A stretch of 64,000 nt of DNA from Mycobacterium florentinum (GTDB lineage Bacteria; Actinomycetota; Actinomycetes; Mycobacteriales; Mycobacteriaceae), in assembly GCF_010730355.1 (NCBI RefSeq), contig NZ_AP022576.1, positions 2,108,001 through 2,172,000 of the forward strand. The letters are read 5' to 3'. Every line of letters starts with the position of its first letter. Position 1 is the first letter of the stretch. Shown in pieces: positions 1 to 64,000 of the stretch. The translations under genes were made by a program, and so were the position numbers. The notes beneath the pieces are model-generated. The model was not told where the DNA came from. It searched no databases and saw only the letters and a list, made by a program, of their open reading frames with translations.

Positions 1-773
1 GCGACCGCACGGTGCAGTGGCTCGGCCGGAGATTTCTTGGCGAAGTCGACGACGTCGCGCCGGGCCGCGAGGACGTCTTGCAGCGGCCCGTCATGGATCG
101 CTTCCGAAATCTCTCGCCGTTCCCGCTCCGAGGCCGCCATCGTCTCAGCGAGCAGCGCCTCCCGCGAAGCGGTGATTCGGGCCAGTTCGGCAACGTATCG
201 CCGGCGAAAGAGGACGGCATGTAGCGCTGTGCCACATAGGAATCCGTAGATCAGCACGATGACGAAGGTCTTCGGCCAGCCCAGTTGATGCGGAATGACG
301 GGGTCTTGAAGTATCGATACGGTGAATGCGGCGAAGGCAAAGGTCAGGCCCACGGTGGCGCGCCGTCCCGATAGGTCCAGCGAAACCATGCGCGGCACCA
401 ACACCATCAACAACAGCGGAATGTGCCCACCGGGTGACAACAGTTTGAAGCCGACAATCGCCACCACGTCAACCATCGCGAGGATGAACAGCGTGCGGTC
501 CGTCGCCATCGACCGGCTTGCGGAGGAATACACCAGAATCAGCACGCTCAACGCAATGAGGGCATAACCCACGGCCACCGCATCGTCCGGAGCCCATCTC
601 GGGGCACGGTAATCCGTATGGACCACGACGGCCCCGATCATGATGATCACGACGACCATCCGCTGCACCGACACGACTCGCAGTGAACGCCAACGATGTT
701 CACGGAACACCGCGTCCAGCTCCGTGCCGGTGATCTCGGTGTCGTTGGCCGAGACTTCGCGTGACGGCTTCAA
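1..773 (-). CDS. Membrane sensor histidine kinase (HisKA_3 type), 3' end cut by the window
   Basis: An open frame of 257 codons runs off the left edge, so the ATP-binding C-terminus is missing. About six hydrophobic segments lie between residues 30 and 190. A dimerisation/phosphoacceptor helix follows, with the motif ISEAIHDGPLQDVL and the likely phosphorylated His near residue 227; this DGPLQ form is typical of NarL/DesK-class (HisKA_3) kinases. The start is TTG at 773: an in-frame stop lies ten codons upstream, no ATG or GTG is available in between, and AGAGGA sits 7 nt before the TTG. It is divergent from the reductase gene at 875. A partner NarL-type response regulator would be expected just beyond the window. 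The ligand is unknown. Confidence 0.82.
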   Translation of the reverse strand, partial: MKPSREVSANDTEITGTELDAVFREHRWRSLRVVSVQRMVVVIIMIGAVVVHTDYRAPRWAPDDAVAVGYALIALSVLILVYSSASRSMATDRTLFILAMVDVVAIVGFKLLSPGGHIPLLLMVLVPRMVSLDLSGRRATVGLTFAFAAFTVSILQDPVIPHQLGWPKTFVIVLIYGFLCGTALHAVLFRRRYVAELARITASREALLAETMAASERERREISEAIHDGPLQDVLAARRDVVDFAKKSPAEPLHRAV

Positions 774-784
774 CTGCCATCCTC

Positions 785-804
785 TGACTCGTGTTGTGAC
801 TCGT
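785..804. repeat. Two direct copies of TGACTCGT upstream of the kinase
   Basis: The octamer TGACTCGT occurs at 785-792 and again at 797-804, a 12-nt period. It lies in the divergent intergenic region, immediately upstream of the TTG start of the kinase. The position fits a regulator-binding direct repeat, but the match to any known factor is not established. Confidence 0.4.
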
Positions 805-862
805 CAAAGGCTATACGGGCGACCGAAAAGCGACCAAGCGAAAGCTCGGCATCGGTCAGGGC

Positions 863-874
863 TAACGTCGTCGT
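863..874 (+). promoter_or_regulatory. Candidate -10 box for a leaderless transcript of the 875 gene
   Basis: TAACGT (863-868) fits the mycobacterial TANNNT -10 pattern and ends 6 nt before the ATG at 875, which places transcription initiation on or next to the start codon. No Shine-Dalgarno-like sequence lies in front of this ATG, as expected for a leaderless mRNA. The call rests on pattern only. Confidence 0.45.
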
Positions 875-1873
875 ATGGACACTTTTCAGGCGTTGGTAGC
901 CCGTCAGGATGGTGACCGGATCACCGCGTCGGTCGAGACGCTCAGCCCGTCCGACCTGCCGCCCGGTGAAGTGACGATCCGGGTGCTGTTTTCCAGCGTC
1001 AACTACAAGGACGCGCTGGCGCTGACGCCCAGGGGCGGCGTCGTGCGCGACTATCCGATCGTGCCGGGCATCGACCTCACCGGCGAGGTCGTCGAGTCTC
1101 GGTCGCCGGACTTCAGCGTGGGTGACAAGGTGCTGGCCCACGGGTACCAGATCGGCACCGGCCACCACGGCGGCTACGCCGAGTACGCGCGGCTGCCGGC
1201 CGATCAGGTGGTGACACTCGGCGCGCTGAGCCCGCGCGAGGGCGCGGCCATCGGAACCGCCGGCTTCACCGCCGCGATGAGCGTGCAGGCGCTGATCGAT
1301 TGGGGCATCGCGCCCGACGACGGGCAGATCGTGGTCACCGGCGCCTCCGGCGGTGTCGGCTCGGTCAGCGTGGACATGCTCGCCGCCGCGGGCTACCAGG
1401 TGGTCGCCTCCAGCGGTAAAGAATCTGCCGCCGGAATGCTGAAAGAGCTTGGCGCCAAAGAGATTATCGGCCGGCTACCCGCCGATCCCGACGCCAAGCC
1501 TCGTCCCCTGGCCAAGGCGCGATGGGCGGGCGCGGTCGACTGCGTCGGGGGCGCGACATTGGCCGATGTGCTCAGCACCGTCGAATACGGGGGCGCGGTG
1601 GCGGCCAGCGGCCTCACCGGCGGGCCCGCGCTGCACACCACCGTGATGCCGTTCATCCTGCGCGGCATCTCCTTGCTCGGCATGGATTCGGTGCTGATGC
1701 CGATCGCGCGGCGCCGCAAGCTGTGGGCGCTGCTCGGCGCCTCGCTCAAGCCGCGGCACCTGGACTCGGTCACCAGCGACGTCGACGTCAAGGACGTCGT
1801 CGGCGTGTTGGATCAGCTGCGCGCGGGCAGCTACTCCGGCCGCGCGGTGGTACGTGTCGCCGGCGGATTCTGA
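875..1873 (+). CDS. Acrylyl-CoA reductase / YhdH-like NADPH oxidoreductase (MDR family)
   Basis: This 332-residue zinc-free medium-chain dehydrogenase/reductase has an N-terminal GroES-like fold containing SSVNYKDALAL (about 40-50). A Rossmann domain follows with the nucleotide-binding loop GASGGVGS at 156-163. The NYKD signature and the GG-rich region LTGGPALHTTVMPF near 240 are typical of the AcuI/YhdH branch, which reduces acryloyl-CoA or quinones with NADPH. It stands alone on the plus strand, 63 nt before the next MDR gene, and appears to be translated leaderless. Substrate cannot be told from sequence; quinone reductase remains an alternative. Confidence 0.85.
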   Translation: MDTFQALVARQDGDRITASVETLSPSDLPPGEVTIRVLFSSVNYKDALALTPRGGVVRDYPIVPGIDLTGEVVESRSPDFSVGDKVLAHGYQIGTGHHGGYAEYARLPADQVVTLGALSPREGAAIGTAGFTAAMSVQALIDWGIAPDDGQIVVTGASGGVGSVSVDMLAAAGYQVVASSGKESAAGMLKELGAKEIIGRLPADPDAKPRPLAKARWAGAVDCVGGATLADVLSTVEYGGAVAASGLTGGPALHTTVMPFILRGISLLGMDSVLMPIARRRKLWALLGASLKPRHLDSVTSDVDVKDVVGVLDQLRAGSYSGRAVVRVAGGF

Positions 1874-1936
1874 GCTGGCAGTAGGCTATTCGAGCGCCGG
1901 CCGGAGGCTTCCGGCCCTATCTACAACGGAGGCAAC

Positions 1937-2905
1937 ATGCGCGCAGCACGCGTGACTCGGCTTGATGGTCCAGACGCGATCGAGGTGGGCGAGGTTGACG
2001 AACCCACCGGCGACGGGATCGTCGTCGAGGTGCACGCCGCCGGTGCCGCGTTCCCGGACGCGCTGCTGACCCGCGGCCTCTATCAATACCGGCCCGACCC
2101 GCCGTTCATCCTGGGAGCGGAGATCGCCGGGGTCGTTCGATCGGCGCCGGACGGCGCGCATGTGCAGCCCGGCGATCGGGTTGTCGGTCTGACAATGCTC
2201 AGCGGAGGCATGGCCGAGGTCGCGGTGCTCGCCCCCGACCGGGCGTTCAAGCTGCCGGACAACGTGAGCTTCGAGGCGGGCGCCGGCTTGCTGTTCAACG
2301 ACCTGACGATGTACTTCGCGCTGACGGTGCGCGGCCGCCTGCAACCGGGCGAAACCGTGCTGGTGCACGGCGCGGCCGGCGGGATCGGGACCTCGACACT
2401 GCGACTGGCGCCGGCGCTCGGAGCGTCGCGCACCATCGCGGTGGTCAGCAGCGAGGAGAAGGCCCAGATCGCCACCGCGGCAGGCGCGACCGACGTGGTG
2501 TTGGCCGAGGGCTTCAAGGACGCGGTCAAGGAATTGACCGGCGGCCGCGGCGTCGACATGGTCGTCGACCCGGTCGGCGGTGACCGGTTCACCGATTCGC
2601 TGCGCTCGCTGGTCGCGGGCGGGCGGCTGCTGGTCATCGGCTTCACCGGCGGCGAGATCCCCACCGTCAAGGTAAACCGGTTGCTGCTCAACAATATTGA
2701 CGTTGTCGGTGTCGGTTGGGGCGCCTGGGCGGGAACACACCCCGGATCACTGGAAGAGCAGTGGGCCGGACTCGAGCGCCTGCTCGCCTCGGGGCAGCTG
2801 GCCGCGCCGCAGCCGGAGGTGTACCCGCTGGAACAAGCCGCCGCCGCGGTCGCGTCCATGGAGAACCGCACCGCCAAAGGAAAAGTCGTCCTGCGCGTCC
2901 GCTGA
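1937..2905 (+). CDS. fadB4: NADPH:quinone oxidoreductase-like protein (FadB4 type)
   Basis: This 322-residue MDR protein carries the GroES-like domain in the first 120 residues and a Rossmann loop HGAAGGIGT at about 144-152, followed by the conserved GRGVDMVVDPVGGD segment near 205-218. It closely resembles the protein named FadB4 (Rv3141) in M. tuberculosis, which sits just upstream of the Rv3143-nuo region; here a ten-gene catabolic block separates them. Despite the 'Fad' name, the family reaction is NADPH-dependent reduction of quinones or enones, not 3-hydroxyacyl-CoA dehydrogenation. The ATG is preceded by ACGGAGG at a 5-nt spacing. Confidence 0.85.
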   Translation: MRAARVTRLDGPDAIEVGEVDEPTGDGIVVEVHAAGAAFPDALLTRGLYQYRPDPPFILGAEIAGVVRSAPDGAHVQPGDRVVGLTMLSGGMAEVAVLAPDRAFKLPDNVSFEAGAGLLFNDLTMYFALTVRGRLQPGETVLVHGAAGGIGTSTLRLAPALGASRTIAVVSSEEKAQIATAAGATDVVLAEGFKDAVKELTGGRGVDMVVDPVGGDRFTDSLRSLVAGGRLLVIGFTGGEIPTVKVNRLLLNNIDVVGVGWGAWAGTHPGSLEEQWAGLERLLASGQLAAPQPEVYPLEQAAAAVASMENRTAKGKVVLRVR

Positions 2906-2935
2906 CCCCATCTGATCCGCGACACTTAAACGTCT

Positions 2936-2953
2936 GCGACGACACGCCGTCGC
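2936..2953 (+). terminator. Small hairpin after fadB4
   Basis: GCGACG and CGTCGC are complementary arms around a 6-nt loop, 31 nt after the fadB4 stop. There is no T-tract, so intrinsic termination is doubtful; it may simply be a weak stem. Confidence 0.25.
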
Positions 2954-3023
2954 GGTCCGCAATGGCTTAAGTCTCGGCACCAGGACCGCAAGCACGGCCT
3001 CACCCTTGTGCACGCCCAAAAGA

Positions 3024-3041
3024 GAAAGTAATGTCACTTTC
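3024..3041. promoter_or_regulatory. Inverted repeat GAAAGT-N6-ACTTTC, candidate operator of the catabolic operon
   Basis: GAAAGT (3024-3029) and ACTTTC (3036-3041) are perfect inverted arms around AATGTC. The repeat lies 33 nt before the first gene of the operon that contains its own TetR-family gene at 7468. Size and position fit a TetR operator overlapping the promoter. Regulator assignment is inference. Confidence 0.5.
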
Positions 3042-3073
3042 AGTTTTGTCGTCAGCTCCGAGGAGTGTCACCC

Positions 3074-4165
3074 ATGGAATCCTTCGTTCACCTGCGCAAA
3101 GGCAAGACACCGCATCGCCTGCACGCCGACCTCGACGGCCTTAAGGACGACGAGCTGGGCCGCGGCGGATTCACCGGGCGTACCGCCAACATCTACCGCC
3201 GCCACGACCCCACCGCCTACCGGGCGTCCGGACCGCTGCGCCCCGTCGACGTGCTGTCCAGCGAGCTCAAACCCAGCGACGCCACCGACGCCCAAGGTGG
3301 ACCGCTGCTGATGTTCAGCAACGACGACTGCCGGGTACTGCTGAGCCGCCGCCACGAGCCGATGCCCTACTTCGCCCGCCACGTCGACGGCGATCTGCTG
3401 TCCTTCGTCCACCAAGGCACCGGGCTGCTGGAGACCGAGTTCGGTCCGCTGCGCTACCGGGAGGGCGACTGGGTCTACATCCCGAAGGCGTGCACCTGGC
3501 GCCAGGTGCCGGATCGCGAAACCACGCTGCTGATGATCGAGGCCACCGACGAGTTCCGGGTGCCGCCGCCCGGCCCGCTGGGCCGTCACTTCCCGTTCGA
3601 CCCGTCGCAGGCCACGATTCCCGAACCGGCTCCGATCGAGGACGACGGCCGCGACGAGTACGAGGTCCGCCTCGTTCACGAGGGCGGTCCGACAACGCTT
3701 GTTTACCAACATAATCCACTCGACGTCGAAGGCTGGCGCGGCGACAACTTCGCGTTCACCTTCAACATCGACGACTACAACGTGATCACCTCCGACAGCG
3801 TCCACCTGCCGCCGACGGTGCATCTATTCATGCAGGCGACCGGCGTGTACGTGATGAACTTCCTGCCCAAGCCCGCCGAGGGTGTCGTCGGCACCGAACG
3901 CACGCCCTGGTATCACCGCAACGTCGACTACGATGAAATCGCGTTCTTTCACGGCGGCTCGCTCTACGGCATTCCGATGCCCCCGGGCCTGATTACCCAT
4001 GCGCCGCAAGGCGTTCACCACGGCGCACCAGAGAAGGCGCGCGAACGAGCACGCCGCAAGTTCGACGAGCATTCGCGCGTCGACTGGCAGGTCATCGCCG
4101 TCGACACCCGCCGGCGACTGACACCGTCACCCGAAGTACTGGCCAACGATCTAGGACAACACTGA
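3074..4165 (+). CDS. Homogentisate 1,2-dioxygenase-like cupin protein
   Basis: This 363-residue protein resembles the bicupin homogentisate 1,2-dioxygenase family, Fe(II) enzymes that open homogentisate to maleylacetoacetate. Candidate iron ligands are visible: His281 in WYHRN, Glu288 (or Asp287) shortly after it, and His309 in LITHAPQG, in the order His, acid, His expected for the family. It is shorter than classical HGD (about 430-445). ATG at 3074 is preferred to the in-frame GTG at 3065 because the GTG lies inside the AGGAG that serves the ATG 8 nt later. It is the first gene of the operon; the stop overlaps the next ATG by 1 nt. No homogentisate-pathway partners lie nearby, so the true substrate may differ. 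Confidence 0.72.
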   Translation: MESFVHLRKGKTPHRLHADLDGLKDDELGRGGFTGRTANIYRRHDPTAYRASGPLRPVDVLSSELKPSDATDAQGGPLLMFSNDDCRVLLSRRHEPMPYFARHVDGDLLSFVHQGTGLLETEFGPLRYREGDWVYIPKACTWRQVPDRETTLLMIEATDEFRVPPPGPLGRHFPFDPSQATIPEPAPIEDDGRDEYEVRLVHEGGPTTLVYQHNPLDVEGWRGDNFAFTFNIDDYNVITSDSVHLPPTVHLFMQATGVYVMNFLPKPAEGVVGTERTPWYHRNVDYDEIAFFHGGSLYGIPMPPGLITHAPQGVHHGAPEKARERARRKFDEHSRVDWQVIAVDTRRRLTPSPEVLANDLGQH

Positions 4166-5364
4166 TGAGTCAAGCCGTGAAGCGATCCGTCAAGCACGAC
4201 TACGAACGAATCCCGTATCTGGTTGCCTTCCAGAACAATTCCGGCGTCCGCGACGTCTACGGCGGGCTGGCCGAGATCACCGTGCTGGAGAGCTATCTGC
4301 TCAAGCCGAAAGACAAGCCGTCGGACACTGTGCTGGTGTTCATGCACCCGATCGGCGGCGGCGCCTATCTGCCGATGATCAACGCGCTGGCCCGGGCCGG
4401 CCACCACGTCATCTACTGCAACAGCCGGTTCCGCGGCACGGACTCGGCGCTGCTGATGGAGAAGGTCGTCGAGGATCTGGGCGAGTGCATCACGGACGCC
4501 AAGAACCGGTTGGGCTACGCCAAGGTGGTGCTGGCCGGGTGGAGCGGCGGCGGCTCGTTGTCGGTGTTCTACCAGCAGCAGGCCCAGCACGCGACGATCA
4601 CGTCGAGCCCGACCGGCGACGGGCCGGACCTCACCAAGCTGGAGCTGCCCGCCGCCGACGGCATCATGCTGCTGGCCGCGCACATCAGCCGGCACGGCAC
4701 GCTGACCGAATGGCTCGACGCGTCCATCCTCGACGAATCCGATCCCACCAAGCGTGATCCCGAGCTGGATCTCTACAACCCCGACAACCCCAACCAGCCG
4801 CCCTACACCGAGGAATTCCTGGCCCGGTACCGTCAAGCGCAGATTGACCGCAACCGCCGCATCACCGCATGGGCCAAAGAGAAACTGGCTGAATTGACCG
4901 CTCAGGGCCGCCCCGACGACGAGTTCGGATTCGTCGTGCATGGCACGATGGCCGACCCCCGCTGGCTGGATCCGACCGTCGACCCCAATGAGCGCACGCC
5001 GGGCACCTGTTATCTGGGCGACCCGCGGGTGGTGAACATGAGCCCGGTCGGGCTGGCCCGCTTCTCGACGCTGCGCGGCTGGCTGTCGCAATGGAGCTAC
5101 GACGAAGCCCGCGGCGACGGCGTGGACTGCGGGCGCGACATCGCGATCCCCGCGCTGGTGATCGGCAACCTGGCCGACGACGCCTGCACACCCAGCCACA
5201 CCCGGAGGCTATTCGAGGCGATCGGGCATCCCGACAAGGAGATGCACGAAATCCCCGGCGCCACACACTATTACGCCGGCCCGGACCAGCGCGACAAACT
5301 GCGCCAGGCCGTCGACATCGTCACCGATTGGCTGGTCCGGCACGATTTCGCGAGCGCCGAATGA
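4165..5364 (+). CDS. Alpha/beta hydrolase
   Basis: The 399-residue protein has an oxyanion-type HPIGGG stretch at 61-66 and a nucleophile elbow GWSGG at 125-129, with Ser127 as the presumed catalytic serine. An acidic residue in the ALVIGNLADDACTPS strand near 330-345 and a His in GATHYY near 370 complete a plausible triad. It is translationally coupled on both sides (1-nt overlap upstream, 4-nt ATGA overlap downstream). Within the operon it could hydrolyse a ring-cleavage product, an ester or a CoA thioester; sequence does not decide. Confidence 0.8.
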   Translation: MSQAVKRSVKHDYERIPYLVAFQNNSGVRDVYGGLAEITVLESYLLKPKDKPSDTVLVFMHPIGGGAYLPMINALARAGHHVIYCNSRFRGTDSALLMEKVVEDLGECITDAKNRLGYAKVVLAGWSGGGSLSVFYQQQAQHATITSSPTGDGPDLTKLELPAADGIMLLAAHISRHGTLTEWLDASILDESDPTKRDPELDLYNPDNPNQPPYTEEFLARYRQAQIDRNRRITAWAKEKLAELTAQGRPDDEFGFVVHGTMADPRWLDPTVDPNERTPGTCYLGDPRVVNMSPVGLARFSTLRGWLSQWSYDEARGDGVDCGRDIAIPALVIGNLADDACTPSHTRRLFEAIGHPDKEMHEIPGATHYYAGPDQRDKLRQAVDIVTDWLVRHDFASAE

Positions 5365-6566
5365 CCCCAAGCGGACCGCTGGACGGCATCCGGGTGCTCG
5401 AGCTGGGCACCTTGATCGCGGGTCCGTTCGCCGGCCGCCTGCTCGGCGACATGGGCGCCGACGTCATCAAGGTGGAGCCGCCGGGCGCCCCGGACCCGCT
5501 GCGCTACTGGGGCCAGGCCGAACACCAGGGGCACCACGTGTTCTGGACCGTGGCCGCGCGCAACAAGAAGGCCATCACGCTCGACCTGCGCCGGCCGCGG
5601 GGCCGCGAGCTGTTCCTCGAGCTCGTCGAGAAGTCCGACATCGTGGTGGAGAACTTCCGTCCGGGCACGCTGGAGAAGTGGGACCTGGGCTACGACGTGC
5701 TCAGCGCGCGCAACGCCGGCATCATCCTGGTCCGGGTGTCCGGCTACGGGCAGACCGGGCCCGACGCCCACAAGGCCGGCTACGCCTCGGTGGCCGAGGC
5801 CGCCAGTGGATTGCGGCACCTCAACGGCTTTCCCGGCGGACCACCACCCCGGATTGCGCTCTCCCTCGGCGACAGCCTGGCCGGCATGTTCGGCGCCCAG
5901 GGCGCGCTGGCCGCGCTGTACCGCCGCAGCGTGACCGGGCGGGGACAGGTCGTCGACGTCGCGCTGACCGAATCATGCTTGGCCATCCAGGAATCCACCA
6001 TCCCCGACTACGACGTTGGCGGCGTGGTGCGCGGACCGTCGGGCACCCGGCTGGAAGGCATCGCGCCGTCCAACATCTATCGCAGTGCCGACGATTCGTG
6101 GGTGGTGATCGCCGCCAACCAGGACACCGTTTTCGCCCGGCTGTGCGCGGCGATGGGCCGCCCCGAGCTGGCCGGCGACGACCGGTTCGCCACGCACACC
6201 GCGCGCGGGCGCAACCAGGACGAGCTCGACAAGATCATCGGCGCGTGGGCTGCCGAGCGCCAGCCCGGCGACATCGTCGAAACCCTTTCTGCCGCAGGCG
6301 TGATCGCGGGTCCCATCAACACCGTCGCGGAGGTCGTCGACGACCCTCAGCTGCGGGCGCGCGGCATGCTGGTCGAGCACTACGACGAACGCATCGAACG
6401 CAATGTGTTGGGGCCCGGTGTTATTCCGGTGCTGTCGGAATCGCCGGGCAGCGTCCGCTGCGCCGGGCCCGCCTGCCCGGGACAACACAACGACGACGTC
6501 TACGCGGGGCTGCTGGGCAAGACCGCCGAGGAGCTCGAGGCATTGCGCGGTGAGGGGGTGCTGTGA
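5361..6566 (+). CDS. Class III CoA-transferase (CaiB/BaiF family)
   Basis: This 401-residue protein begins with the family block GIRVLELGTLIAGPFAGRL followed by GADVIKVEPP. The conserved Asp that forms the acyl anhydride during CoA transfer is the Asp of SLGDSLAG near residue 170. The family moves CoA between acyl-CoA donors and free carboxylates, so here it probably activates the operon's substrate acid. It overlaps the upstream hydrolase and the downstream lyase by 4 nt each, which implies one mRNA and coupled translation. Confidence 0.87.
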   Translation: MTPSGPLDGIRVLELGTLIAGPFAGRLLGDMGADVIKVEPPGAPDPLRYWGQAEHQGHHVFWTVAARNKKAITLDLRRPRGRELFLELVEKSDIVVENFRPGTLEKWDLGYDVLSARNAGIILVRVSGYGQTGPDAHKAGYASVAEAASGLRHLNGFPGGPPPRIALSLGDSLAGMFGAQGALAALYRRSVTGRGQVVDVALTESCLAIQESTIPDYDVGGVVRGPSGTRLEGIAPSNIYRSADDSWVVIAANQDTVFARLCAAMGRPELAGDDRFATHTARGRNQDELDKIIGAWAAERQPGDIVETLSAAGVIAGPINTVAEVVDDPQLRARGMLVEHYDERIERNVLGPGVIPVLSESPGSVRCAGPACPGQHNDDVYAGLLGKTAEELEALRGEGVL

Positions 6567-7468
6567 ACCTGCACGTCGATATCCGTGAGGTGGCTCTGCG
6601 CGACGGGCTGCAGATCGAAAAGCCAATCCCGTTGTCCGCCAAGCTGGAACTGCTCGCCGCGGTGGCCGCCACCGGCGTGCGCGAGGTCGAGGTCACCGCG
6701 TTCGTGTCCCCGACGAAGGTGCCGTCGATGGCCGACGCCGCCGAACTCGCCGCCGAGCTGCACAACTACCCCGACATCGAATTCTCCGCCCTGGTCGCCA
6801 GCCCCAACGGCGCCAAGCGCGCCGTTGGGGCCGGACTGCGGTCGATCGAATACGTGGTGGCCGCCGACGATACGTTCAGCAAGGCCAACGTCGGGCGCAC
6901 CAGCGCGGAAGCCACCGACCAGATCGACGAGATCCTCGCGATCGCGCACGGCAACTCTGGCTTTCCGGTCACGGTCGAGGTTGTCATCGCCACCGCGTGG
7001 GATTCGCCGTTCGAAGGCCCCACCCCACCGCAGCGGGTGCTGGAGATCGCCGCGGCCGCCCGCGACCGCGGGGCCGACCGCCTGTCGATCGCTGATACCA
7101 TCGGCACCACCACCCCGGGCCGGGTGAGTTCGCTGATCGCCCAACTGCGTCCGGTGATCGGCGACCTGCCGCTGGGCGCACACTTCCACAACACCCGCGG
7201 CGCCGGGCTGGCCAGCGCGTACGCGGCGGTCACCGCCGGCGTCACCCGGCTGGACTCCTCGGTCGGTGGGCTGGGCGGCTGCCCGTTCGCGCCGGGCGCC
7301 ACCGGCAACATCGCCACCGAGGACCTGGTCTACCTGCTGACCGACAGCGGCATCGACGTGGACGTCGACCTGCAGGCCGCGATCGCCGCCGCCGATGTCG
7401 CGAAATCGGCTGTCGGCCATGACCTGCCGAGCGCGCTGCTGCGCGCCGGCGACCGGATCCGGAACTGA
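6563..7468 (+). CDS. Hydroxymethylglutaryl-CoA lyase-like enzyme
   Basis: This 301-residue member of the HMGL-like family (TIM barrel) starts with DIREVALRDGLQIEK, the metal and substrate loop, and continues with VEVTAFVSPTKVPSMADA. The flexible catalytic loop GGLGGCPFAPGATGN is intact with Cys240. HMG-CoA lyase splits 3-hydroxy-3-methylglutaryl-CoA into acetyl-CoA and acetoacetate; homologues cleave other 3-hydroxyacyl-CoAs with a carboxyl arm. GTG start at 6563 within a 4-nt overlap. In this operon it would act as the C-C bond-breaking step. Confidence 0.85.
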   Translation: MNLHVDIREVALRDGLQIEKPIPLSAKLELLAAVAATGVREVEVTAFVSPTKVPSMADAAELAAELHNYPDIEFSALVASPNGAKRAVGAGLRSIEYVVAADDTFSKANVGRTSAEATDQIDEILAIAHGNSGFPVTVEVVIATAWDSPFEGPTPPQRVLEIAAAARDRGADRLSIADTIGTTTPGRVSSLIAQLRPVIGDLPLGAHFHNTRGAGLASAYAAVTAGVTRLDSSVGGLGGCPFAPGATGNIATEDLVYLLTDSGIDVDVDLQAAIAAADVAKSAVGHDLPSALLRAGDRIRN

Positions 7469-8097
7469 TGTCCTCACCCGTCCCCGACGCGTCGCGGGCG
7501 CTGACATCCAAAGGCCGTCAGACCAGACAGGCCATCGAACAGGCAGCGCGAAAACTGTTTGCCGAACGCGGCTTTCACGGCACCACGCTGGCCGACATCA
7601 CGTCGGCCGCCGGAAAATCACCGGCGGTCTTCTACCGTTACTTCGCCGACAAGGAAGACCTGTTGGCCGCGCTGGCGGAGTCGTTCCTGCACGATGTGGT
7701 GGCCCCGTCCGGGTTGAGCGTGCACCTGCCGGAGTCCGCGGATGACAACGCGTTCTTCACCTCGGTCGTCACCGGTTACTGGAACATCTTCAAGCAGAAC
7801 ATCGGCATCATGATCGCGGTCTCACAGCTGGCCGCCACTCAACCGCGGTTCGCGGCCGTGCAGAACGAGTTTCGAAAGTTCGGCATGGACATCGTCGCCG
7901 CCTCGGTGCGGCGCGCCCAGGAGCAGGGCTACGGCAACGAGCTCAACCCGCAACACACCGCGGCGGCCATCGCGCTGCTGTTCGAGAACTTCACCACCGT
8001 CTTCGTCGGGCAGTCCGGTCTCGGAATCCAGATCAGCGACGAGGACGCCATCACCACCCTATCGACGGTTTGGAAGAAGACTCTCTACGGCGTGTAA
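7468..8097 (+). CDS. TetR-family regulator of the catabolic operon
   Basis: The 209-residue protein has an N-terminal helix-turn-helix domain (about residues 14-60) with the signature ARKLFAERGFHGTTLADI and the recognition region KSPAVFYRYFADKEDLL. The C-terminal ligand-binding part does not reveal the ligand. Its ATG overlaps the stop of the lyase by one base, so it is co-transcribed with its presumed targets. The inverted repeat at 3024-3041 is the likeliest operator; an acyl-CoA pathway intermediate is a reasonable inducer guess. Confidence 0.87.
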   Translation: MSSPVPDASRALTSKGRQTRQAIEQAARKLFAERGFHGTTLADITSAAGKSPAVFYRYFADKEDLLAALAESFLHDVVAPSGLSVHLPESADDNAFFTSVVTGYWNIFKQNIGIMIAVSQLAATQPRFAAVQNEFRKFGMDIVAASVRRAQEQGYGNELNPQHTAAAIALLFENFTTVFVGQSGLGIQISDEDAITTLSTVWKKTLYGV

Positions 8098-8107
8098 GGA
8101 GATCATC

Positions 8108-9346
8108 GTGGATTTCACCCTCCCAGAACATCTTCCGGGTGTGCTGGCCGAGATGGATGCGTTCATCGAGGCGGAGATCAAGCCGCTGGAACGCGAGAAC
8201 ATCCAGTATTTCGACCAGCGCCGGGAGCATGCCCGCACCGATTGGGACAACGACGGCATCCCGACGCAAGAGTGGGAGGAGCTGCTCGCCGAGATGCGCC
8301 GGCGTGCCGACAAGGCGGGCTGGCTGCGGTACGGACTGCCGGCCTCGCTGGGCGGCCGCGACGGTACCAACGTCGACATGGCCGTGATCCGGGAACACCT
8401 GGCGCACAAGGGGCTTGGACTGCACAACGACCTTCAGAACGAGTCGTCGATCGTCGGGAACTTTCCGCAGGTGATCATGATGGAGCGCTTCGGCACCGAC
8501 GAGCAGCGCCGGGTGTGGTCCGAGGCGTTGATCACCGGCGAACGGTCCATGGCGTTCGGACTGACCGAGCCGCAGCACGGATCCGATGCGACCTGGCTGG
8601 AGACCCACGCCCAACTCGATGGCGACAGCTGGGTGATCAACGGCTCCAAGCGATTCAACACCGGCGTGCACCGCGCCACCCATGACTTGGTCTTCGCCCG
8701 GACTTCCGGCGAGCCGGGACAAGCCCGGGGTATCACCGCGTTCCTGGTCCCGACCGACACGCCCGGATTCACGGTCCCCTACTACTGGTGGACGTTCAAC
8801 ATGCCCACCGACCACGGCGAAGTCGAATTGACCGATGTGCGCATCCCCGCCGACGCGGTGCTCGGGGAGGTCGACCGCGGCCTGGAGGTCGCGCAGACGT
8901 TCCTGCACGAGAACCGGATTCGCCAGGCCGCGAGCAGCCTGGGCGCGGCGCAATACTGCATCGACCGGGCCGCCGAATATGCCGCCAAGCGCACCGTGTT
9001 CGGCAAGCCGTTGTCGGTCAACCAGGCCGTGCAATGGCCGCTGGCCGAGCTGCAGACCGAAGCGCAGATGGTGCGGTTGCTGGTGCAATTCGCCGCCTGG
9101 CACCTGGACCGCGACCACCACATGGAGGTGTCCGACAAGGTATCGATGGCGAACTATCGCGCCAACCGGCTGGTCTGCGACGCCGCCGACCGTGCCATGC
9201 AGGTCTACGGTGGCCTCGGCTACAGCCGTCACGAGCAGTTCGAGCACATCTACCGCCACCACCGCCGCTACCGGATCACCGAGGGGGCCGAGGAAATTCA
9301 GATTCGCCGAGTGGCGCAGCGGCTGTTCAAGTTTGGCAAGCAGTGA
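8108..9346 (+). CDS. Acyl-CoA dehydrogenase family protein (LvaC / ACAD10-11-like)
   Basis: This 412-residue flavoprotein shows the acyl-CoA dehydrogenase layout: helical N-terminus, FAD-contacting MAFGLTEPQHGSDATW near 155-170 with WVINGSKRFNTG after it, and a C-terminal helical domain with DRAMQVYGGLGYSRHEQFEHI near 360-380. GTG start at 8108 with AAGGAG upstream. It is followed by an APH kinase and a DUF6285 protein. In bacterial levulinate catabolism (LvaC with LvaA/LvaB) and in human ACAD10/11, a dehydrogenase paired with an APH-type kinase processes phosphorylated 4-hydroxyacyl-CoA. By that analogy this gene may act on a 4-phosphoacyl-CoA; ordinary desaturation remains possible. Confidence 0.85.
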   Translation: MDFTLPEHLPGVLAEMDAFIEAEIKPLERENIQYFDQRREHARTDWDNDGIPTQEWEELLAEMRRRADKAGWLRYGLPASLGGRDGTNVDMAVIREHLAHKGLGLHNDLQNESSIVGNFPQVIMMERFGTDEQRRVWSEALITGERSMAFGLTEPQHGSDATWLETHAQLDGDSWVINGSKRFNTGVHRATHDLVFARTSGEPGQARGITAFLVPTDTPGFTVPYYWWTFNMPTDHGEVELTDVRIPADAVLGEVDRGLEVAQTFLHENRIRQAASSLGAAQYCIDRAAEYAAKRTVFGKPLSVNQAVQWPLAELQTEAQMVRLLVQFAAWHLDRDHHMEVSDKVSMANYRANRLVCDAADRAMQVYGGLGYSRHEQFEHIYRHHRRYRITEGAEEIQIRRVAQRLFKFGKQ

Positions 9347-10326
9347 CCGAGGAGCTGGACACCAACCTGGCCTCGGTGTTGGCGCCGGTACTCGGCGCCA
9401 ACACCACGATCGAAAACCTGCGCGCGCTGACCGGTGGTGCCAGCCGCAGCACGTGGGCGTTCGACGCGGTCACCGACGGCCAACGCCGCGCGCTGATCCT
9501 GCGCACCGGGCCACCCGATGAGGTGCACGCGGGTATGGAACTCGAAGCCCGCGCTCAGGCCGCTGCCGCCGCTGCCGGCGCGCCGGTCCCTCACATCCTG
9601 GTGGCCGACGATTCGCCTGCCGCACTGGGCAATCCGTTTCTCGTCTGCGACGAGATCAAGGGCGAGACCATCGTCCGGCGCATCCAACGCCAGCTCGACG
9701 GCGCCGACGGTTACACCCGCCGAACCGAGCTGCTCCGGCAATGCGCGCAGGCGCTGGCCGCCATTCACCGGGCCGACCCGCAGATCCCCGGCCTGGCCTA
9801 CGAGGACCAGCTCGTCGAATACCGCGAGCGGCTCGACGCGATGAACGACACCACCGCCACCTTCGAGTGGGCGTTTCGCTGGCTGAGCGCCCACCGCCCG
9901 CAACCGTCGGCGAGGGTTCTGGTGCACGGGGACTACCGGATGGGAAACCTCATCGTCGACGGATCCGACCTGGCCGCGGTGCTCGACTGGGAGCTGGTAC
10001 ACCTCGGCGAGGCGTACGAAGACCTGGCTTGGTTCTGCATCCGCGCCTGGCGGTTCGGCGCACCGGCCAGCCTCGGCGCCGGCGGCCTCGGCAGTATCGA
10101 AAGCTTCGTGCGCGACTACGAGCAGGCCAGCGGCACCACCGTCGACCGGTCGGCGCTGCACTGGTGGCTGGTGCTGGCCACGCTGCGCTGGGGTGTCATC
10201 TGCCGCTTCCAGGCGGAGCGGCATTTGAGCGGTCAATCCCGCTCGGTCGAGCTGGCGACGATCGGTCGCCGGGTGAGCGAGACGGAGTGGGACATCCTGA
10301 ACCTGCTCGAGGAGGTTCGGTCGTGA
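9343..10326 (+). CDS. APH-family phosphotransferase, probable hydroxyacyl-CoA kinase (LvaA-like)
   Basis: This 327-residue protein of the aminoglycoside-phosphotransferase fold has the catalytic Brenner motif HGDYRMGN starting at His195 (catalytic Asp197) and the metal-binding DWE at 215-217. The GGASRSTWAF stretch at 31-40 forms the nucleotide loop. GTG start at 9343 overlaps the acyl-CoA dehydrogenase stop by 4 nt. Relatives beside acyl-CoA dehydrogenases phosphorylate 4-hydroxyacyl-CoA rather than antibiotics (LvaA, the ACAD10/11 kinase domains). The neighbourhood supports this metabolic role over drug resistance. The precise hydroxyacyl substrate is not visible. Confidence 0.83.
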   Translation: MTEELDTNLASVLAPVLGANTTIENLRALTGGASRSTWAFDAVTDGQRRALILRTGPPDEVHAGMELEARAQAAAAAAGAPVPHILVADDSPAALGNPFLVCDEIKGETIVRRIQRQLDGADGYTRRTELLRQCAQALAAIHRADPQIPGLAYEDQLVEYRERLDAMNDTTATFEWAFRWLSAHRPQPSARVLVHGDYRMGNLIVDGSDLAAVLDWELVHLGEAYEDLAWFCIRAWRFGAPASLGAGGLGSIESFVRDYEQASGTTVDRSALHWWLVLATLRWGVICRFQAERHLSGQSRSVELATIGRRVSETEWDILNLLEEVRS

Positions 10327-10661
10327 TCGGCGCTTACGGCCGTCCGCTGGCGGCCGAACTCGTCGCTGCGGTGGCCGAATTCCTGGAAACCGACGTCCGG
10401 GCGGCGACCAGCGGACAGGTCAACTTCCACTCCCGGGTGGCCGCCAACGCATTGCGCATCGTCGAGCGCGAACTGCTCGACGAGAGCGAGGCCGAATCGC
10501 GAGCCGCGCTGGCCGGCTTGGGTTTCGCCGACGAGGAGCAGCTTGCCGCCGCCATCCGGGCCGGCGAGCTCGACGAGCGTGCCGGCGAAGTCCTGGCCGG
10601 CCTGAGAACCCTGGTGCGCAATCGGTTAGCGGTCGCCCATCCCGGATACGACAGCGAATAG
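10323..10661 (+). CDS. DUF6285 protein, probable partner of the kinase (LvaB-like)
   Basis: A 112-residue soluble helical protein, GTG start at 10323, overlapping the kinase stop by 4 nt. It carries the DUF6285-type pattern: an N-terminal AELVAAVAEFLETDV helix, then FHSRVAANALRIVERELL, and a C-terminal LRTLVRNRLAVAHPGY. In Pseudomonas putida the small LvaB of this family is needed for activity of the LvaA kinase. The 4-nt coupling suggests equimolar synthesis and complex formation here as well. No catalytic residues of its own are evident. Confidence 0.75.
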   Translation: MIGAYGRPLAAELVAAVAEFLETDVRAATSGQVNFHSRVAANALRIVERELLDESEAESRAALAGLGFADEEQLAAAIRAGELDERAGEVLAGLRTLVRNRLAVAHPGYDSE

Positions 10662-10669
10662 GAGCCGCC

Positions 10670-11071
10670 ATGCCCGCTGCTACTGCCGAGGTCGTCGTCG
10701 ACACGGCCGACCGGCTCTTCGCGTTGATCGTCGCCGGCGACAAGACCGCGGTCGCTCGAATGTTCAGCGACGACATCGCGGTGTGGCGAGTGGGCTCGCG
10801 CCGGGACGACGACAAGGCCCGCGCGCTGAAAGTCATCGACTGGTTCATCGATGTGACCACCGAGCGTCGCTACGAGATCCTCGACCGCCGCCTCTTCGAC
10901 GACGGATCGATCAGCGGCTTTGTCCAGCAGCACGTCCTGCACGCCACCGGCCATGCCGGCCAATCGATCTCCTTGCGCGTTTGCATCGTGATCAGGGTGG
11001 GCACAAATGGTCTGATCGACCGGATCGACGAATACTTCGACCCCGCCGGAATAGCGCAGCTGATGAGGTGA
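10670..11071 (+). CDS. SnoaL/NTF2-like protein
   Basis: A 133-residue protein of the alpha+beta cone (NTF2-like) type: an N-terminal helix with VDTADRLFALIVAGDK, a DDIAVWRVGS strand and a C-terminal LIDRIDEYFDPAG strand typical of SnoaL-like polyketide cyclases and Delta5-ketosteroid-isomerase relatives. GGAG lies 6 nt before the ATG. It follows the DUF6285 gene by 8 nt and is probably in the same operon. Members bind small hydrophobic ligands and sometimes isomerise them; the role here is unknown. Confidence 0.7.
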   Translation: MPAATAEVVVDTADRLFALIVAGDKTAVARMFSDDIAVWRVGSRRDDDKARALKVIDWFIDVTTERRYEILDRRLFDDGSISGFVQQHVLHATGHAGQSISLRVCIVIRVGTNGLIDRIDEYFDPAGIAQLMR

Positions 11072-11079
11072 GACGGACG

Positions 11080-11616
11080 ATGACGACGCTGGAAACACTG
11101 CTGAACGATCCCGCCCTGGCCGGGGTGTGGAACATCGTTGCGGACCGGTCGGCCGTGACCTTCAAGATCAGGAACATGTGGGGCCTGGTGAACGTCAAAG
11201 GCCGCTTCACCGAGTTCGCCGGCGACGGACAACTCACCGGCACGGGCGCGGTCTTCGGTCGCCTCGACATCCGCACCGCGTCGGTGAACACCGGCATCGG
11301 CCGTCGCGACGAGCACCTGCGCTCGGCCGATTTCTTCGATGTCGAACGCTTTCCCGAGATCAGCGTCGTCGTCACCGCGGTGCACCCGACCGAGGGCAAG
11401 GCCGCGGATCTGCGCGCCAGCTTCACCATCAAGGGCGTCACCGCGCCGGTACCGCTGCCCGTCACGGTCACCGAGGCGGGTGACGGTTCGATCCAAATCT
11501 CGGGCGAAACCAAGATCGATCGATCCCAGTTTGACATCGGCTGGAACAAGTTCGGCATGATCGCGCCGACGGCCGAGGCGGCGGCGCAGGCCGTTTTCGT
11601 GCGGTCCGGCCAATAA
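11080..11616 (+). CDS. YceI-family lipid-binding protein
   Basis: This 178-residue protein matches the YceI lipocalin-like barrel: WNIVADRSAVTFKIRNMWGL at the start, VKGRFTEFAGDG, then RRDEHLRSADFFDVERFPEI and the closing QFDIGWNKFGMIAP. YceI proteins bind long-chain isoprenoids or amides. No signal peptide is visible, as is common for actinobacterial members, so a cytoplasmic location is likely. It lies 8 nt after the SnoaL-like gene and ends the operon. A ligand-carrier role for the operon's substrate is conceivable. Confidence 0.85.
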   Translation: MTTLETLLNDPALAGVWNIVADRSAVTFKIRNMWGLVNVKGRFTEFAGDGQLTGTGAVFGRLDIRTASVNTGIGRRDEHLRSADFFDVERFPEISVVVTAVHPTEGKAADLRASFTIKGVTAPVPLPVTVTEAGDGSIQISGETKIDRSQFDIGWNKFGMIAPTAEAAAQAVFVRSGQ

Positions 11617-11633
11617 AGCCGGGCGCGCACCAG

Positions 11634-11646
11634 TAGCATCTGGACC
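11634..11646 (+). promoter_or_regulatory. Candidate -10 box for a leaderless transcript of the Rv3143-like gene
   Basis: TAGCAT (11634-11639) fits TANNNT and ends 7 nt before the GTG at 11647, which lacks any Shine-Dalgarno sequence. This suggests a separate promoter and leaderless translation, so the gene need not be read from the upstream operon. Confidence 0.45.
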
Positions 11647-12048
11647 GTGCCCGACGCCACCATCGCTCTGCGGATACTCGTCTACAGCGACAACCCCAAC
11701 ACCCGCGACAAAGTGAAGCGGGCCCTGGGCAAGCGCCTGCACCCGGATCTGCCCGAGTTGAACTACGTCGAGGTGGCCACCGGCCCGATGGTGATCCGCA
11801 CCATGGATGAGGGCGGCATCGACCTGGCCATCCTCGATGGCGAAGCGACGCCGACCGGCGGCATGGGAATCGCCAAACAACTCAAAGACGAACTCGAAAC
11901 CTGCCCACCGATCCTGGTGCTCACCGGTCGCCCGGACGACGCGTGGCTGGCGACCTGGTCACGCGCCGAGGCCGCGGTGCCGCATCCGATTGACCCGATC
12001 GTGCTGGGTCGCACGGTGCTCGGGTTGCTGCGCGCTCCCGCCATCTAG
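11647..12048 (+). CDS. Receiver-like response regulator protein (Rv3143 type)
   Basis: A 133-residue stand-alone receiver-like domain without an output domain. The beta1 strand RILVYSDNPN lacks the usual acidic pair. LAILDGEA near 60 supplies a candidate phosphoacceptor Asp and PILVLTGRPDD near 98 supplies the Thr switch; a Lys in the canonical beta5 position is not evident (AAVPHPIDP). It corresponds by position and look to Rv3143, which lies directly upstream of nuo in M. tuberculosis. With the acidic pocket and Lys missing it may be regulated without phosphorylation, perhaps by protein contact. GTG start. Confidence 0.75.
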   Translation: MPDATIALRILVYSDNPNTRDKVKRALGKRLHPDLPELNYVEVATGPMVIRTMDEGGIDLAILDGEATPTGGMGIAKQLKDELETCPPILVLTGRPDDAWLATWSRAEAAVPHPIDPIVLGRTVLGLLRAPAI

Positions 12049-12341
12049 CCCACGGCTGCGCTTCCGTAACGGACCCGGGTCGTCCCGGTCCGCTTGTCTC
12101 CGTACCGCTCAATGAATGTCGCGCAACGCCGGCCGGGCGTTCCCGGCTGCCCGCCGGTCGGTTGTTGTCTAAACTCGGCGAAGACCACAGCCGAGTGATT
12201 ACCATCACCCCGAGCACGTGTCCCAGCCACCTCAACGCTATGTTGAAGATCACTGTGACGGGCTACAGACCCAGCTCGTCACAGCAGCCCGGTCGCCGCC
12301 TGGTCGCTTTATAGGCGGCCCACGACGGATCTTGGAGCGAG
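12049..12341 (+). promoter_or_regulatory. Upstream region of the nuo operon
   Basis: This 293-nt gap holds no convincing gene; in M. tuberculosis PPE52 is inserted at this place. Besides the hairpin at 12071-12091 it contains TAAACT at 12170-12175, a possible -10 without a recognisable -35. An inverted repeat TGTGACG (12254-12260) / CGTCACA (12277-12283) has a 16-nt spacer. The half sites resemble CRP-type TGTGA/TCACA halves, but the spacing is far too wide for one CRP site. Control of nuo through this region is likely; the factor is unknown. Confidence 0.45.
12071..12091 (+). terminator. Hairpin after the receiver gene
   Basis: GGACCCGGG (12071-12079) pairs with CCCGGTCC (12084-12091) around TCGT, with one bulged C. 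It lies 22 nt after the stop. It lacks a clear T-run, so it may work only as a weak or Rho-assisted terminator. Confidence 0.4.
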
Positions 12342-12719
12342 TTGAACGTCTACATACCCATCCTGGTGCTAGGCGGAATCGCCACCGCCTTTGCTGTCGG
12401 CTCGGTCGTGATCGCGAGCCTGGCCGGCCCATCCCGGTACAACAAGTCGAAGCTGGCGGCCTACGAATGTGGAATCGAGCCGACCGAAACGTCGGTGAGT
12501 GGCCCGCATGCGACGCCCGGGCAGCGGTTTCCGGTGAAGTATTACCTGACCGCAATGCTTTTTATCGTCTTCGACATCGAAATCGTGTTCTTGTATCCAT
12601 GGGCCGTCAGCTACGACGCACTGGGAACGTTCGCTCTGGTCGAGATGGTGGTGTTCATGCTCACGGTCTTCGTGGCCTACGCCTACGTGTGGCGCCGCGG
12701 CGGCCTGACATGGGATTGA
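12342..12719 (+). CDS. nuoA: NADH-quinone oxidoreductase subunit A
   Basis: The 125-residue membrane subunit has three hydrophobic segments (about 4-27, 66-88 and 96-116). The second contains the conserved acidic stretch FIVFDIEIVFLYPWA that borders the quinone channel, and AAYECGIEP precedes it. The TTG start at 12342 follows GGAG at a 4-nt spacing; no better in-frame start exists. First gene of a complete nuoA-N operon coding for complex I, which oxidises NADH, reduces menaquinone and pumps protons. Confidence 0.95.
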   Translation: MNVYIPILVLGGIATAFAVGSVVIASLAGPSRYNKSKLAAYECGIEPTETSVSGPHATPGQRFPVKYYLTAMLFIVFDIEIVFLYPWAVSYDALGTFALVEMVVFMLTVFVAYAYVWRRGGLTWD

Positions 12720-12727
12720 GGTAAATC

Positions 12728-13282
12728 GTGGGCCTGGAAGAACAGCTACCCGCCGGCATCCTGCTCGGGACTGTCGAGAAGATCGCCGGCTACGTCCGCA
12801 AGAACTCGCTGTGGCCGGCAACATTCGGATTGGCCTGCTGTGCGATCGAGATGATGGCAACGGCCGGACCGCGGTTCGACATCGCACGGTTTGGCATGGA
12901 GCGGTTTTCGGCCACACCGCGTCAGGCCGACCTGATGATCGTGGCCGGACGGGTGAGCCAGAAGATGGCCCCGGTGCTGCGCCAGATCTACGACCAGATG
13001 GCAGAACCCAAATGGGTGCTGGCCATGGGCGTCTGCGCGTCGTCCGGCGGAATGTTCAACAACTATGCGATCGTTCAGGGCGTGGACCACGTGGTTCCGG
13101 TGGACATCTACCTCCCCGGTTGCCCGCCTCGTCCGGAGATGCTCCTGCACGCAATTCTCAAGCTGCACGAGAAGATTCAGGAAATGCCGCTGGGCGTGAA
13201 CCGCGAGCATGCTATCGCTGAAGCCGAGCAAGCGGCACTGGGCGCCCGGCCCACCATCGAGATGCGCGGGCTGCTGCGATGA
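12728..13282 (+). CDS. nuoB: NADH-quinone oxidoreductase subunit B (cluster N2)
   Basis: This 184-residue peripheral-arm subunit carries the ligands of the terminal [4Fe-4S] cluster N2: tandem Cys37-Cys38 in [10 protein letters not shown], Cys103 in MGVCASSGG and Cys132 in PGCPPRPE. N2 passes electrons to menaquinone at the interface with NuoD. GTG start, 8 nt after nuoA. The C-terminus overlaps nuoC by 4 nt. All key residues are present. Confidence 0.96.
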
Positions 13283-14007
13283 GCTCACCGGAGCAGGACC
13301 CGAAGGTAGCCGCCAACGAAGTGGGCGGCACGGTGCCCTCGCCTGACGAAGAAGTGATCAGCGTGCGCCGCGGCATGTTCGGCATTTCGGGATCGGGTGA
13401 CACGTCCGGATACGGACGCCTGGTGCGGGAGGTCACCCTCCCGGGCAGCAGCCCCCGGCCGTACGGCGGCTATTTCGACGACGTGGTCGACCGGCTCACC
13501 GACGCACTGAAGGCCGGCGACATCGAATTCGGAGACGCCATAGAGAAAGTCGTCGTCGACCGCAACGAACTGACGTTGCATGTGCGCCGCGAGGCACTGC
13601 CGCACGTCGCCCAGCGGCTGCGCGACGAACCCGAACTGCGCTTCGAGATGTGCCTGGGTGTCAACGGCGTGCATTACCCGCACGAGACCGGCCGCGAATT
13701 GCACGCCGTCTACCCGCTGCAGTCGATCACGCACAATCGCCGCGTGCGGCTGGAAGTGTCTGTGCCCGACGGTGATCCGCACATCCCGTCGCTGTATGGG
13801 ATCTACCCGACCAACGACTGGCACGAGCGCGAGACGTATGACTTCTTCGGCATCATCTTCGACGGGCATCCGTCGCTGACCCGCATCGAGATGCCGGACG
13901 ACTGGCACGGCCATCCGCAACGCAAGGACTACCCGCTCGGCGGAATTCCCGTCGAGTACAAGGGAGCACAGATACCCCCGCCCGACGAGCGGAGAGCGTA
14001 CAACTAA
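13279..14007 (+). CDS. nuoC: NADH-quinone oxidoreductase subunit C
   Basis: This 242-residue subunit has an N-terminal mycobacterial extension of about 50 residues and then the 30-kDa subunit fold, ending in the family signature [19 protein letters not shown] near 185-203 and [13 protein letters not shown]. It is separate from NuoD, unlike the NuoCD fusion of E. coli. ATG at 13279 overlaps nuoB by 4 nt, and the stop overlaps the nuoD ATG by 1 nt. Confidence 0.95.
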
Positions 14008-15332
14008 TGAGCACAATCACTGACTCGACGCACGATGGCGGCGCCGAAACTGTCGTGGTCGCCGGTGGACAGGACTGGGGGCAGGTCGTCGAGGCCGCCC
14101 GCGCCGCGGATCCCGGTGAACGCATCGTCGTCAACATGGGGCCCCAGCACCCGTCCACGCACGGGGTGTTGCGGCTGATCCTCGAGATCGAAGGCGAGAC
14201 CGTCACCGAGGTCCGCTGCGGAATCGGCTACCTGCACACCGGAATCGAGAAGAATCTCGAATACCGGTACTGGACGCAGGGTGTCACCTTCGTGACCCGG
14301 ATGGATTACCTGTCACCGTTTTTCAACGAGACCGCCTACTGCCTCGGGGTCGAGAAGCTGCTCGGCATCACCGATGAGATCCCGGAGCGGGTCAACGTCA
14401 TCCGCGTCCTGATGATGGAGCTCAACCGGATCTCCTCGCATCTGGTCGCATTGGCCACCGGCGGTATGGAACTGGGCGCCATGACGCCGATGTTCGTCGG
14501 CTTCCGGGGACGCGAGATCGTCCTGACCCTGTTCGAAAAGATCAGCGGCCTGCGGATGAACAGCGCCTACATTCGCCCGGGTGGGGTGGCGCAGGACTTG
14601 CCGCCGGGCGCCGAAGCCGACATCGCCGACGGCCTCAAGGGACTCAAGCAGGTGCTGCGTGAAATGGGCGATCTGCTCAACGAGAACGCCATCTGGAAAG
14701 CGCGGACCGAGGACGTCGGCTACCTCGACTTGGCCGGCTGCATGGCGCTGGGCATCACCGGTCCGATCCTGCGCGCCACCGGGTTGCCGCACGACCTGCG
14801 CAAGAGCGAACCCTACTGCGGGTACGAGAACTACGAGTTCGACGTGATCACCGCCGATACGTGTGATGCCTACGGGCGCTACATCATTCGCGTCAAGGAG
14901 ATGTCGGAGTCGATCAAGATTGTCGAGCAGTGCCTGGACAAGTTGAAGCCGGGGCCGCACATGGTCGAAGACCGCAAGATCGCCTGGCCCGCCGACCTGA
15001 AGGTAGGTCCCGACGGCATGGGTAATTCGCCCGAACACATCGCCAAGATCATGGGCGGCTCGATGGAAGCACTGATCCACCACTTCAAGTTGGTCACCGA
15101 GGGCATCCGGGTGCCGGCCGGCCAGGTCTACAGCGCGGTGGAATCACCCCGCGGAGAACTCGGCGTGCACATGGTCAGTGACGGCGGAACCCGGCCCTAC
15201 CGAGTGCATTACCGGGATCCGTCCTTCACCAATCTGCAGTCGGTCGCCGCGATGTGCGAGGGCGGGATGGTCGCCGACCTGATCACCGCCGTGGCCAGCA
15301 TCGACCCGGTCATGGGCGGAGTCGACCGATGA
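14007..15332 (+). CDS. nuoD: NADH-quinone oxidoreductase subunit D
   Basis: The 441-residue 49-kDa subunit is recognised by [15 protein letters not shown] near 44-58, where the quinone head-group His lies, by [15 protein letters not shown], and by the C-terminal [17 protein letters not shown] and DPVMGGVDR end. It forms the menaquinone pocket with NuoB. A 30-40 residue N-terminal extension precedes the core. It overlaps nuoC by 1 nt and nuoE by 4 nt. Confidence 0.96.
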
Positions 15333-16102
15333 CCGCACCCGTGGGAGGCAACGGCTCGGGCGAGCGGGTGTTCATCCGGCTGGGGCCGCCGCCCGAAGAA
15401 CCCAACCAGTTCGTGGTCGAGGGTGCGCCGCAGTCGTATTCGCCGGAGGTCCGGGCGCGCCTCGAGGTCGACGCCAAGGAGATCATCGGCCGCTACCCCA
15501 ACAAGCGCTCCGCGTTGTTGCCGTTGCTGCACTTGGTCCAGGCGGAGGATTCCTACCTGACTCCGGCGGGCCTGGAGTTCTGCGGCGAGCAGCTAGGGCT
15601 GACCGGCGCCGAGGTATCGGCGGTGGGCAGTTTCTACACGATGTACCGCCGCGGCCCCACCGGCGATTACCTGGTCGGCGTCTGCACCAACACGTTGTGC
15701 GCGGTCATGGGCGGCGACGCGATATTCGATTCGCTCAAAGAGCATCTCGGCATCGGCAACGACCAGACCACCGCCGACGGGTCGGTCACGTTGCAGCACA
15801 TCGAATGCAACGCGGCATGCGACTTCGCGCCCGTGGTGATGGTCAACTGGGAGTTCTACGACAACCAAACGCCGCAGTCCGCGCGCGATCTCGTCGACTC
15901 GCTGCGCGCCGGCAAGCCCGCGGCACCGACCCGCGGCGCTCCGTTGTGCAAGTTCCGCGAGACGTCGCGCATCTTGGCCGGCCTCCCCGACGAGCGCCCC
16001 GACGAAGGCCAGGGTGGCGCTGGCGCAGCCACTTTGGCCGGGCTGCAGGTGGCGAAGGAGAAGGGCATGGAACCCCCGCCGGCTCCCGGAGGCAAATCAT
16101 GA
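15329..16102 (+). CDS. nuoE: NADH-quinone oxidoreductase subunit E ([2Fe-2S] N1a)
   Basis: The 257-residue 24-kDa subunit is a thioredoxin-fold ferredoxin. The four cluster ligands are seen in VGVCTNTLC and [11 protein letters not shown] (about residues 115-165). Both N- and C-terminal tails are longer than in E. coli NuoE; the C-terminal tail is Pro/Gly/Ala-rich and ends [16 protein letters not shown] at 15329 overlaps nuoD by 4 nt. Part of the NADH-oxidising module with NuoF and NuoG. Confidence 0.95.
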
Positions 16103-17415
16103 CCACCCCGCTGACCCCGGTCATCAGCCGCTACTGGGACGACCCGAAGTCGTTCACGCTGGAGACCTATCAACGTCACGACGGCTACCAGGCGCTGAAG
16201 AAGGCGCTGGCGATGGAGCCCGACGCGGTGATTGGGGCCGTGAAGGACTCGGGCCTGCGCGGTCGCGGCGGCGCCGGCTTCTCGACCGGAACGAAGTGGT
16301 CGTTCATTCCGCAGGGCGACTCCGGCCCGGCCGCCAAGCCGCACTACCTGGTGGTCAACGCCGACGAATCAGAACCCGGTACATGCAAAGACATCCCGCT
16401 GATGCTGGCGACGCCCCACCTACTGGTGGAGGGCGCCATCATCGCCTCCTACGCCATCCGGGCCAGCCACGCCTTCATCTACGTGCGCGGCGAAGTCGTG
16501 CCGGTGTTGCGCCGGCTGCAGAACGCGGTGGCCGAGGCCTACGCCGCCGGCTACCTGGGCCGCGACATCAACGGATCCGGCTACGACCTGGAGCTGGTGG
16601 TGCACGCCGGTGCGGGCGCCTACATCTGCGGTGAGGAAACCGCGCTGCTGGAGGGACTGGAGGGCCGACGCGGCCAGCCCCGGCTGCGCCCGCCGTTCCC
16701 CGCCGTCGCAGGGCTTTACGGCTGCCCCACGGTGATCAACAACGTCGAGACCATCGCCAGCGTGCCGTCGATCATTCTCAATGGGGTCGAATGGTTCCGG
16801 TCGATGGGCAGTGAGAAATCGCCTGGCTTCACGCTGTATTCGCTGTCCGGGCACGTCACCCGCCCCGGCCAGTACGAAGCCCCGCTGGGCATCACGCTGC
16901 GCGAGTTGCTCGACTACGCCGGTGGGGTCCGCGCCGGACACCGGCTGAAATTCTGGACACCGGGCGGATCGTCGACACCGCTGCTCACCGACGAACACCT
17001 CGACGTGCCACTGGATTACGAGGGCGTGGGTGCCGCCGGCTCGATGCTGGGCACCAAGGCGCTGGAGATCTTCGACGAGACCACCTGCGTGGTGCGCGCG
17101 GTGCAGCGCTGGACGTACTTCTACAAGCACGAGTCGTGCGGCAAATGCACACCGTGCCGCGAGGGCACGTTCTGGCTGGACCAGATCTACACACGGCTCG
17201 AGACCGGCAAGGGCACCCACGAAGATCTCGACAAGCTGCTGGACATCTCCGATGCGATCCTCGGAAAGTCGTTCTGCGCGTTGGGCGATGGCGCGGCCAG
17301 CCCGGTGATGTCATCGATCAAGCACTTCCGCGACGAGTACATCGCCCACGTCGAAGGAGGCGGCTGCCCGTTCGACCCGCGAGACTCCATGCTGACGGCG
17401 AACGGAAAGGCGTGA
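16099..17415 (+). CDS. nuoF: NADH-quinone oxidoreductase subunit F (FMN, NADH site)
   Basis: The 438-residue 51-kDa subunit binds NADH, FMN and cluster N3. Visible are the NADH-binding [16 protein letters not shown] near 54-69, the FMN loop [19 protein letters not shown] near 177-195 and the [4Fe-4S] ligands in [13 protein letters not shown] with a fourth Cys in [13 protein letters not shown] start at 16099 overlaps nuoE by 4 nt; 7 nt separate it from nuoG. Confidence 0.96.
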
Positions 17416-17422
17416 CGCTTTC

Positions 17423-19840
17423 ATGACTAGTGCGGCCAAAACCGAGACCGGTGGCGAGACGACGCCGCCCGACATGGTCAAGCTGACCATCGATGGCAAC
17501 GAAATCACGGTTCCCAAGGGAACACTGGTGATTCGCGCGGCCGAGTTGATGGGGATCCAGATTCCCCGGTTCTGTGATCACCCGCTGCTCGATCCGGTCG
17601 GCGCCTGCCGCCAGTGCATGGTCGAGGTCGAGGGCCAGCGCAAGCCGATGGCGTCATGCACGATCGTCTGCACCGACGACATGGTGGTGCGCACCCAGCT
17701 GACCTCCGAGGCCGCGGACAAGGCGCAGCACGGCGTGATGGAGCTGCTGCTGATCAACCACCCGCTGGACTGCCCGATGTGCGACAAGGGCGGCGAGTGC
17801 CCGCTGCAGAACCAGGCAATGTCCAACGGCCGCACCGATTCTCGCTTCGACGACGTCAAGCGCACCTTCGCCAAGCCGATCAACATCTCCTCGCAGGTGC
17901 TGCTGGACCGCGAGCGGTGCATCCTGTGCGCGCGCTGCACGCGGTTCTCAGAGCAGATCGCCGGCGATCCGTTCATCGACATGCAGGAGCGCGGCGCCCT
18001 GCAGCAGGTCGGCATCTACGCCAACGAGCCGTTCGACTCCTACTTCTCGGGCAACACCGTGCAGATCTGCCCGGTGGGCGCCCTGACCGGCACCGCCTAC
18101 CGATTCCGGGCCCGCCCTTTCGATCTGGTCTCCAGCCCCAGCGTGTGCGAGCACTGCGCCGGCGGCTGCGCCGAGCGAACCGACCACCGCCGCGGCAAGG
18201 TGCTGCGCCGGCTGGCCGGTGATGACCCCGAGGTCAACGAGGAGTGGAACTGCGACAAGGGCCGGTGGGCGTTCCGGTACGACACCCAGCCCGACGTGCT
18301 CACCACTCCCCTGGTCCGTGACGACGACGGCACGCTGCAGCCGGCGTCGTGGGCACACGCGATCGTCGCGGCCACGAGAGGACTCGAGGCGGCCCGCGGA
18401 CGCACCGGTGTGCTCGTCGGCGGCCGCGGCACCTGGGAAGACTGCTACGCATATTCGAAGTTCGCGCGAATTGTGTTGGACACCAACGACATCGACTTCC
18501 GGGCTCGCCCATCCTCACCCGAAGAGGCGGAGTTCCTGGCGGCGCGGGTCGCGGGCCGACAGCTCACGGTCAGCTTCTCGGACCTCGAGTCGGCGCCGGT
18601 GGTGGTGCTGGTCGGGTTCGAGCCCGAGGACGAGGCACCGATCGTGTTCCTGCGGCTGCGCAAGGCCGCCCGCAAGCGCGGCGTGCCGATTTACGCGGTC
18701 GCGCCGTTCGCCACTCGCGCGCTGACGAAGATGTCGGGCCGGCTGCTGCAAACCGTGCCCGGCGCGGAACCGTCCACGCTGGACGGCCTGGCCACCGGCG
18801 AGGTGGGCGAGCTGTTGTCGAAGCCCGGAGCGGTCATCATGGTCGGCGAACGCCTGGCCACAGTGCCGGGCGGATTGTCCGCGGCGGCCCGGCTCGCCGA
18901 CGCAACCGGCGCCAAGCTGGCCTGGGTGCCGCGGCGCGCCGGAGAACGAGGCGCGCTGGAGGCCGGAGCACTGCCCGGGCTGCTGCCCGGCGGTCGTCTG
19001 GTGGCCGACGACACCGCCCGCGCGGAGGTGGCCGCGGCGTGGAATGTCGACGAATTGCCTTCGGCCGCTGGGCGTGACGTCGACGGTATTCTGGCCGCCG
19101 CGACGGACGGAAGCCTGGGCGCGCTGCTGGTCGGCGGTATCGAGCCCGCCGACTTCGCCGATCCCGATGCCGTACTCGCCGCGCTGGACGCGGCGAGCTT
19201 CGTCGTCAGCCTGGAACTGCGGCAAAGCGAGGTCACCGAACGCGCCGACGTGGTGTTCCCCGTCGCACCCACGACGCAGAAGGCCGGCGCATTCGTCAAC
19301 TGGGAGGGCCGATTCCGGCCCTTCGAGCCCGCGCTGCACGGCAGCACCCAGCGGGCCACCCAATCCGACCATCGAGTCCTCGACACGCTAGCCGACGAGA
19401 TGGGCGTGTATCTCGGCATGACCAATGTCGCGACGGCCCGCGAAGAAGCCGCGGCGCTGGGCAACTGGGAGGGCGAGCGGGCAGGCGGCGCAACGGTCCA
19501 AGCACCGAAGCCCCCGCGGCCCGGTCAAGGCGAAGCCGTGCTCACCGGCTGGCGGATGATGCTCGACAACGGCCGCGCGCAAGACGGCGAACCGCATCTG
19601 GCGGGAACGGCACGTAAACCCGTCGTACGGCTGTCGGCCGGCACCGCGACCGAAATCGGCGCGGCCGAGGGCGGCACCGTCACGGTCAGCACGCCGCGCG
19701 GATCAATCAGCTTGCCGCTGAACATCACTGACATGCCCGACCGGGTGGTGTGGCTGCCGCTGAACTCGCCGGGTTCGGCGGTGCAGCGGGACCTGGGCGT
19801 CACGATCGGCAGCGTCGTGAAGATCGGAGTGGGCAAATGA
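17423..19840 (+). CDS. nuoG: NADH-quinone oxidoreductase subunit G
   Basis: The 805-residue 75-kDa subunit has an N-terminal [2Fe-2S] domain ([19 protein letters not shown]) and the NuoG Cys/His motif [18 protein letters not shown] [4Fe-4S] motif [10 protein letters not shown] with CPVGALT follows, then a further cluster motif [13 protein letters not shown] plus Cys in WNCDKGRW, which matches the extra N7 cluster present in some bacteria. The rest is a molybdopterin-oxidoreductase-like domain without cofactor ligands, as usual for NuoG. ATG at 17423; stop overlaps nuoH by 4 nt. Confidence 0.95.
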
Positions 19841-21096
19841 GCGACTTCGGGCATGACCCCTGGTGGCTGGTGCTCGGCAAGGCGCTGGCCATCTTCGTGT
19901 TCCTGATGCTGAACGTATTGCTCGCAATCCTGCTCGAGCGCAAGATCCTTGGCTGGATGCAGCTGCGGCCCGGCCCCAACCGGGCGGGCCCATGGGGCGC
20001 CCTGCAGAGCCTGGCCGACGGAATCAAGCTCGCGCTCAAGGAGAGCATCACTCCCCGCGGCGTCGACTGGTTTGTCTACATGGCGGCGCCGGTCATCTCG
20101 ACGATCCCCGCGTTCACCGCGTTCGCGTTCATCCCGTTCGGCCCCGAGGTGTCGGTGTTCGGGCACCGCACCCCATTGCAGCTGACCGACATGCCGGCCG
20201 CGGTGCTGTTCATCCTGGGGCTGTCGGCGATCGGTGTCTACGGCATCGTGTTGGGCGGCTGGGCATCCGGCTCGACCTACCCGCTGCTGGGTGGGGTGCG
20301 GTCCACCGCGCAGGTCATCTCCTACGAAGTGTCGATGGGGCTGTCGTTCGCGGCGGTCTTCCTGTTCGCGGGCACCATGTCGACATCCGGAATCATCAAG
20401 GCGCAGGACGGCGTCTGGTACGTATTCCTGTTATTGCCGTCGTTCATCATCTATCTGATCTCGATGGTCGGCGAAACCAACCGCGCCCCCTTCGACCTGC
20501 CGGAGGCCGAGGGCGAACTCGTCGCCGGCTTCCACACCGAGTACTCGTCGCTGAAGTTCGCGATGTTCATGCTGGCCGAATACGTGAACATGATGACGGT
20601 TTCGTCGCTCGCCACGCTCATGTTCTTCGGCGGCTGGCATGCCCCGTGGCCGCTGAACATGTGGGACGGCGCCAACAGCGGCTGGTGGCCGGTGCTCTGG
20701 TTCACCCTGAAGATGTGGACCTTCCTGTTCATCTACATGTGGCTGCGCGCCAGCCTGCCCCGGCTGCGCTACGACCAGTTCATGGCGTTGGGCTGGAAAC
20801 TACTCATCCCCGCGTCGCTGGTCTGGGTGCTGATCGCGGCGGTCATCCGCACGCTGCGCAACCAGGGCTACGCGCATTGGACTCCCCTGCTGGTGGTCTG
20901 CAGCCTCGTCTTCGCCGTGGCGCTGATTCTGTTGCTGCGCAAGCCATTCAGCACGCCGGGCAATCGTGCACTGGCGCGAGAGCTTCGCAAACGTAGCGAC
21001 GCCCTACCGCCACCACCGGCATTCCCGACACCACCGCTGCCGGGCAAAGCGCTGACGGCGTCTGTCAGTGCGAGCAAGGAGAAAGCACATGGCTAA
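19837..21096 (+). CDS. nuoH: NADH-quinone oxidoreductase subunit H
   Basis: The 419-residue membrane subunit has about eight transmembrane helices and the family signatures [19 protein letters not shown] near 33-51 and [19 protein letters not shown] near 217-235, which line the quinone entry. A C-terminal tail of about 70 charged and Pro-rich residues beyond the last helix makes it longer than E. coli NuoH (325), a usual actinobacterial trait. Overlaps nuoG by 4 nt and nuoI by 8 nt. Confidence 0.95.
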
Positions 21097-21634
21097 ATTC
21101 CTGGACGCCGTGGCCGGATTCGGCGTGACATTCGCCGCGATGTTCAAAAAGACTGTCACCGAAGAGTATCCGGAGAAGCCCGGCCCGGTCGCACCGCGCT
21201 ACCACGGCCGTCATCAACTCAACCGGTACCCCGACGGCCTGGAGAAGTGCATCGGCTGCGAGCTGTGCGCCTGGGCCTGCCCGGCCGACGCGATCTACGT
21301 CGAGGGCGCCGACAACACCGACGAGGCAAGGTTTTCGCCGGGAGAGCGTTACGGCCGGGTCTACCAGATCAACTATCTGCGGTGCATCGGTTGCGGCCTG
21401 TGCATCGAGGCCTGCCCCACCCGCGCCCTGACCATGACCAACGACTACGAGATGGCCGACGACAACCGCGCCGACCTGATCTACGAAAAGGACCGGCTGC
21501 TGGCGCCGCTGCTGCAGAACATGCTCGCGCCGCCGCACCCCAGGACCGACGGCGCCACCGACAAGGACTACTACCTGGGCAACGTCACCGCGGATGGCTT
21601 GCGCGTCAACCAGAACGCCGGAGAAACAAGGTGA
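21089..21634 (+). CDS. nuoI: NADH-quinone oxidoreductase subunit I (two [4Fe-4S])
   Basis: The 181-residue ferredoxin-like subunit has two complete motifs, [15 protein letters not shown] near 54-68 and [15 protein letters not shown] near 99-113, which hold clusters N6a and N6b. The start is ATG at 21089, chosen over an in-frame upstream ATG at 21068 because AAGGAGA (21076-21082) is spaced 6 nt before it. It overlaps the nuoH end by 8 nt and nuoJ by 4 nt. Confidence 0.95.
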
Positions 21635-22419
21635 CCGCCGTACTTGCCACCAACCTGGCGACCGACGTCATCGTTCGTACCTCGACCGGAGAGGCGGTCG
21701 CCTTCTGGGTGCTGGGCGCTCTCGCCGTGATCGGCGCGATCGGAGTGGTCACGGCGGTCAACGCGGTGTACTCGGCGATGTTCCTGGCGATGACCATGAT
21801 CATCCTGGCGATCTTCTACATGATCCAGGACGCACTGTTTTTGGGCGTGGTTCAAGTCGTCGTCTACACCGGCGCGGTGATGATGCTGTTCTTGTTCGTG
21901 CTGATGCTGATCGGCGTGGACTCCGCGGAATCGCTGAAGGAAACGCTGCGCGGACAGCGCGTCGCGGCGGTGATCACCGGGGTCGGGTTCGGCATTCTGC
22001 TGGTCGCCGCCATCGGCAAGGTGACGACCGGGGGCTTCGTCGGACTGACCACCGCCAACGCCAACGGCAACGTCGAAGGCCTGGCGGCACTGATCTTTTC
22101 GCGCTACCTGTGGGCTTTCGAGCTGACCAGCGCGCTGCTGATCACCGCCGCGGTCGGGGCGATGGTGCTGGCGCACCGCGAGCGTTTCGAACGCCGCAAG
22201 ACGCAGCGCGAACTTTCCGAGGAGCGATTCCGGTCCGGCGGCCGCCCGACCCCGCTGCCCAACCCCGGCGTCTACGCGCGTCACAATGCGGTGGACGTGG
22301 CCGCGCTGCTGCCCGACGGCTCGTACTCGGACCTGTCGGTGTCGAAGATGCTGCGGACCCGTGGCGCGGACGGCAAAGAAACCCCCCGCCAGCAGGCCAT
22401 CAAAGGCGGTGCATCGTGA
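21631..22419 (+). CDS. nuoJ: NADH-quinone oxidoreductase subunit J
   Basis: The 262-residue membrane subunit has five hydrophobic helices in the first 185 residues, including [20 protein letters not shown] near 71-90, the glycine-containing pi-bulge helix (TM3) that couples quinone chemistry to proton transfer. A hydrophilic C-terminal tail of about 75 residues follows. GTG start at 21631 within a 4-nt overlap; stop overlaps nuoK by 4 nt. Confidence 0.94.
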
Positions 22420-22715
22420 ATCCGGCCAACTACCTTTACCTTTCGGCGTTGCTGTTCACCATCGGGGCCTCCGGTGTGCTGTTGCGCCGCAACGCCATCG
22501 TGATGTTCATGTGCGTCGAGTTGATGCTCAACGCCGTGAACCTGGCGTTCGTCACCTTCGCGCGCATGCACGGCCACCTGGACGGGCAGATGATCGCGTT
22601 CTTCACGATGGTGGTGGCGGCCTGCGAGGTCGTCATCGGCCTGGCCATCATCATGACGATTTTCCGTGCCCGTAAATCGGCGTCGGTCGACGACGCGAAC
22701 CTACTCAAAGGTTAA
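22416..22715 (+). CDS. nuoK: NADH-quinone oxidoreductase subunit K
   Basis: The 99-residue subunit has three transmembrane helices. The conserved glutamates in [13 protein letters not shown] (helix 2) and [11 protein letters not shown] (helix 3) are present; they belong to the antiporter-like proton path. GTG start at 22416. Length is normal for the family. Confidence 0.95.
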
Positions 22716-22726
22716 AGATTGCCGCG

Positions 22727-24613
22727 ATGACACACTTGACCTGGCTGCTCGTGGCACTACCGCTGGCGGGTGCCGCAATCTTGCTGTTCGGCGGCAGACG
22801 CACCGACGCATGGGGACATTGGCTGGGCGTGCTCGCCGCGCTGGGAGCGTTCGGGGTGGGCGCCACGCTCCTGTCGGACTTGCTGAGCCGCGACGGGGAG
22901 CATCGCGTCATCCACCAGACGCTGTTCACCTGGATTCCGGTCGACAATTTCCAAGCCGACCTCGGGCTGCAGATCGACCAGTTGTCAATCTGTTTCGTGC
23001 TGCTGATCACCGGCGTGGGATCGCTGATCCACATCTACTCGGTCGCCTACATGGCCGAAGACCCGGACCGCCGGCGGTTTTTCGGATACCTCAACCTGTT
23101 CCTGGCCTCGATGCTGCTGCTGGTCGTCGCCGACAACTACCTGGTGCTCTACGTTGGCTGGGAAGGCGTCGGTCTCGCGTCCTACCTGCTGATCGGTTTC
23201 TGGTACCACAAGCCATCGGCGGCCACGGCCGCGAAGAAGGCGTTCGTGATGAACCGGGTCGGTGACGCCGGCCTGGCCCTGGCGATGTTCATCATGTTCG
23301 GCACGTTCGGAACGCTCTCGTATGCCGGCGTTTTCGCCGGCGCCCCCGCCGCCAGCCGGGGCGTGCTGACCGCGATGGGCTTGCTGCTGCTGGTGGGCGC
23401 CTGCGGTAAGTCCGCACAAGTCCCGCTGCAGGCCTGGTTGGGTGACGCGATGGAGGGCCCCACCCCGGTGTCCGCGCTGATCCACGCCGCCACCATGGTG
23501 ACCGCCGGTGTGTACCTGATCGTGCGGTCCAACCCGCTCTACAACCTCGCTCCCGGAGCACAACTCGGCGTCGTCCTCGTCGGCGCCGTCACCCTGCTGT
23601 TCGGGGCGTTCATCGGCTGCGCCAAGGACGACATCAAACGCGCGCTCGCGGCGTCGACGATGAGCCAGATCGGCTACATGGTGCTGGCCGCGGGTTTGGG
23701 TCCCGCCGGTTACGCGTTCGCGATCATGCACCTGCTCACCCACGGTTTCTTCAAGGCCGGCCTATTCCTCGGCTCGGGCTCGATCATTCACGCGATGCAC
23801 GAGGAACAAGACATGCGCCGCTACGGCGGGCTGCGCGCCGCCCTGCCCATCACATTCATCACCTTCGGCCTGGGCTACCTGGCAATCATCGGCGTGCCGC
23901 CGTTCGCGGGCTTCTACTCGAAGGACGCCATCATCGAAGCGGCATTGGGCGAGGGCGGCGTCCGCGGCTACACGCTGGGCGGGGCCGCGCTGCTGGGCGC
24001 GGGCATCACCGCGTTCTACATGACCCGCGTGATGCTGATGACCTTCTTCGGCGAAAAACGTTGGGCGCCGGGCAGTCACCCGCACGAGGCACCCGCCCTG
24101 ATGAGCGGGCCGATGATCCTGCTCGCCTTCGGCTCGGTGTTCTCCGGCGGCCTGTTCGCCATCGGAGGCACCCTGCCGCACTGGCTGGAACCGGTCGTCG
24201 GTGCGCATGAGGAAAGCGCGCACGCCGTTCCGGCCTGGGTCAACACCGCGCTCGCGCTCGGGGTCGTCGCGATCGGAATCGCGGTGGCTTATCAGAAGTA
24301 CGGCAGGGCCGAGATTCCCAGAGTTGCTCCCGTCCAGGTGTCGGCACTCACCACGGCCGCACGCAGAGACCTGTACGGCGATGCCTTCAACGAGGAGGTA
24401 TTCATGCGCCCTGGCGCGCAGCTGACCGACGCGCTGATCGAAGTCGACGACGCGGGTGTGGACGGCTCGGTCAACGCGCTGGCCGCACTGGTCAGCCGGA
24501 CCTCGAATCGCTTGCGGGGGCTACAAACCGGCTTCGCGCGCTCCTACGCGCTGTCGATGCTGGCGGGCGCCACTCTCCTGGTCGCGGCGATCCTGGCGGT
24601 GCAACTGTGGTGA
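22727..24613 (+). CDS. nuoL: NADH-quinone oxidoreductase subunit L
   Basis: The 628-residue Mrp-antiporter-like proton-pumping subunit has about 16 helices. Diagnostic stretches are [19 protein letters not shown] near 143-161 (the essential helix-5 Glu), [19 protein letters not shown] near 237-255 and [20 protein letters not shown] near 304-323. The long lateral amphipathic helix is expected in the C-terminal third. ATG at 22727, 11 nt after nuoK. Confidence 0.96.
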
Positions 24614-26184
24614 GCTCGAACATTCCGTGGCTCTCGGTGCTGTGGCTGGTGCCGCTGGCGGGTTCGATCCTGATCATTCTGTTGCCGCCCAGCCAGCGAC
24701 AGCTCGCCAAGTGGGCCGGCGTGGTGTTCAGCGTCGTGACGCTGGCGGTGGCGCTCGTCGTCGCGCTCGGCTTCAAAACCGGCGGCTCCCCTTACCAATT
24801 CCTGGAAAAGCATCCCTGGATTCCGGCGTTCGGCGCCGGCTACAACCTCGGCGTCGACGGCATCGCGGTGATCCTGGTGCTGTTGACCGCCATTCTGATT
24901 CCGCTGCTGTTGGTGGCGGGCTGGAACGACGGTGGCGAGGGCACCCGGGGCGTGCACGCCTACGTCGCTCTGACCCTGGCCATCGAGTCGATGGTGCTGA
25001 TCTCGGTGATCGCACTGGATGTGCTGCTGTTCTACGTGTTCTTCGAGGCCATGCTGATCCCGATGTACTTCCTGATCGGAGGCTTCGGCAAGGGCACCAA
25101 TCGGTCCAAGGCCGCGGTGAAGTTCTTGCTGTACAACCTCTTCGGCGGTCTGATCATGCTCGCGGCGGTGATCGGGCTGTATGTCGTGACCGCACAGCAC
25201 GGCTCGGGCACGTTCGACTTCCGCGAAATCGTCACGGGCATCTCCTCGGGCCGCTTCGCCGGCGTGGACCCCGCGGTGTTCAAGGCGCTGTTCCTGGGCT
25301 TCATGTTCGCCTTCGCCGTCAAGGCGCCGCTGTGGCCGTTCCACCGCTGGTTGCCCGACGCCTGCGTCGAGGCCACCCCGGCGACCGCGGTGTTGATCAC
25401 CGCGGTGATGGACAAGGTCGGCACGTTCGGCATGCTGCGCTACTGCCTGCAGCTGTTCCCCGATGCCTCAACATATTTCCGGCCGCTGATCGTGACACTG
25501 GCCATCATCGGGGTGATCTACGGTGCGATCGTCGCGATCGGGCAAAAAGACATGATGCGCCTGATCGCATACACCTCGATCTCACACTTCGGGTTCATCA
25601 TCGCCGGCATTTTCGTGATGACCACCCAGGGGCAGAGCGGTTCGACGCTGTACATGCTCAACCATGGCCTGTCCACGGCGGCGGTGTTCCTGATCGCCGG
25701 ATTCCTGGTGACACGGCGCGGCAGCAGGCTGATCGCGGACTACGGCGGGGTGCAGAAGGTCGCGCCGATTCTGGCCGGCACCTTCCTGGTCTCGGCGATG
25801 GCCACGCTGTCATTGCCCGGCCTCGCACCGTTCATCAGCGAATTCCTGGTCCTACTGGGCACTTTCAACCGGTATTGGCTGGCGGGTGCGTTTGGGGTGA
25901 CCGCGCTGGTGCTGGCGGCGATCTACATGCTGTGGCTCTACCAGCGGATGATGACCGGGCCGGTGGCCGAAGGCAGCGAGCGAATCACTGATCTACGGCT
26001 GCGCGAGCTGATCGTCGTAGCACCGCTGCTGGCGCTGCTGTTCATTTTCGGCGTCTACCCCAAGCCGGTGCTCGACATCATCAATCCCGCCGTGGATCAC
26101 ACCATGATCACCATCGGCCAGCATGATCCCGCGCCGAGAGTGCCAGTGGGCGTACCCCGGACAGCCGAAGGACCGCACCAATGA
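24610..26184 (+). CDS. nuoM: NADH-quinone oxidoreductase subunit M
   Basis: The 524-residue second antiporter-like subunit has about 14 helices. [20 protein letters not shown] contains the helix-5 Glu, [19 protein letters not shown] the helix-7 region, and [19 protein letters not shown] the helix-8 Lys/His region. Two in-frame GTG codons (24607, 24610) are possible; 24610 gives the usual 4-nt overlap with nuoL. The C-terminus overlaps nuoN by 4 nt. Confidence 0.95.
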
Positions 26185-27776
26185 CCCTTCCCACCCCCAG
26201 CATCGAATACTTCCTGCTGTGCCCGATGCTCATCGTCTTCGGCATCGCGGTGGTCGGTGTACTGGTTGAGGCGTTCGTGCCCAGGAACATTCGCTACGTC
26301 TCCCAGGTGACACTGGCCCTCGGCGGATTGATCGGGGCGTTCGTCGCCGACATCGTGGTCAGCCGTTCCCTTCCGGCGGCCGGTCGCAGCGCAGTGTTGG
26401 GTGCGGTGGCCATCGACCGGCCGGCGCTGTATCTGCAAGGCACCGTGGTGCTGGTGGCGCTGCTGGCCGTCATCTTCATCGCCGAGCGCAGCAACATGGC
26501 CGCAACCGCCAACAAGGTGAAGGTCGCGGCGGGTGTGTCCGGGCAGGCCTCCGGATTGGATGCCTTCACCCCGCAGGCGTCCGCGGTCCCCGGCAGCGAC
26601 GCCGAACGTGAGGCCGAACGGGCCGGGGCCGCTCAGACCGAGCTCTTCCCGCTCCTGATGCTGTCCGTCGGCGGCATGATGGTGTTCCCCGCCGCCAATG
26701 ACCTGTTGACGATGTTCGTCGCGTTGGAAGTGCTGTCGCTGCCGCTGTATCTGATGTGCGGGCTGGCGCGTCACCGCCGGCTGCTGTCGCAGGAAGCGGC
26801 GATGAAGTACTTCCTGCTGGGCGCCTTCTCGTCGGCGTTCTTCCTCTACGGTGTGGCGCTGATCTACGGCGCGACCGGCACGCTGTTGCTGCCCGGCATC
26901 CGGGACGCCCTTGCGGCCCATGGTGATAGCTCGATGGCGTTGGTCGGCGTCGCGCTGCTGTCGGTCGGGCTGTTGTTCAAAGTGGGCGCGGTGCCGTTCC
27001 ACTCGTGGATCCCCGACGTGTATCAGGGCGCGCCGACGCCGATCACCGGGTTCATGGCGGCGGCCACCAAGGTCGCCGCATTCGGCGCGCTGCTGCGAGT
27101 CGTCTACGTAGCGTTGCCTCCGCTACACGAGCAGTGGCGTCCCGTGTTGTGGGCGATTGCGATCCTGACGATGGCCGTCGGCACCGTCACCGCGGTCAAC
27201 CAGGTCGACGTCAAACGCATGCTGGCCTATTCGTCGGTCGCCCACGTCGGATTCATCCTCACCGGTGTGATCGCCGACAATCAGGCCGGCCTCGCCGCCA
27301 CCCTGTTCTACCTGGTCGCCTATAGCTTCAGCACGGTCGGCGCGTTCGCCATCGTCGGCCTGATTCGCAACTCCGACGGCGTCGAGGACGCCAGGCTGTC
27401 ACACTGGGCCGGGCTCGGTCAGCGTTCTCCCATTGTGGGCGTGATGCTTTCGATGTTTCTGCTGGCCTTCGCCGGTATCCCATTGACCAGTGGATTCATC
27501 AGCAAGCTCACGGTGTTCAAGGCAGCGGCACAGGGCGGCGCCGTGCCGCTGGTCATCATCGGTGTGATCGCCAGTGGGGTCGCCGCGTATTTCTACGTCC
27601 GGGTGATCGTGCTGATGTTCTTCACCGAGCCGACCGACGACACCCCGCAGGTCGTGGCACCGGGCATCCTGAGCAAGATCGCGATCGCGCTGTGCGCCGC
27701 GATCACCGTGATTCTGGGGATCTTCCCGCAACCGCTGCTCGACCTCGCGGATCACGCCGCACAGTTGCTGCAGTAA
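26181..27776 (+). CDS. nuoN: NADH-quinone oxidoreductase subunit N
   Basis: The 531-residue third antiporter-like subunit carries LTMFVALEVLSLPLYLMCGL with the key Glu, VGAVPFHSWIPDVYQGAPTP and VDVKRMLAYSSVAHVGFILTG. A hydrophilic stretch around residues 110-150, rich in Ala, Gly and charged residues, interrupts the N-terminal helices and is longer than in E. coli. It ends the nuo operon; its last 74 nt overlap the 3' end of the convergent GMC gene. Confidence 0.95.
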   Translation: MTLPTPSIEYFLLCPMLIVFGIAVVGVLVEAFVPRNIRYVSQVTLALGGLIGAFVADIVVSRSLPAAGRSAVLGAVAIDRPALYLQGTVVLVALLAVIFIAERSNMAATANKVKVAAGVSGQASGLDAFTPQASAVPGSDAEREAERAGAAQTELFPLLMLSVGGMMVFPAANDLLTMFVALEVLSLPLYLMCGLARHRRLLSQEAAMKYFLLGAFSSAFFLYGVALIYGATGTLLLPGIRDALAAHGDSSMALVGVALLSVGLLFKVGAVPFHSWIPDVYQGAPTPITGFMAAATKVAAFGALLRVVYVALPPLHEQWRPVLWAIAILTMAVGTVTAVNQVDVKRMLAYSSVAHVGFILTGVIADNQAGLAATLFYLVAYSFSTVGAFAIVGLIRNSDGVEDARLSHWAGLGQRSPIVGVMLSMFLLAFAGIPLTSGFISKLTVFKAAAQGGAVPLVIIGVIASGVAAYFYVRVIVLMFFTEPTDDTPQVVAPGILSKIAIALCAAITVILGIFPQPLLDLADHAAQLLQ

Positions 27777-29313
27777 CCCGCCGCCTCGGGGGCGCTCCCA
27801 CAATCAGGTCGGATGCCTTCTCTCCGATCATGATTGCGGGCGCGTTGGTGTTGCCGGCGGTGATGGTCGGCATGACCGATGCGTCGGCGACGCGCAGTCC
27901 GTCGACCCCGCGCACCCGCAGATCTGGCGCCACGACGGCGTCGTCGTCGACGCCCATGCGGCACGTCCCGACTTGATGGTGGTACGTGCCGACGGCACGC
28001 CGGACGTAAGCGCGCAGATGGTCACGGGTGCGTGCCGCCGGCCCGGGCGCGACCTCGGCAGGCCGCCAGTCGCGGAAAGCCGGGCTGGCCCCGATCTCTC
28101 GGCAGATCTCCACCGCGTCGACCAACGCCTCGAGGTCGTAGGGTTCGGCCAGGACGTTGGGATCGCAGTGGGGCGCGGTCGCCGGATCGGCCGAAGCCAG
28201 CCGCAGTGTGCCCCGCGACCGGGGACGAATGATGCCGGGCGCGATCGTATATCCGTTGTGCGGCACAGGATAACCATCCGCCGGATATACCACGTGCATG
28301 AATACCGGCTGCAGGTCGGGGCCGGGACCGCGCCAATAGGCGCTGGAGGTGAACAGTTGGCACTCGAGCAGGTTGTGGTGCGGCGCCTCGATCGGCCGAG
28401 ATGCCTCGTAGATATTGCTCACCAAAAGGTGGTCGTGCAGGTTCTCGCCCACCCCGGGAAGATCGACGGTAGCCTCCACCCCGATCTCGGCGAGATGCTC
28501 GGCGGGGCCAATACCGCTGAGCATCAACAACTTTGGCGATCCGATCGTGCCGGCACTCAACACCACTTCGCTCTCGGCCGAAGCCTGAAGTATCTGCCCG
28601 CGCACGGAGTACTGCACGCCGACCGCGCGGCCGGCGCGGATGATGACATGGTGCACGAGCGCCCCGGTGGTGACGGCCAGGCGCGGATTGCCCCGCGCCG
28701 GGGCCATGAAGCCGCGCCACGCGCTGGCCCGGCGTCCGTTGCGGGTGGTCAATTGGCTGTAGCCGACACCGGTCTGGCTTGGTCCGTTGAAATCGTCGAT
28801 CACTTGGTGGCCCAGGGCATTCGCGGCTTCGACGAACGCAACCGACGTCGGGTTCGGTCGAGTGATCCGCTCGACCGGCAATGGTCCGCCCGCGCCGTGC
28901 CAACGGCTCCCGCCGTCCACGTGGTCTTCCGAGCGCAGAAACAAATTGAACACGCTCTCGAAATCCCAACCCGTACAACCTAGTTGGGCCCAACCGTCGT
29001 AATCGCTGCAGTGTCCGCGCATGTAGATCTGGCCGTTGAGCGAGCTGCTGCCGCCCAATACCTTTCCCCTGGGCCAATACAGCCGTCGATTGCCGGCGTG
29101 CCGTTGCGGGGTAGTCACGAATGCCCAGTCCGCAGCGCTGTGCAGCAACGCGGGCCATCCGGAACTGGCGTGGATATCGGGGTTGATGTCGGCGGGTCCG
29201 GCCTCCAGCACGTGCACCGAGTAGCCGCGGTCGAGTAATCGACGCGCGATCACACTGCCAGACGCACCCGCGCCCACCACAATGTAATCGGTCGTGTGTG
29301 TTCGCTGGCTCAT
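27703..29313 (-). CDS. GMC-family FAD oxidoreductase (choline dehydrogenase-like)
   Basis: The 536-residue flavoenzyme has the FAD loop YIVVGAGASGSVIARRLL at 10-27, the GMC signature WPRGKVLGGSSSLNGQIYMR near 83-102 and a second signature AGTIGSPKLLMLSGIGPAEHL near 255-275. The catalytic pair is present: His445/His446 in GTYHHQVGTCRMG and Asn488 in TAGNTNAP. GMC enzymes oxidise alcohols to aldehydes; the substrate is open. ATG at 29313 with GGGGGGAGG 5 nt upstream. It occupies the place where M. tuberculosis carries PPE53 and Rv3160c-Rv3161c. Its Arg-rich C-terminal tail lies inside the convergent nuoN overlap. Confidence 0.87.
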   Translation of the reverse strand: MSQRTHTTDYIVVGAGASGSVIARRLLDRGYSVHVLEAGPADINPDIHASSGWPALLHSAADWAFVTTPQRHAGNRRLYWPRGKVLGGSSSLNGQIYMRGHCSDYDGWAQLGCTGWDFESVFNLFLRSEDHVDGGSRWHGAGGPLPVERITRPNPTSVAFVEAANALGHQVIDDFNGPSQTGVGYSQLTTRNGRRASAWRGFMAPARGNPRLAVTTGALVHHVIIRAGRAVGVQYSVRGQILQASAESEVVLSAGTIGSPKLLMLSGIGPAEHLAEIGVEATVDLPGVGENLHDHLLVSNIYEASRPIEAPHHNLLECQLFTSSAYWRGPGPDLQPVFMHVVYPADGYPVPHNGYTIAPGIIRPRSRGTLRLASADPATAPHCDPNVLAEPYDLEALVDAVEICREIGASPAFRDWRPAEVAPGPAARTRDHLRAYVRRAVGTYHHQVGTCRMGVDDDAVVAPDLRVRGVDGLRVADASVMPTITAGNTNAPAIMIGEKASDLIVGAPPRRRVTAATVRRDPRGRAAVAGRSPESR

Positions 29314-29493
29314 CGTGGCCTCCCCCCGTCGTACGGCGTCGTCTCGTCACACCGCGTGCCACCACATACTGCTCACGCGCCGACCGGGCGGCCAGGACCA
29401 AAAACCTTGCAGGTACGTGGAACGACCTACAAAAACAACCAAAGCCAGCACAAACTCGCGATGACTCGCAGCGTTGTCACGCCCAACGCGTGA

Positions 29494-29943
29494 TCAGCCC
29501 ACGAACGGGCGGGTGGCCAGTACGTAGATCGCCAACACCGCCAACGGAGCCACCAGAGGTACCCACGGCAAGTTCAGCGGAAACGCTATCGCCACCATGC
29601 CCACAACGGTAAATCCCACGGCGCCAACAAGTGTCGGCCAACTCGCCATGACGACCGCGTCGGCCATTCCGGCCGCATGCCGGGAGATCAGGTAGGCGGC
29701 CGCACACAGCCCCGACAGTCCCACGAACACATGAGAAGGATTCCAGACCACGATTGCGATCACCGAAAGCAACACGGCAACCGTTGCGGCGGGCCGGAAC
29801 ACGACACCGACCCCCACCGCGGCCAGCGCTGCAATCCCGATGCCCACCGCCGGTCCGTGGGCACCCGCCGCGACCAGGCCGACCATCAACAGGCCGAATG
29901 TCGTTGCCAGAGCGTGGACCCCGAATCGCGCGACGGACGACAT
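29494..29943 (-). CDS. Small integral membrane protein (Rv3162c-like)
   Basis: A 149-residue very hydrophobic protein with about five or six predicted helices (for example ALATTFGLLMVGLVAAG at 11-27 and TVAVLLSVIAIVVW in the middle) and no soluble domain. ATG at 29943, 2 nt after the stop of the DUF58 gene. By place and character it matches Rv3162c at the end of the moxR3 operon. It probably anchors or serves the MoxR/DUF58 complex at the membrane; no enzymatic motif is present. Confidence 0.75.
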   Translation of the reverse strand: MSSVARFGVHALATTFGLLMVGLVAAGAHGPAVGIGIAALAAVGVGVVFRPAATVAVLLSVIAIVVWNPSHVFVGLSGLCAAAYLISRHAAGMADAVVMASWPTLVGAVGFTVVGMVAIAFPLNLPWVPLVAPLAVLAIYVLATRPFVG

Positions 29944-29945
29944 GA

Positions 29946-31205
29946 CTACCCTCGCAGCCGTCCGCGCACCCGGTGGCGGCGATCCGGCATCACGCCCATC
30001 GACTGTTCCAGGGTGTGATCGCCCTGCCAGGAGACGATGTCGACACCGATGGTCGCCATGTCGCGATACATGGCCGAGCGCTGCAACGCCCACAGCCGAT
30101 CCACCAGTGGCTCCTGTTCGTCTTCGAACGGCGAAACATCGAGGGCGTCGACGGCGATCACGACATGGCCGCGCTTGCGCAGATCGATCAGCGCCAGTGC
30201 GAATTCCGTGTCGAGCAGTGTCGAGAACGCGATGACGATCGCCCCGGCGGGAACCGCCGCGCGCGGCGCCAGTGTGCCGGTGGTGTTTTCGAATCGGTCG
30301 CCCGCGGCAAGCACGGTATCGAGGACACGATAGAACTGCCGCTGACCGATGTCGGCGCCGAGCCAGCGCGGCCGATTTCCGCCGAGCGTCACGATTCCGG
30401 CGCGATCGCCATAACGCAGCGCGGTCTGCACCACCTGAGCCGCACCACGCACCGCTCGTTCGGTGGCATCGGTCGCCGGACCCGCGGGCTGCCGATACCC
30501 GTCGAGCAGGACCACGACGTCTGCGGCGCGGTCGGTCAATCGCTCCGTCACGTGCAACTGCCCACGACGCGCGCTCACCGGCCAATTCACCGCCCGCAGT
30601 TGGTCGCCCGGAACGTAGGGGCGGATATCGGCATACTCGACGCCCGGGCCGATATGCCCGGTCAGGTGGGCGCCGAGGCGGTTGAGCAACTCGGTTCGCG
30701 GGATGGGCGTCGACTGCGGCGGCGTCAACGGAAACACGATGACATCGGCGGCATCGACGATCGCCGTTCCCGTGAGCAGCCCACCGCGCGCAACCGCGTC
30801 GAGTCGGGCGCTGATCGAGTATCTACCCCAGCGCTGCGCGGTTGCCGCAACGGTTTTCGCGTGCGGGGAATCCGAATCGAGCGCTTCGAGCTGCATGCCC
30901 TCGACGGCGGGCACCGTCAGCTCGATTGCCCAGCCGACGGGCGCCCCGGCTTCCGGCGTTGCCGACAGCGTCACCCGCGCCCGCTCCCCTTCGAAGCATC
31001 GCTGCGACTCCGGTCCACCATGCACGTGGATCGTCGGCACGAGATGTTGCCAGCTGATCGAGCACAGCACGCCGAGCAGAGGCGCTGCGAACGCAATGAG
31101 CTGCCAATGCGCACCGATCACGGCTGCAACGAGCGCAACACCCGCGCAGGTCGCAATTGCCTGTGTCAATGGCGATGCACGCCAGCGGAACTCGGCTGTT
31201 TTCAC
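29946..31205 (-). CDS. DUF58 protein of the MoxR operon (Rv3163c-like)
   Basis: The 419-residue protein has two N-terminal hydrophobic segments (about 15-32 and 34-50), a beta-rich region, and the DUF58 core EYADIRPYVPGDQLRAVNW near 195-213, followed by a VWA-like part starting DVVVLLDGY. DUF58 proteins are standard partners of MoxR AAA+ ATPases. GTG at 31205, 7 nt from the moxR stop. The role is presumably as client or adaptor of the ATPase at the membrane; actual substrate unknown. Confidence 0.84.
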   Translation of the reverse strand: MKTAEFRWRASPLTQAIATCAGVALVAAVIGAHWQLIAFAAPLLGVLCSISWQHLVPTIHVHGGPESQRCFEGERARVTLSATPEAGAPVGWAIELTVPAVEGMQLEALDSDSPHAKTVAATAQRWGRYSISARLDAVARGGLLTGTAIVDAADVIVFPLTPPQSTPIPRTELLNRLGAHLTGHIGPGVEYADIRPYVPGDQLRAVNWPVSARRGQLHVTERLTDRAADVVVLLDGYRQPAGPATDATERAVRGAAQVVQTALRYGDRAGIVTLGGNRPRWLGADIGQRQFYRVLDTVLAAGDRFENTTGTLAPRAAVPAGAIVIAFSTLLDTEFALALIDLRKRGHVVIAVDALDVSPFEDEQEPLVDRLWALQRSAMYRDMATIGVDIVSWQGDHTLEQSMGVMPDRRHRVRGRLRG

Positions 31206-31212
31206 GGCGATC

Positions 31213-32201
<989 letters not shown>

Positions 32202-32205
<4 letters not shown>

Positions 32206-32684
32206 ACCTGCTCCAATTTCCGGAGGATCTCTTCGAACGCGGCCCGGCCGGGCCCGGGCTGGTGGTCTGCGGCGCGTCTGATGTTGTTGGGATTGACCCA
32301 TTCCCACAGTTCGGCGCCGAACAGCATGCGGCCGGTCGATTGGAATGCCGCCGGGTCCTTGGCCAGTCGTTGGCCCGTCGCGATTTCGTACCGACGGGCG
32401 AGCATCGGACGCAGATGCCGATCCCAGTCCGCCCGGGTGGACTCGGACCAGCGAATCGTCGTCTCGGTGGTGGCAAGCCAGCGGCGCAACGAATCCCCGA
32501 GATCGTCGGGGTCCGCGTCGGCCGGGGGCTCGATGCCCCGCCCCAGCAGCCGGCGGACATCGAGCAGCACCAGGGCCAGGGCGAGGCCCGACGCCACCAG
32601 CACGAAGGCGCGGTCATGCACGATCAGCACTAGGAGTTCCGCCCCCACGATCAAGCAAACACCCAGAGCTATCAGCCTTTTCAT
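32202..32684 (-). CDS. Membrane protein of the MoxR operon (Rv3165c-like)
   Basis: A 160-residue protein with two adjacent N-terminal hydrophobic helices (about 3-20 and 26-43) and a soluble helical C-terminal part with WSESTRADWDRHLRPMLARR and GRMLFGAELWEWVNPNN. No catalytic motif. It overlaps both neighbours by 4 nt (ATGA), so it is produced with MoxR and the DUF4129 protein and probably belongs to the same membrane complex. Confidence 0.75.
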
Positions 32685-33616
32685 GCGGGGCTCCGAATCT
32701 CCGCGAGAACCAGACGCAGCACCTCGACCGCTACGTCCCGATGCCCCTCATTCATCACATGAGGACTGAATCGTGCTTCCTCGAACAGGTTCACCAACTG
32801 AACGGCGTTATCAATATGCAGCGCATGGCGTTCGACGGCGCGGGCCAGCACCTCGGTCGGAGTGTCGAAGTCCTGGGGAGCGGCCCCGGGAACATTCGCG
32901 AGCTCACGTTCCATCGCGGCATAGCACGCGATGATCGCCTCTCGCGGTTCCCGACTGCGATCCGCCATCTCGGCCAGTCCCAGTTCGGCGGCCCGCACCA
33001 GGGATTCCGAAGGCCGGGACGGCGGCACATACTCGGCGTCGTCGTGATCGACGAGGATGTGCGGCGTCGCGGCGCGGTATCGCCGTCGCGACATGATCAG
33101 CGTCGCGACGACGAGGAGCAGCATCACCGGAATCGTGGCGGCCAGCAGAATTCCCAGCATCTCGCCGTCGTCGTTGTGCGGGGGTGGGTGCTGCGGCACG
33201 GGTGCGGCCGTGTGTGATGCCGCGCCGGTGTCCGGTGCCCGCGGTGCGGGACCGGCGCCGTGCGGCGGCGAAAATCGGGCCAGCAACATCGCAATCAACA
33301 GCCACGCGAAAATTACCGCGAGCCCGATCAACAGCACGCGCCAGCTCGGTCGCCCCCGGCCGGTACCCAGCATCCCGGAGATGTCGCCCGCCTTCGGCGC
33401 CATCGCCCGCGGATCCCGTAGTCGCGCTATCACCGAGACCGCGAGCAACGCGAGTGACGCACTGAGCAGGACGACGATGAATACCAGCGCCGCCCGGCCA
33501 CTGCCGTCGGCGTGCGGCGCACGATCGCGCGCCGGAAGATATCCGCGCAGGGCAGCGGCAACGACGATCAACAGCACGATGAGCGCAACGACGCGCCCCG
33601 TCGGCTTATCGGGCAT
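32681..33616 (-). CDS. DUF4129 membrane protein of the MoxR operon (Rv3166c-like)
   Basis: The protein (311 residues from ATG 33616; an upstream GTG at 33625 would add three) has about four transmembrane helices: residues 10-25, 40-57, 92-110 and a fourth before RRRYRAATPH. Between the third and fourth lies a Pro/His/Ala-rich linker. The C-terminal soluble domain, REAIIACYAAMERELANVPG to TPTEVLARAVE, is the DUF4129 signature found in actinobacterial MoxR/DUF58 operons and transglutaminase-like clusters. No good Shine-Dalgarno sequence decides the start. First gene of the five-gene minus-strand operon. Confidence 0.78.
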   Translation of the reverse strand: MPDKPTGRVVALIVLLIVVAAALRGYLPARDRAPHADGSGRAALVFIVVLLSASLALLAVSVIARLRDPRAMAPKAGDISGMLGTGRGRPSWRVLLIGLAVIFAWLLIAMLLARFSPPHGAGPAPRAPDTGAASHTAAPVPQHPPPHNDDGEMLGILLAATIPVMLLLVVATLIMSRRRYRAATPHILVDHDDAEYVPPSRPSESLVRAAELGLAEMADRSREPREAIIACYAAMERELANVPGAAPQDFDTPTEVLARAVERHALHIDNAVQLVNLFEEARFSPHVMNEGHRDVAVEVLRLVLAEIRSPA

Positions 33617-33683
33617 CTGCCACACCGCTCGCCGGTTTTCCTATGCCGTTGCGGCACAGGCTTGATTCATACTTGCACGCGGG

Positions 33684-36327
<2,644 letters not shown>

Positions 36328-36328
<1 letters not shown>

Positions 36329-37443
36329 TGCTAGGACCGCTCGACGAGTACCCGGTACACCAGATTCCCCAACCGATCGCATGGCCCGGCTCCTCGGACC
36401 GCAACTTCTACGATCGGTCCTACTTCAACGCCCACGACCGCACCGGAAACATCTTCCTGATCAGCGGCATCGGCTACTACCCCAACCTCGGCGTCAAGGA
36501 TGCCTTCGTGCTCGTCCGGCGCGGGGACTCGCAGACCGCGGTGCACGTTTCGGACGCGATCGACCAGGACCGGCTCAACCAGCACGTCAACGGCTACCGC
36601 GTCGAGGTGATCGAACCGCTGCACAAGCTGCGCATCGTCCTCGACGAAACCGAAGGCATTGCAGCCGATCTCACCTGGAAGGGTCTGTTCGACGTCGTCC
36701 AGGAACAGCCCCACATCCTGCGGTCCGGCAACCGGGTCACGCTGGACGCCCAGCGGTTCGCACAGCTCGGCACCTGGAGCGGACACATCGTGATCGACGG
36801 CGAGGAGATCACGGTCGACCCCAACACCTGGCTGGGCAGCCGCGACCGGTCCTGGGGCATCCGCCCGATCGGTGAGGCCGAACCGGCCGGCCGGCCGGCC
36901 GACCCGCCGTTCGAGGGCATGTGGTGGCTATACGTGCCAATGGCTTTCGACGACTTCGCCATCGTGCTGATCATCCAGGAGGAGCCAGACGGGTTCCGCT
37001 CGCTCAACGACTGCACCCGAATCTGGCGCGACGGCCGCGTCGAGCAGCTGGGCTGGCCGCGGGTCAAGATCCACTACACCTCGGGCACCCGCATTCCGAC
37101 CGGCGCCACGATCGACGCGACCACCCCGGACGGCTCCCCCGTGCACTTCGACGTGGAGTCCAAGCTGCCGGTACCCATCCACGTCGGCGGTGGCTACGGC
37201 GGCGACTCGGACTGGATACACGGCATGTGGAAGGGCGAGAAGTTCGCCGAACGCCTGACGTACGACATGACCGACCCGGCGATCATCGGGCGCGCCGGCT
37301 TCGGCGTGATCGACCACGTCGGCCGCGCGGTCTGCATCGAGGGCGACAGGCCCCCGGTCGAGGGTTGGGGGCTCTACGAGCACGGCGCGCTGGGCCGTCA
37401 CGACCCGTCCGGCTTCGCCGACTGGTTAACGGTCGCGCCGTAA
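36328..37443 (+). CDS. Conserved mycobacterial protein, Rv3169-like
   Basis: A 371-residue soluble protein without signal peptide or transmembrane segment. It is rich in beta-strand patterns and Trp/Tyr (YFNAHDRTGNIFLISGIGYY, SRDRSWGIRP, GMWWLYVPMAF). The RDRSWG and HFDVES type blocks recall two-lobed beta-barrel proteins of the CrtC/AttH-like class, but I do not see enough to name a function. GGAGAGG precedes the ATG at an 8-nt spacing. It is coupled to the APH-type kinase (1-nt overlap), so it likely acts on the same compound. Confidence 0.75.
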
Positions 37444-37470
37444 CCCTTTTCGCGTCCGTGGTGCGGAGGT

Positions 37471-38185
37471 TCAGCGCCGGTAGGCCGCGCCCGGGTGATC
37501 GGCCGGCAATAGCGGTCCCGCGCCGCCCAGTCGCTCGCGCAAGGTGCCGCGTGCGAAGTGTTCCGGTACCCGGCCGCGTCGACGCAGTTCCGGCACAACC
37601 AGTTTCGCGAAGTCGCCGAAGGTGCCCGGCGTCGTCACGTAGGCGAGGTTGAATCCGTCGACATCGGCTTCCTCGACCCAACGCTCGAGTTCGTCGGCGA
37701 TCTCGGTGGGCGAGCCCACCAGCACCGGGCCGCGACCGCCGATACCGATCTCTTCGGCGAGTTCCCGCGCCGTCCAAGTTCGCTCGTCGGTGGCGAACGA
37801 CGCTAGCGCCGAACGGTTGGCGCCGGTGCGAGCAGCCCCGCCGTCGCGTAGGTCGGCAACAGCCCGATCGCGGTCGTGACGAGGCCCATCGTCAGCAAGG
37901 CGATTACCAGAACGGCCTTGCGGCCCAACCGTCCCCGAAGTGGCCCGACACCACCGCGCCTATCGGCCGGGCCCCGAATCCCGCCGCATAGGTGGCGAAG
38001 GAGGCCAGCGTCCCGGCCGTCGACGAAACATGCGGAAAGAAGAGCGGTTTGAACACCAGCGCCGACGCCGTCGCGTACAGATAGAAGTCGTACCACTCGA
38101 TCGTGGTGCCGATCATGCTGCCCAGAGCCACGGTTCGCAGCTGTGTTCTTGTATTGGCAGTAGCGGCCGGCTCGGTGATGATCAC
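37471..38185 (-). pseudogene. Deletion-fused remnant: MFS transporter 5' part joined to flavin monooxygenase 3' part
   Basis: The 5' portion (38185 to about 37820) encodes the start of a metabolite:H+ symporter-type MFS protein: GTG start, SMIGTTIEWYDFYLYATAS, then GARPIGAVVSGHFGD. One base is missing near 37931 and the frame shifts to LGRKAVLVIALLTMG and GLLPTYATAGLLAPA, where the homology stops. The 3' portion (about 37820 to 37471) is the C-terminal end of an NtaA/DszA-type FMN-dependent monooxygenase: RTWTARELAEEIGIGGRGP, then GSPTEIADELERWV, DVDGFNLAYVTTPGTFGDF and a normal end HPGAAYRR. The two pieces are out of frame. An internal deletion plus a frameshift destroyed both genes. Confidence 0.82.
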
Positions 38186-38291
38186 GTGATCGCAGATTAG
38201 CCAAGGCACCCCGGTCGGCATACGGTTGCCGTCGCCGTGCTGCGAACACCGCTCTACCGCAGCTACCGGGCAATGCGGTTGACTAGAGGGC

Positions 38292-39638
38292 GTGACAAAG
38301 CCGTCGTGGACTGTCGATGTTGTGGTGGTCGGCGCCGGCTTTGCCGGCCTTGCCGCGGCGCGAGAGCTGACGCGACAGGGCCACGACGTAGTGGTCTTCG
38401 AGGGTCGCGACCGCGTCGGCGGGCGTTCGTTCACCGGTAGCGTCGCCGGATTGCCGGCCGACATGGGGGGCGCGTTCGTCGGCCCGACCCAAGACGCCGT
38501 GCTCGCATTGGCGGCCGAGTTGCAGATCCCGACCACGCCTACCTACCACGACGGCAAGAACGTCATCCACTGGCGCGGCTGGACCCGGTCCTATCACGGC
38601 ACCATCCCCAAGCTTTCGCTGACCGGGTTGCTCGATATCGGCCGGCTGCGTTGGCAATTCGAGAGGATCGCGCGCAGCGTTCCGGTCGACGCACCGTGGC
38701 AGGCGCACCGCGCGCAACAGCTCGACGGCCTGTCGTTCGGGCAGTGGTTGCGGTCGGTGCGTGCCACCGCCTCGTCCCGCGACCTGATGGCCATCATGGC
38801 CCGGGTGACCTGGGGTTGTGAACTCGACGACGTGTCGATGCTGCACGCGGCGCGCTACATCCGCGCCGCGGGCGGTCTGGATCGGATGCTCGATACCGTG
38901 GACGGCGCCCAGCAGGACCATTTCGCCGGCGGCACCCAGCAGATCGCCCGGGCGGCGGCGGACGAACTGGGCGCGCGCGTCGTGCTCAGCGCGCCGGTGC
39001 GCCGCATCGAGCGGCACGGTTCCGGCGTCACCGTCACCTCCGACCGGGGCGCGGCCGACGCGGGATTCGTCATCGTCGCGATCCCGCCGGCCCATCGCGG
39101 GGCCATCGAATTCACTCCCCCGCTGCCCGCCGAGTACCAGCAGTTGGTCCAGCGGTGGCCGCAGGGCCGGCTCAGCAAGGCCTTCGCGGCGTACTCGACC
39201 CCGTTCTGGCGGGCCAACGGTTTCTCGGGACAGGCGCTGTCCGACAAAGGCCCGGTGTTCATCACCTTCGACGTCAGCCCGCGGGCCGACGGGCCGGGCA
39301 TCCTATTGGGCTTCGTCGACGCCCGGGCGTTCGATTCCCTACCCACCGACCAGCGGCGCCGCGATACGTTGCGTTGCTTCGCGTCGCTATTCGGCGACGA
39401 GGCACTGCGCCCTCTCGACTATGCGGATCATCGTTGGGGCACTGAGGATTTCGCGCCGGGTGGCCCGACCGCGGCGGTACCGCCCGGCTCGTGGACGCGG
39501 TTCGGGCGGTGGCTGCGCGAACCGGTCGGGCCCATTCATTGGGCCGGCACCGAGACCGCCGACGAGTGGACCGGGTTCTTCGACGGCGCCGTCCGGTCCG
39601 GACGGCGAGCGGCGGCCGAGATCACCGCCCTGCTATGA
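38292..39638 (+). CDS. aofH: Flavin-containing monoamine oxidase (AofH)
   Basis: The 448-residue FAD enzyme has the dinucleotide motif [20 protein letters not shown] at 11-30 followed by [12 protein letters not shown], and ends with the family's FAD-contacting stretch [19 protein letters not shown] near 416-434. Amine oxidases of this type oxidise primary amines to aldehydes with H2O2. GTG at 38292; an AGAGGG lies only 1 nt before it, too close for normal spacing. It is directly followed by the convergent hpx-like gene (6-nt overlap), as aofH/hpx are in M. tuberculosis (Rv3170/Rv3171c). Confidence 0.88.
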
Positions 39639-40592
39639 GCTGATCCGCGCGACCGGCAGGGTGACGGATTCGGCCAGTAACCGCAGCTGCCCGGTGACCT
39701 CCCGGTGGTGTTCCAGCATCGAGCAGTGACCGCCGGGCAACTCGACCAGGCCGACCACGTTGGGCGCGGTGCGGGCGATCTCGCGGGATGCGGCGATCGG
39801 CGTCAGCCGGTCGTCTTGGCTGCCGATGACCAGCGTCGGGACGGCCAACCCGGACAGGTCGAGGTATTTCGAGCCCAGCGATTCGACGAGCGTCCTCGCA
39901 CAGCCCCCGCGCCCGGCCGGTGCTGTCTGCACGAACAACTCGTGAATGAGCTTGGCTACGCTCGGGTCGGCATCCTTGCCGACGGCCAGCATCGCGACAA
40001 ATGAGCGACTGGCCAGCAGGGCCGCACTCGGAATCGGGAACCCGCCGAACAGGTTGATCAGGTGCCGCGCGGCAATCGACCGCGCGGGCGACAGTCGGCC
40101 CGGCACCGAGAACAGCTTCACCTGGCGCACCAGGTCGCCGCTGGTCGTGTTGATCAGCGCGACGGCATCGGCGCGACGCTGGACCTTGTGGCGATAGCGG
40201 GCCGACCACGCGGCAATCGTGATACCGCCCATCGAGTGCCCGGCGAGCACCGCCCGCTCGTGCGGCGCGACCGTCGCCTCCAACACGCAATCCAGATCGG
40301 ACGCAAGATGTTTGAGGCTGTAGCCGCAGCGCCGCGGGACCCCGCTGCGGCCGTGGCCGCGGTGGTCGTACGCGATCACTCGGTACTCGGTGGCCAAGTC
40401 GGCGATCTGGTAGGCCCACGCGCGGATCGCGCAGGTGATGCCGTGAGTCAGCACGATCGGGTAGCCGTCCGGCGGGCCGAAGACCTCCGCGTGCAGCGGG
40501 GTGCCGTCGACCGCGCGGACGGTCAGGGTGCGGCTTGGCGGCAGTGCGCCGGGCAGTGGGTCGATCACACGTGTCGATCGCCGAGCACTCAT
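39633..40592 (-). CDS. hpx: Alpha/beta hydrolase, non-haem haloperoxidase-like (Hpx)
   Basis: The 319-residue alpha/beta hydrolase has the oxyanion [10 protein letters not shown] near 50-59, DHRGHGRSG near 75-83, nucleophile elbow GHSMGG near 118-123, an acid in [15 protein letters not shown] and His in LPGGHCSML. The cofactor-free haloperoxidase label is inherited from sequence similarity and position (Rv3171c); esterase activity is equally likely. ATG at 40592 with GGGGGGAG 6 nt upstream. Confidence 0.83.
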
Positions 40593-40773
40593 CGCCAGCT
40601 CCCCCCTCGAACACGGCCCCCTTGCCGCACTCCGGATGTGGCGATCTTATAACGGCACGGTCGTCCAACTATGCAATTTCGGCCAATCCAGCGCGCCGAA
40701 TCTCAGCACACAATTCGCCGGTAACCACCAAACCCCGGCGCGGTGCCGGTTACCGTGTGAGAGGCTGATTGTC

Positions 40774-42156
40774 ATGTTCCCGATGTCCCGTCGGGCGGTG
40801 CTCACAGCAACGATGAGCGCGGTCACTGGCGGGCTGGTGGCTGCCTGCACATCGGGTAAACATTCAGCGTCGCCGCCTTCACCGCCGGAGATCAAACCCG
40901 ACACCCAGTCGGTCCTGATCGTCGGCGCCGGCATGGCGGGCCTGGCCGCCGCGCGCAAGCTCGTCGACGCGGGATGGCCGGTGCGCCTGATCGAGGCCCG
41001 CGACCGCGTCGGTGGCCGCGTCGCCACCAACCGCGACTGGGGCGTGCCGATCGAGATGGGCGCGTCCTGGATCCATGGCACCGCCAGCGATCCGATGATG
41101 GAATTGGCCCGCAAGGCGCACGCCGAGGTCATCCCGACCGACTATTACGGGTGGGCGAAGCTCGCAGTGGATCGCCGGCTGCCGCCGATGGACTACGACG
41201 CCGACCCCTGGCATCAGTTCGTCGAGCGGGCCTGTGACCGTGTCACCGGCGGGAGCCTCGGCGCCGCGATCGACGCCGCGGCCAAACGGGCCGCGCTTTC
41301 CAGTTCGGATCGCGCCCAGCTGGCCTTCTTCGTCGCCACCGAGATCGAGGACGAATACGCGGCCGGCGCAGACCAGTTGTCCGCCACCACATTTGACACC
41401 GGCGACTACGCCGACGGGGACCAGGCCGTCATCACTAACGGCTACGACGCCCTGCCGACGCTGCTCGCCGACGGACTTCAGATCGTCTTCAATGCGCCGG
41501 TCACCGCGATCACTCGACGAGACAACTCCGTCATCGTGCACGCCGCAAACCAATCCTTCGAAGGACCCGCCGCGATCGTCACGGTTCCCCTCGGGGTACT
41601 CAAGGCCGGTTCGATCACCTTCGACCCGCCGCTTCCCGACGGCCATGCGCGCGCGGTGAACGCGCTGGGATTCGGTGTGCTGTCCAAGAGCTTCTTCCGG
41701 TTCGACCGGCGAACGTGGAAGACGGACAACGCCTTTTACCTCTTCCTGGGCACCGACCCGGGCGCGTGGGCGCAGTGGTTCACCCTGTCCAACTCCGCCG
41801 GACCGATCGTGGTGGCTTTCAACGCCGGCGACCGCGGCCGGGCGGTAGAGGCGTCGTCGGCCGCCGACGTGACGGCCCGTGCGCTACCGATCGCCCGCCA
41901 GCTGTTCGGCGACGACATCGCGCCGGTGGACGTCCGGACCTCGAGTTGGAGCACCGACCCGTACGCGCGGGGCAGTTACTCGTTCCACGCGCCCGGTTCC
42001 GGGCTCGACGACCGCCGGCGGCTGCGCGAACCCATCGGCGACCGGCTGTACCTGGCGGGTGAGGCCGTCGACACCAAGAATCCGTCGACCGTCATCGGCG
42101 CCTTGGTCAGCGGCCGCAACGCCGCCGACCAACTGATGCAGCGGCTGCAGAACTAG
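40774..42156 (+). CDS. Exported lipoprotein flavin amine oxidase (polyamine oxidase-like)
   Basis: The 460-residue protein begins with a signal peptide containing adjacent arginines (MSRRAVL, Arg6-Arg7) and a lipobox LVAAC with Cys25, so it should be exported, possibly by Tat, and lipid-anchored. The mature part starts with a Ser/Pro-rich spacer, then FAD motif LIVGAGMAGLAAARKLVDAG and ARDRVGGRVAT, and ends with RLYLAGEAVDTKNPSTVIGA. The ATG at 40774 is preferred (AGAGG 9 nt upstream); 40783 is an alternative. The family oxidises polyamines or aromatic amines outside the cytoplasm. Confidence 0.85.
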   Translation: MFPMSRRAVLTATMSAVTGGLVAACTSGKHSASPPSPPEIKPDTQSVLIVGAGMAGLAAARKLVDAGWPVRLIEARDRVGGRVATNRDWGVPIEMGASWIHGTASDPMMELARKAHAEVIPTDYYGWAKLAVDRRLPPMDYDADPWHQFVERACDRVTGGSLGAAIDAAAKRAALSSSDRAQLAFFVATEIEDEYAAGADQLSATTFDTGDYADGDQAVITNGYDALPTLLADGLQIVFNAPVTAITRRDNSVIVHAANQSFEGPAAIVTVPLGVLKAGSITFDPPLPDGHARAVNALGFGVLSKSFFRFDRRTWKTDNAFYLFLGTDPGAWAQWFTLSNSAGPIVVAFNAGDRGRAVEASSAADVTARALPIARQLFGDDIAPVDVRTSSWSTDPYARGSYSFHAPGSGLDDRRRLREPIGDRLYLAGEAVDTKNPSTVIGALVSGRNAADQLMQRLQN

Positions 42157-42169
42157 CGCGAACGCGACG

Positions 42170-43060
42170 CTACGCCGACGCGTTGTCGCGTCGCGTGTCC
42201 GCACCGGGCTCGGGGCCGGTCGCGGTACCGCTGGCGAGTAGCCGCAGCGCCTGGTCGGATCGCGAGCCCGGTTCGGCGGTATGGCCGATCAACGACAGGC
42301 CGCCCCCGCTGGTGATATCCAAGACGTTGTAGATCAGCGACAGTTCACCGATGTCGGGATGCCGAAATCGCTTGACACCGTGCCGATGCGCCTTGACGTT
42401 GTGCGCGGCCCAGCTGGTACGGAATTGGCCGCTGCGGGTCGCCAGCTCGTCGACCAGGTCGGTGACGGCCGACGAGCCGGGCGAGCGTACCGCTTCGGCC
42501 CGCAGCAGCGAGACGACATCGTCGGCTTCGCGGGCCCAGTCGGGGAAGAACTGCTTGGCGGCGGCATCGAGAAACATGAATCGGACCAGGTTCGGCGTCG
42601 CCTTTGCGCCGGCGAAGACCGGTGCGTACAGCGCGCGCCCGAGTGCATTGGCGGCCACCAGATCGAGGTGACCGCTGATCACGATCGCCGGCGCGGTGAC
42701 CATGCTGTCCAGCAATGCCCGCACGCCGCCGGGAACGGTTTGGTCCGTGGCGCGTCCCGGTCGGGTTCGGTCGCCCTTGCTGGTGGCAGCGCGAACAAGA
42801 TCGAACAGATGGGTTTCCTCTGCCTCACCGAGTTGCAGGGCTCGGGCGACCGCATGCAGGACGTCCTCGGAGACGCCGGCCACGTTTCCCCGCTCGACCT
42901 GGGTGTAGTACTCGATGCTCACGCCGGCCAGCTGGGCGACTTCTTCGCGCCGCAGTCCGGGCACGCGCCGGCGGCGGCCCGGCGGCAGTCCGACTTGCGC
43001 GGGCGAGATTCTGGCCCGTCGGGACATCAAGAAATCCTTGATGTCCTTGGCAATGTCCAT
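42170..43060 (-). CDS. XRE-family regulator with MmyB-like C-terminal domain
   Basis: The protein (296 residues from ATG 43060) has an N-terminal helix-turn-helix with LPPGRRRRVPGLRREEVAQL and SIEYYTQVERGNVAGVSEDV, followed by the MmyB-like ligand-binding domain (HLDLVAANALGRALYAP, then PDIGELSLIYNVLDI) known from actinobacterial regulators that may bind fatty acids. The frame extends upstream to 43099; 43060 matches the usual family N-terminus but its GGGGGAG lies directly against the ATG. It is divergent from the membrane-protein/TetR pair. Confidence 0.84.
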   Translation of the reverse strand: MDIAKDIKDFLMSRRARISPAQVGLPPGRRRRVPGLRREEVAQLAGVSIEYYTQVERGNVAGVSEDVLHAVARALQLGEAEETHLFDLVRAATSKGDRTRPGRATDQTVPGGVRALLDSMVTAPAIVISGHLDLVAANALGRALYAPVFAGAKATPNLVRFMFLDAAAKQFFPDWAREADDVVSLLRAEAVRSPGSSAVTDLVDELATRSGQFRTSWAAHNVKAHRHGVKRFRHPDIGELSLIYNVLDITSGGGLSLIGHTAEPGSRSDQALRLLASGTATGPEPGADTRRDNASA

Positions 43061-43104
43061 CTCCCCCGAATACCCGCACAGGCAAGCAAACATCCGCACC
43101 TGTT

Positions 43105-43143
43105 GACCGACTGTTGGTCTTGTAAACCGACCACTGGTCGGTT
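43105..43143. promoter_or_regulatory. Two palindromic operators between XRE and membrane-protein genes
   Basis: AACCGACC-ACT-GGTCGGTT at 43125-43143 is a perfect inverted repeat with 8-nt arms. GACCGACTGTTGGTC at 43105-43119 is a related imperfect palindrome (six of seven pairs). Both share the ACCGAC...TGGTC pattern. They lie in the 114-nt divergent region, 31 nt before the membrane-protein ATG. The pattern suits a TetR dimer; the gene at 43611 is the natural candidate. Confidence 0.65.
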
Positions 43144-43174
43144 ACCGTCGGATCATCCGTGAGTGGAGGTAGCC

Positions 43175-43627
43175 ATGAGCCAGCCAGATCCGTCGCAGTT
43201 TCGTACCCGGATGTTCGCGCGCGCGTTCGGCCCGTTTTTTCTGATCGTGCCGTCCATCATCGCGGTGCGCGCGTCATCGCAAATGCCGGTGTTACTACAC
43301 GAATTCAGCACCAGTCCGATGTGGCAGTGGGTGCTGGGGGCCGTGCTGCTGATGTGGGGCAGCGTCATCATCGCCTTCCACCAGTATTGGCGAAGCGTCG
43401 CAGCGGTTTTGGTGTCGTTGCTGGGGTGGTTTCTCGCCATCCGGGGCATCCTTGTGCTGGCGATTCCCGACGTCTACGACTCGGCCGGTAAGTCGTTGCA
43501 AGAGAACGCTATTCCGTTGGTGCGCGCCATCTTCGGCGCGATCGCATTGGTGGGCCTGTACCTGACCTACGTGGGCTGGATCGCCAAACCCGCCGAGCCG
43601 GATCGAGCGGATGCCGCGGGTAGTTAA
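43175..43627 (+). CDS. Small integral membrane protein
   Basis: A 150-residue protein with four hydrophobic segments (about 13-30, 44-62, 67-94 and 111-130), short hydrophilic ends, and no catalytic motif; the family is unknown to me. The ATG at 43175 is set by GGAGG at a 5-nt spacing; an in-frame GTG at 43163 overlaps that ribosome-binding site. It overlaps the downstream TetR by 17 nt and lies behind the paired operators. It is likely induced by a toxic or membrane-active compound. Confidence 0.72.
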   Translation: MSQPDPSQFRTRMFARAFGPFFLIVPSIIAVRASSQMPVLLHEFSTSPMWQWVLGAVLLMWGSVIIAFHQYWRSVAAVLVSLLGWFLAIRGILVLAIPDVYDSAGKSLQENAIPLVRAIFGAIALVGLYLTYVGWIAKPAEPDRADAAGS

Positions 43628-44315
43628 GCATCCCGACATTCGCCGTGCCGAGATCCTGGATCGGGCCACGGCGCTGTTCGTTGCGCGCGGGTACGACAAT
43701 GTCAGCCTCAACGATCTGATCGCCGACGCCGGAGTCTCCAAAGGAGCTTTCTACCACTGGTTTCCGTCGAAGGAAGCGCTCATCACCACACTGGCCGAGC
43801 GCAGCGTCCGCGGCCAGCTCGCCGTCCTCGAGGAGGCCTCCGCCCATTGCGAAGGCAACGCTTTGGATCGGCTCAACACGCTGCTGCAGGCCGGGTTCGA
43901 CGTCAAGATGCGGACCGGCACACCCGAGCAATTGGCCGCGATGGTCTCGCTGCTACGGCCCGTAAACGCGCATCTGTACGGACGCATCATCGCGGTGAGC
44001 GAAGAGCTGACGCGACCGCTGCTGACCCGATTGATCTGCGACGGAGTGGCCGAAGGCATCTTTGACACCTTCGACGCCGAAGGGGTGGCCGACATGATCC
44101 AAGGCCTCGCCGCACGCCTCAACACCAACGTCGTCCAGATCATCGATGCCCCCGACGAACCCGGCAGGCAGCGCGCCATCGATGTCCTGACCGACAGATG
44201 CAGGCTGCACGGGTTGGCCGTCGACCGGGTTCTCGGGCTTCCCGACGGAAGCATCGCGGTGCTCAGTCGGGCACAGCTCGAGGCGATGGTGGCGGCTTTG
44301 CCGCGCGATTACTGA
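43611..44315 (+). CDS. TetR-family regulator
   Basis: The 234-residue regulator has the HTH signature RAEILDRATALFVARGYDNV and the recognition region DAGVSKGAFYHWFPSKEALI. The C-terminal half is helical and unassigned. ATG at 43611 overlaps the membrane-protein gene by 17 nt, so the two are co-transcribed and the regulator probably controls the promoter at 43105-43143. Confidence 0.87.
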   Translation: MPRVVKHPDIRRAEILDRATALFVARGYDNVSLNDLIADAGVSKGAFYHWFPSKEALITTLAERSVRGQLAVLEEASAHCEGNALDRLNTLLQAGFDVKMRTGTPEQLAAMVSLLRPVNAHLYGRIIAVSEELTRPLLTRLICDGVAEGIFDTFDAEGVADMIQGLAARLNTNVVQIIDAPDEPGRQRAIDVLTDRCRLHGLAVDRVLGLPDGSIAVLSRAQLEAMVAALPRDY

Positions 44316-44340
44316 GCCCGGGATTGGGCATAGCTGATAC

Positions 44341-44700
44341 ATGACGGCTAACGATCCCCCGCAACAGAGACAGCGCTCGACGACCGACAGCATCGCCACG
44401 GTCGCCATGTTCGTGCTGGCCGCGATCGCGGGAGCCCTGTCCATCACCTTTTCCTTCTTCTTCGTAATGGCGACCGATTCGTGCGCCGGCAAGAACTGCG
44501 ACACATCGGCGCTCGATTGGGCCTACGCGGTGACGTGGGGCGGTGTCGGGATCGCGGCCGTCGTCGCCGTCGGCGGCATCATCGTCGCGGCGGCGCGCAA
44601 GCGGGTCATGTGGGTATGGCCCACCATTGCGCTGGTCCTGATCGTCGTGGCGGGCGTGATCGGATCACAGCTGGCCAACTCCGTCACCACGCACCATTGA
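44341..44700 (+). CDS. Small membrane protein
   Basis: A 119-residue protein with three hydrophobic helices (about 18-42, 58-81 and 89-111) and a short hydrophilic N-terminus rich in Gln/Arg/Thr. Two cysteines (DSCAGKNCD) lie in the loop after helix 1 and could form a disulfide on the outer face. It follows the TetR gene by 25 nt. I recognise no family. Confidence 0.65.
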   Translation: MTANDPPQQRQRSTTDSIATVAMFVLAAIAGALSITFSFFFVMATDSCAGKNCDTSALDWAYAVTWGGVGIAAVVAVGGIIVAAARKRVMWVWPTIALVLIVVAGVIGSQLANSVTTHH

Positions 44701-44739
44701 TGCACGCGCTAAAGGGTTGCGCTACAGCAGAATTCGGCG

Positions 44740-45174
44740 CTACTTTTCCAGCGCCTTCGCGCACGCGTCCAGGATCGCGACAAAACTCGAGCGCAGCAGC
44801 CGGCGGGTGAGCGCCTCCAGCGCCTTGCCTCCGGCCGCGGCCGGATGGGTGTAGTTGGTCAGCCAGTCGACATGCGTCCCATCGCCGGCGGCCGTGAACG
44901 TCAGGGTGCCGCCGTCGTGATCGAACGGCGGGATCGACTTGACGATCAAGTAGGTGTAGCTGTGGGGCCGATCGTAGGCCGTCAGCTCTTCGCGAAACCA
45001 GCTGCCGACCGCGATCACCTCGCGCAACGCTCCCGGGCCCGGACCCGACGTGCCCTTGGCCCAGTAACCCTTGAGCGCCAACGGCGAGGCGGCCAGATTG
45101 ACCGGATCGGCCAGCCAGTCGAACACTTGCTCCACCGGCGCGGCGATCGTGCGTTCCACATGAATCTCGACCAT
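44740..45174 (-). CDS. SRPBCC (START-like) family protein
   Basis: The 144-residue protein starts VEIHVERTIAAPVEQVFDWL, the typical first strand of polyketide-cyclase/SRPBCC proteins, and ends in the long C-terminal helix RRLLRSSFVAILDACAKALE. These proteins bind hydrophobic ligands in a deep pocket. ATG at 45174 is chosen; the frame could extend upstream but homology starts here. No strong ribosome-binding site. Convergent to the membrane protein at 44341. Confidence 0.76.
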   Translation of the reverse strand: MVEIHVERTIAAPVEQVFDWLADPVNLAASPLALKGYWAKGTSGPGPGALREVIAVGSWFREELTAYDRPHSYTYLIVKSIPPFDHDGGTLTFTAAGDGTHVDWLTNYTHPAAAGGKALEALTRRLLRSSFVAILDACAKALEK

Positions 45175-45289
45175 CGGCACTAATGCTAGCCGCCGCCCGG
45201 GCGCGCGACTGCTGGCAACGATCAACATCTTTGCGGTGACGCAGAACACCCCAATTGTCGCCTTAGAGAAATCATAAGGAGATTTTGCT

Positions 45290-45336
45290 GGTACCCGCTT
45301 GAGTTGGTCACGATTAGGTCACGACGTGCGGGTACC
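45290..45336 (+). promoter_or_regulatory. Inverted repeat enclosing a GGTCACGA direct repeat, upstream of the secreted protein
   Basis: GGTACCCGC (45290-45298) and GCGGGTACC (45328-45336) are perfect 9-nt inverted arms. Between them GGTCACGA occurs at 45306-45313 and 45317-45324, an 11-nt period. Direct GTCAC repeats with this spacing resemble the published MtrA recognition pattern in mycobacteria. The remaining 45175-45491 interval holds no gene that I can support. Confidence 0.5.
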
Positions 45337-45491
45337 GACAGCCAGGGCGTGACCGAGCCGAGAACTAGCGTCAACCCGCCGGTTAGCTACGCGCGCCGGC
45401 TCGGCGTTGCCGACGTTGACCTCAGCTACCTTGGACTTCGGGGAGTCGGGCGTCCCCGTGAATCAATTCGGATCGAAGGGCAAGGCTAATC

Positions 45492-45890
45492 ATGAATTTC
45501 AGCAGTATCGTCGCGCGCCGGCGCGTCGCCGGCATCAGCGCGGGCTGCCTGCTCGGGGGAATGGCCATGGGCATCGTCGCCGCACCGTCGGCGGTTGCGG
45601 CCCCCGACTGCAGCCCCGCCGGCGTCAACGCCACGGTTTCCTCGACGCAGGACGCGGCACAGCAGTATCTCGCCGCCCACCCGGGCGCGAACCAGGTGGT
45701 GACGGCCGCGTTCAACCAGCCGCGTGGGGAGGCCGCGTCCAGCCTGCGCGGCTACTTCACCGCGCACCCGCAGGAGTACACCGACCTGCGTGGCATCCTG
45801 GCGCCGATCGGCGAAACCGAGCGTCAGTGCAACGTCTCGGCACTGCCGGGGAACCTGGAATCGGCCTACCACGAATTCATGGCCGGCTGA
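45492..45890 (+). CDS. Secreted haemophore-like haem-binding protein
   Basis: The 132-residue precursor has a Sec signal peptide (positive MNFSSIVARRR, hydrophobic core, cleavage expected after AVAA at about residue 37). A small helical mature domain follows with two cysteines, Cys40 (PDCSPAG) and Cys113 (ERQCNVS), probably a disulfide. The layout, with AAQQYLAAHPGANQ and LRGYFTAHPQEYTDL, resembles mycobacterial haemophore/haem-binding proteins such as Rv0203. No other haem-uptake gene is next to it. A strong terminator follows directly, so it is monocistronic. Confidence 0.76.
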   Translation: MNFSSIVARRRVAGISAGCLLGGMAMGIVAAPSAVAAPDCSPAGVNATVSSTQDAAQQYLAAHPGANQVVTAAFNQPRGEAASSLRGYFTAHPQEYTDLRGILAPIGETERQCNVSALPGNLESAYHEFMAG

Positions 45891-45902
45891 TTCCGCCCGC
45901 AG

Positions 45903-45934
45903 CGACCCGCCACAACGCCGTGGCGGGTCGTTTT
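45903..45934 (+). terminator. Intrinsic terminator after the haemophore-like gene
   Basis: CGACCCGCCAC (45903-45913) and GTGGCGGGTCG (45920-45930) form a perfect 11-bp stem with a 6-nt loop followed by TTTT. It lies 12 nt after the stop codon and is the clearest Rho-independent terminator of the window. Confidence 0.88.
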
Positions 45935-46009
45935 GCGTTTCCCGTGGATCGGTGTGAACCGCGCCATGGGCGGGTAATTCCCAGTCAGCCAATGGGTCTG
46001 GAGGTGACG

Positions 46010-47065
46010 ATGCGGTTGCGCCGAAGCACGCTCGGCGGTCCGGGGATCGCGCGCAAACGCCGGGGCAAAGGGTTCGCCTACTACGGACCCGACGGCAACC
46101 CGCTGACGGACGAGGCCGCCCTGCAACGGATCAAAGACCTGGTGATCCCGCCGGCGTGGAAAAAGGTGTGGATCTCGCCGCACACCAACGGCCACATCCA
46201 AGCCGTCGGCACCGATGTCGCCGGGCGCCGCCAGTATCTCTACCATTCCGCCTGGCAGCAGGAGCGAGCCGAGGAGAAGTTCGACCGCGTCCTGGATCTG
46301 TCGACCCGGTTGCCGGATTTCCGCGCCCGCATTGTCGCCGACCTCGCTCGTCGGGGCGCGACGCGGGAGCGCGTGCTGGCGCTGGGACTGCGGCTGCTGG
46401 ACCGTGGCTACTTCCGCTCTGGGGGTGAGCAATACGCCGACGAACACGAATCCTACGGAATTGCCACCCTGCTGTGTGAGCACGTGACGGTGCACCGCGA
46501 CACCGTCGAATTCGACTACCCCGCCAAGAGCGGCGTGCAACGCACCGTGGCGGTGCCGGACGCCGGAGTGGTCCGTGCGGTGCGTTCACTGATGCGCCGC
46601 CGTGACCGCAGCGCGCGGTTGCTGGTGTACCGCAACGCATCCGAATGGACCGAGGTTCGGGCCGAGGATCTCAATGTCCGGTTCAAGGAACTCGTCGGCG
46701 ACGAATTCACGGTGAAGGACCTGCGGACATGGCACGGAACGGTGCTGGCGGCAGCGGCATTCGTCGACGCGGATCCACCCGTATCCCAACGCGTGATCAA
46801 ACGCGTCGAGGCCGCGGTGATGAAGGAGGTCGCCGAGGAACTCGGCAACACTCCCGCGGTGGCACGCGGGTCGTATGTCGATCCGCGAGTCGTCGCCGCC
46901 TACGAGCAGGAAATCACCATCGCCACGGCCGCCCGGCGCGCCCAGCGCGCCCGTCGGCCCGACGCGGCGCAGGAGATCCTCGAAAAAGCGACTCGCATGC
47001 TGATACGGCGAATAGCGAAGGATGGCAACGGATCCCGGACACCCACCCTCGCCAAGACGGCCTGA
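46010..47065 (+). CDS. DNA topoisomerase IB (poxvirus/eukaryotic type)
   Basis: The 351-residue enzyme has the N-terminal domain with GFAYYGPDGNPLTDEAALQR and IPPAWKKVWISPHTNGHIQA, and the catalytic tyrosine-recombinase-like domain with KDLRTWHGTVLAAAAF. The nucleophile is Tyr289 in ARGSYVDPRV. It relaxes supercoils through a 3'-phosphotyrosyl intermediate, without ATP. ATG at 46010 with GGAGG 5 nt upstream. The C-terminal tail of about 40 residues is Arg/Ala-rich and basic, probably for DNA binding. Only some bacteria carry this enzyme in addition to TopA. Confidence 0.88.
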   Translation: MRLRRSTLGGPGIARKRRGKGFAYYGPDGNPLTDEAALQRIKDLVIPPAWKKVWISPHTNGHIQAVGTDVAGRRQYLYHSAWQQERAEEKFDRVLDLSTRLPDFRARIVADLARRGATRERVLALGLRLLDRGYFRSGGEQYADEHESYGIATLLCEHVTVHRDTVEFDYPAKSGVQRTVAVPDAGVVRAVRSLMRRRDRSARLLVYRNASEWTEVRAEDLNVRFKELVGDEFTVKDLRTWHGTVLAAAAFVDADPPVSQRVIKRVEAAVMKEVAEELGNTPAVARGSYVDPRVVAAYEQEITIATAARRAQRARRPDAAQEILEKATRMLIRRIAKDGNGSRTPTLAKTA

Positions 47066-47083
47066 CCCATGCGGATGACGGCG

Positions 47084-47839
47084 CTAGAGCTGGTTTTCGC
47101 GACCGACGAGTGCCCAGACCGTTTTCCCCGACGACTTCGGCGTGCTGCGCCATACGCGACAAAGTGCGGAAACGATCGATAGGCCCGACAGGGTTTCGCT
47201 GCCACTTTCATCCTCGAGCCGGCCGGCCGGCACCTGGCTGTCGTCTTCCACCGCCACTACGACGGTGTCTTGCAGGCTTTCGACAATCAGCACCGGCGCG
47301 CTGTCGGTGTGCTTGAGGACGTTGTCAACCAGGATGGTGGCGATCGTGCCCACGACGGGAATCAGACAGCCCTGGGCCCACGCGGTAAGCCATTGCCCGA
47401 TCAGGGCGCGGGCGAGCCCCAGACTGACCGCTCTTGCCGGAAGCTGGGTTCGCAGCCGCCGTCGGTCCCGCAACGGCCGCTTGATGGCGGCAGCCAGCGC
47501 CGCCTCGCGGCCGGAATACAGCGGAACGCATCGGGCGATACCGGTCGCGGTGATCGACCGCCGATACGCAGAGTGCTGACACACCAGCAGGATCGGTACA
47601 TCGGGCCACGCCGTGACATGCCAGCGAGCGCTGGTAAACACCGACCATGCGGATTCCGCGGGCACCGATAGGCCGTTGACGTCGGCGATTACCGCTCGCG
47701 GCTCATCCAGCGCAGCGTCGATCACGGCGTCGCGAAGCGTGCGGTAGGTGGCGCTGTTCAGCAGTCCGGTCACCTTCAGAACCGCGACATCATGCGTATG
47801 TTCCACGCACACGCCGACGGACGAGCCGGCCTGAGTCAC
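47084..47839 (-). CDS. STAS-HATPase fusion protein (anti-sigma regulatory type)
   Basis: In this 251-residue protein, residues 1-110 form a STAS (anti-anti-sigma) domain: VAVLKVTGLLNSATYRTLRD and AVIADVNGLSVPAESAWSVF, with Ser in the AESAW position. Residues about 130-251 form a GHKL ATPase domain of the anti-sigma kinase type: N-box ILVDNVLKHTDSAP, a degenerate G1 box VAVEDDSQVP and G2 LSGLSIVSALC. It most likely controls a stress sigma factor by partner switching, or an unrelated target; no sigma gene is adjacent. GTG start at 47839. Confidence 0.8.
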   Translation of the reverse strand: MTQAGSSVGVCVEHTHDVAVLKVTGLLNSATYRTLRDAVIDAALDEPRAVIADVNGLSVPAESAWSVFTSARWHVTAWPDVPILLVCQHSAYRRSITATGIARCVPLYSGREAALAAAIKRPLRDRRRLRTQLPARAVSLGLARALIGQWLTAWAQGCLIPVVGTIATILVDNVLKHTDSAPVLIVESLQDTVVVAVEDDSQVPAGRLEDESGSETLSGLSIVSALCRVWRSTPKSSGKTVWALVGRENQL

Positions 47840-47992
47840 CCTTTTCGACTACCCGTCCCCTCGGTAGGTAACCGCAGGCGATCGACGCTTCGTGCACCGG
47901 TCGATCGGCATGATTTCGCCGGCCCGGTTTCACCCCGGTCAGGCGGGGAATTCTCGCCAAGGTGTCCCATCAATGACAGGAGGGTGACCGTC

Positions 47993-48250
47993 GTGCCGAA
48001 CCCGTCGATCAAGAACGAGAAGATGTATCGCGAACTGCGCAAACAGGGCAATTCGGAGGAAAAGTCCGCGCGAATCTCCAACGCCGCCGCGGCACGGGGC
48101 AAGTCCTCGGTCGGCCGCAAGGGGGGCAAGTCCGGCTCGTACACCGATTGGACGGTGCCGGCACTGAAGAAGCGCGCCAAAGAGCTTGGAATGTCCGGCT
48201 ATTCGGGCCTTACGAAAGACAAATTGGTCGCCAAGCTGCGTAACCACTGA
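47993..48250 (+). CDS. Small Rho_N/SAP-like basic protein
   Basis: An 85-residue Lys/Arg/Ser/Gly-rich protein. The first half, MYRELRKQGNSEEKSARISN and AARGKSSVGRKGG, is a short motif shared with small actinobacterial and halophile proteins (DUF7218-like). The second half, VPALKKRAKELGMSGYSGLT then KDKLVAKLRNH, is a Rho N-terminal/SAP-like helix-extended loop-helix, which binds nucleic acids. GTG at 47993 is chosen (AGGAGG 9 nt upstream); GTG at 47984 is too close. A DNA- or RNA-binding stress protein is likely. Confidence 0.75.
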   Translation: MPNPSIKNEKMYRELRKQGNSEEKSARISNAAAARGKSSVGRKGGKSGSYTDWTVPALKKRAKELGMSGYSGLTKDKLVAKLRNH

Positions 48251-48264
48251 GTCCGCGCCGGCCT

Positions 48265-48840
48265 TCAGCCGGTAAGACCAAGCCGGTCGGCCAGCACCAA
48301 AAAAGCGACCGCGTAATCGTTGTCAACGGTCTGGGACCGGATGCGGCCCCAGTCGAGCCGTTCGCGAATCGCCCGCACCGCGGGCAGTAGCGTGGCGAAA
48401 TCGCAGTGATGCTCGTGCAGCGCGCGCAGTTTCTGGATCAGCACCATCGTGGGCGGCAGCACCGGCATCGCGATAGCCAGTACGTCGCGCAGCTCGGCGC
48501 ACTCCAGCATCGCCGAATCCACCGGTTCGCCGTTGAGTCGGTGCAGCACGTCGACCAACGTTTCGCCGATCCGCGCCTTGAAGAGCCAATCCTCCGGGGG
48601 ATTCTCGATCGCGAACCCGGCGGCGCGCAGCGTCGCGGTCGCGGTCGCCACATCGGCCTCGGCGACCACCAGATCGACGTCATGACTGGGTTCGGGTGCG
48701 CCGTAAGCCCACAACGCGTAACTGCCGGCCAGCGCAAAGCGGGGCCCATCCTGCTTGAGCGCCGACGCGGCAGCACGCAGCGCCTCGCGCAGGTGTGCCC
48801 GGCAGTCCGGCGAATTCGACGAGGTCTCGGTGGGTGCCAT
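48265..48840 (-). CDS. Nucleotidyltransferase-fold protein (AbiEii/MNT-like)
   Basis: The 191-residue protein has the polymerase-beta-like signature FALAGSYALWAYGAPEPSHD followed by VDLVV, with the two acidic residues of the Asp-x-Asp metal site (DVD) near 60, then a helical C-terminal region. It resembles AbiEii-type or minimal nucleotidyltransferases. No cognate antitoxin or HEPN partner is next to it: the neighbour on the same strand is the distant STAS protein. It may be a stand-alone nucleotidyltransferase. The ATG at 48840 has a weak ribosome-binding site. Confidence 0.72.
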   Translation of the reverse strand: MAPTETSSNSPDCRAHLREALRAAASALKQDGPRFALAGSYALWAYGAPEPSHDVDLVVAEADVATATATLRAAGFAIENPPEDWLFKARIGETLVDVLHRLNGEPVDSAMLECAELRDVLAIAMPVLPPTMVLIQKLRALHEHHCDFATLLPAVRAIRERLDWGRIRSQTVDNDYAVAFLVLADRLGLTG

Positions 48841-48924
48841 CGTGACTAGGTCATACCCGGCCGGCCGGGCGGGCAACCCGTTTGTCATCTGTTTAAAGAG
48901 GGGCGAATTGGGCAATCGCCAGGT

Positions 48925-49641
48925 ATGCCGCTGCCACCGCTTCGCGTCTACGATCGGGCTGTCGTGGTGGTTCCCGCCCACAACGAAAAGGCACGTCTCC
49001 CGGCATGTCTGCGGGCCGTACTGACCAGCGCGCTGTGTGTGCCGATTCCGGTCTCGGTAGTAGTGGTGCTGGACGCCAGCGACGACGACAGCGCGAAGCT
49101 GGCGGGCGAATACGGGCCGGATGTGCACTTCGTCAGCGTCGACGCCCGCAACGTCGGTGCCGCACGGGCGGCGGGTTTCGGCTACGGCCGGTCGCTGTGC
49201 CGCGACGAGGACGAGTGCTGGTACGCCACCACCGATGCCGACAGCCGAGTGGACCCCGGCTGGCTGATCCATCAGCTGGAGCTCGGCGCGGACATGGTGT
49301 TGGGCGTGGTACGGGTGGTCAACTGGCGCCACCATTCCCCCGACCTCGCCGCGCGTTATACACGGGCTTACGAGTCGAATCGGGACGGCCAGCACGACCA
49401 CGTCCACGGCGCCAACATGGGTTTCAGTGCGCGCGCCTACTGGCGGGTCGGCGGCTTTCGCACGCTGACCTCCGGTGAGGACGTCGATCTGGTCGAGCGA
49501 TTCGAGGCCGCCGGTTATCGCATTCACCGCGACACCGACTTGTCGGTCATCACATCGGCACGAACCCGGGCCCGCGCGCCACGCGGATTCGCGCATTATC
49601 TAAGACAATTCGGGACACCGGCGGTGGGTGATCGCGCGTGA
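48925..49641 (+). CDS. Family 2 glycosyltransferase (soluble)
   Basis: The 238-residue GT-A enzyme has a sugar-nucleotide binding start VVVVPAHNEKARLPACLRAV, the Asp-x-Asp-type segment WYATTDADSRVDPGWL near 90-105 and the acceptor-side HVHGANMGFSARAYWRVGG with SGEDVDLVERFEAAGY (the general-base ED). No transmembrane helix, so cytoplasmic. First gene of a four-gene cassette; its TGA overlaps the next GTG by 4 nt. Sugar and acceptor are not predictable. Confidence 0.85.
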   Translation: MPLPPLRVYDRAVVVVPAHNEKARLPACLRAVLTSALCVPIPVSVVVVLDASDDDSAKLAGEYGPDVHFVSVDARNVGAARAAGFGYGRSLCRDEDECWYATTDADSRVDPGWLIHQLELGADMVLGVVRVVNWRHHSPDLAARYTRAYESNRDGQHDHVHGANMGFSARAYWRVGGFRTLTSGEDVDLVERFEAAGYRIHRDTDLSVITSARTRARAPRGFAHYLRQFGTPAVGDRA

Positions 49642-50579
49642 CCGCAGGGTTGATCAAACACTGGCTGGATTCCGGACGGCTCGAACTGCCGCTGCCCGCG
49701 TCGGGACGCACGCTGGAACGCTGGCAACGTCTGGCCCTGCTCGCCGAAGAAGACGTCGTCGCGGCCCGCATTGTCGAAGCCCACGTCGACGCCGTTGCGA
49801 TCATCGACGAATTAGGCGGCAAGCCACCCGATCTCGGTCAACTGTGGGGGGTGTGGGCGGCCGAATCACCGGACGCCGTGGTGACGGCCACCAACGTGAA
49901 GGGCGCGTTCACCCTGAACGGCACCAAGGTTTGGTGCTCGGGCGCCGGATTCTGCACCCACGCCCTGGTGACCGCCCGACTGTACGACGGCCGGCGCGGC
50001 CTGTTCGCGGTCGCGGTCGCCGACCCTGCGGTGAAGGCACTGCCGTCCACCTGGTGGAACGCCGGGATGGCCGGAAGTGACACTCGGCCCGTGCAGTTCA
50101 CCAATGCCCAAGCCGTCTCGGTCGGCGACCCGGGTGACTACCTGAACCGGTCCGGCTTCTGGCACGGCGCGATCGGCGTCGCGGCATGCTGGCTCGGCGG
50201 TGCGCGCAGGGTTGCCGAACCGCTCTATCGCTGTGCCGCAAGTGAATCAGCGGACGCGTATTCGTTGGCGCATCTGGGCGCGGTCGACGCGGCGCTCGCC
50301 GCCGGCGACGCGATGCTGACCACCGCGGCAACCCACGTCGATGCCGACCCGTTCGACCGGTCCGACAGTGCCGAACTGCTCGCGCGCCGGGTTCGGGCGA
50401 TCGTCGAACACGCCGCCGACGAGGCGATCACCCGCACCGGCCGTGCGTTGGGGCCCGGTCCCCTGTGTCAGGACGGCCGGCATGCCCAGCGGGTGGCCGA
50501 TCTGAGCATCTACATACGGCAAAGCCACGCCGAGCGGGATCTGGCCGCGCTCGGGGGGCTCGCGGGTCAGCGGCGCTGA
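49638..50579 (+). CDS. Acyl-CoA dehydrogenase-like protein
   Basis: The 313-residue protein is shorter than a normal acyl-CoA dehydrogenase (about 380). It keeps a central beta domain (ATNVKGAFTLNGTKVWCSGA, FCTHALVTARLYDGR) and the C-terminal helical part, where RQSHAERDLAALGGL closes the fold. The usual catalytic Glu region and full FAD contacts are not obvious to me, so activity may differ from desaturation. GTG at 49638 overlaps the glycosyltransferase. It is followed 7 nt later by the deacetylase gene. Confidence 0.76.
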   Translation: MTAGLIKHWLDSGRLELPLPASGRTLERWQRLALLAEEDVVAARIVEAHVDAVAIIDELGGKPPDLGQLWGVWAAESPDAVVTATNVKGAFTLNGTKVWCSGAGFCTHALVTARLYDGRRGLFAVAVADPAVKALPSTWWNAGMAGSDTRPVQFTNAQAVSVGDPGDYLNRSGFWHGAIGVAACWLGGARRVAEPLYRCAASESADAYSLAHLGAVDAALAAGDAMLTTAATHVDADPFDRSDSAELLARRVRAIVEHAADEAITRTGRALGPGPLCQDGRHAQRVADLSIYIRQSHAERDLAALGGLAGQRR

Positions 50580-50586
50580 GGGCGAC

Positions 50587-51357
50587 GTGCAGACGCTCCC
50601 GGCTGGCAACTGCGCCAGATTTGCGGCCAAGCCGCTGACGCACAGCGGTACACCGGCACCGGTATGGCTGGCCACCCTCGACCGAGGACCGCTGCCGCCG
50701 CTGGATCTCCGCGACTGCCCCGGTCTGGTCGTCGTCGCGCCCCACCCCGACGACGAAACGCTGGGCCTGGGAGCCACGATCGCCCAACTCGTCGCCTCGG
50801 AGGTCGACGTCCAGGTCGTGTCCGTCAGCGACGGCGGGGCGGCCCACCCCGGTTCGACCCCGCTGGACCGGATGCGCATGGAGGCCACCCGGCAACACGA
50901 ACTACGCAGAGCAACAGGAATTTTAGGGGTTTCCTCGCCCGTGTCGCTGGGCCTGCCGGACGGTCAGCTCGCCGACCACGAGGACAAGCTCACCGACTTG
51001 CTCGTCGAATTCCTCGACGCCGCCCCGGTGCGCCCGTGGTGCGCCGCCACCTGGCGAGGTGACGGGCATCCCGACCACGAGGCAGTCGGGCGTGCCGCGG
51101 CCACGGCCTGCACCCGCACCGGCGCCGTACTGCTGGAGTATCCAATCTGGATGTGGCACTGGGCAATTCCCAACGATGCGGCGGTGCCTTGGGACCGCGC
51201 CCGTGCGGTAGCCGCGCCGGACTGGGCGGTTGCCCGTAAACGCCTGGCCGCGCAATGCTTTCGCAGCCAATTCGAATCCAACGCCGGCTCACCGCCCGTG
51301 CTACCGACGTACGTGCTGCCTCGGCTGATGGCAGTGGGAGAGGTGATGTTCCGCTGA
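50587..51357 (+). CDS. PIG-L family deacetylase
   Basis: The 256-residue zinc enzyme has the metal motif VVVAPHPDDETLGLGATIAQ near 49-68 and the second GDGHPDHEAVGRA near 158-170, giving His, Asp (catalytic base) and a third His ligand. The PIG-L fold removes N-acetyl from N-acetylglucosaminyl compounds (MshB, Mca, GlcNAc-PI). In this cassette it probably deacetylates the product of the glycosyltransferase. GTG start at 50587. Confidence 0.88.
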   Translation: MQTLPAGNCARFAAKPLTHSGTPAPVWLATLDRGPLPPLDLRDCPGLVVVAPHPDDETLGLGATIAQLVASEVDVQVVSVSDGGAAHPGSTPLDRMRMEATRQHELRRATGILGVSSPVSLGLPDGQLADHEDKLTDLLVEFLDAAPVRPWCAATWRGDGHPDHEAVGRAAATACTRTGAVLLEYPIWMWHWAIPNDAAVPWDRARAVAAPDWAVARKRLAAQCFRSQFESNAGSPPVLPTYVLPRLMAVGEVMFR

Positions 51358-51980
51358 GTGCGCGCCTACCCGACGGGTATTTCGACCAGATGTATGCCGC
51401 CACCGACGATCCGTGGCAGCTGTCGACGCGATGGTACGAGCGGCGCAAATACGCAATCACACTGGCCATGTTGCCCGATCGCCATTATCGGCATGCCTTC
51501 GAGCCCGGCTGTTCGATCGGCACCCTGACCGCACAGCTGGCACTGCGCTGTGATCACGTGACCGCGGTGGACGTCGCTGACGCGGCCGTGCGCAGCGCGG
51601 ACATGCGGCTCCGGCAAGCCGGATGCCGAGACCGGGTGACGCTGGCCCGGTCTTCTCTCGATGCGGCGTGGCCGCCCGGACCCTTCGATCTGCTCGTGCT
51701 CAGTGAAATCGCCTACTACCTCGAGGCGGAAACGCTGGCCGCGGTGCTGGACACCGAATGCGTTCGGTTGCCCACCGGCGCGAATGTTGTTGCCGCGCAT
51801 TGGCGCCACCCGGTGGCCGACTATCCGCTCACCGGCGATGCGGCGCATGCCATCATCGCGCGGACACCGGGCCTGACATCGCTGGGCCGATACCAGGACC
51901 GCGACGCCGTCATCGAGGTGTTCGACACCGGCGACGGCCGATCGGTGGCAGCACGCGAAAAGGTCCCCGGAGCCCAGTAG
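51255..51980 (+). CDS. SAM-dependent methyltransferase (NodS-like)
   Basis: The conserved protein begins at about 51357 with LPDGYFDQMYAATDDPWQLS, then WYERRKYAITLAMLP, the SAM loop FEPGCSIGTLTAQLA and DLLVLSEIAYYLEAETL, which are hallmarks of NodS-like N-methyltransferases of amino sugars. There is no ATG, GTG or TTG close to this point in the frame: the only canonical start is ATG 51255, 103 nt inside the deacetylase gene (241 residues). A CTG at 51354 behind GGGAGAGG is an alternative. It is tightly coupled to the deacetylase and probably methylates its free amine. Confidence 0.8.
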   Translation: MLSQPIRIQRRLTARATDVRAASADGSGRGDVPLSARLPDGYFDQMYAATDDPWQLSTRWYERRKYAITLAMLPDRHYRHAFEPGCSIGTLTAQLALRCDHVTAVDVADAAVRSADMRLRQAGCRDRVTLARSSLDAAWPPGPFDLLVLSEIAYYLEAETLAAVLDTECVRLPTGANVVAAHWRHPVADYPLTGDAAHAIIARTPGLTSLGRYQDRDAVIEVFDTGDGRSVAAREKVPGAQ

Positions 51981-52004
51981 CAAAACAGTGGGTATCGAAA
52001 ACCT

Positions 52005-52769
52005 ATGCGCGTAGCGACCTTCAACATCCTGCACGGGCGCACCGTGGGCAACGGGGTCGACCCGCAGCGGCTGCGTGACTGCGTCCGGCAACTGGATCCC
52101 GACGTCCTGGCCTTGCAGGAAGTCGACTGTGATCAAGCACGTTCCACGCGCGCCGACCTCACCGCGTTGGCGGCCGAGGCGATGGGAGCCGTGGAGCATC
52201 GCTTCGTGGCCGCGATCTCCGGCACTCCCGGCGCGACCTGGATGGCCGCCACCGGCGACGAACAACCCGGGACCGCAGCGTATGGGATCGCGCTGCTGTC
52301 CCGGTTCCCGGTGCGTAGTTGGCAAGTGGTGCGCTTGCCGCGCATTCCGATGCGGTTTCCGATGTACCTGCCCGGGCCCAACCGCGTGATGATCGTCGAC
52401 GAAGAACCCAGGGCGGCGGTCGTTGCCCGGCTGGACACACCATTGGGCCCGCTGACGGTGGCCAATACGCATCTGTCCTTCGTGCCGGGCTGGAATCGGC
52501 GCCAATTGCGCCACCTGATCCACGATTTGCGTGGATTTCCGGGTCCGCGACTGCTGATCGGCGACCTCAACATGACACCCCCGGCGGTACGCCGCTGGTC
52601 GGGCATGCGGGCGCTGGCGGTGGCCGACACGTTTCCCGCTGTGGTCCCCGATCGCCAGCTCGACCACATCCTGACCGATGACCGCAACTTGCGCAGCGGA
52701 GACACCGAGGCCGACCCGATGCCGATCTCCGACCATCGGCCGCTGGTGGTCGACCTCGATCGCGCGTGA
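52005..52769 (+). CDS. Endonuclease/exonuclease/phosphatase family hydrolase
   Basis: The 254-residue EEP-fold protein has FNILHG at the start, LALQEVD with the metal-binding Glu near 40, ANTHLSF, GDLNMTP, LDHILTD and the final catalytic SDHRPLVVDL. All active-site residues are present. No signal peptide, so it is cytoplasmic. It follows the methyltransferase by 24 nt on the same strand and may belong to the cassette; substrate could be a phosphodiester lipid or nucleic acid. Confidence 0.84.
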   Translation: MRVATFNILHGRTVGNGVDPQRLRDCVRQLDPDVLALQEVDCDQARSTRADLTALAAEAMGAVEHRFVAAISGTPGATWMAATGDEQPGTAAYGIALLSRFPVRSWQVVRLPRIPMRFPMYLPGPNRVMIVDEEPRAAVVARLDTPLGPLTVANTHLSFVPGWNRRQLRHLIHDLRGFPGPRLLIGDLNMTPPAVRRWSGMRALAVADTFPAVVPDRQLDHILTDDRNLRSGDTEADPMPISDHRPLVVDLDRA

Positions 52770-52847
52770 GTGGCCGTTTGGCGCCATAGCCAGCGGGTAG
52801 AACCCTGCATTCCCGCCCGGGGCTGCACCTACTGGAACGGCGCGGCG

Positions 52848-52994
52848 ATGGAATCGACCGACTACGTCGATCTCGACGAAATCCCCGAAGCGGTGACCTC
52901 GCCGACCGCCGCGGCGGCGCGAAACGCCGCGCACTTGGCCCGCACCCTCAAGTCAGCGCAACTCGCCGTACGAATAATGTTGATGCATAGCTAA
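52848..52994 (+). CDS. Possible small protein
   Basis: A 48-codon frame begins at ATG 52848 with an acidic N-terminal STDYVDLDEIPEAVTSP and an Ala-rich helix. No good ribosome-binding site lies upstream, and the surrounding 52770-53011 segment is otherwise empty. It could be chance. Confidence 0.25.
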   Translation: MESTDYVDLDEIPEAVTSPTAAAARNAAHLARTLKSAQLAVRIMLMHS

Positions 52995-53011
52995 TTTCGA
53001 CCCGACCCTGC

Positions 53012-53311
53012 TCACTTATCTCGGATCGGTGTGTCCGGGCCGCCAATAGCAATGAGCCGTTGCCGGACCCGTTCGATGTCTTCCAGCGACGGCATCTCAT
53101 GGATGCTCCGGGTGATCTCCACGCCGATATCGGCGTTGTCGACCGGACGTCCGCGTGTCGCGAGCTCGCTGGCGATCTCGGCGACTTCGTCGTCGGAAAC
53201 GCGGCGCGGCAACAGGGCCAGCAGCGGGAAGTAGCCCGCGGCCGGTACGCAGGTCGGGTAACCGACCCGCAGAAACGCGAGAATGGTCGACACGCGATCG
53301 CCCAGGCCCAT
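53012..53311 (-). CDS. DUF3349 protein
   Basis: The 99-residue protein matches DUF3349: LAFLRVGYPTCVPAAGYFPL near residues 12-31, RRVSDDEVAEIASELATRG and EDIERVRQRLIAIG. Mycobacteria carry several small paralogues of this helical fold (Rv0543c type), some with structures but no assigned function. ATG at 53311; GAGG lies 9 nt upstream. Confidence 0.85.
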   Translation of the reverse strand: MGLGDRVSTILAFLRVGYPTCVPAAGYFPLLALLPRRVSDDEVAEIASELATRGRPVDNADIGVEITRSIHEMPSLEDIERVRQRLIAIGGPDTPIRDK

Positions 53312-53479
53312 CCTTGACTACCTCACTGCCCCTGCCGCGGGCGCGACGTCCGCGGTCCCTGCCAGGTATAGCCAGGTGCCGCGCGTTGAAACGCCGACAC
53401 GTGATTCGTGACCGAACGTTGCCCTGCGCGCTGAATGTGGCCGGCACAACAGTGGGCCGGCCCCATCCGAGACTGGGAA

Positions 53480-53716
53480 CTACTGGTGTTCCTTCTGACG
53501 CTCCTCGGCAGCCTTGGCGCCGCCACGGGCGGCCTCGGCTTCGGCTTCCTTCTTGGCGGCCTCGCGCTGAGCATCGGCCTTGTCCTGCTGGGCCTTGCCC
53601 TCCTCGACGACGTCGTCACGGCCCATCAGCGATCCGCCGACCTCCTTGGCCTTTCCCTTGACGCCCTCGACAACTCCCTTGATTCCTTCTTCCGGGCCGC
53701 TGTTGTGATCGCCCAT
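53480..53716 (-). CDS. CsbD/MBP1-like small stress protein
   Basis: The 78-residue, highly charged, Glu/Lys/Ala-rich protein has the block EEGIKGVVEGVKGKAKEVGG followed by DDVVEEGKAQQDKADAQREA, found in the actinobacterial 'microaggregate-binding protein 1'/CsbD-like group. It is probably helical and partly disordered. ATG at 53716 with AGGGAAG 8 nt upstream; the longer frame beginning at 53791 is not needed. Role in stress or surface association is inference. Confidence 0.75.
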   Translation of the reverse strand: MGDHNSGPEEGIKGVVEGVKGKAKEVGGSLMGRDDVVEEGKAQQDKADAQREAAKKEAEAEAARGGAKAAEERQKEHQ

Positions 53717-54008
53717 GGCTCGATCTTCCCTCTGGTTCGTTGCGCTTGCGCTCGTCTGAGCGCGAATCTGATTGATCAGCTCGGGTCTCAATTGCGAACT
53801 GCGCAGACAAATCGCCTGCCACGTCGATCAATTCGTTCGCTTACAGGGGCTTCCCCCGATGTGGCCGGCTAAACGGCAGCCCGAAATCCCGCCCAATCCC
53901 ACCGTGTCAACGCGTCGCATCGGGCCCTGGATCACTCGGCCGAGTCTGAGCGTCCGAGATAGCCGGCTGCGAAGGCTCACCGCCGCGGCGTACCCGTGGG
54001 CGGCCGGC
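53717..54008. other. Intergenic region without a recognisable gene
   Basis: Between the CsbD-like gene and the 3' end of the CoA-transferase gene, 292 nt show no protein I can support and no obvious hairpin or repeat. It must hold the promoter of the minus-strand small protein. Confidence 0.5.
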
Positions 54009-55235
54009 TCAAACGGCGGCCGACCGCGCAGGTTCGATCAGCGCCCCGGATTTCACCAGAGCCTCGATCTGGTCTGCGGTCAGCCCGATCTCTTTGAGGA
54101 TCTCTTCGTTGTGCTCGCCCTGGCGGGCGGGCAGCTGGGTGGTCAGGGTGTCGTCGTGGTCGCTGAAATGCCAGGGCGGTGCGGGGATGGTGATGCTGCC
54201 GCCGTGCCGGTCGGACACTTCGCGGGTGACGCCCCAGCCCTTGGCCCAATCGGTTTCGCTGAACTCGGCCATGTCGCGCAGTTGACCCGTGGCGATCTTG
54301 GCCTCGTCGAACTGCGCGTCCAGCGAGTCCATGGAATCGAAGGTATAGATCCAGGTCTGCACGATCGCGTGCAGTGCCTCCAGGTTCTGGCGGCGTAGCT
54401 CCGGTGTGCGGAACCGCGGGTCGTCGGCGAGATCGGCACGCCGCATCGCGTGCAGGTAGAACGGGAAACTCATGCTCCCCACCAGACTCATTGGCGAAAC
54501 GAACTGGTGGCCTTCGGGACTGGTGAAGAATACGCAGTCGGTGGCGCCCAGGATCGGCGTCTCCTCGCCGAGGTCGACGTCCGAAAGGTCATAGTGCACA
54601 CGCTCGTTGAGCGACGTCAGTACCGCCGCCATCGCCACGTCCACGTATCGACCTTCGCCGGTGACCCGCCGATGCTGCAAGGCCGCCAAGACCGCGATGG
54701 CGGCATGCAGGCCCGCGTAGATGTCGCCGTGTGACAACGAGTCCGACCGGCGATCGGCACCGTCAACCCCGAACTGCCGCAACGTGTTCTGGGTGAACCC
54801 GACCTCGGCCTGCACGGTGGGCGCGTACGCCATGCGAGTTCGCCACGGCCCCGTCTGCCCGTATCCGCTGATCGAGGCGTAGACGACCGCAGGGTTGCGC
54901 GCCGCCACCGACTGATAGTCCAGGCCGAATGACGCCAGCGCGCCCGGGCGGAAGTTTTCGACGATGATGTCGGCCGTATCACACAGCTGCAGCACCGCGT
55001 CGCGCGCCTCGGGCACGTTGAGGTCGATGCTCAAGTTGCGTTTGCCCGCGTTCTGTTGGGCGTAGTAGCCGCTGATCTCGTCCCGGCGCGGAAACGCCAG
55101 GCGGCTGATGTCGCCGCGGGGCGGTTCGATTTTGATCACCTCGGCGCCCAGGTCGAGCAGATGCTTGGTGCAGTGCGGGCCGGCCAGCACCCGGGTGAAG
55201 TCGATCACCCGGACACCCTCGAGCGGGAGCGCCAT
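54009..55235 (-). CDS. Class III CoA-transferase (CaiB/BaiF family)
   Basis: The 408-residue enzyme starts LEGVRVIDFTRVLAGPHCTK and continues GAEVIKIEPPRGD, with the family's NAGKRNLSIDL and ENFRPGAL blocks. The catalytic Asp is in SHGDIYAGLHAAIAVLAAL near residue 175. It lies 2 nt after the stop of the enoyl-CoA hydratase and is clearly co-transcribed. Together they suggest activation and processing of an unsaturated carboxylic acid as CoA ester. Substrate unknown. Confidence 0.88.
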   Translation of the reverse strand: MALPLEGVRVIDFTRVLAGPHCTKHLLDLGAEVIKIEPPRGDISRLAFPRRDEISGYYAQQNAGKRNLSIDLNVPEARDAVLQLCDTADIIVENFRPGALASFGLDYQSVAARNPAVVYASISGYGQTGPWRTRMAYAPTVQAEVGFTQNTLRQFGVDGADRRSDSLSHGDIYAGLHAAIAVLAALQHRRVTGEGRYVDVAMAAVLTSLNERVHYDLSDVDLGEETPILGATDCVFFTSPEGHQFVSPMSLVGSMSFPFYLHAMRRADLADDPRFRTPELRRQNLEALHAIVQTWIYTFDSMDSLDAQFDEAKIATGQLRDMAEFSETDWAKGWGVTREVSDRHGGSITIPAPPWHFSDHDDTLTTQLPARQGEHNEEILKEIGLTADQIEALVKSGALIEPARSAAV

Positions 55236-55237
55236 GA

Positions 55238-56071
55238 CTACCGCCCCCCGAACCGCGCGGCGCCGGGGCCTTCGGCGGCCAGCGAGGCCAGCCCGATCTT
55301 GAGGTCCTCGGATTTCCAGATCTCCTTCTGCAACTCCTGCATCGCCTCGTCGGTCTCCGCTACGCCGTGCGAGACGGCGTGCGAGACAATGGCTTTCGTG
55401 GACGCGTGGGCGACGGTCGGCCCGTTGGCGAGCTCATGGGCGAGCGCACTGGTTACCGCTGCGAGTTGTTCGTCGGCGACCACGCGGTTGATGATGTTCC
55501 ACCGTTCCAGCGTGCGGGCGTCATAGCGACGGCCCAGCAGCGCCATCTCCTTGGCCCGCGCCGCGCCGGCACGCTGGGTAATCCGTTGAATGCCACCCAT
55601 CAACGGGTTCAACCCGAGCGAGGCCTCGATGTTGCCGATCTTGGCCGACTCGCTGGCGACGATCAGATCGCAGGCCATCGCCAGCTCCAGACCGCCGCCC
55701 AGGCACGCACCGTGCACGGCGGCGACGATCGGGATCGGTAGCGAATCGAATTCCCGGAGCAATTCGACGACCCCGATCATGGGCGCCTCGCCGCTCTCGG
55801 CGCTGTCGAACAGTGATACGTCGGCACCGGCGCAGAAATTGCGCAGGCTGCTGCGCAGCAGCACGGCACGGGCCGGTTGCGCGGCGGCCCACCGAACTCC
55901 GTCGAGCAACGCGTCGAACAACGCGGTACCCAAGAAGTTGTGCGGGGCGTGCTGCATGGTCAGCACGGCGACGTGCCCGTCCATCTCGCGGGCCACCGGC
56001 GCCGAATCCCGGTCCGGGGCATGCACCGGCGATATCGCACCGGCCGGTTGATCCAGGGTCTGCTCGGTCAT
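55238..56071 (-). CDS. Enoyl-CoA hydratase/isomerase family protein
   Basis: In this 277-residue crotonase, FCAGADVSLF gives the CoA-binding and oxyanion loop, HGACLGGGLELAMACDLIVA the second oxyanion Gly plus the first catalytic Glu, and IGNIEASLGLNP the second catalytic Glu. Both glutamates point to a true hydratase. An N-terminal tail of about 25 residues (TEQTLDQPAGAISPV) is longer than usual. ATG at 56071, GAGGAA 5 nt upstream. Divergent from the TetR gene at 56175. Confidence 0.86.
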   Translation of the reverse strand: MTEQTLDQPAGAISPVHAPDRDSAPVAREMDGHVAVLTMQHAPHNFLGTALFDALLDGVRWAAAQPARAVLLRSSLRNFCAGADVSLFDSAESGEAPMIGVVELLREFDSLPIPIVAAVHGACLGGGLELAMACDLIVASESAKIGNIEASLGLNPLMGGIQRITQRAGAARAKEMALLGRRYDARTLERWNIINRVVADEQLAAVTSALAHELANGPTVAHASTKAIVSHAVSHGVAETDEAMQELQKEIWKSEDLKIGLASLAAEGPGAARFGGR

Positions 56072-56101
56072 GGGAATTCCTCAAATTCTTACTATGTCGT
56101 C

Positions 56102-56148
56102 CGTCATACTTATGACGAACACCACCATAAGATCTATTGAGCTAGATC
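56102..56148. promoter_or_regulatory. Two inverted repeats between the hydratase and TetR genes
   Basis: CGTCATA-CT-TATGACG (56102-56117) is a perfect 7-nt-arm palindrome. GATCTA-N6-TAGATC (56131-56148) is a second inverted repeat. Both lie in the divergent AT-rich promoter region and are likely operators for the adjacent TetR-family protein. Confidence 0.6.
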
Positions 56149-56174
56149 GTCAAGAACTATGTATGATGGGCGAC

Positions 56175-56765
56175 ATGCCAAAGCGAAGTGACAGCAAGGA
56201 CCGGATGATCGTGGCGGCCCGCCGGCTGTTTCGCGAGCACGGCTACTTCGGGACCGCGCTGTCCGACGTCGTCGCCCAGAGCTCGGCACCTCGGGGCTCG
56301 CTGTACTTCCACTTTCCCGGCGGCAAGGAAGAACTCGCCACCGAGGTAGCGCTGGCGCACTCCGCCGACGCCATCGCCCATATCAACCGGGCCGCGGGCA
56401 CCACCAGCACCGCCGCCGAGTTGATCGCCGCGTTCCTCGGCCGTCCCCGCGACGAGATCATGGCCAGCGACTACCGCGAGGGCTGCGCCGTCGCCCCCAT
56501 CGTCATCGAATCCACCCCGGCCTCGGCGCAGCTCACCGACACGGCCCGGCGTGGCTTTCAGGATGTCGTCGCCACCTTGGCCGCCCGCCTCGCCGAGAAG
56601 GGCCTTCCCGAAACCCGGGCCCGCCAACTCGCCCTCAACGCCGTCACCGCCATGGAAGGTGCACTCATTCTCAGCCGGGCGCTGCGCAGCCCCGAGCCGT
56701 TCGATGCCGCCATCGCCGAACTCACCGCCAGCGCCGACGCCGCAGCCGGGACACCTGTCCAATGA
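56175..56765 (+). CDS. TetR-family regulator, LmrA/YxaF-like
   Basis: The 196-residue regulator has an N-terminal HTH (DRMIVAARRLFREHGYFGTA, SSAPRGSLYFHFPGGKEELA) and a C-terminal domain carrying the AFLGRPRDEIMASDYREGCA pattern of the LmrA/YxaF group. Three in-frame ATGs exist (56163, 56166, 56175); 56175 gives the usual N-terminus. It is divergent from the CoA-transferase/hydratase pair and coupled by 4 nt to the lipocalin-like gene, so it probably represses both. Confidence 0.85.
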   Translation: MPKRSDSKDRMIVAARRLFREHGYFGTALSDVVAQSSAPRGSLYFHFPGGKEELATEVALAHSADAIAHINRAAGTTSTAAELIAAFLGRPRDEIMASDYREGCAVAPIVIESTPASAQLTDTARRGFQDVVATLAARLAEKGLPETRARQLALNAVTAMEGALILSRALRSPEPFDAAIAELTASADAAAGTPVQ

Positions 56766-57217
56766 CGACAACAACAGCAGATGAATTGCGCGCCAACCTG
56801 ATTGGCGCCTGGGAGCTGCAATCGTACGAAAGCAGCGCGCTGGACGGATCCGACGTGAGCTACCCGTTGGGCGCCGATGCCCGCGGCGTCATCATGTACA
56901 CCCCGGACGGCTACATGTCGGCCCAATTGATGCGCGCCGGCCGAACACCCTTCGACCGCGACGATCCACATCATGCGCACGACAACGAGCTCGCCGCGGC
57001 GGCCGGTGGATATATGAGCTACGCCGGCCCGTTCTCCGTCGTCGACGACGGCCTGATCGCTCATCACGTCGAAGTCAGCTTGCTGCCCAACTGGATCGGT
57101 GGAATCCAATACCGCAAGGCCCGATTGCGAGACTCCTTGCTGGAACTCGGCCCGCCCGAACCGATCGTGCTCAACGGCGTGCCGCGCAACGCCAAGCTGG
57201 TGTGGCGGCGCACCTGA
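56762..57217 (+). CDS. Lipocalin-like domain protein
   Basis: The 151-residue protein contains LIGAWELQSYESSALDGSDV at the start and the GVIMYTPDGYMSAQLM strand near 45-60, the typical lipocalin-like (PF13924-type) pattern found in bacterial and fungal proteins, with AGPFSVVDDGLIAHHVEVSL. It binds small hydrophobic molecules; some members are isomerases. It overlaps the TetR stop by 4 nt and may handle the substrate of the opposite pathway. Confidence 0.8.
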   Translation: MTTTTADELRANLIGAWELQSYESSALDGSDVSYPLGADARGVIMYTPDGYMSAQLMRAGRTPFDRDDPHHAHDNELAAAAGGYMSYAGPFSVVDDGLIAHHVEVSLLPNWIGGIQYRKARLRDSLLELGPPEPIVLNGVPRNAKLVWRRT

Positions 57218-57287
57218 GCGCAGAACTACCGATGGCCTAGGTCCCGGTACTAAAGTCTGGGCAGGATCGCAGACGAAGGAGGCCGAG

Positions 57288-58307
57288 ACGAACCCTCAGG
57301 ATCCGTTCGGACACAATCCTTTTAGCCCGGAGTCCCTGAGCTACGATCCGCTGGGCCGCGCCCCCTACACCCCGCCGCCGGTATTCCTGCCACCACCCCC
57401 GCCGCCGCAGCCCCCGCCCGTCAATACCTTCGCGACGCTGTCGGTGGTGTTCGCGTTCGTGTTCGCCCCTGTCGGAGCGATTCTCGGGCATCTCGGCCTG
57501 GCGCAGATCCGGCGCACCGGCGAGCTCGGACGTGACCGGGCACTCGTCGGGTTGTCCTTGTCGTATGCGTTCATCACCCTCACCGTCATCGCCCTGGCGG
57601 CGTGGGCCACGCTGTCCACCCTGGCCGGCTCGCGGCCGCACCAGAGCGCCGCGCCGGCTATCACGGCCACCCCCGGCACCACCACCGAGGCGCCGCCGCC
57701 ACCCAAGGTCGCGCCGGATGACGTCATCAGGCTGCTACCGAAGCTCGATGCCCTGAAAAGTCTTACCAACGACCAGAACCTGGAGGCCGGCCAAACCTGG
57801 GACCGGCCAAGTAAAAGCGATACGGACGCCACGATCGATCGTCCGCAGTGCTGGGGCGCCGTGATGCCCGGCGCCCCGGAGGCCTACGACCTCAACACCA
57901 TCCTGCGCTATCGCGCGGAGGCGTTCTCCGATACCCAGACCCTGCTGAAGTCGATCCAGATCATCCAGGCGGTGATCGGGTTTCGTGATTCGCCGACCGC
58001 CCAATCACAAGTGACGAAGCTGGTCGACGGCTGGCGCGATTGCGGCGGGGCACCCGTGACGCTGACCGACCGGGGCGGTCCGACGTACACCTTGACGCTC
58101 AGCCCTCCTGCCGACGCCGGCAACGGCATCACCACGATGGATCTGGCACCCAAGGGCCTCAAGGTGCGGTTTGTCCGGGCAGCCGCCGCGAAAGCCAACG
58201 TCGTGGTCGACCTCTACGCCGTCAGCCTCGGCACGACCGATGCCAGCGGCCCCCGGCAAACGGCCGTGAGCATCGCCAACTACATCCTCAACAAGATCCC
58301 CGACTAG
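57288..58307 (+). CDS. Membrane-anchored sensor-domain protein (DUF4190 plus PknH-like sensor)
   Basis: The protein of about 339 residues has a Pro-rich N-terminus (TPPPVFLPPPPPPQPPP), then two transmembrane helices of the DUF4190 type (NTFATLSVVFAFVFAPVGAI and ALVGLSLSYAFITLTVIALA), a Thr/Pro-rich linker and an extracellular domain with PQCWGAVMPGAPEAY and GWRDCGGAPVTLT, like the PknH sensor domain; two cysteines may pair. No ATG, GTG or TTG fits: AAGGAGG at 57276-57282 is followed 5 nt later by ACG at 57288, in frame. Either ACG is the start or a former ATG was mutated. Confidence 0.72.
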   Translation, partial: TNPQDPFGHNPFSPESLSYDPLGRAPYTPPPVFLPPPPPPQPPPVNTFATLSVVFAFVFAPVGAILGHLGLAQIRRTGELGRDRALVGLSLSYAFITLTVIALAAWATLSTLAGSRPHQSAAPAITATPGTTTEAPPPPKVAPDDVIRLLPKLDALKSLTNDQNLEAGQTWDRPSKSDTDATIDRPQCWGAVMPGAPEAYDLNTILRYRAEAFSDTQTLLKSIQIIQAVIGFRDSPTAQSQVTKLVDGWRDCGGAPVTLTDRGGPTYTLTLSPPADAGNGITTMDLAPKGLKVRFVRAAAAKANVVVDLYAVSLGTTDASGPRQTAVSIANYILNKIPD

Positions 58308-58329
58308 GGCATCGAAATGGCCACCGCAG

Positions 58330-58341
58330 TACGGTGGGCAC
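58330..58341 (+). promoter_or_regulatory. Candidate -10 box for a leaderless transcript of the aldo/keto reductase
   Basis: TACGGT (58330-58335) fits TANNNT and ends 6 nt before the ATG at 58342, which lacks a Shine-Dalgarno sequence. It fits the same leaderless geometry as at 863 and 11634. Confidence 0.42.
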
Positions 58342-59313
58342 ATGAAATACCTCGAGGTCGACGGAGTGGGAACAGTCAGCCGGATCGGGCTGGGCACTTG
58401 GCAGTTCGGCTCACGCGAGTGGGGCTACGGGGACGAGTACGCCGCCGGCGCTGCCCGCGACATCGTGCAACGCGCCCGCGCGATGGGGGTGACGCTGTTC
58501 GATACCGCCGAGGTGTACGGGCTGGGCAAGAGCGAGCGGATTCTCGGCGAGGCGCTTGGCGACGAGCGCGCCGAGGTTGCGGTGGCCAGCAAGATCATGC
58601 CCGTCGCGCCGTTCCCCGCGGTGATCAAACAGCGTGAGCGCGCCAGTGCGCGCCGGCTGCAGCTGGACCGCATCCCGCTCTACCAGATCCATCAGGCCAA
58701 CCCGGTGGTCCCCGATTCGGTGATCATGCCGGGCATGCGCGACCTCCTCGATGGCGGCGACATCGGCGCCGCCGGCGTCTCGAACTATTCGCTGGATCGC
58801 TGGCGTAAGGCCGACGCCGCGCTGGGCCGTCCCGTCATCAGCAATCAAGTCCATTTCTCGCTCGCCTTTCCGAAGGCGCTCAAGAAGCTGGTGCCGTTCG
58901 CCGAGAAGGAGAAGCGCGTCGTGATCGCCTACAGCCCGCTGGAGCAGGGGCTGCTCGGCGGCAAGTACAGCGTCGACAACCGTCCCGGCGGAATCCGCGC
59001 GATCAACTCACTATTCGGCACCGAAAACCTGCGCCGTCTCGAGCCGTTGCTGCAGTTGCTGCGCGACGTCGCGAAGGAGGTCGACGCCAAGCCGGCCCAG
59101 GTCGCGCTGGCCTGGCTGATCAGCTATCCAGGCGTGGTCGCGATTCCGGGTGCATCCAGCGTCGAACAACTCGAGTTCAACGTGGCCGCCGGCGACATCG
59201 AGCTGCCCATCGCATCCCGCGACGCGCTCACCGAGGCGGCGCTGGCGTTCCGGCCGGTGTCACCGGTTCGCTTCGTCACCGACCTGGTGCGGGAAAAGCT
59301 AGGGCGTCGCTGA
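58342..59313 (+). CDS. Aldo/keto reductase
   Basis: The 323-residue TIM-barrel NADPH enzyme has the catalytic tetrad in VTLFDTAEVYGLG (Asp and Tyr), VAVASKI (Lys) and IPLYQIHQANP (His), and the NADPH-binding C-terminal part IPGASSVEQLEFN. Length is typical. Its last 15 nt overlap the 3' end of the convergent SDR. Substrate unknown; probably a carbonyl detoxification or metabolic reductase. Confidence 0.87.
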   Translation: MKYLEVDGVGTVSRIGLGTWQFGSREWGYGDEYAAGAARDIVQRARAMGVTLFDTAEVYGLGKSERILGEALGDERAEVAVASKIMPVAPFPAVIKQRERASARRLQLDRIPLYQIHQANPVVPDSVIMPGMRDLLDGGDIGAAGVSNYSLDRWRKADAALGRPVISNQVHFSLAFPKALKKLVPFAEKEKRVVIAYSPLEQGLLGGKYSVDNRPGGIRAINSLFGTENLRRLEPLLQLLRDVAKEVDAKPAQVALAWLISYPGVVAIPGASSVEQLEFNVAAGDIELPIASRDALTEAALAFRPVSPVRFVTDLVREKLGRR

Positions 59314-60081
59314 CGCGGGGGCGAGTGCCGGGGTGCCGGCGGGGGCGCCCCTGGCGATCACGATCGGCATCGAGGTCGATGAGTTGGTGCTCAGGATCGT
59401 GTGCACGATTGCGATCAGGTCCTCGATGGGCATCAGCTTGCCGGGCATGCAGCGATCCGACACCCACACCGGGACCGCCTGCATGGCCAGTTCCATATCC
59501 CACCCGGCGTTCATGCCGGTCGCCGCCTCGCCCTCGCCGCCGGCGCACTCCCCCACGATGAGGTTGGTGAAGCCCACGTCGGGGTGTTCGGCACGCCACG
59601 CGTCGACCAGCCGCTCGAGGGCGGCCTTGCTGACGCCGTAGGCGCCCAGACCCTGCCAGGACGGTCCGTAGGGACCCGCATCCGAGGACAGGTATACGGC
59701 CTTGCCGGCGGACGCGGTCAGGTGCGGTATCGCTGCCGACGTCACCAGCGACGCCCCGATGACATTGGTGTCGAAGATGCGGCGCCAGGTTGCGGCGTCG
59801 GTGTCGACCAGGCGGACCAGCGGGCTGATGGCGGGCGTGAACACCACGTTGTCGATGCCGCCGAGGGCCTGCGCCGCCTCGTCGATCGCCGATCGACATG
59901 AGGCCTCGTCGGTGATGTCGCACTCGACGGCGATCGCGCCCGACCCGGCCTCCTTTGCGGCGGTCTCGAGGCGCTCACGCCTGCGGGCCAGCAGCGCGAC
60001 CTGATCGCCGCGCTGGGCAAGTCCGATTCCGATACAGCGCCCAAGGCCACTCGATGCGCCAACCACCACTGTCCGTGACAT
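59299..60081 (-). CDS. Short-chain dehydrogenase/reductase
   Basis: The 260-residue SDR has the cofactor loop VVVGASSGLGRCIGIGL at 4-20, CDITDE at about 55, Ser in YLSSDAGP and the catalytic Tyr/Lys in AYGVSKAAL near 155. The ATG at 60081 is chosen because AGGAGAGG lies 7 nt upstream, not a longer frame starting at 60180. The C-terminus ends in a Pro/Ala-rich tail (APAGTPALAPASATP). Substrate unknown. Confidence 0.84.
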   Translation of the reverse strand: MSRTVVVGASSGLGRCIGIGLAQRGDQVALLARRRERLETAAKEAGSGAIAVECDITDEASCRSAIDEAAQALGGIDNVVFTPAISPLVRLVDTDAATWRRIFDTNVIGASLVTSAAIPHLTASAGKAVYLSSDAGPYGPSWQGLGAYGVSKAALERLVDAWRAEHPDVGFTNLIVGECAGGEGEAATGMNAGWDMELAMQAVPVWVSDRCMPGKLMPIEDLIAIVHTILSTNSSTSMPIVIARGAPAGTPALAPASATP

Positions 60082-60212
60082 ATTTGCCCTCTCCTGTAAC
60101 GAGCCCGCTGCAGGCACAGCGTATCTAGCAGGGACGGCACATGTACCGCCGGGCACATCTTCGGCCAGGGGCCATGTCAAACATGTTGCGCGCCTTAAGA
60201 AGTGGACAGCGA

Positions 60213-62006
60213 TCAGGCGCGCCGCGAGCGCCGCAGGGATCGCTCCACCGAGAAGCGGGTAACGGCATCGCGACCGCCCGATTTCTGCTGATACATTGCC
60301 GCGTCGGCACGCGCGATGACCGAGGAGACCGGCTCTGCGTGCAAGGCGATGGTCGCGCCGATGCTCAGGGTCGCGTGTATCGCATGTCCTCCCACGTCGA
60401 TGGGTTCGCCGGCTCGGTCGCGAATCTTGTCGGCGGTGGTGGCGACCTCATCGATGCCGTGGACGCCGGGCAGCAGGATCAGGATTTCATCGCCGCCGGT
60501 GCGCCCGACGGTGTCCTCCCGACGGACACTTTCGCGGATCCGGGCCGCCAGCGTGGCAAGCACGACGTCGCCAACGCCGTGTCCCCAGGTGTCGTTGATG
60601 TCTTTGAAGTGGTCGACGTCGCAGAACAAGATGCCGACGTATGTTCCGGCGGGTCGCTGCTCCTGGAGAGCGGCCTCGAGACGCACCATGGTCTCGGCCC
60701 GATTGGCCAGTCCGGTCAGGGTGTCGAAGCGGGCCAAGCGTTCGAGCCGCCGCTCGGTTTCGACCTGGTCATCCGCAAGCCGTAGCGCGGCGATCATGCC
60801 GTCGGTATTGCCTTCGGCGTCGACGTACGGCTTCGCGTGGCCGTCGACCCAGCGGTATCCGGAGTCGACGGACAGGATCCGGAATCGGTGGATGACCGCC
60901 TCGCCGTCGGCGACGCGCTGCAGCGCGGTCTGGACCGCGTCGCGGTCGTCGGGATGAATGCGGTCGCTGAAGCCCGAGTTCAGCCAGTGCTGCGGCGGGC
61001 CACCCAGCGCGGCGACGACCGACGGTGAGACCCACGAAGCCTCACGCCCGTGCAGGTGCACGATGACGTCCACGGCGTTGTCCGCCAGGATCCGATAGCG
61101 CATCTCGGCATCCGCGCGCAGCTTGCTGACCAGCTCCTTATCGATCAGCAGTTGTTGCTCACGCTGACTCAAGTAGAACGTGACCGCTCCGACGACAAGC
61201 GTTCCCACCACGATCGGCAGACTCCACTCCGTGTGCTCGCCGGGCAGGCCGAGGCCGAGGAAGATCGCCCTGGACAGCGCCACGACGATGGGAAAAGCGG
61301 CCAGAATGCCCGCCAATCGGACCAGCGAGCGCCAGTCGGGTCGGCCGAAGAGCCAGGTGAGCGGAAACCGGTCCGGGCGGGCCAGCGCTGCCGCCCCGAC
61401 GAGCAGGAGTAGAGCCACGGCCGTCGAAAGCGCTTGGCCGGTTGACGGCGAGACGCCGACCATGGCCATCGCGTCGAACAGGTAGGCCGCGGCGGTGACG
61501 AGCGGGGCGACCGCGCCGAGGGTCAGACATGCTGGCCAGATCCAGCGGGTTCTGCGATCGACGCGCATCAGCGCCACCGCGGCGGCCACCAGCAGCAGTG
61601 GCGCTGCCGTCTGCGGGCCCGGACGTCCCGGCCACGACGCTTGGCGCACGCGCACCGCGTCGGAAAACCAGAACTGGTCCAGGCCGAACGACCCATCGGT
61701 GGCGTACTCCGCGAGCACCGAGATGGCGAACGCAATCACCGCAACAGCCAGGAGCCGGCCCGTCCACACTCGCCGGCGTGACGGAGATCCCTGCTGCGCC
61801 AGGGCCGCGGCACCCAGCGCGGCCAAGCACAAAGCGGTCCACGGCGTCATCACCGGCCAAGTGGGATAGACCCGCGTCAACAGGTCGACGTCGGCCGTCC
61901 AACCCACCCAGGTTGCCGTGGCTACGACAACGACGACGGTGGCCTCCGCCCGCGCGAACCGCGTCAGCGCCGACTGCGGACGTGCTTTCGTGTCAGGCAC
62001 GGCCAT
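60213..62006 (-). CDS. Membrane-bound PAS-GGDEF diguanylate cyclase-like protein
   Basis: The 597-residue protein has about eight N-terminal transmembrane helices (residues 20-285), a short coiled stretch, a PAS domain (MRYRILADNAVDVIVHLHG to WVDGHAKPYV, about 305-410) and a C-terminal GGDEF domain. The signature reads GGDEI (504-508) instead of GGDEF; metal and GTP residues are kept, and an inhibitory-site RxxD (RRED, 495-498) is in the canonical position. Probably active for c-di-GMP synthesis, with product feedback. ATG at 62006, GGGGGGAA 6 nt upstream. Confidence 0.85.
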   Translation of the reverse strand: MAVPDTKARPQSALTRFARAEATVVVVVATATWVGWTADVDLLTRVYPTWPVMTPWTALCLAALGAAALAQQGSPSRRRVWTGRLLAVAVIAFAISVLAEYATDGSFGLDQFWFSDAVRVRQASWPGRPGPQTAAPLLLVAAAVALMRVDRRTRWIWPACLTLGAVAPLVTAAAYLFDAMAMVGVSPSTGQALSTAVALLLLVGAAALARPDRFPLTWLFGRPDWRSLVRLAGILAAFPIVVALSRAIFLGLGLPGEHTEWSLPIVVGTLVVGAVTFYLSQREQQLLIDKELVSKLRADAEMRYRILADNAVDVIVHLHGREASWVSPSVVAALGGPPQHWLNSGFSDRIHPDDRDAVQTALQRVADGEAVIHRFRILSVDSGYRWVDGHAKPYVDAEGNTDGMIAALRLADDQVETERRLERLARFDTLTGLANRAETMVRLEAALQEQRPAGTYVGILFCDVDHFKDINDTWGHGVGDVVLATLAARIRESVRREDTVGRTGGDEILILLPGVHGIDEVATTADKIRDRAGEPIDVGGHAIHATLSIGATIALHAEPVSSVIARADAAMYQQKSGGRDAVTRFSVERSLRRSRRA

Positions 62007-62136
62007 CAGCAGTTCCCCCCTGACGCGGCAGCGGGGAACCATATTGTCCGGCCGCCACGCCAAAAAGGATATTTTGCGCCGACAAGCCGATCAATGTCAT
62101 CACATCGGCAAGAACACCGGTCGTCGATCGTCGCGC

Positions 62137-64000
62137 CTAGCCGGCCGGAACCACTTGCAGCACCACAGCGGTGTGGGGCTCCACGGTCAGCGCCCCGCCC
62201 CCGGGCACCTCTTCCGCGGGCGTGGTCTCCTGCGGTCCGGTGTACACCACGAGATTCCACGCGGCGCCGAATTCCTTTGGCGGAAGGGTGAATTCGAGTG
62301 GCTCGTAGTGGGCGTTGAAACACAGCAGGAAAGAGTCGTCGAGCACCCGCTGTCCGCGCGCATCGCGGCCGGGAATGCCGTGTCCATTCAGGAATACCGC
62401 GACGGACTTGGCGAAGCTCGCACCCCAGTCCTCGTCGGTCATCTCGTCCCCGTCCGGGGCGAACCAGGCGATGTCGGGCAGGCCGTCCTGGCCACGGCGG
62501 CCCACCGGCTTACCACTGAAGAATCGCCGCCTGCGAAACACCGGGTGGTTGGCGCGCAGCGCCGACACCGTGCGGGTGAACTCCAGCAGGTCGGTGTCGG
62601 CATCGGCCCAATTGATCCAGGTCAGCTCGCTGTCCTGGCAGTAACCGTTGTTGTTGCCTTGCTGAGTGCGGCCGAGCTCGTCACCGTGGCAGATCATCGG
62701 CACACCCTGCGACAGCAGCAGCGTGGTGATGAAGTTGCGCTCCTGGCGGGCGCGCAGTTCGTTGATGCCGGCATCGTCGGTCGGCCCCTCGGTGCCACAG
62801 TTCCACGAGCGGTTGTGGCTCTCGCCGTCGTTGTTGTCCTCGCCGTTGGCCTCGTTGTGCTTCTCGTTGTAGGAGACCAGGTCGCGCAGCGTGAACCCGT
62901 CGTGGGCGATGACAAAGTTGATCGACGCCACGGGCCGGCGCCCAGTGTGTTCGTAGAGGTCGGCCGATCCGGACAGCCGGTAGGCGAACTCGTCGAGGGT
63001 GGCGGGCTCGCCACGCCAGAAATCGCGGACGGTGTCACGGTATTTTCCGTTCCACTCCGTCCACTGCGGCGGGAAGTTGCCCACCTGGTAGCCGCCGGGT
63101 CCGACGTCCCACGGTTCGGCAATCAGCTTGACCTGGCTGACGGTCGGATCCTGTTGCACGAGTTCGAAGAACGTCGACAGCTTGTCGACGTCGTAGAACT
63201 CGCGGGCCAACGTCGAGGCCAAGTCGAACCGGAAGCCGTCGACGTGCATCTCGGTCACCCAGTAGCGCAACGAGTCCATGATCAGCTGCAGCGAATGCGG
63301 ATGACCGACGTTGAGGCTGTTTCCGGTGCCGGTGTAGTCCATGTAGTGCTGCTTGTCGTCGTCGACCAGCCGGTAGTACGCGGGGTTGTCGATACCGCGC
63401 ATCGACAACGTGGGGCCCAGGTGGTTGCCCTCGGCGGTGTGGTTGTAGACGACATCGAGGATCACCTCGATGTCCGCTTCGTGCAGGGCGCGCACCATCG
63501 CCTTGAACTCCTGCACCTGCACCCCTGGAGAGGTGCCGCTGGAGTACTTGAAGTCAGGCGCCAAAAACCCAATTGTGTTGTAGCCCCAGTAATTCGACAG
63601 CCCACGTTCGACCAGGGTGGAGTCGTTGGCGAAGTGGTGCACGGGCATCAGCTCGATCGCGGTGACACCCAGGCTCTTGAGGTGATCGATGATCACCGGA
63701 TGCGCGACGGCTCCGTAGGTGCCGCGTATCTGCTCGGGGATATCGGGATGAGTCTGCGTGAGCCCCTTGACGTGTGCCTCGTAGATGACCGTATCGGCGT
63801 ATTCGTGACTCGGTGGGCGGTCATTGCCCCAGTCGAAGTACGGGTTGATCACCACGGACTTGGGCATGCTCGTCGCGGAATCGTCGTCATTGCGGCTGTC
63901 GGGCTCGCCGAAGTTGTAACTGAACAGGGTCTGGTTCCAGTCGAACGTTCCGTCGATGGCCTTCGAATACGGGTCCAGTAGCAGCTTGTTCGGGTTACAT
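62137..64000 (-). CDS. glgX: Glycogen debranching enzyme (GlgX/TreX), N-terminus beyond the window
   Basis: 621 codons of a GH13 alpha-amylase-superfamily enzyme; the frame continues past the right edge. Motifs: EVILDVVYNHTAEG, the nucleophile Asp in DGFRFDLASTL, the acid Glu in LIAEPWDVGPGGYQ, and NFVIAHDGFTLRDLVSYNEK with the third catalytic Asp. LDPYSKAIDGTFDWNQ near the edge is typical of GlgX/isoamylase type. It hydrolyses alpha-1,6 branches of glycogen. In M. tuberculosis treY/treZ follow treX; here a GGDEF gene follows instead. Confidence 0.92.
   Translation of the reverse strand, partial: CNPNKLLLDPYSKAIDGTFDWNQTLFSYNFGEPDSRNDDDSATSMPKSVVINPYFDWGNDRPPSHEYADTVIYEAHVKGLTQTHPDIPEQIRGTYGAVAHPVIIDHLKSLGVTAIELMPVHHFANDSTLVERGLSNYWGYNTIGFLAPDFKYSSGTSPGVQVQEFKAMVRALHEADIEVILDVVYNHTAEGNHLGPTLSMRGIDNPAYYRLVDDDKQHYMDYTGTGNSLNVGHPHSLQLIMDSLRYWVTEMHVDGFRFDLASTLAREFYDVDKLSTFFELVQQDPTVSQVKLIAEPWDVGPGGYQVGNFPPQWTEWNGKYRDTVRDFWRGEPATLDEFAYRLSGSADLYEHTGRRPVASINFVIAHDGFTLRDLVSYNEKHNEANGEDNNDGESHNRSWNCGTEGPTDDAGINELRARQERNFITTLLLSQGVPMICHGDELGRTQQGNNNGYCQDSELTWINWADADTDLLEFTRTVSALRANHPVFRRRRFFSGKPVGRRGQDGLPDIAWFAPDGDEMTDEDWGASFAKSVAVFLNGHGIPGRDARGQRVLDDSFLLCFNAHYEPLEFTLPPKEFGAAWNLVVYTGPQETTPAEEVPGGGALTVEPHTAVVLQVVPAG

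Follow-up and report, generated by a model that had tools for sequence, protein, structure and literature searches.

An LvaAB-like kinase pair joined to an acyl-CoA dehydrogenase from a clade distinct from LvaC in Mycobacterium florentinum

The closest described systems are the lva operon of Pseudomonas and mammalian ACAD10 and ACAD11 (PDB 8V3U, 8V3V), in which an APH-type kinase goes with an acyl-CoA dehydrogenase (ACAD). In the account of Rand et al. 2017 given in PMC6692424, LvaB binds LvaA in a pull-down, LvaA and LvaB together turn 4-hydroxyvaleryl-CoA into 4-phosphovaleryl-CoA, and lvaA, lvaB and lvaC mutants do not grow on levulinate. The passages of PMC12440821 dealing with the ACAD active site describe Arg626, His634 and Arg637, beside the catalytic Asp753 (ACAD11 numbering), as common to ACAD10/11 and LvaC and absent from conventional ACADs. 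According to the same passages, replacing this Arg/His/Arg set by Ala or Leu in ACAD10/11 was most disruptive, ablating ACAD activity and leading to accumulation of the phospho-intermediate.

The stretch of M. florentinum DNA analysed here (64,000 nucleotides, NZ_AP022576.1; hereafter the window) carries three head-to-tail genes on the plus strand. They encode a 412-residue ACAD with a GTG start (8108..9346; Pfam Acyl-CoA_dh_1, E 1.4e-45), which motif and tree place in a class that we call Glu-type; a 327-residue APH-type kinase of the LvaA kind (9343..10326; Pfam APH, E 1.7e-32); and a 112-residue DUF6285 protein of the LvaB kind (10323..10661; PF19802, E 1.1e-24). All three Pfam matches lie above cut-off and both junctions are 4-nt GTGA overlaps, which bears out the initial annotation as to coordinates, overlaps and protein families. 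Its report of intact HGDYRMGN and DWE motifs in the kinase was also correct, with D197, N202 and D215 as the loop residues. The loop is kept across 151 distinct kinases scoring above 200 bits with a kinase profile made here: H, D, R, the second G and N of HGDxRxGN are each present in 151/151 and the first G in 140/151, while D, W and E of DWE are each found in 151/151. The DUF6285 protein is predicted to be all-helical (mean pLDDT 92), a fold that gave no hint of function. At E 0.001 its genome yields no other PF19802 match, which makes the gene single-copy. Outside the trio, the window holds a second APH-type kinase gene (35480-36049, in the plus-strand frame 34565-36328; E 4.4e-24), whose loop ([16 protein letters not shown]) is like that of PDB 3ATS, which we take to be Rv3168.

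The trio lies within a contiguous run of ten plus-strand genes (3065-11616), no gap between them exceeding 10 bases. Ahead of it are genes for a homogentisate-dioxygenase-like cupin (3065..4165; PF20510, E 2.6e-8), an alpha/beta hydrolase (4165..5364; Pfam), a class III (CaiB-type) CoA-transferase (5361..6566; PF02515, E 2.6e-123), an HMG-CoA lyase family protein (6563..7468; NF004283, 260 bits, over the cut-off of 246) and a TetR regulator (7468..8097; Pfam). Behind it, SnoaL-like (10670..11071) and YceI-like (11080..11616) proteins, both assigned by Pfam, complete the run. The cupin is short and reaches 51 bits against an hmgA cut-off of 511. The best NCBIfam model for the CoA-transferase, succinate--glutarate CoA-transferase, scores 256 bits, far under its cut-off of 750. 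Two reductases, one of the YhdH/acrylyl-CoA reductase family and one, under cut-off, of the PIG3 family, are encoded upstream of the run; an Rv3143-family response regulator and then nuo genes, among which nuoA to nuoC were identified by inspection, follow it. By Pfam, none of the ten genes encodes an SDR (LvaD) or an acyl-CoA ligase/synthetase (LvaE). The run thus differs from the lva operon in having CoA-transferase, HMG-CoA lyase and cupin genes instead of LvaD and LvaE.

Among 20 loci fetched from the genus, chosen from the top and the bottom of the score list rather than at random, the ACAD-kinase-DUF6285 run is unbroken in 16, and its arrangement in the genus is more than chance. In 15 of these 16 the cupin-to-TetR genes precede the trio; at the remaining locus (L154) the two reductases take their place. 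The four exceptions comprise a kinase split over two frames (L155), an ACAD likewise split (L157), an eroded locus (L169) and one lacking the ACAD (L166). In the operon copies at L169 (G089), L157 (G076) and L155 (G097), at least one gene is scattered across several frames, a pattern that decay or sequencing error would give. L166 (G122:C11) is a second kinase-DUF6285 pair with no adjoining ACAD, in a genome that has the full trio at L167.

As reference for the lva operon we used a Pseudomonas plasmid (L175, NZ_MF344569.1), found by protein search of plasmid records, in which one gene is annotated lvaB. When LvaA from this plasmid was searched against the genome of the window, the window kinase ranked first with 173 bits, the next match reaching 108, and the two proteins are 35-36% identical. 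LvaB belongs to PF19802 (E 4.8e-24) and, like the DUF6285 protein of the window, scores over the cut-off. Pairwise BLASTP between these two small proteins gives 30% identity over 92 residues at E 0.13, a value that alone is not significant; it is the Pfam family that joins them. At the sequence level the kinase and DUF6285 protein therefore match LvaA and LvaB, and as in the lva operon they adjoin an ACAD. A further tie between the two families comes from many sphingomonads, where kinase and DUF6285 form one protein. The C-terminal DUF6285 passed the Pfam cut-off in two of three such kinases tested (L206, 5516-6976; L217, 5617-6996), the third reaching 24.1 of the required 28.1 bits, and fusions were also recognized by eye at L225 and L246. 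Compared with ACAD10/11, the kinase keeps the catalytic Asp and the loop Asn; the window differs in encoding kinase and ACAD as separate proteins, together with a DUF6285/LvaB subunit that is no part of ACAD10/11. A weak alignment puts an Asp of the window kinase at the position of ACAD11 Arg176, a residue modelled close to CoA, and gives no position for Arg86.

The ACAD tells a different story from its two partners. All four signature residues shared by LvaC and ACAD10/11 (R, H, R, D) are replaced. F265 (8900..8902) occupies the position of ACAD11 Arg626, where the LvaC alignment is free of gaps, Q273-A-A-S276 (8924..8935) that of His634-Cys-Met-Arg637, and E392 (9281..9283) that of the catalytic Asp753. 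These residues typify a class, here called Glu-type and defined by F-(x4)-R-x-R-Q-A-A-S and a Glu base in a genome that also encodes an APH kinase and DUF6285, and the window ACAD fits this definition. F, Q and E each occur in all 118 distinct Glu-type sequences, and S in 113 of them; the full R/H/R/D set occurs in 19 sequences, five of them from the genome of the window itself. Searching that genome with LvaC placed the window ACAD 14th (134 bits, 33%), 13 other genes scoring better and the top match being another gene (219 bits, 39%). ACAD11 was likewise only the 30th PDB match of the window ACAD, at 126 bits, the top match reaching 165.

A tree of 50 ACADs (12 Glu-type, 15 LvaC-type and 23 others of the genome of the window) resolved the Glu-type sequences as one clade (SH-aLRT 100, stem 1.18) and the LvaC-type sequences as another (SH-aLRT 99). 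The two are perhaps distant sisters (SH-aLRT 83, weak). An earlier FastTree run had joined both classes and two other ACADs at full support; we trust this grouping less because its alignment profile came from only the two classes. The initial annotation had likened the trio to LvaC-LvaA-LvaB, naming best matches to unrelated clades as evidence against that likeness. The resemblance holds for the kinase and the DUF6285 protein, and such a match was found for one protein of the three, the ACAD, whose identification as LvaC we reject on its residues, its rank and its separate clade. With ordinary short/medium-chain acyl-CoA dehydrogenases the Glu-type enzymes share domains and the Glu base; they differ in forming a distinct clade, in their steady kinase company and in a set of polar or charged residues that are near-invariant (115-118 of 118) and rare in other ACADs. 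This set includes R95, D108, Q110, E112, H157, N269, R272 and Q273, of which D108, Q110 and E112 may lie in the acyl pocket, as judged from MCAD numbering.

Glu-type ACADs were found in actinobacteria, proteobacteria and haloarchaea. The libraries compared held no specific name for the clade, and we found no described function for it and no reported activity of any member. On three haloarchaeal plasmids (L316, L317, L318) a Glu-type ACAD and a kinase are accompanied by a protein of 157-159 residues at the place of DUF6285, which Pfam did not recognize as DUF6285.

The distribution of the ACAD follows that of its partners. In a sample of 296 genomes of the phylum, a Glu-type ACAD (threshold E 1e-110) occurred in 13 and DUF6285 in 26 (25 over cut-off), and all 13 Glu-type genomes had DUF6285. 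Fisher's test gives 6e-16, or 2e-10 with the genus left out, treating genomes as independent and ignoring kinship. The converse did not apply, 13 of the 26 DUF6285 genomes having no Glu-type ACAD; in six of the 13 Glu-type genomes the stretch fetched around the ACAD contained no kinase or DUF6285 match. Within the genus (148 genomes), 134 had both ACAD and DUF6285 and seven had neither. In four more, a more distant ACAD (63-64%) adjoined a kinase and a DUF6285 protein that stayed below the Pfam cut-off (the three run through Pfam reached 23.1-25.3 bits), and three had DUF6285 with no ACAD match at E 1e-150. The seven genomes with neither are G002, G055, G063, G075, G083, G115 and G145, two of them being 3.3 Mb in size. 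In M. tuberculosis fadB4 adjoins Rv3142c and Rv3143, an arrangement that would point to loss there too.

A contig scan by tblastn (E 1e-3 or better) returned at least 509 stretches encoding a relative, of which the best 80, all proteobacterial, were kept and 79 scored with profiles made here. Within 4 kb of the ACAD, 25 of these 79 had a kinase and a separate DUF6285 protein, 22 a kinase-DUF6285 fusion, three a kinase with no DUF6285 over threshold, and one DUF6285 at the contig end. The other 28, some with short flanks, had neither partner within 4 kb; 27 of their genomes were searchable, and 26 of these 27 encoded DUF6285 elsewhere. This search spanned 30 genomes, 29 of them positive, including three outside the 27 in which the partners were linked on the other strand. 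The one genome that carries the ACAD yet gave no DUF6285 match in this search is that of Panacagrimonas perspica (L187). In Caulobacter vibrioides the ACAD lies at L197, and kinase and DUF6285 lie at L280. Each of the 30 DUF6285 loci recovered lies beside or within a kinase. The kinase and DUF6285 are also paired with LvaC-type ACADs, in the lva operon, on Thermus thermophilus pTT27 and at L140. These one-way distributions indicate that the kinase can pair with either ACAD class, and that the Glu-type ACAD rarely occurs without the kinase. It is mainly because of this asymmetry that we place the Glu-type ACAD and the kinase in successive steps.

We infer activity, substrate and order of steps as follows. 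The LvaAB-type kinase, a catalytic APH protein with a DUF6285 subunit, would phosphorylate the hydroxyl of a hydroxyacyl-CoA. The Glu-type ACAD has a glutamate base and lacks the Arg/HxMR phosphate clamp. It would catalyse the step adjoining that of the kinase and would most likely convert the phosphorylated acyl-CoA to the enoyl-CoA, either by means of different polar pocket residues or with the phosphate placed on a different carbon. In Mycobacterium the CoA-transferase would load the acid and the HMG-CoA lyase would cleave a product; judging by the neighbouring genes, our guess is that the substrate ends as a 3-hydroxy-3-methylacyl-CoA. Near Glu-type loci elsewhere there are genes for enoyl-CoA hydratase, acyl-CoA ligase and TRAP transporters (L173, L216) and for thiolase (L173), which agree with acyl-CoA breakdown. 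L173 is a Sulfitobacter pontiacus locus at which ACAD, kinase and DUF6285 genes adjoin one another. We place about even confidence in the reading that the trio represents a kinase-plus-ACAD module of a second kind, in which an LvaAB-type kinase goes with a Glu-type ACAD acting at a neighbouring step. Points against it are the Asp at the Arg176 position of the kinase, the missing DUF6285 match in P. perspica and the haloarchaeal small proteins that Pfam does not call DUF6285.

Replacement of Arg/His/Arg ablates ACAD10/11 activity, in the account of PMC12440821 cited above, and the Glu-type ACAD may therefore not act on a phospho-acyl-CoA at all. The kinase product could instead be passed in trans to an LvaC-type ACAD encoded elsewhere, with the Glu-type enzyme serving the same pathway as an ordinary alpha,beta-dehydrogenase of an acyl-CoA. 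A Glu base at the canonical ACAD place and the absence of the clamp are what such a dehydrogenase would display, and the genome of the window does contain five LvaC-type ACADs elsewhere, identified both by their R/H/R/D residues and by an LvaC-type profile. In a half-trained trial this profile gave 432-539 bits for held-out LvaC-type sequences, at most 305 for Glu-type and at most 256 for other ACADs. In the stretches of 14-20 kb fetched, three of the five have an APH gene in their vicinity and the one at L097 has none; DUF6285 had no match in the four stretches fetched around these ACADs. The APH gene list of the genome places none near the LvaC-type ACADs at 3354214 and 3384920, which may therefore need a kinase from elsewhere. 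Furthermore, an HxMR ACAD occurs in the same stretch at two (L234, L258) of the best 80 Glu-type loci among at least 509 relatives listed, and all 64 Glu-type genomes searched encode an LvaC-type ACAD (weakest best E 7.7e-145), so that the trans explanation stands. However, these 64 (48 genomes of the best-80 loci and 16 others) are all Glu-type holders, and LvaC-type ACADs may simply be common, in which case their presence says little. Successive steps moreover account better for the co-occurrence of the Glu-type ACAD with the kinase. Delivery in trans is thus possible, though we lean against it.

It is improbable that the trio is a true LvaABC system for 4-hydroxy acid degradation, with the window ACAD itself performing the LvaC reaction. 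The same three protein families do share one operon, the ACAD is 31% identical to LvaC from end to end, and the clades have their weak sister relation; against this stand the four replaced residues, the 14th rank in the LvaC search, the separate clade and the absence of an SDR or acyl-CoA ligase from the ten genes scanned. Aminoglycoside resistance, a label that the initial annotation rightly called misleading, is hardly credible, since the kinase, although of the APH family, matches the APH(3') NCBIfam model with only 40.3 bits against a curated cut-off of 205, overlaps catabolic genes and is the top match of LvaA.

Returning to the module of successive steps, what appeared to be one system would become two ACAD classes sharing one kinase type, told apart by a residue test. 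More tentatively, the module may constitute a second widespread prokaryotic route for removing hydroxyl groups from acyl-CoAs. In such a route the LvaAB-type kinase would phosphorylate the hydroxyl. The Glu-type ACAD would expel the phosphate with no Arg/HxMR clamp, and might do so at a different carbon or with net oxidation. The mycobacterial version of the route would lead into an HMG-CoA-lyase pathway acting on branched hydroxy acids. The residue test marks an enzyme clade, with 118 distinct members here, that extends from mycobacteria to haloarchaea, and it prevents the names LvaC and aminoglycoside phosphotransferase from being wrongly transferred to a trio common in the genus (ACAD in 138/148 sampled genomes, DUF6285 in 137/148).
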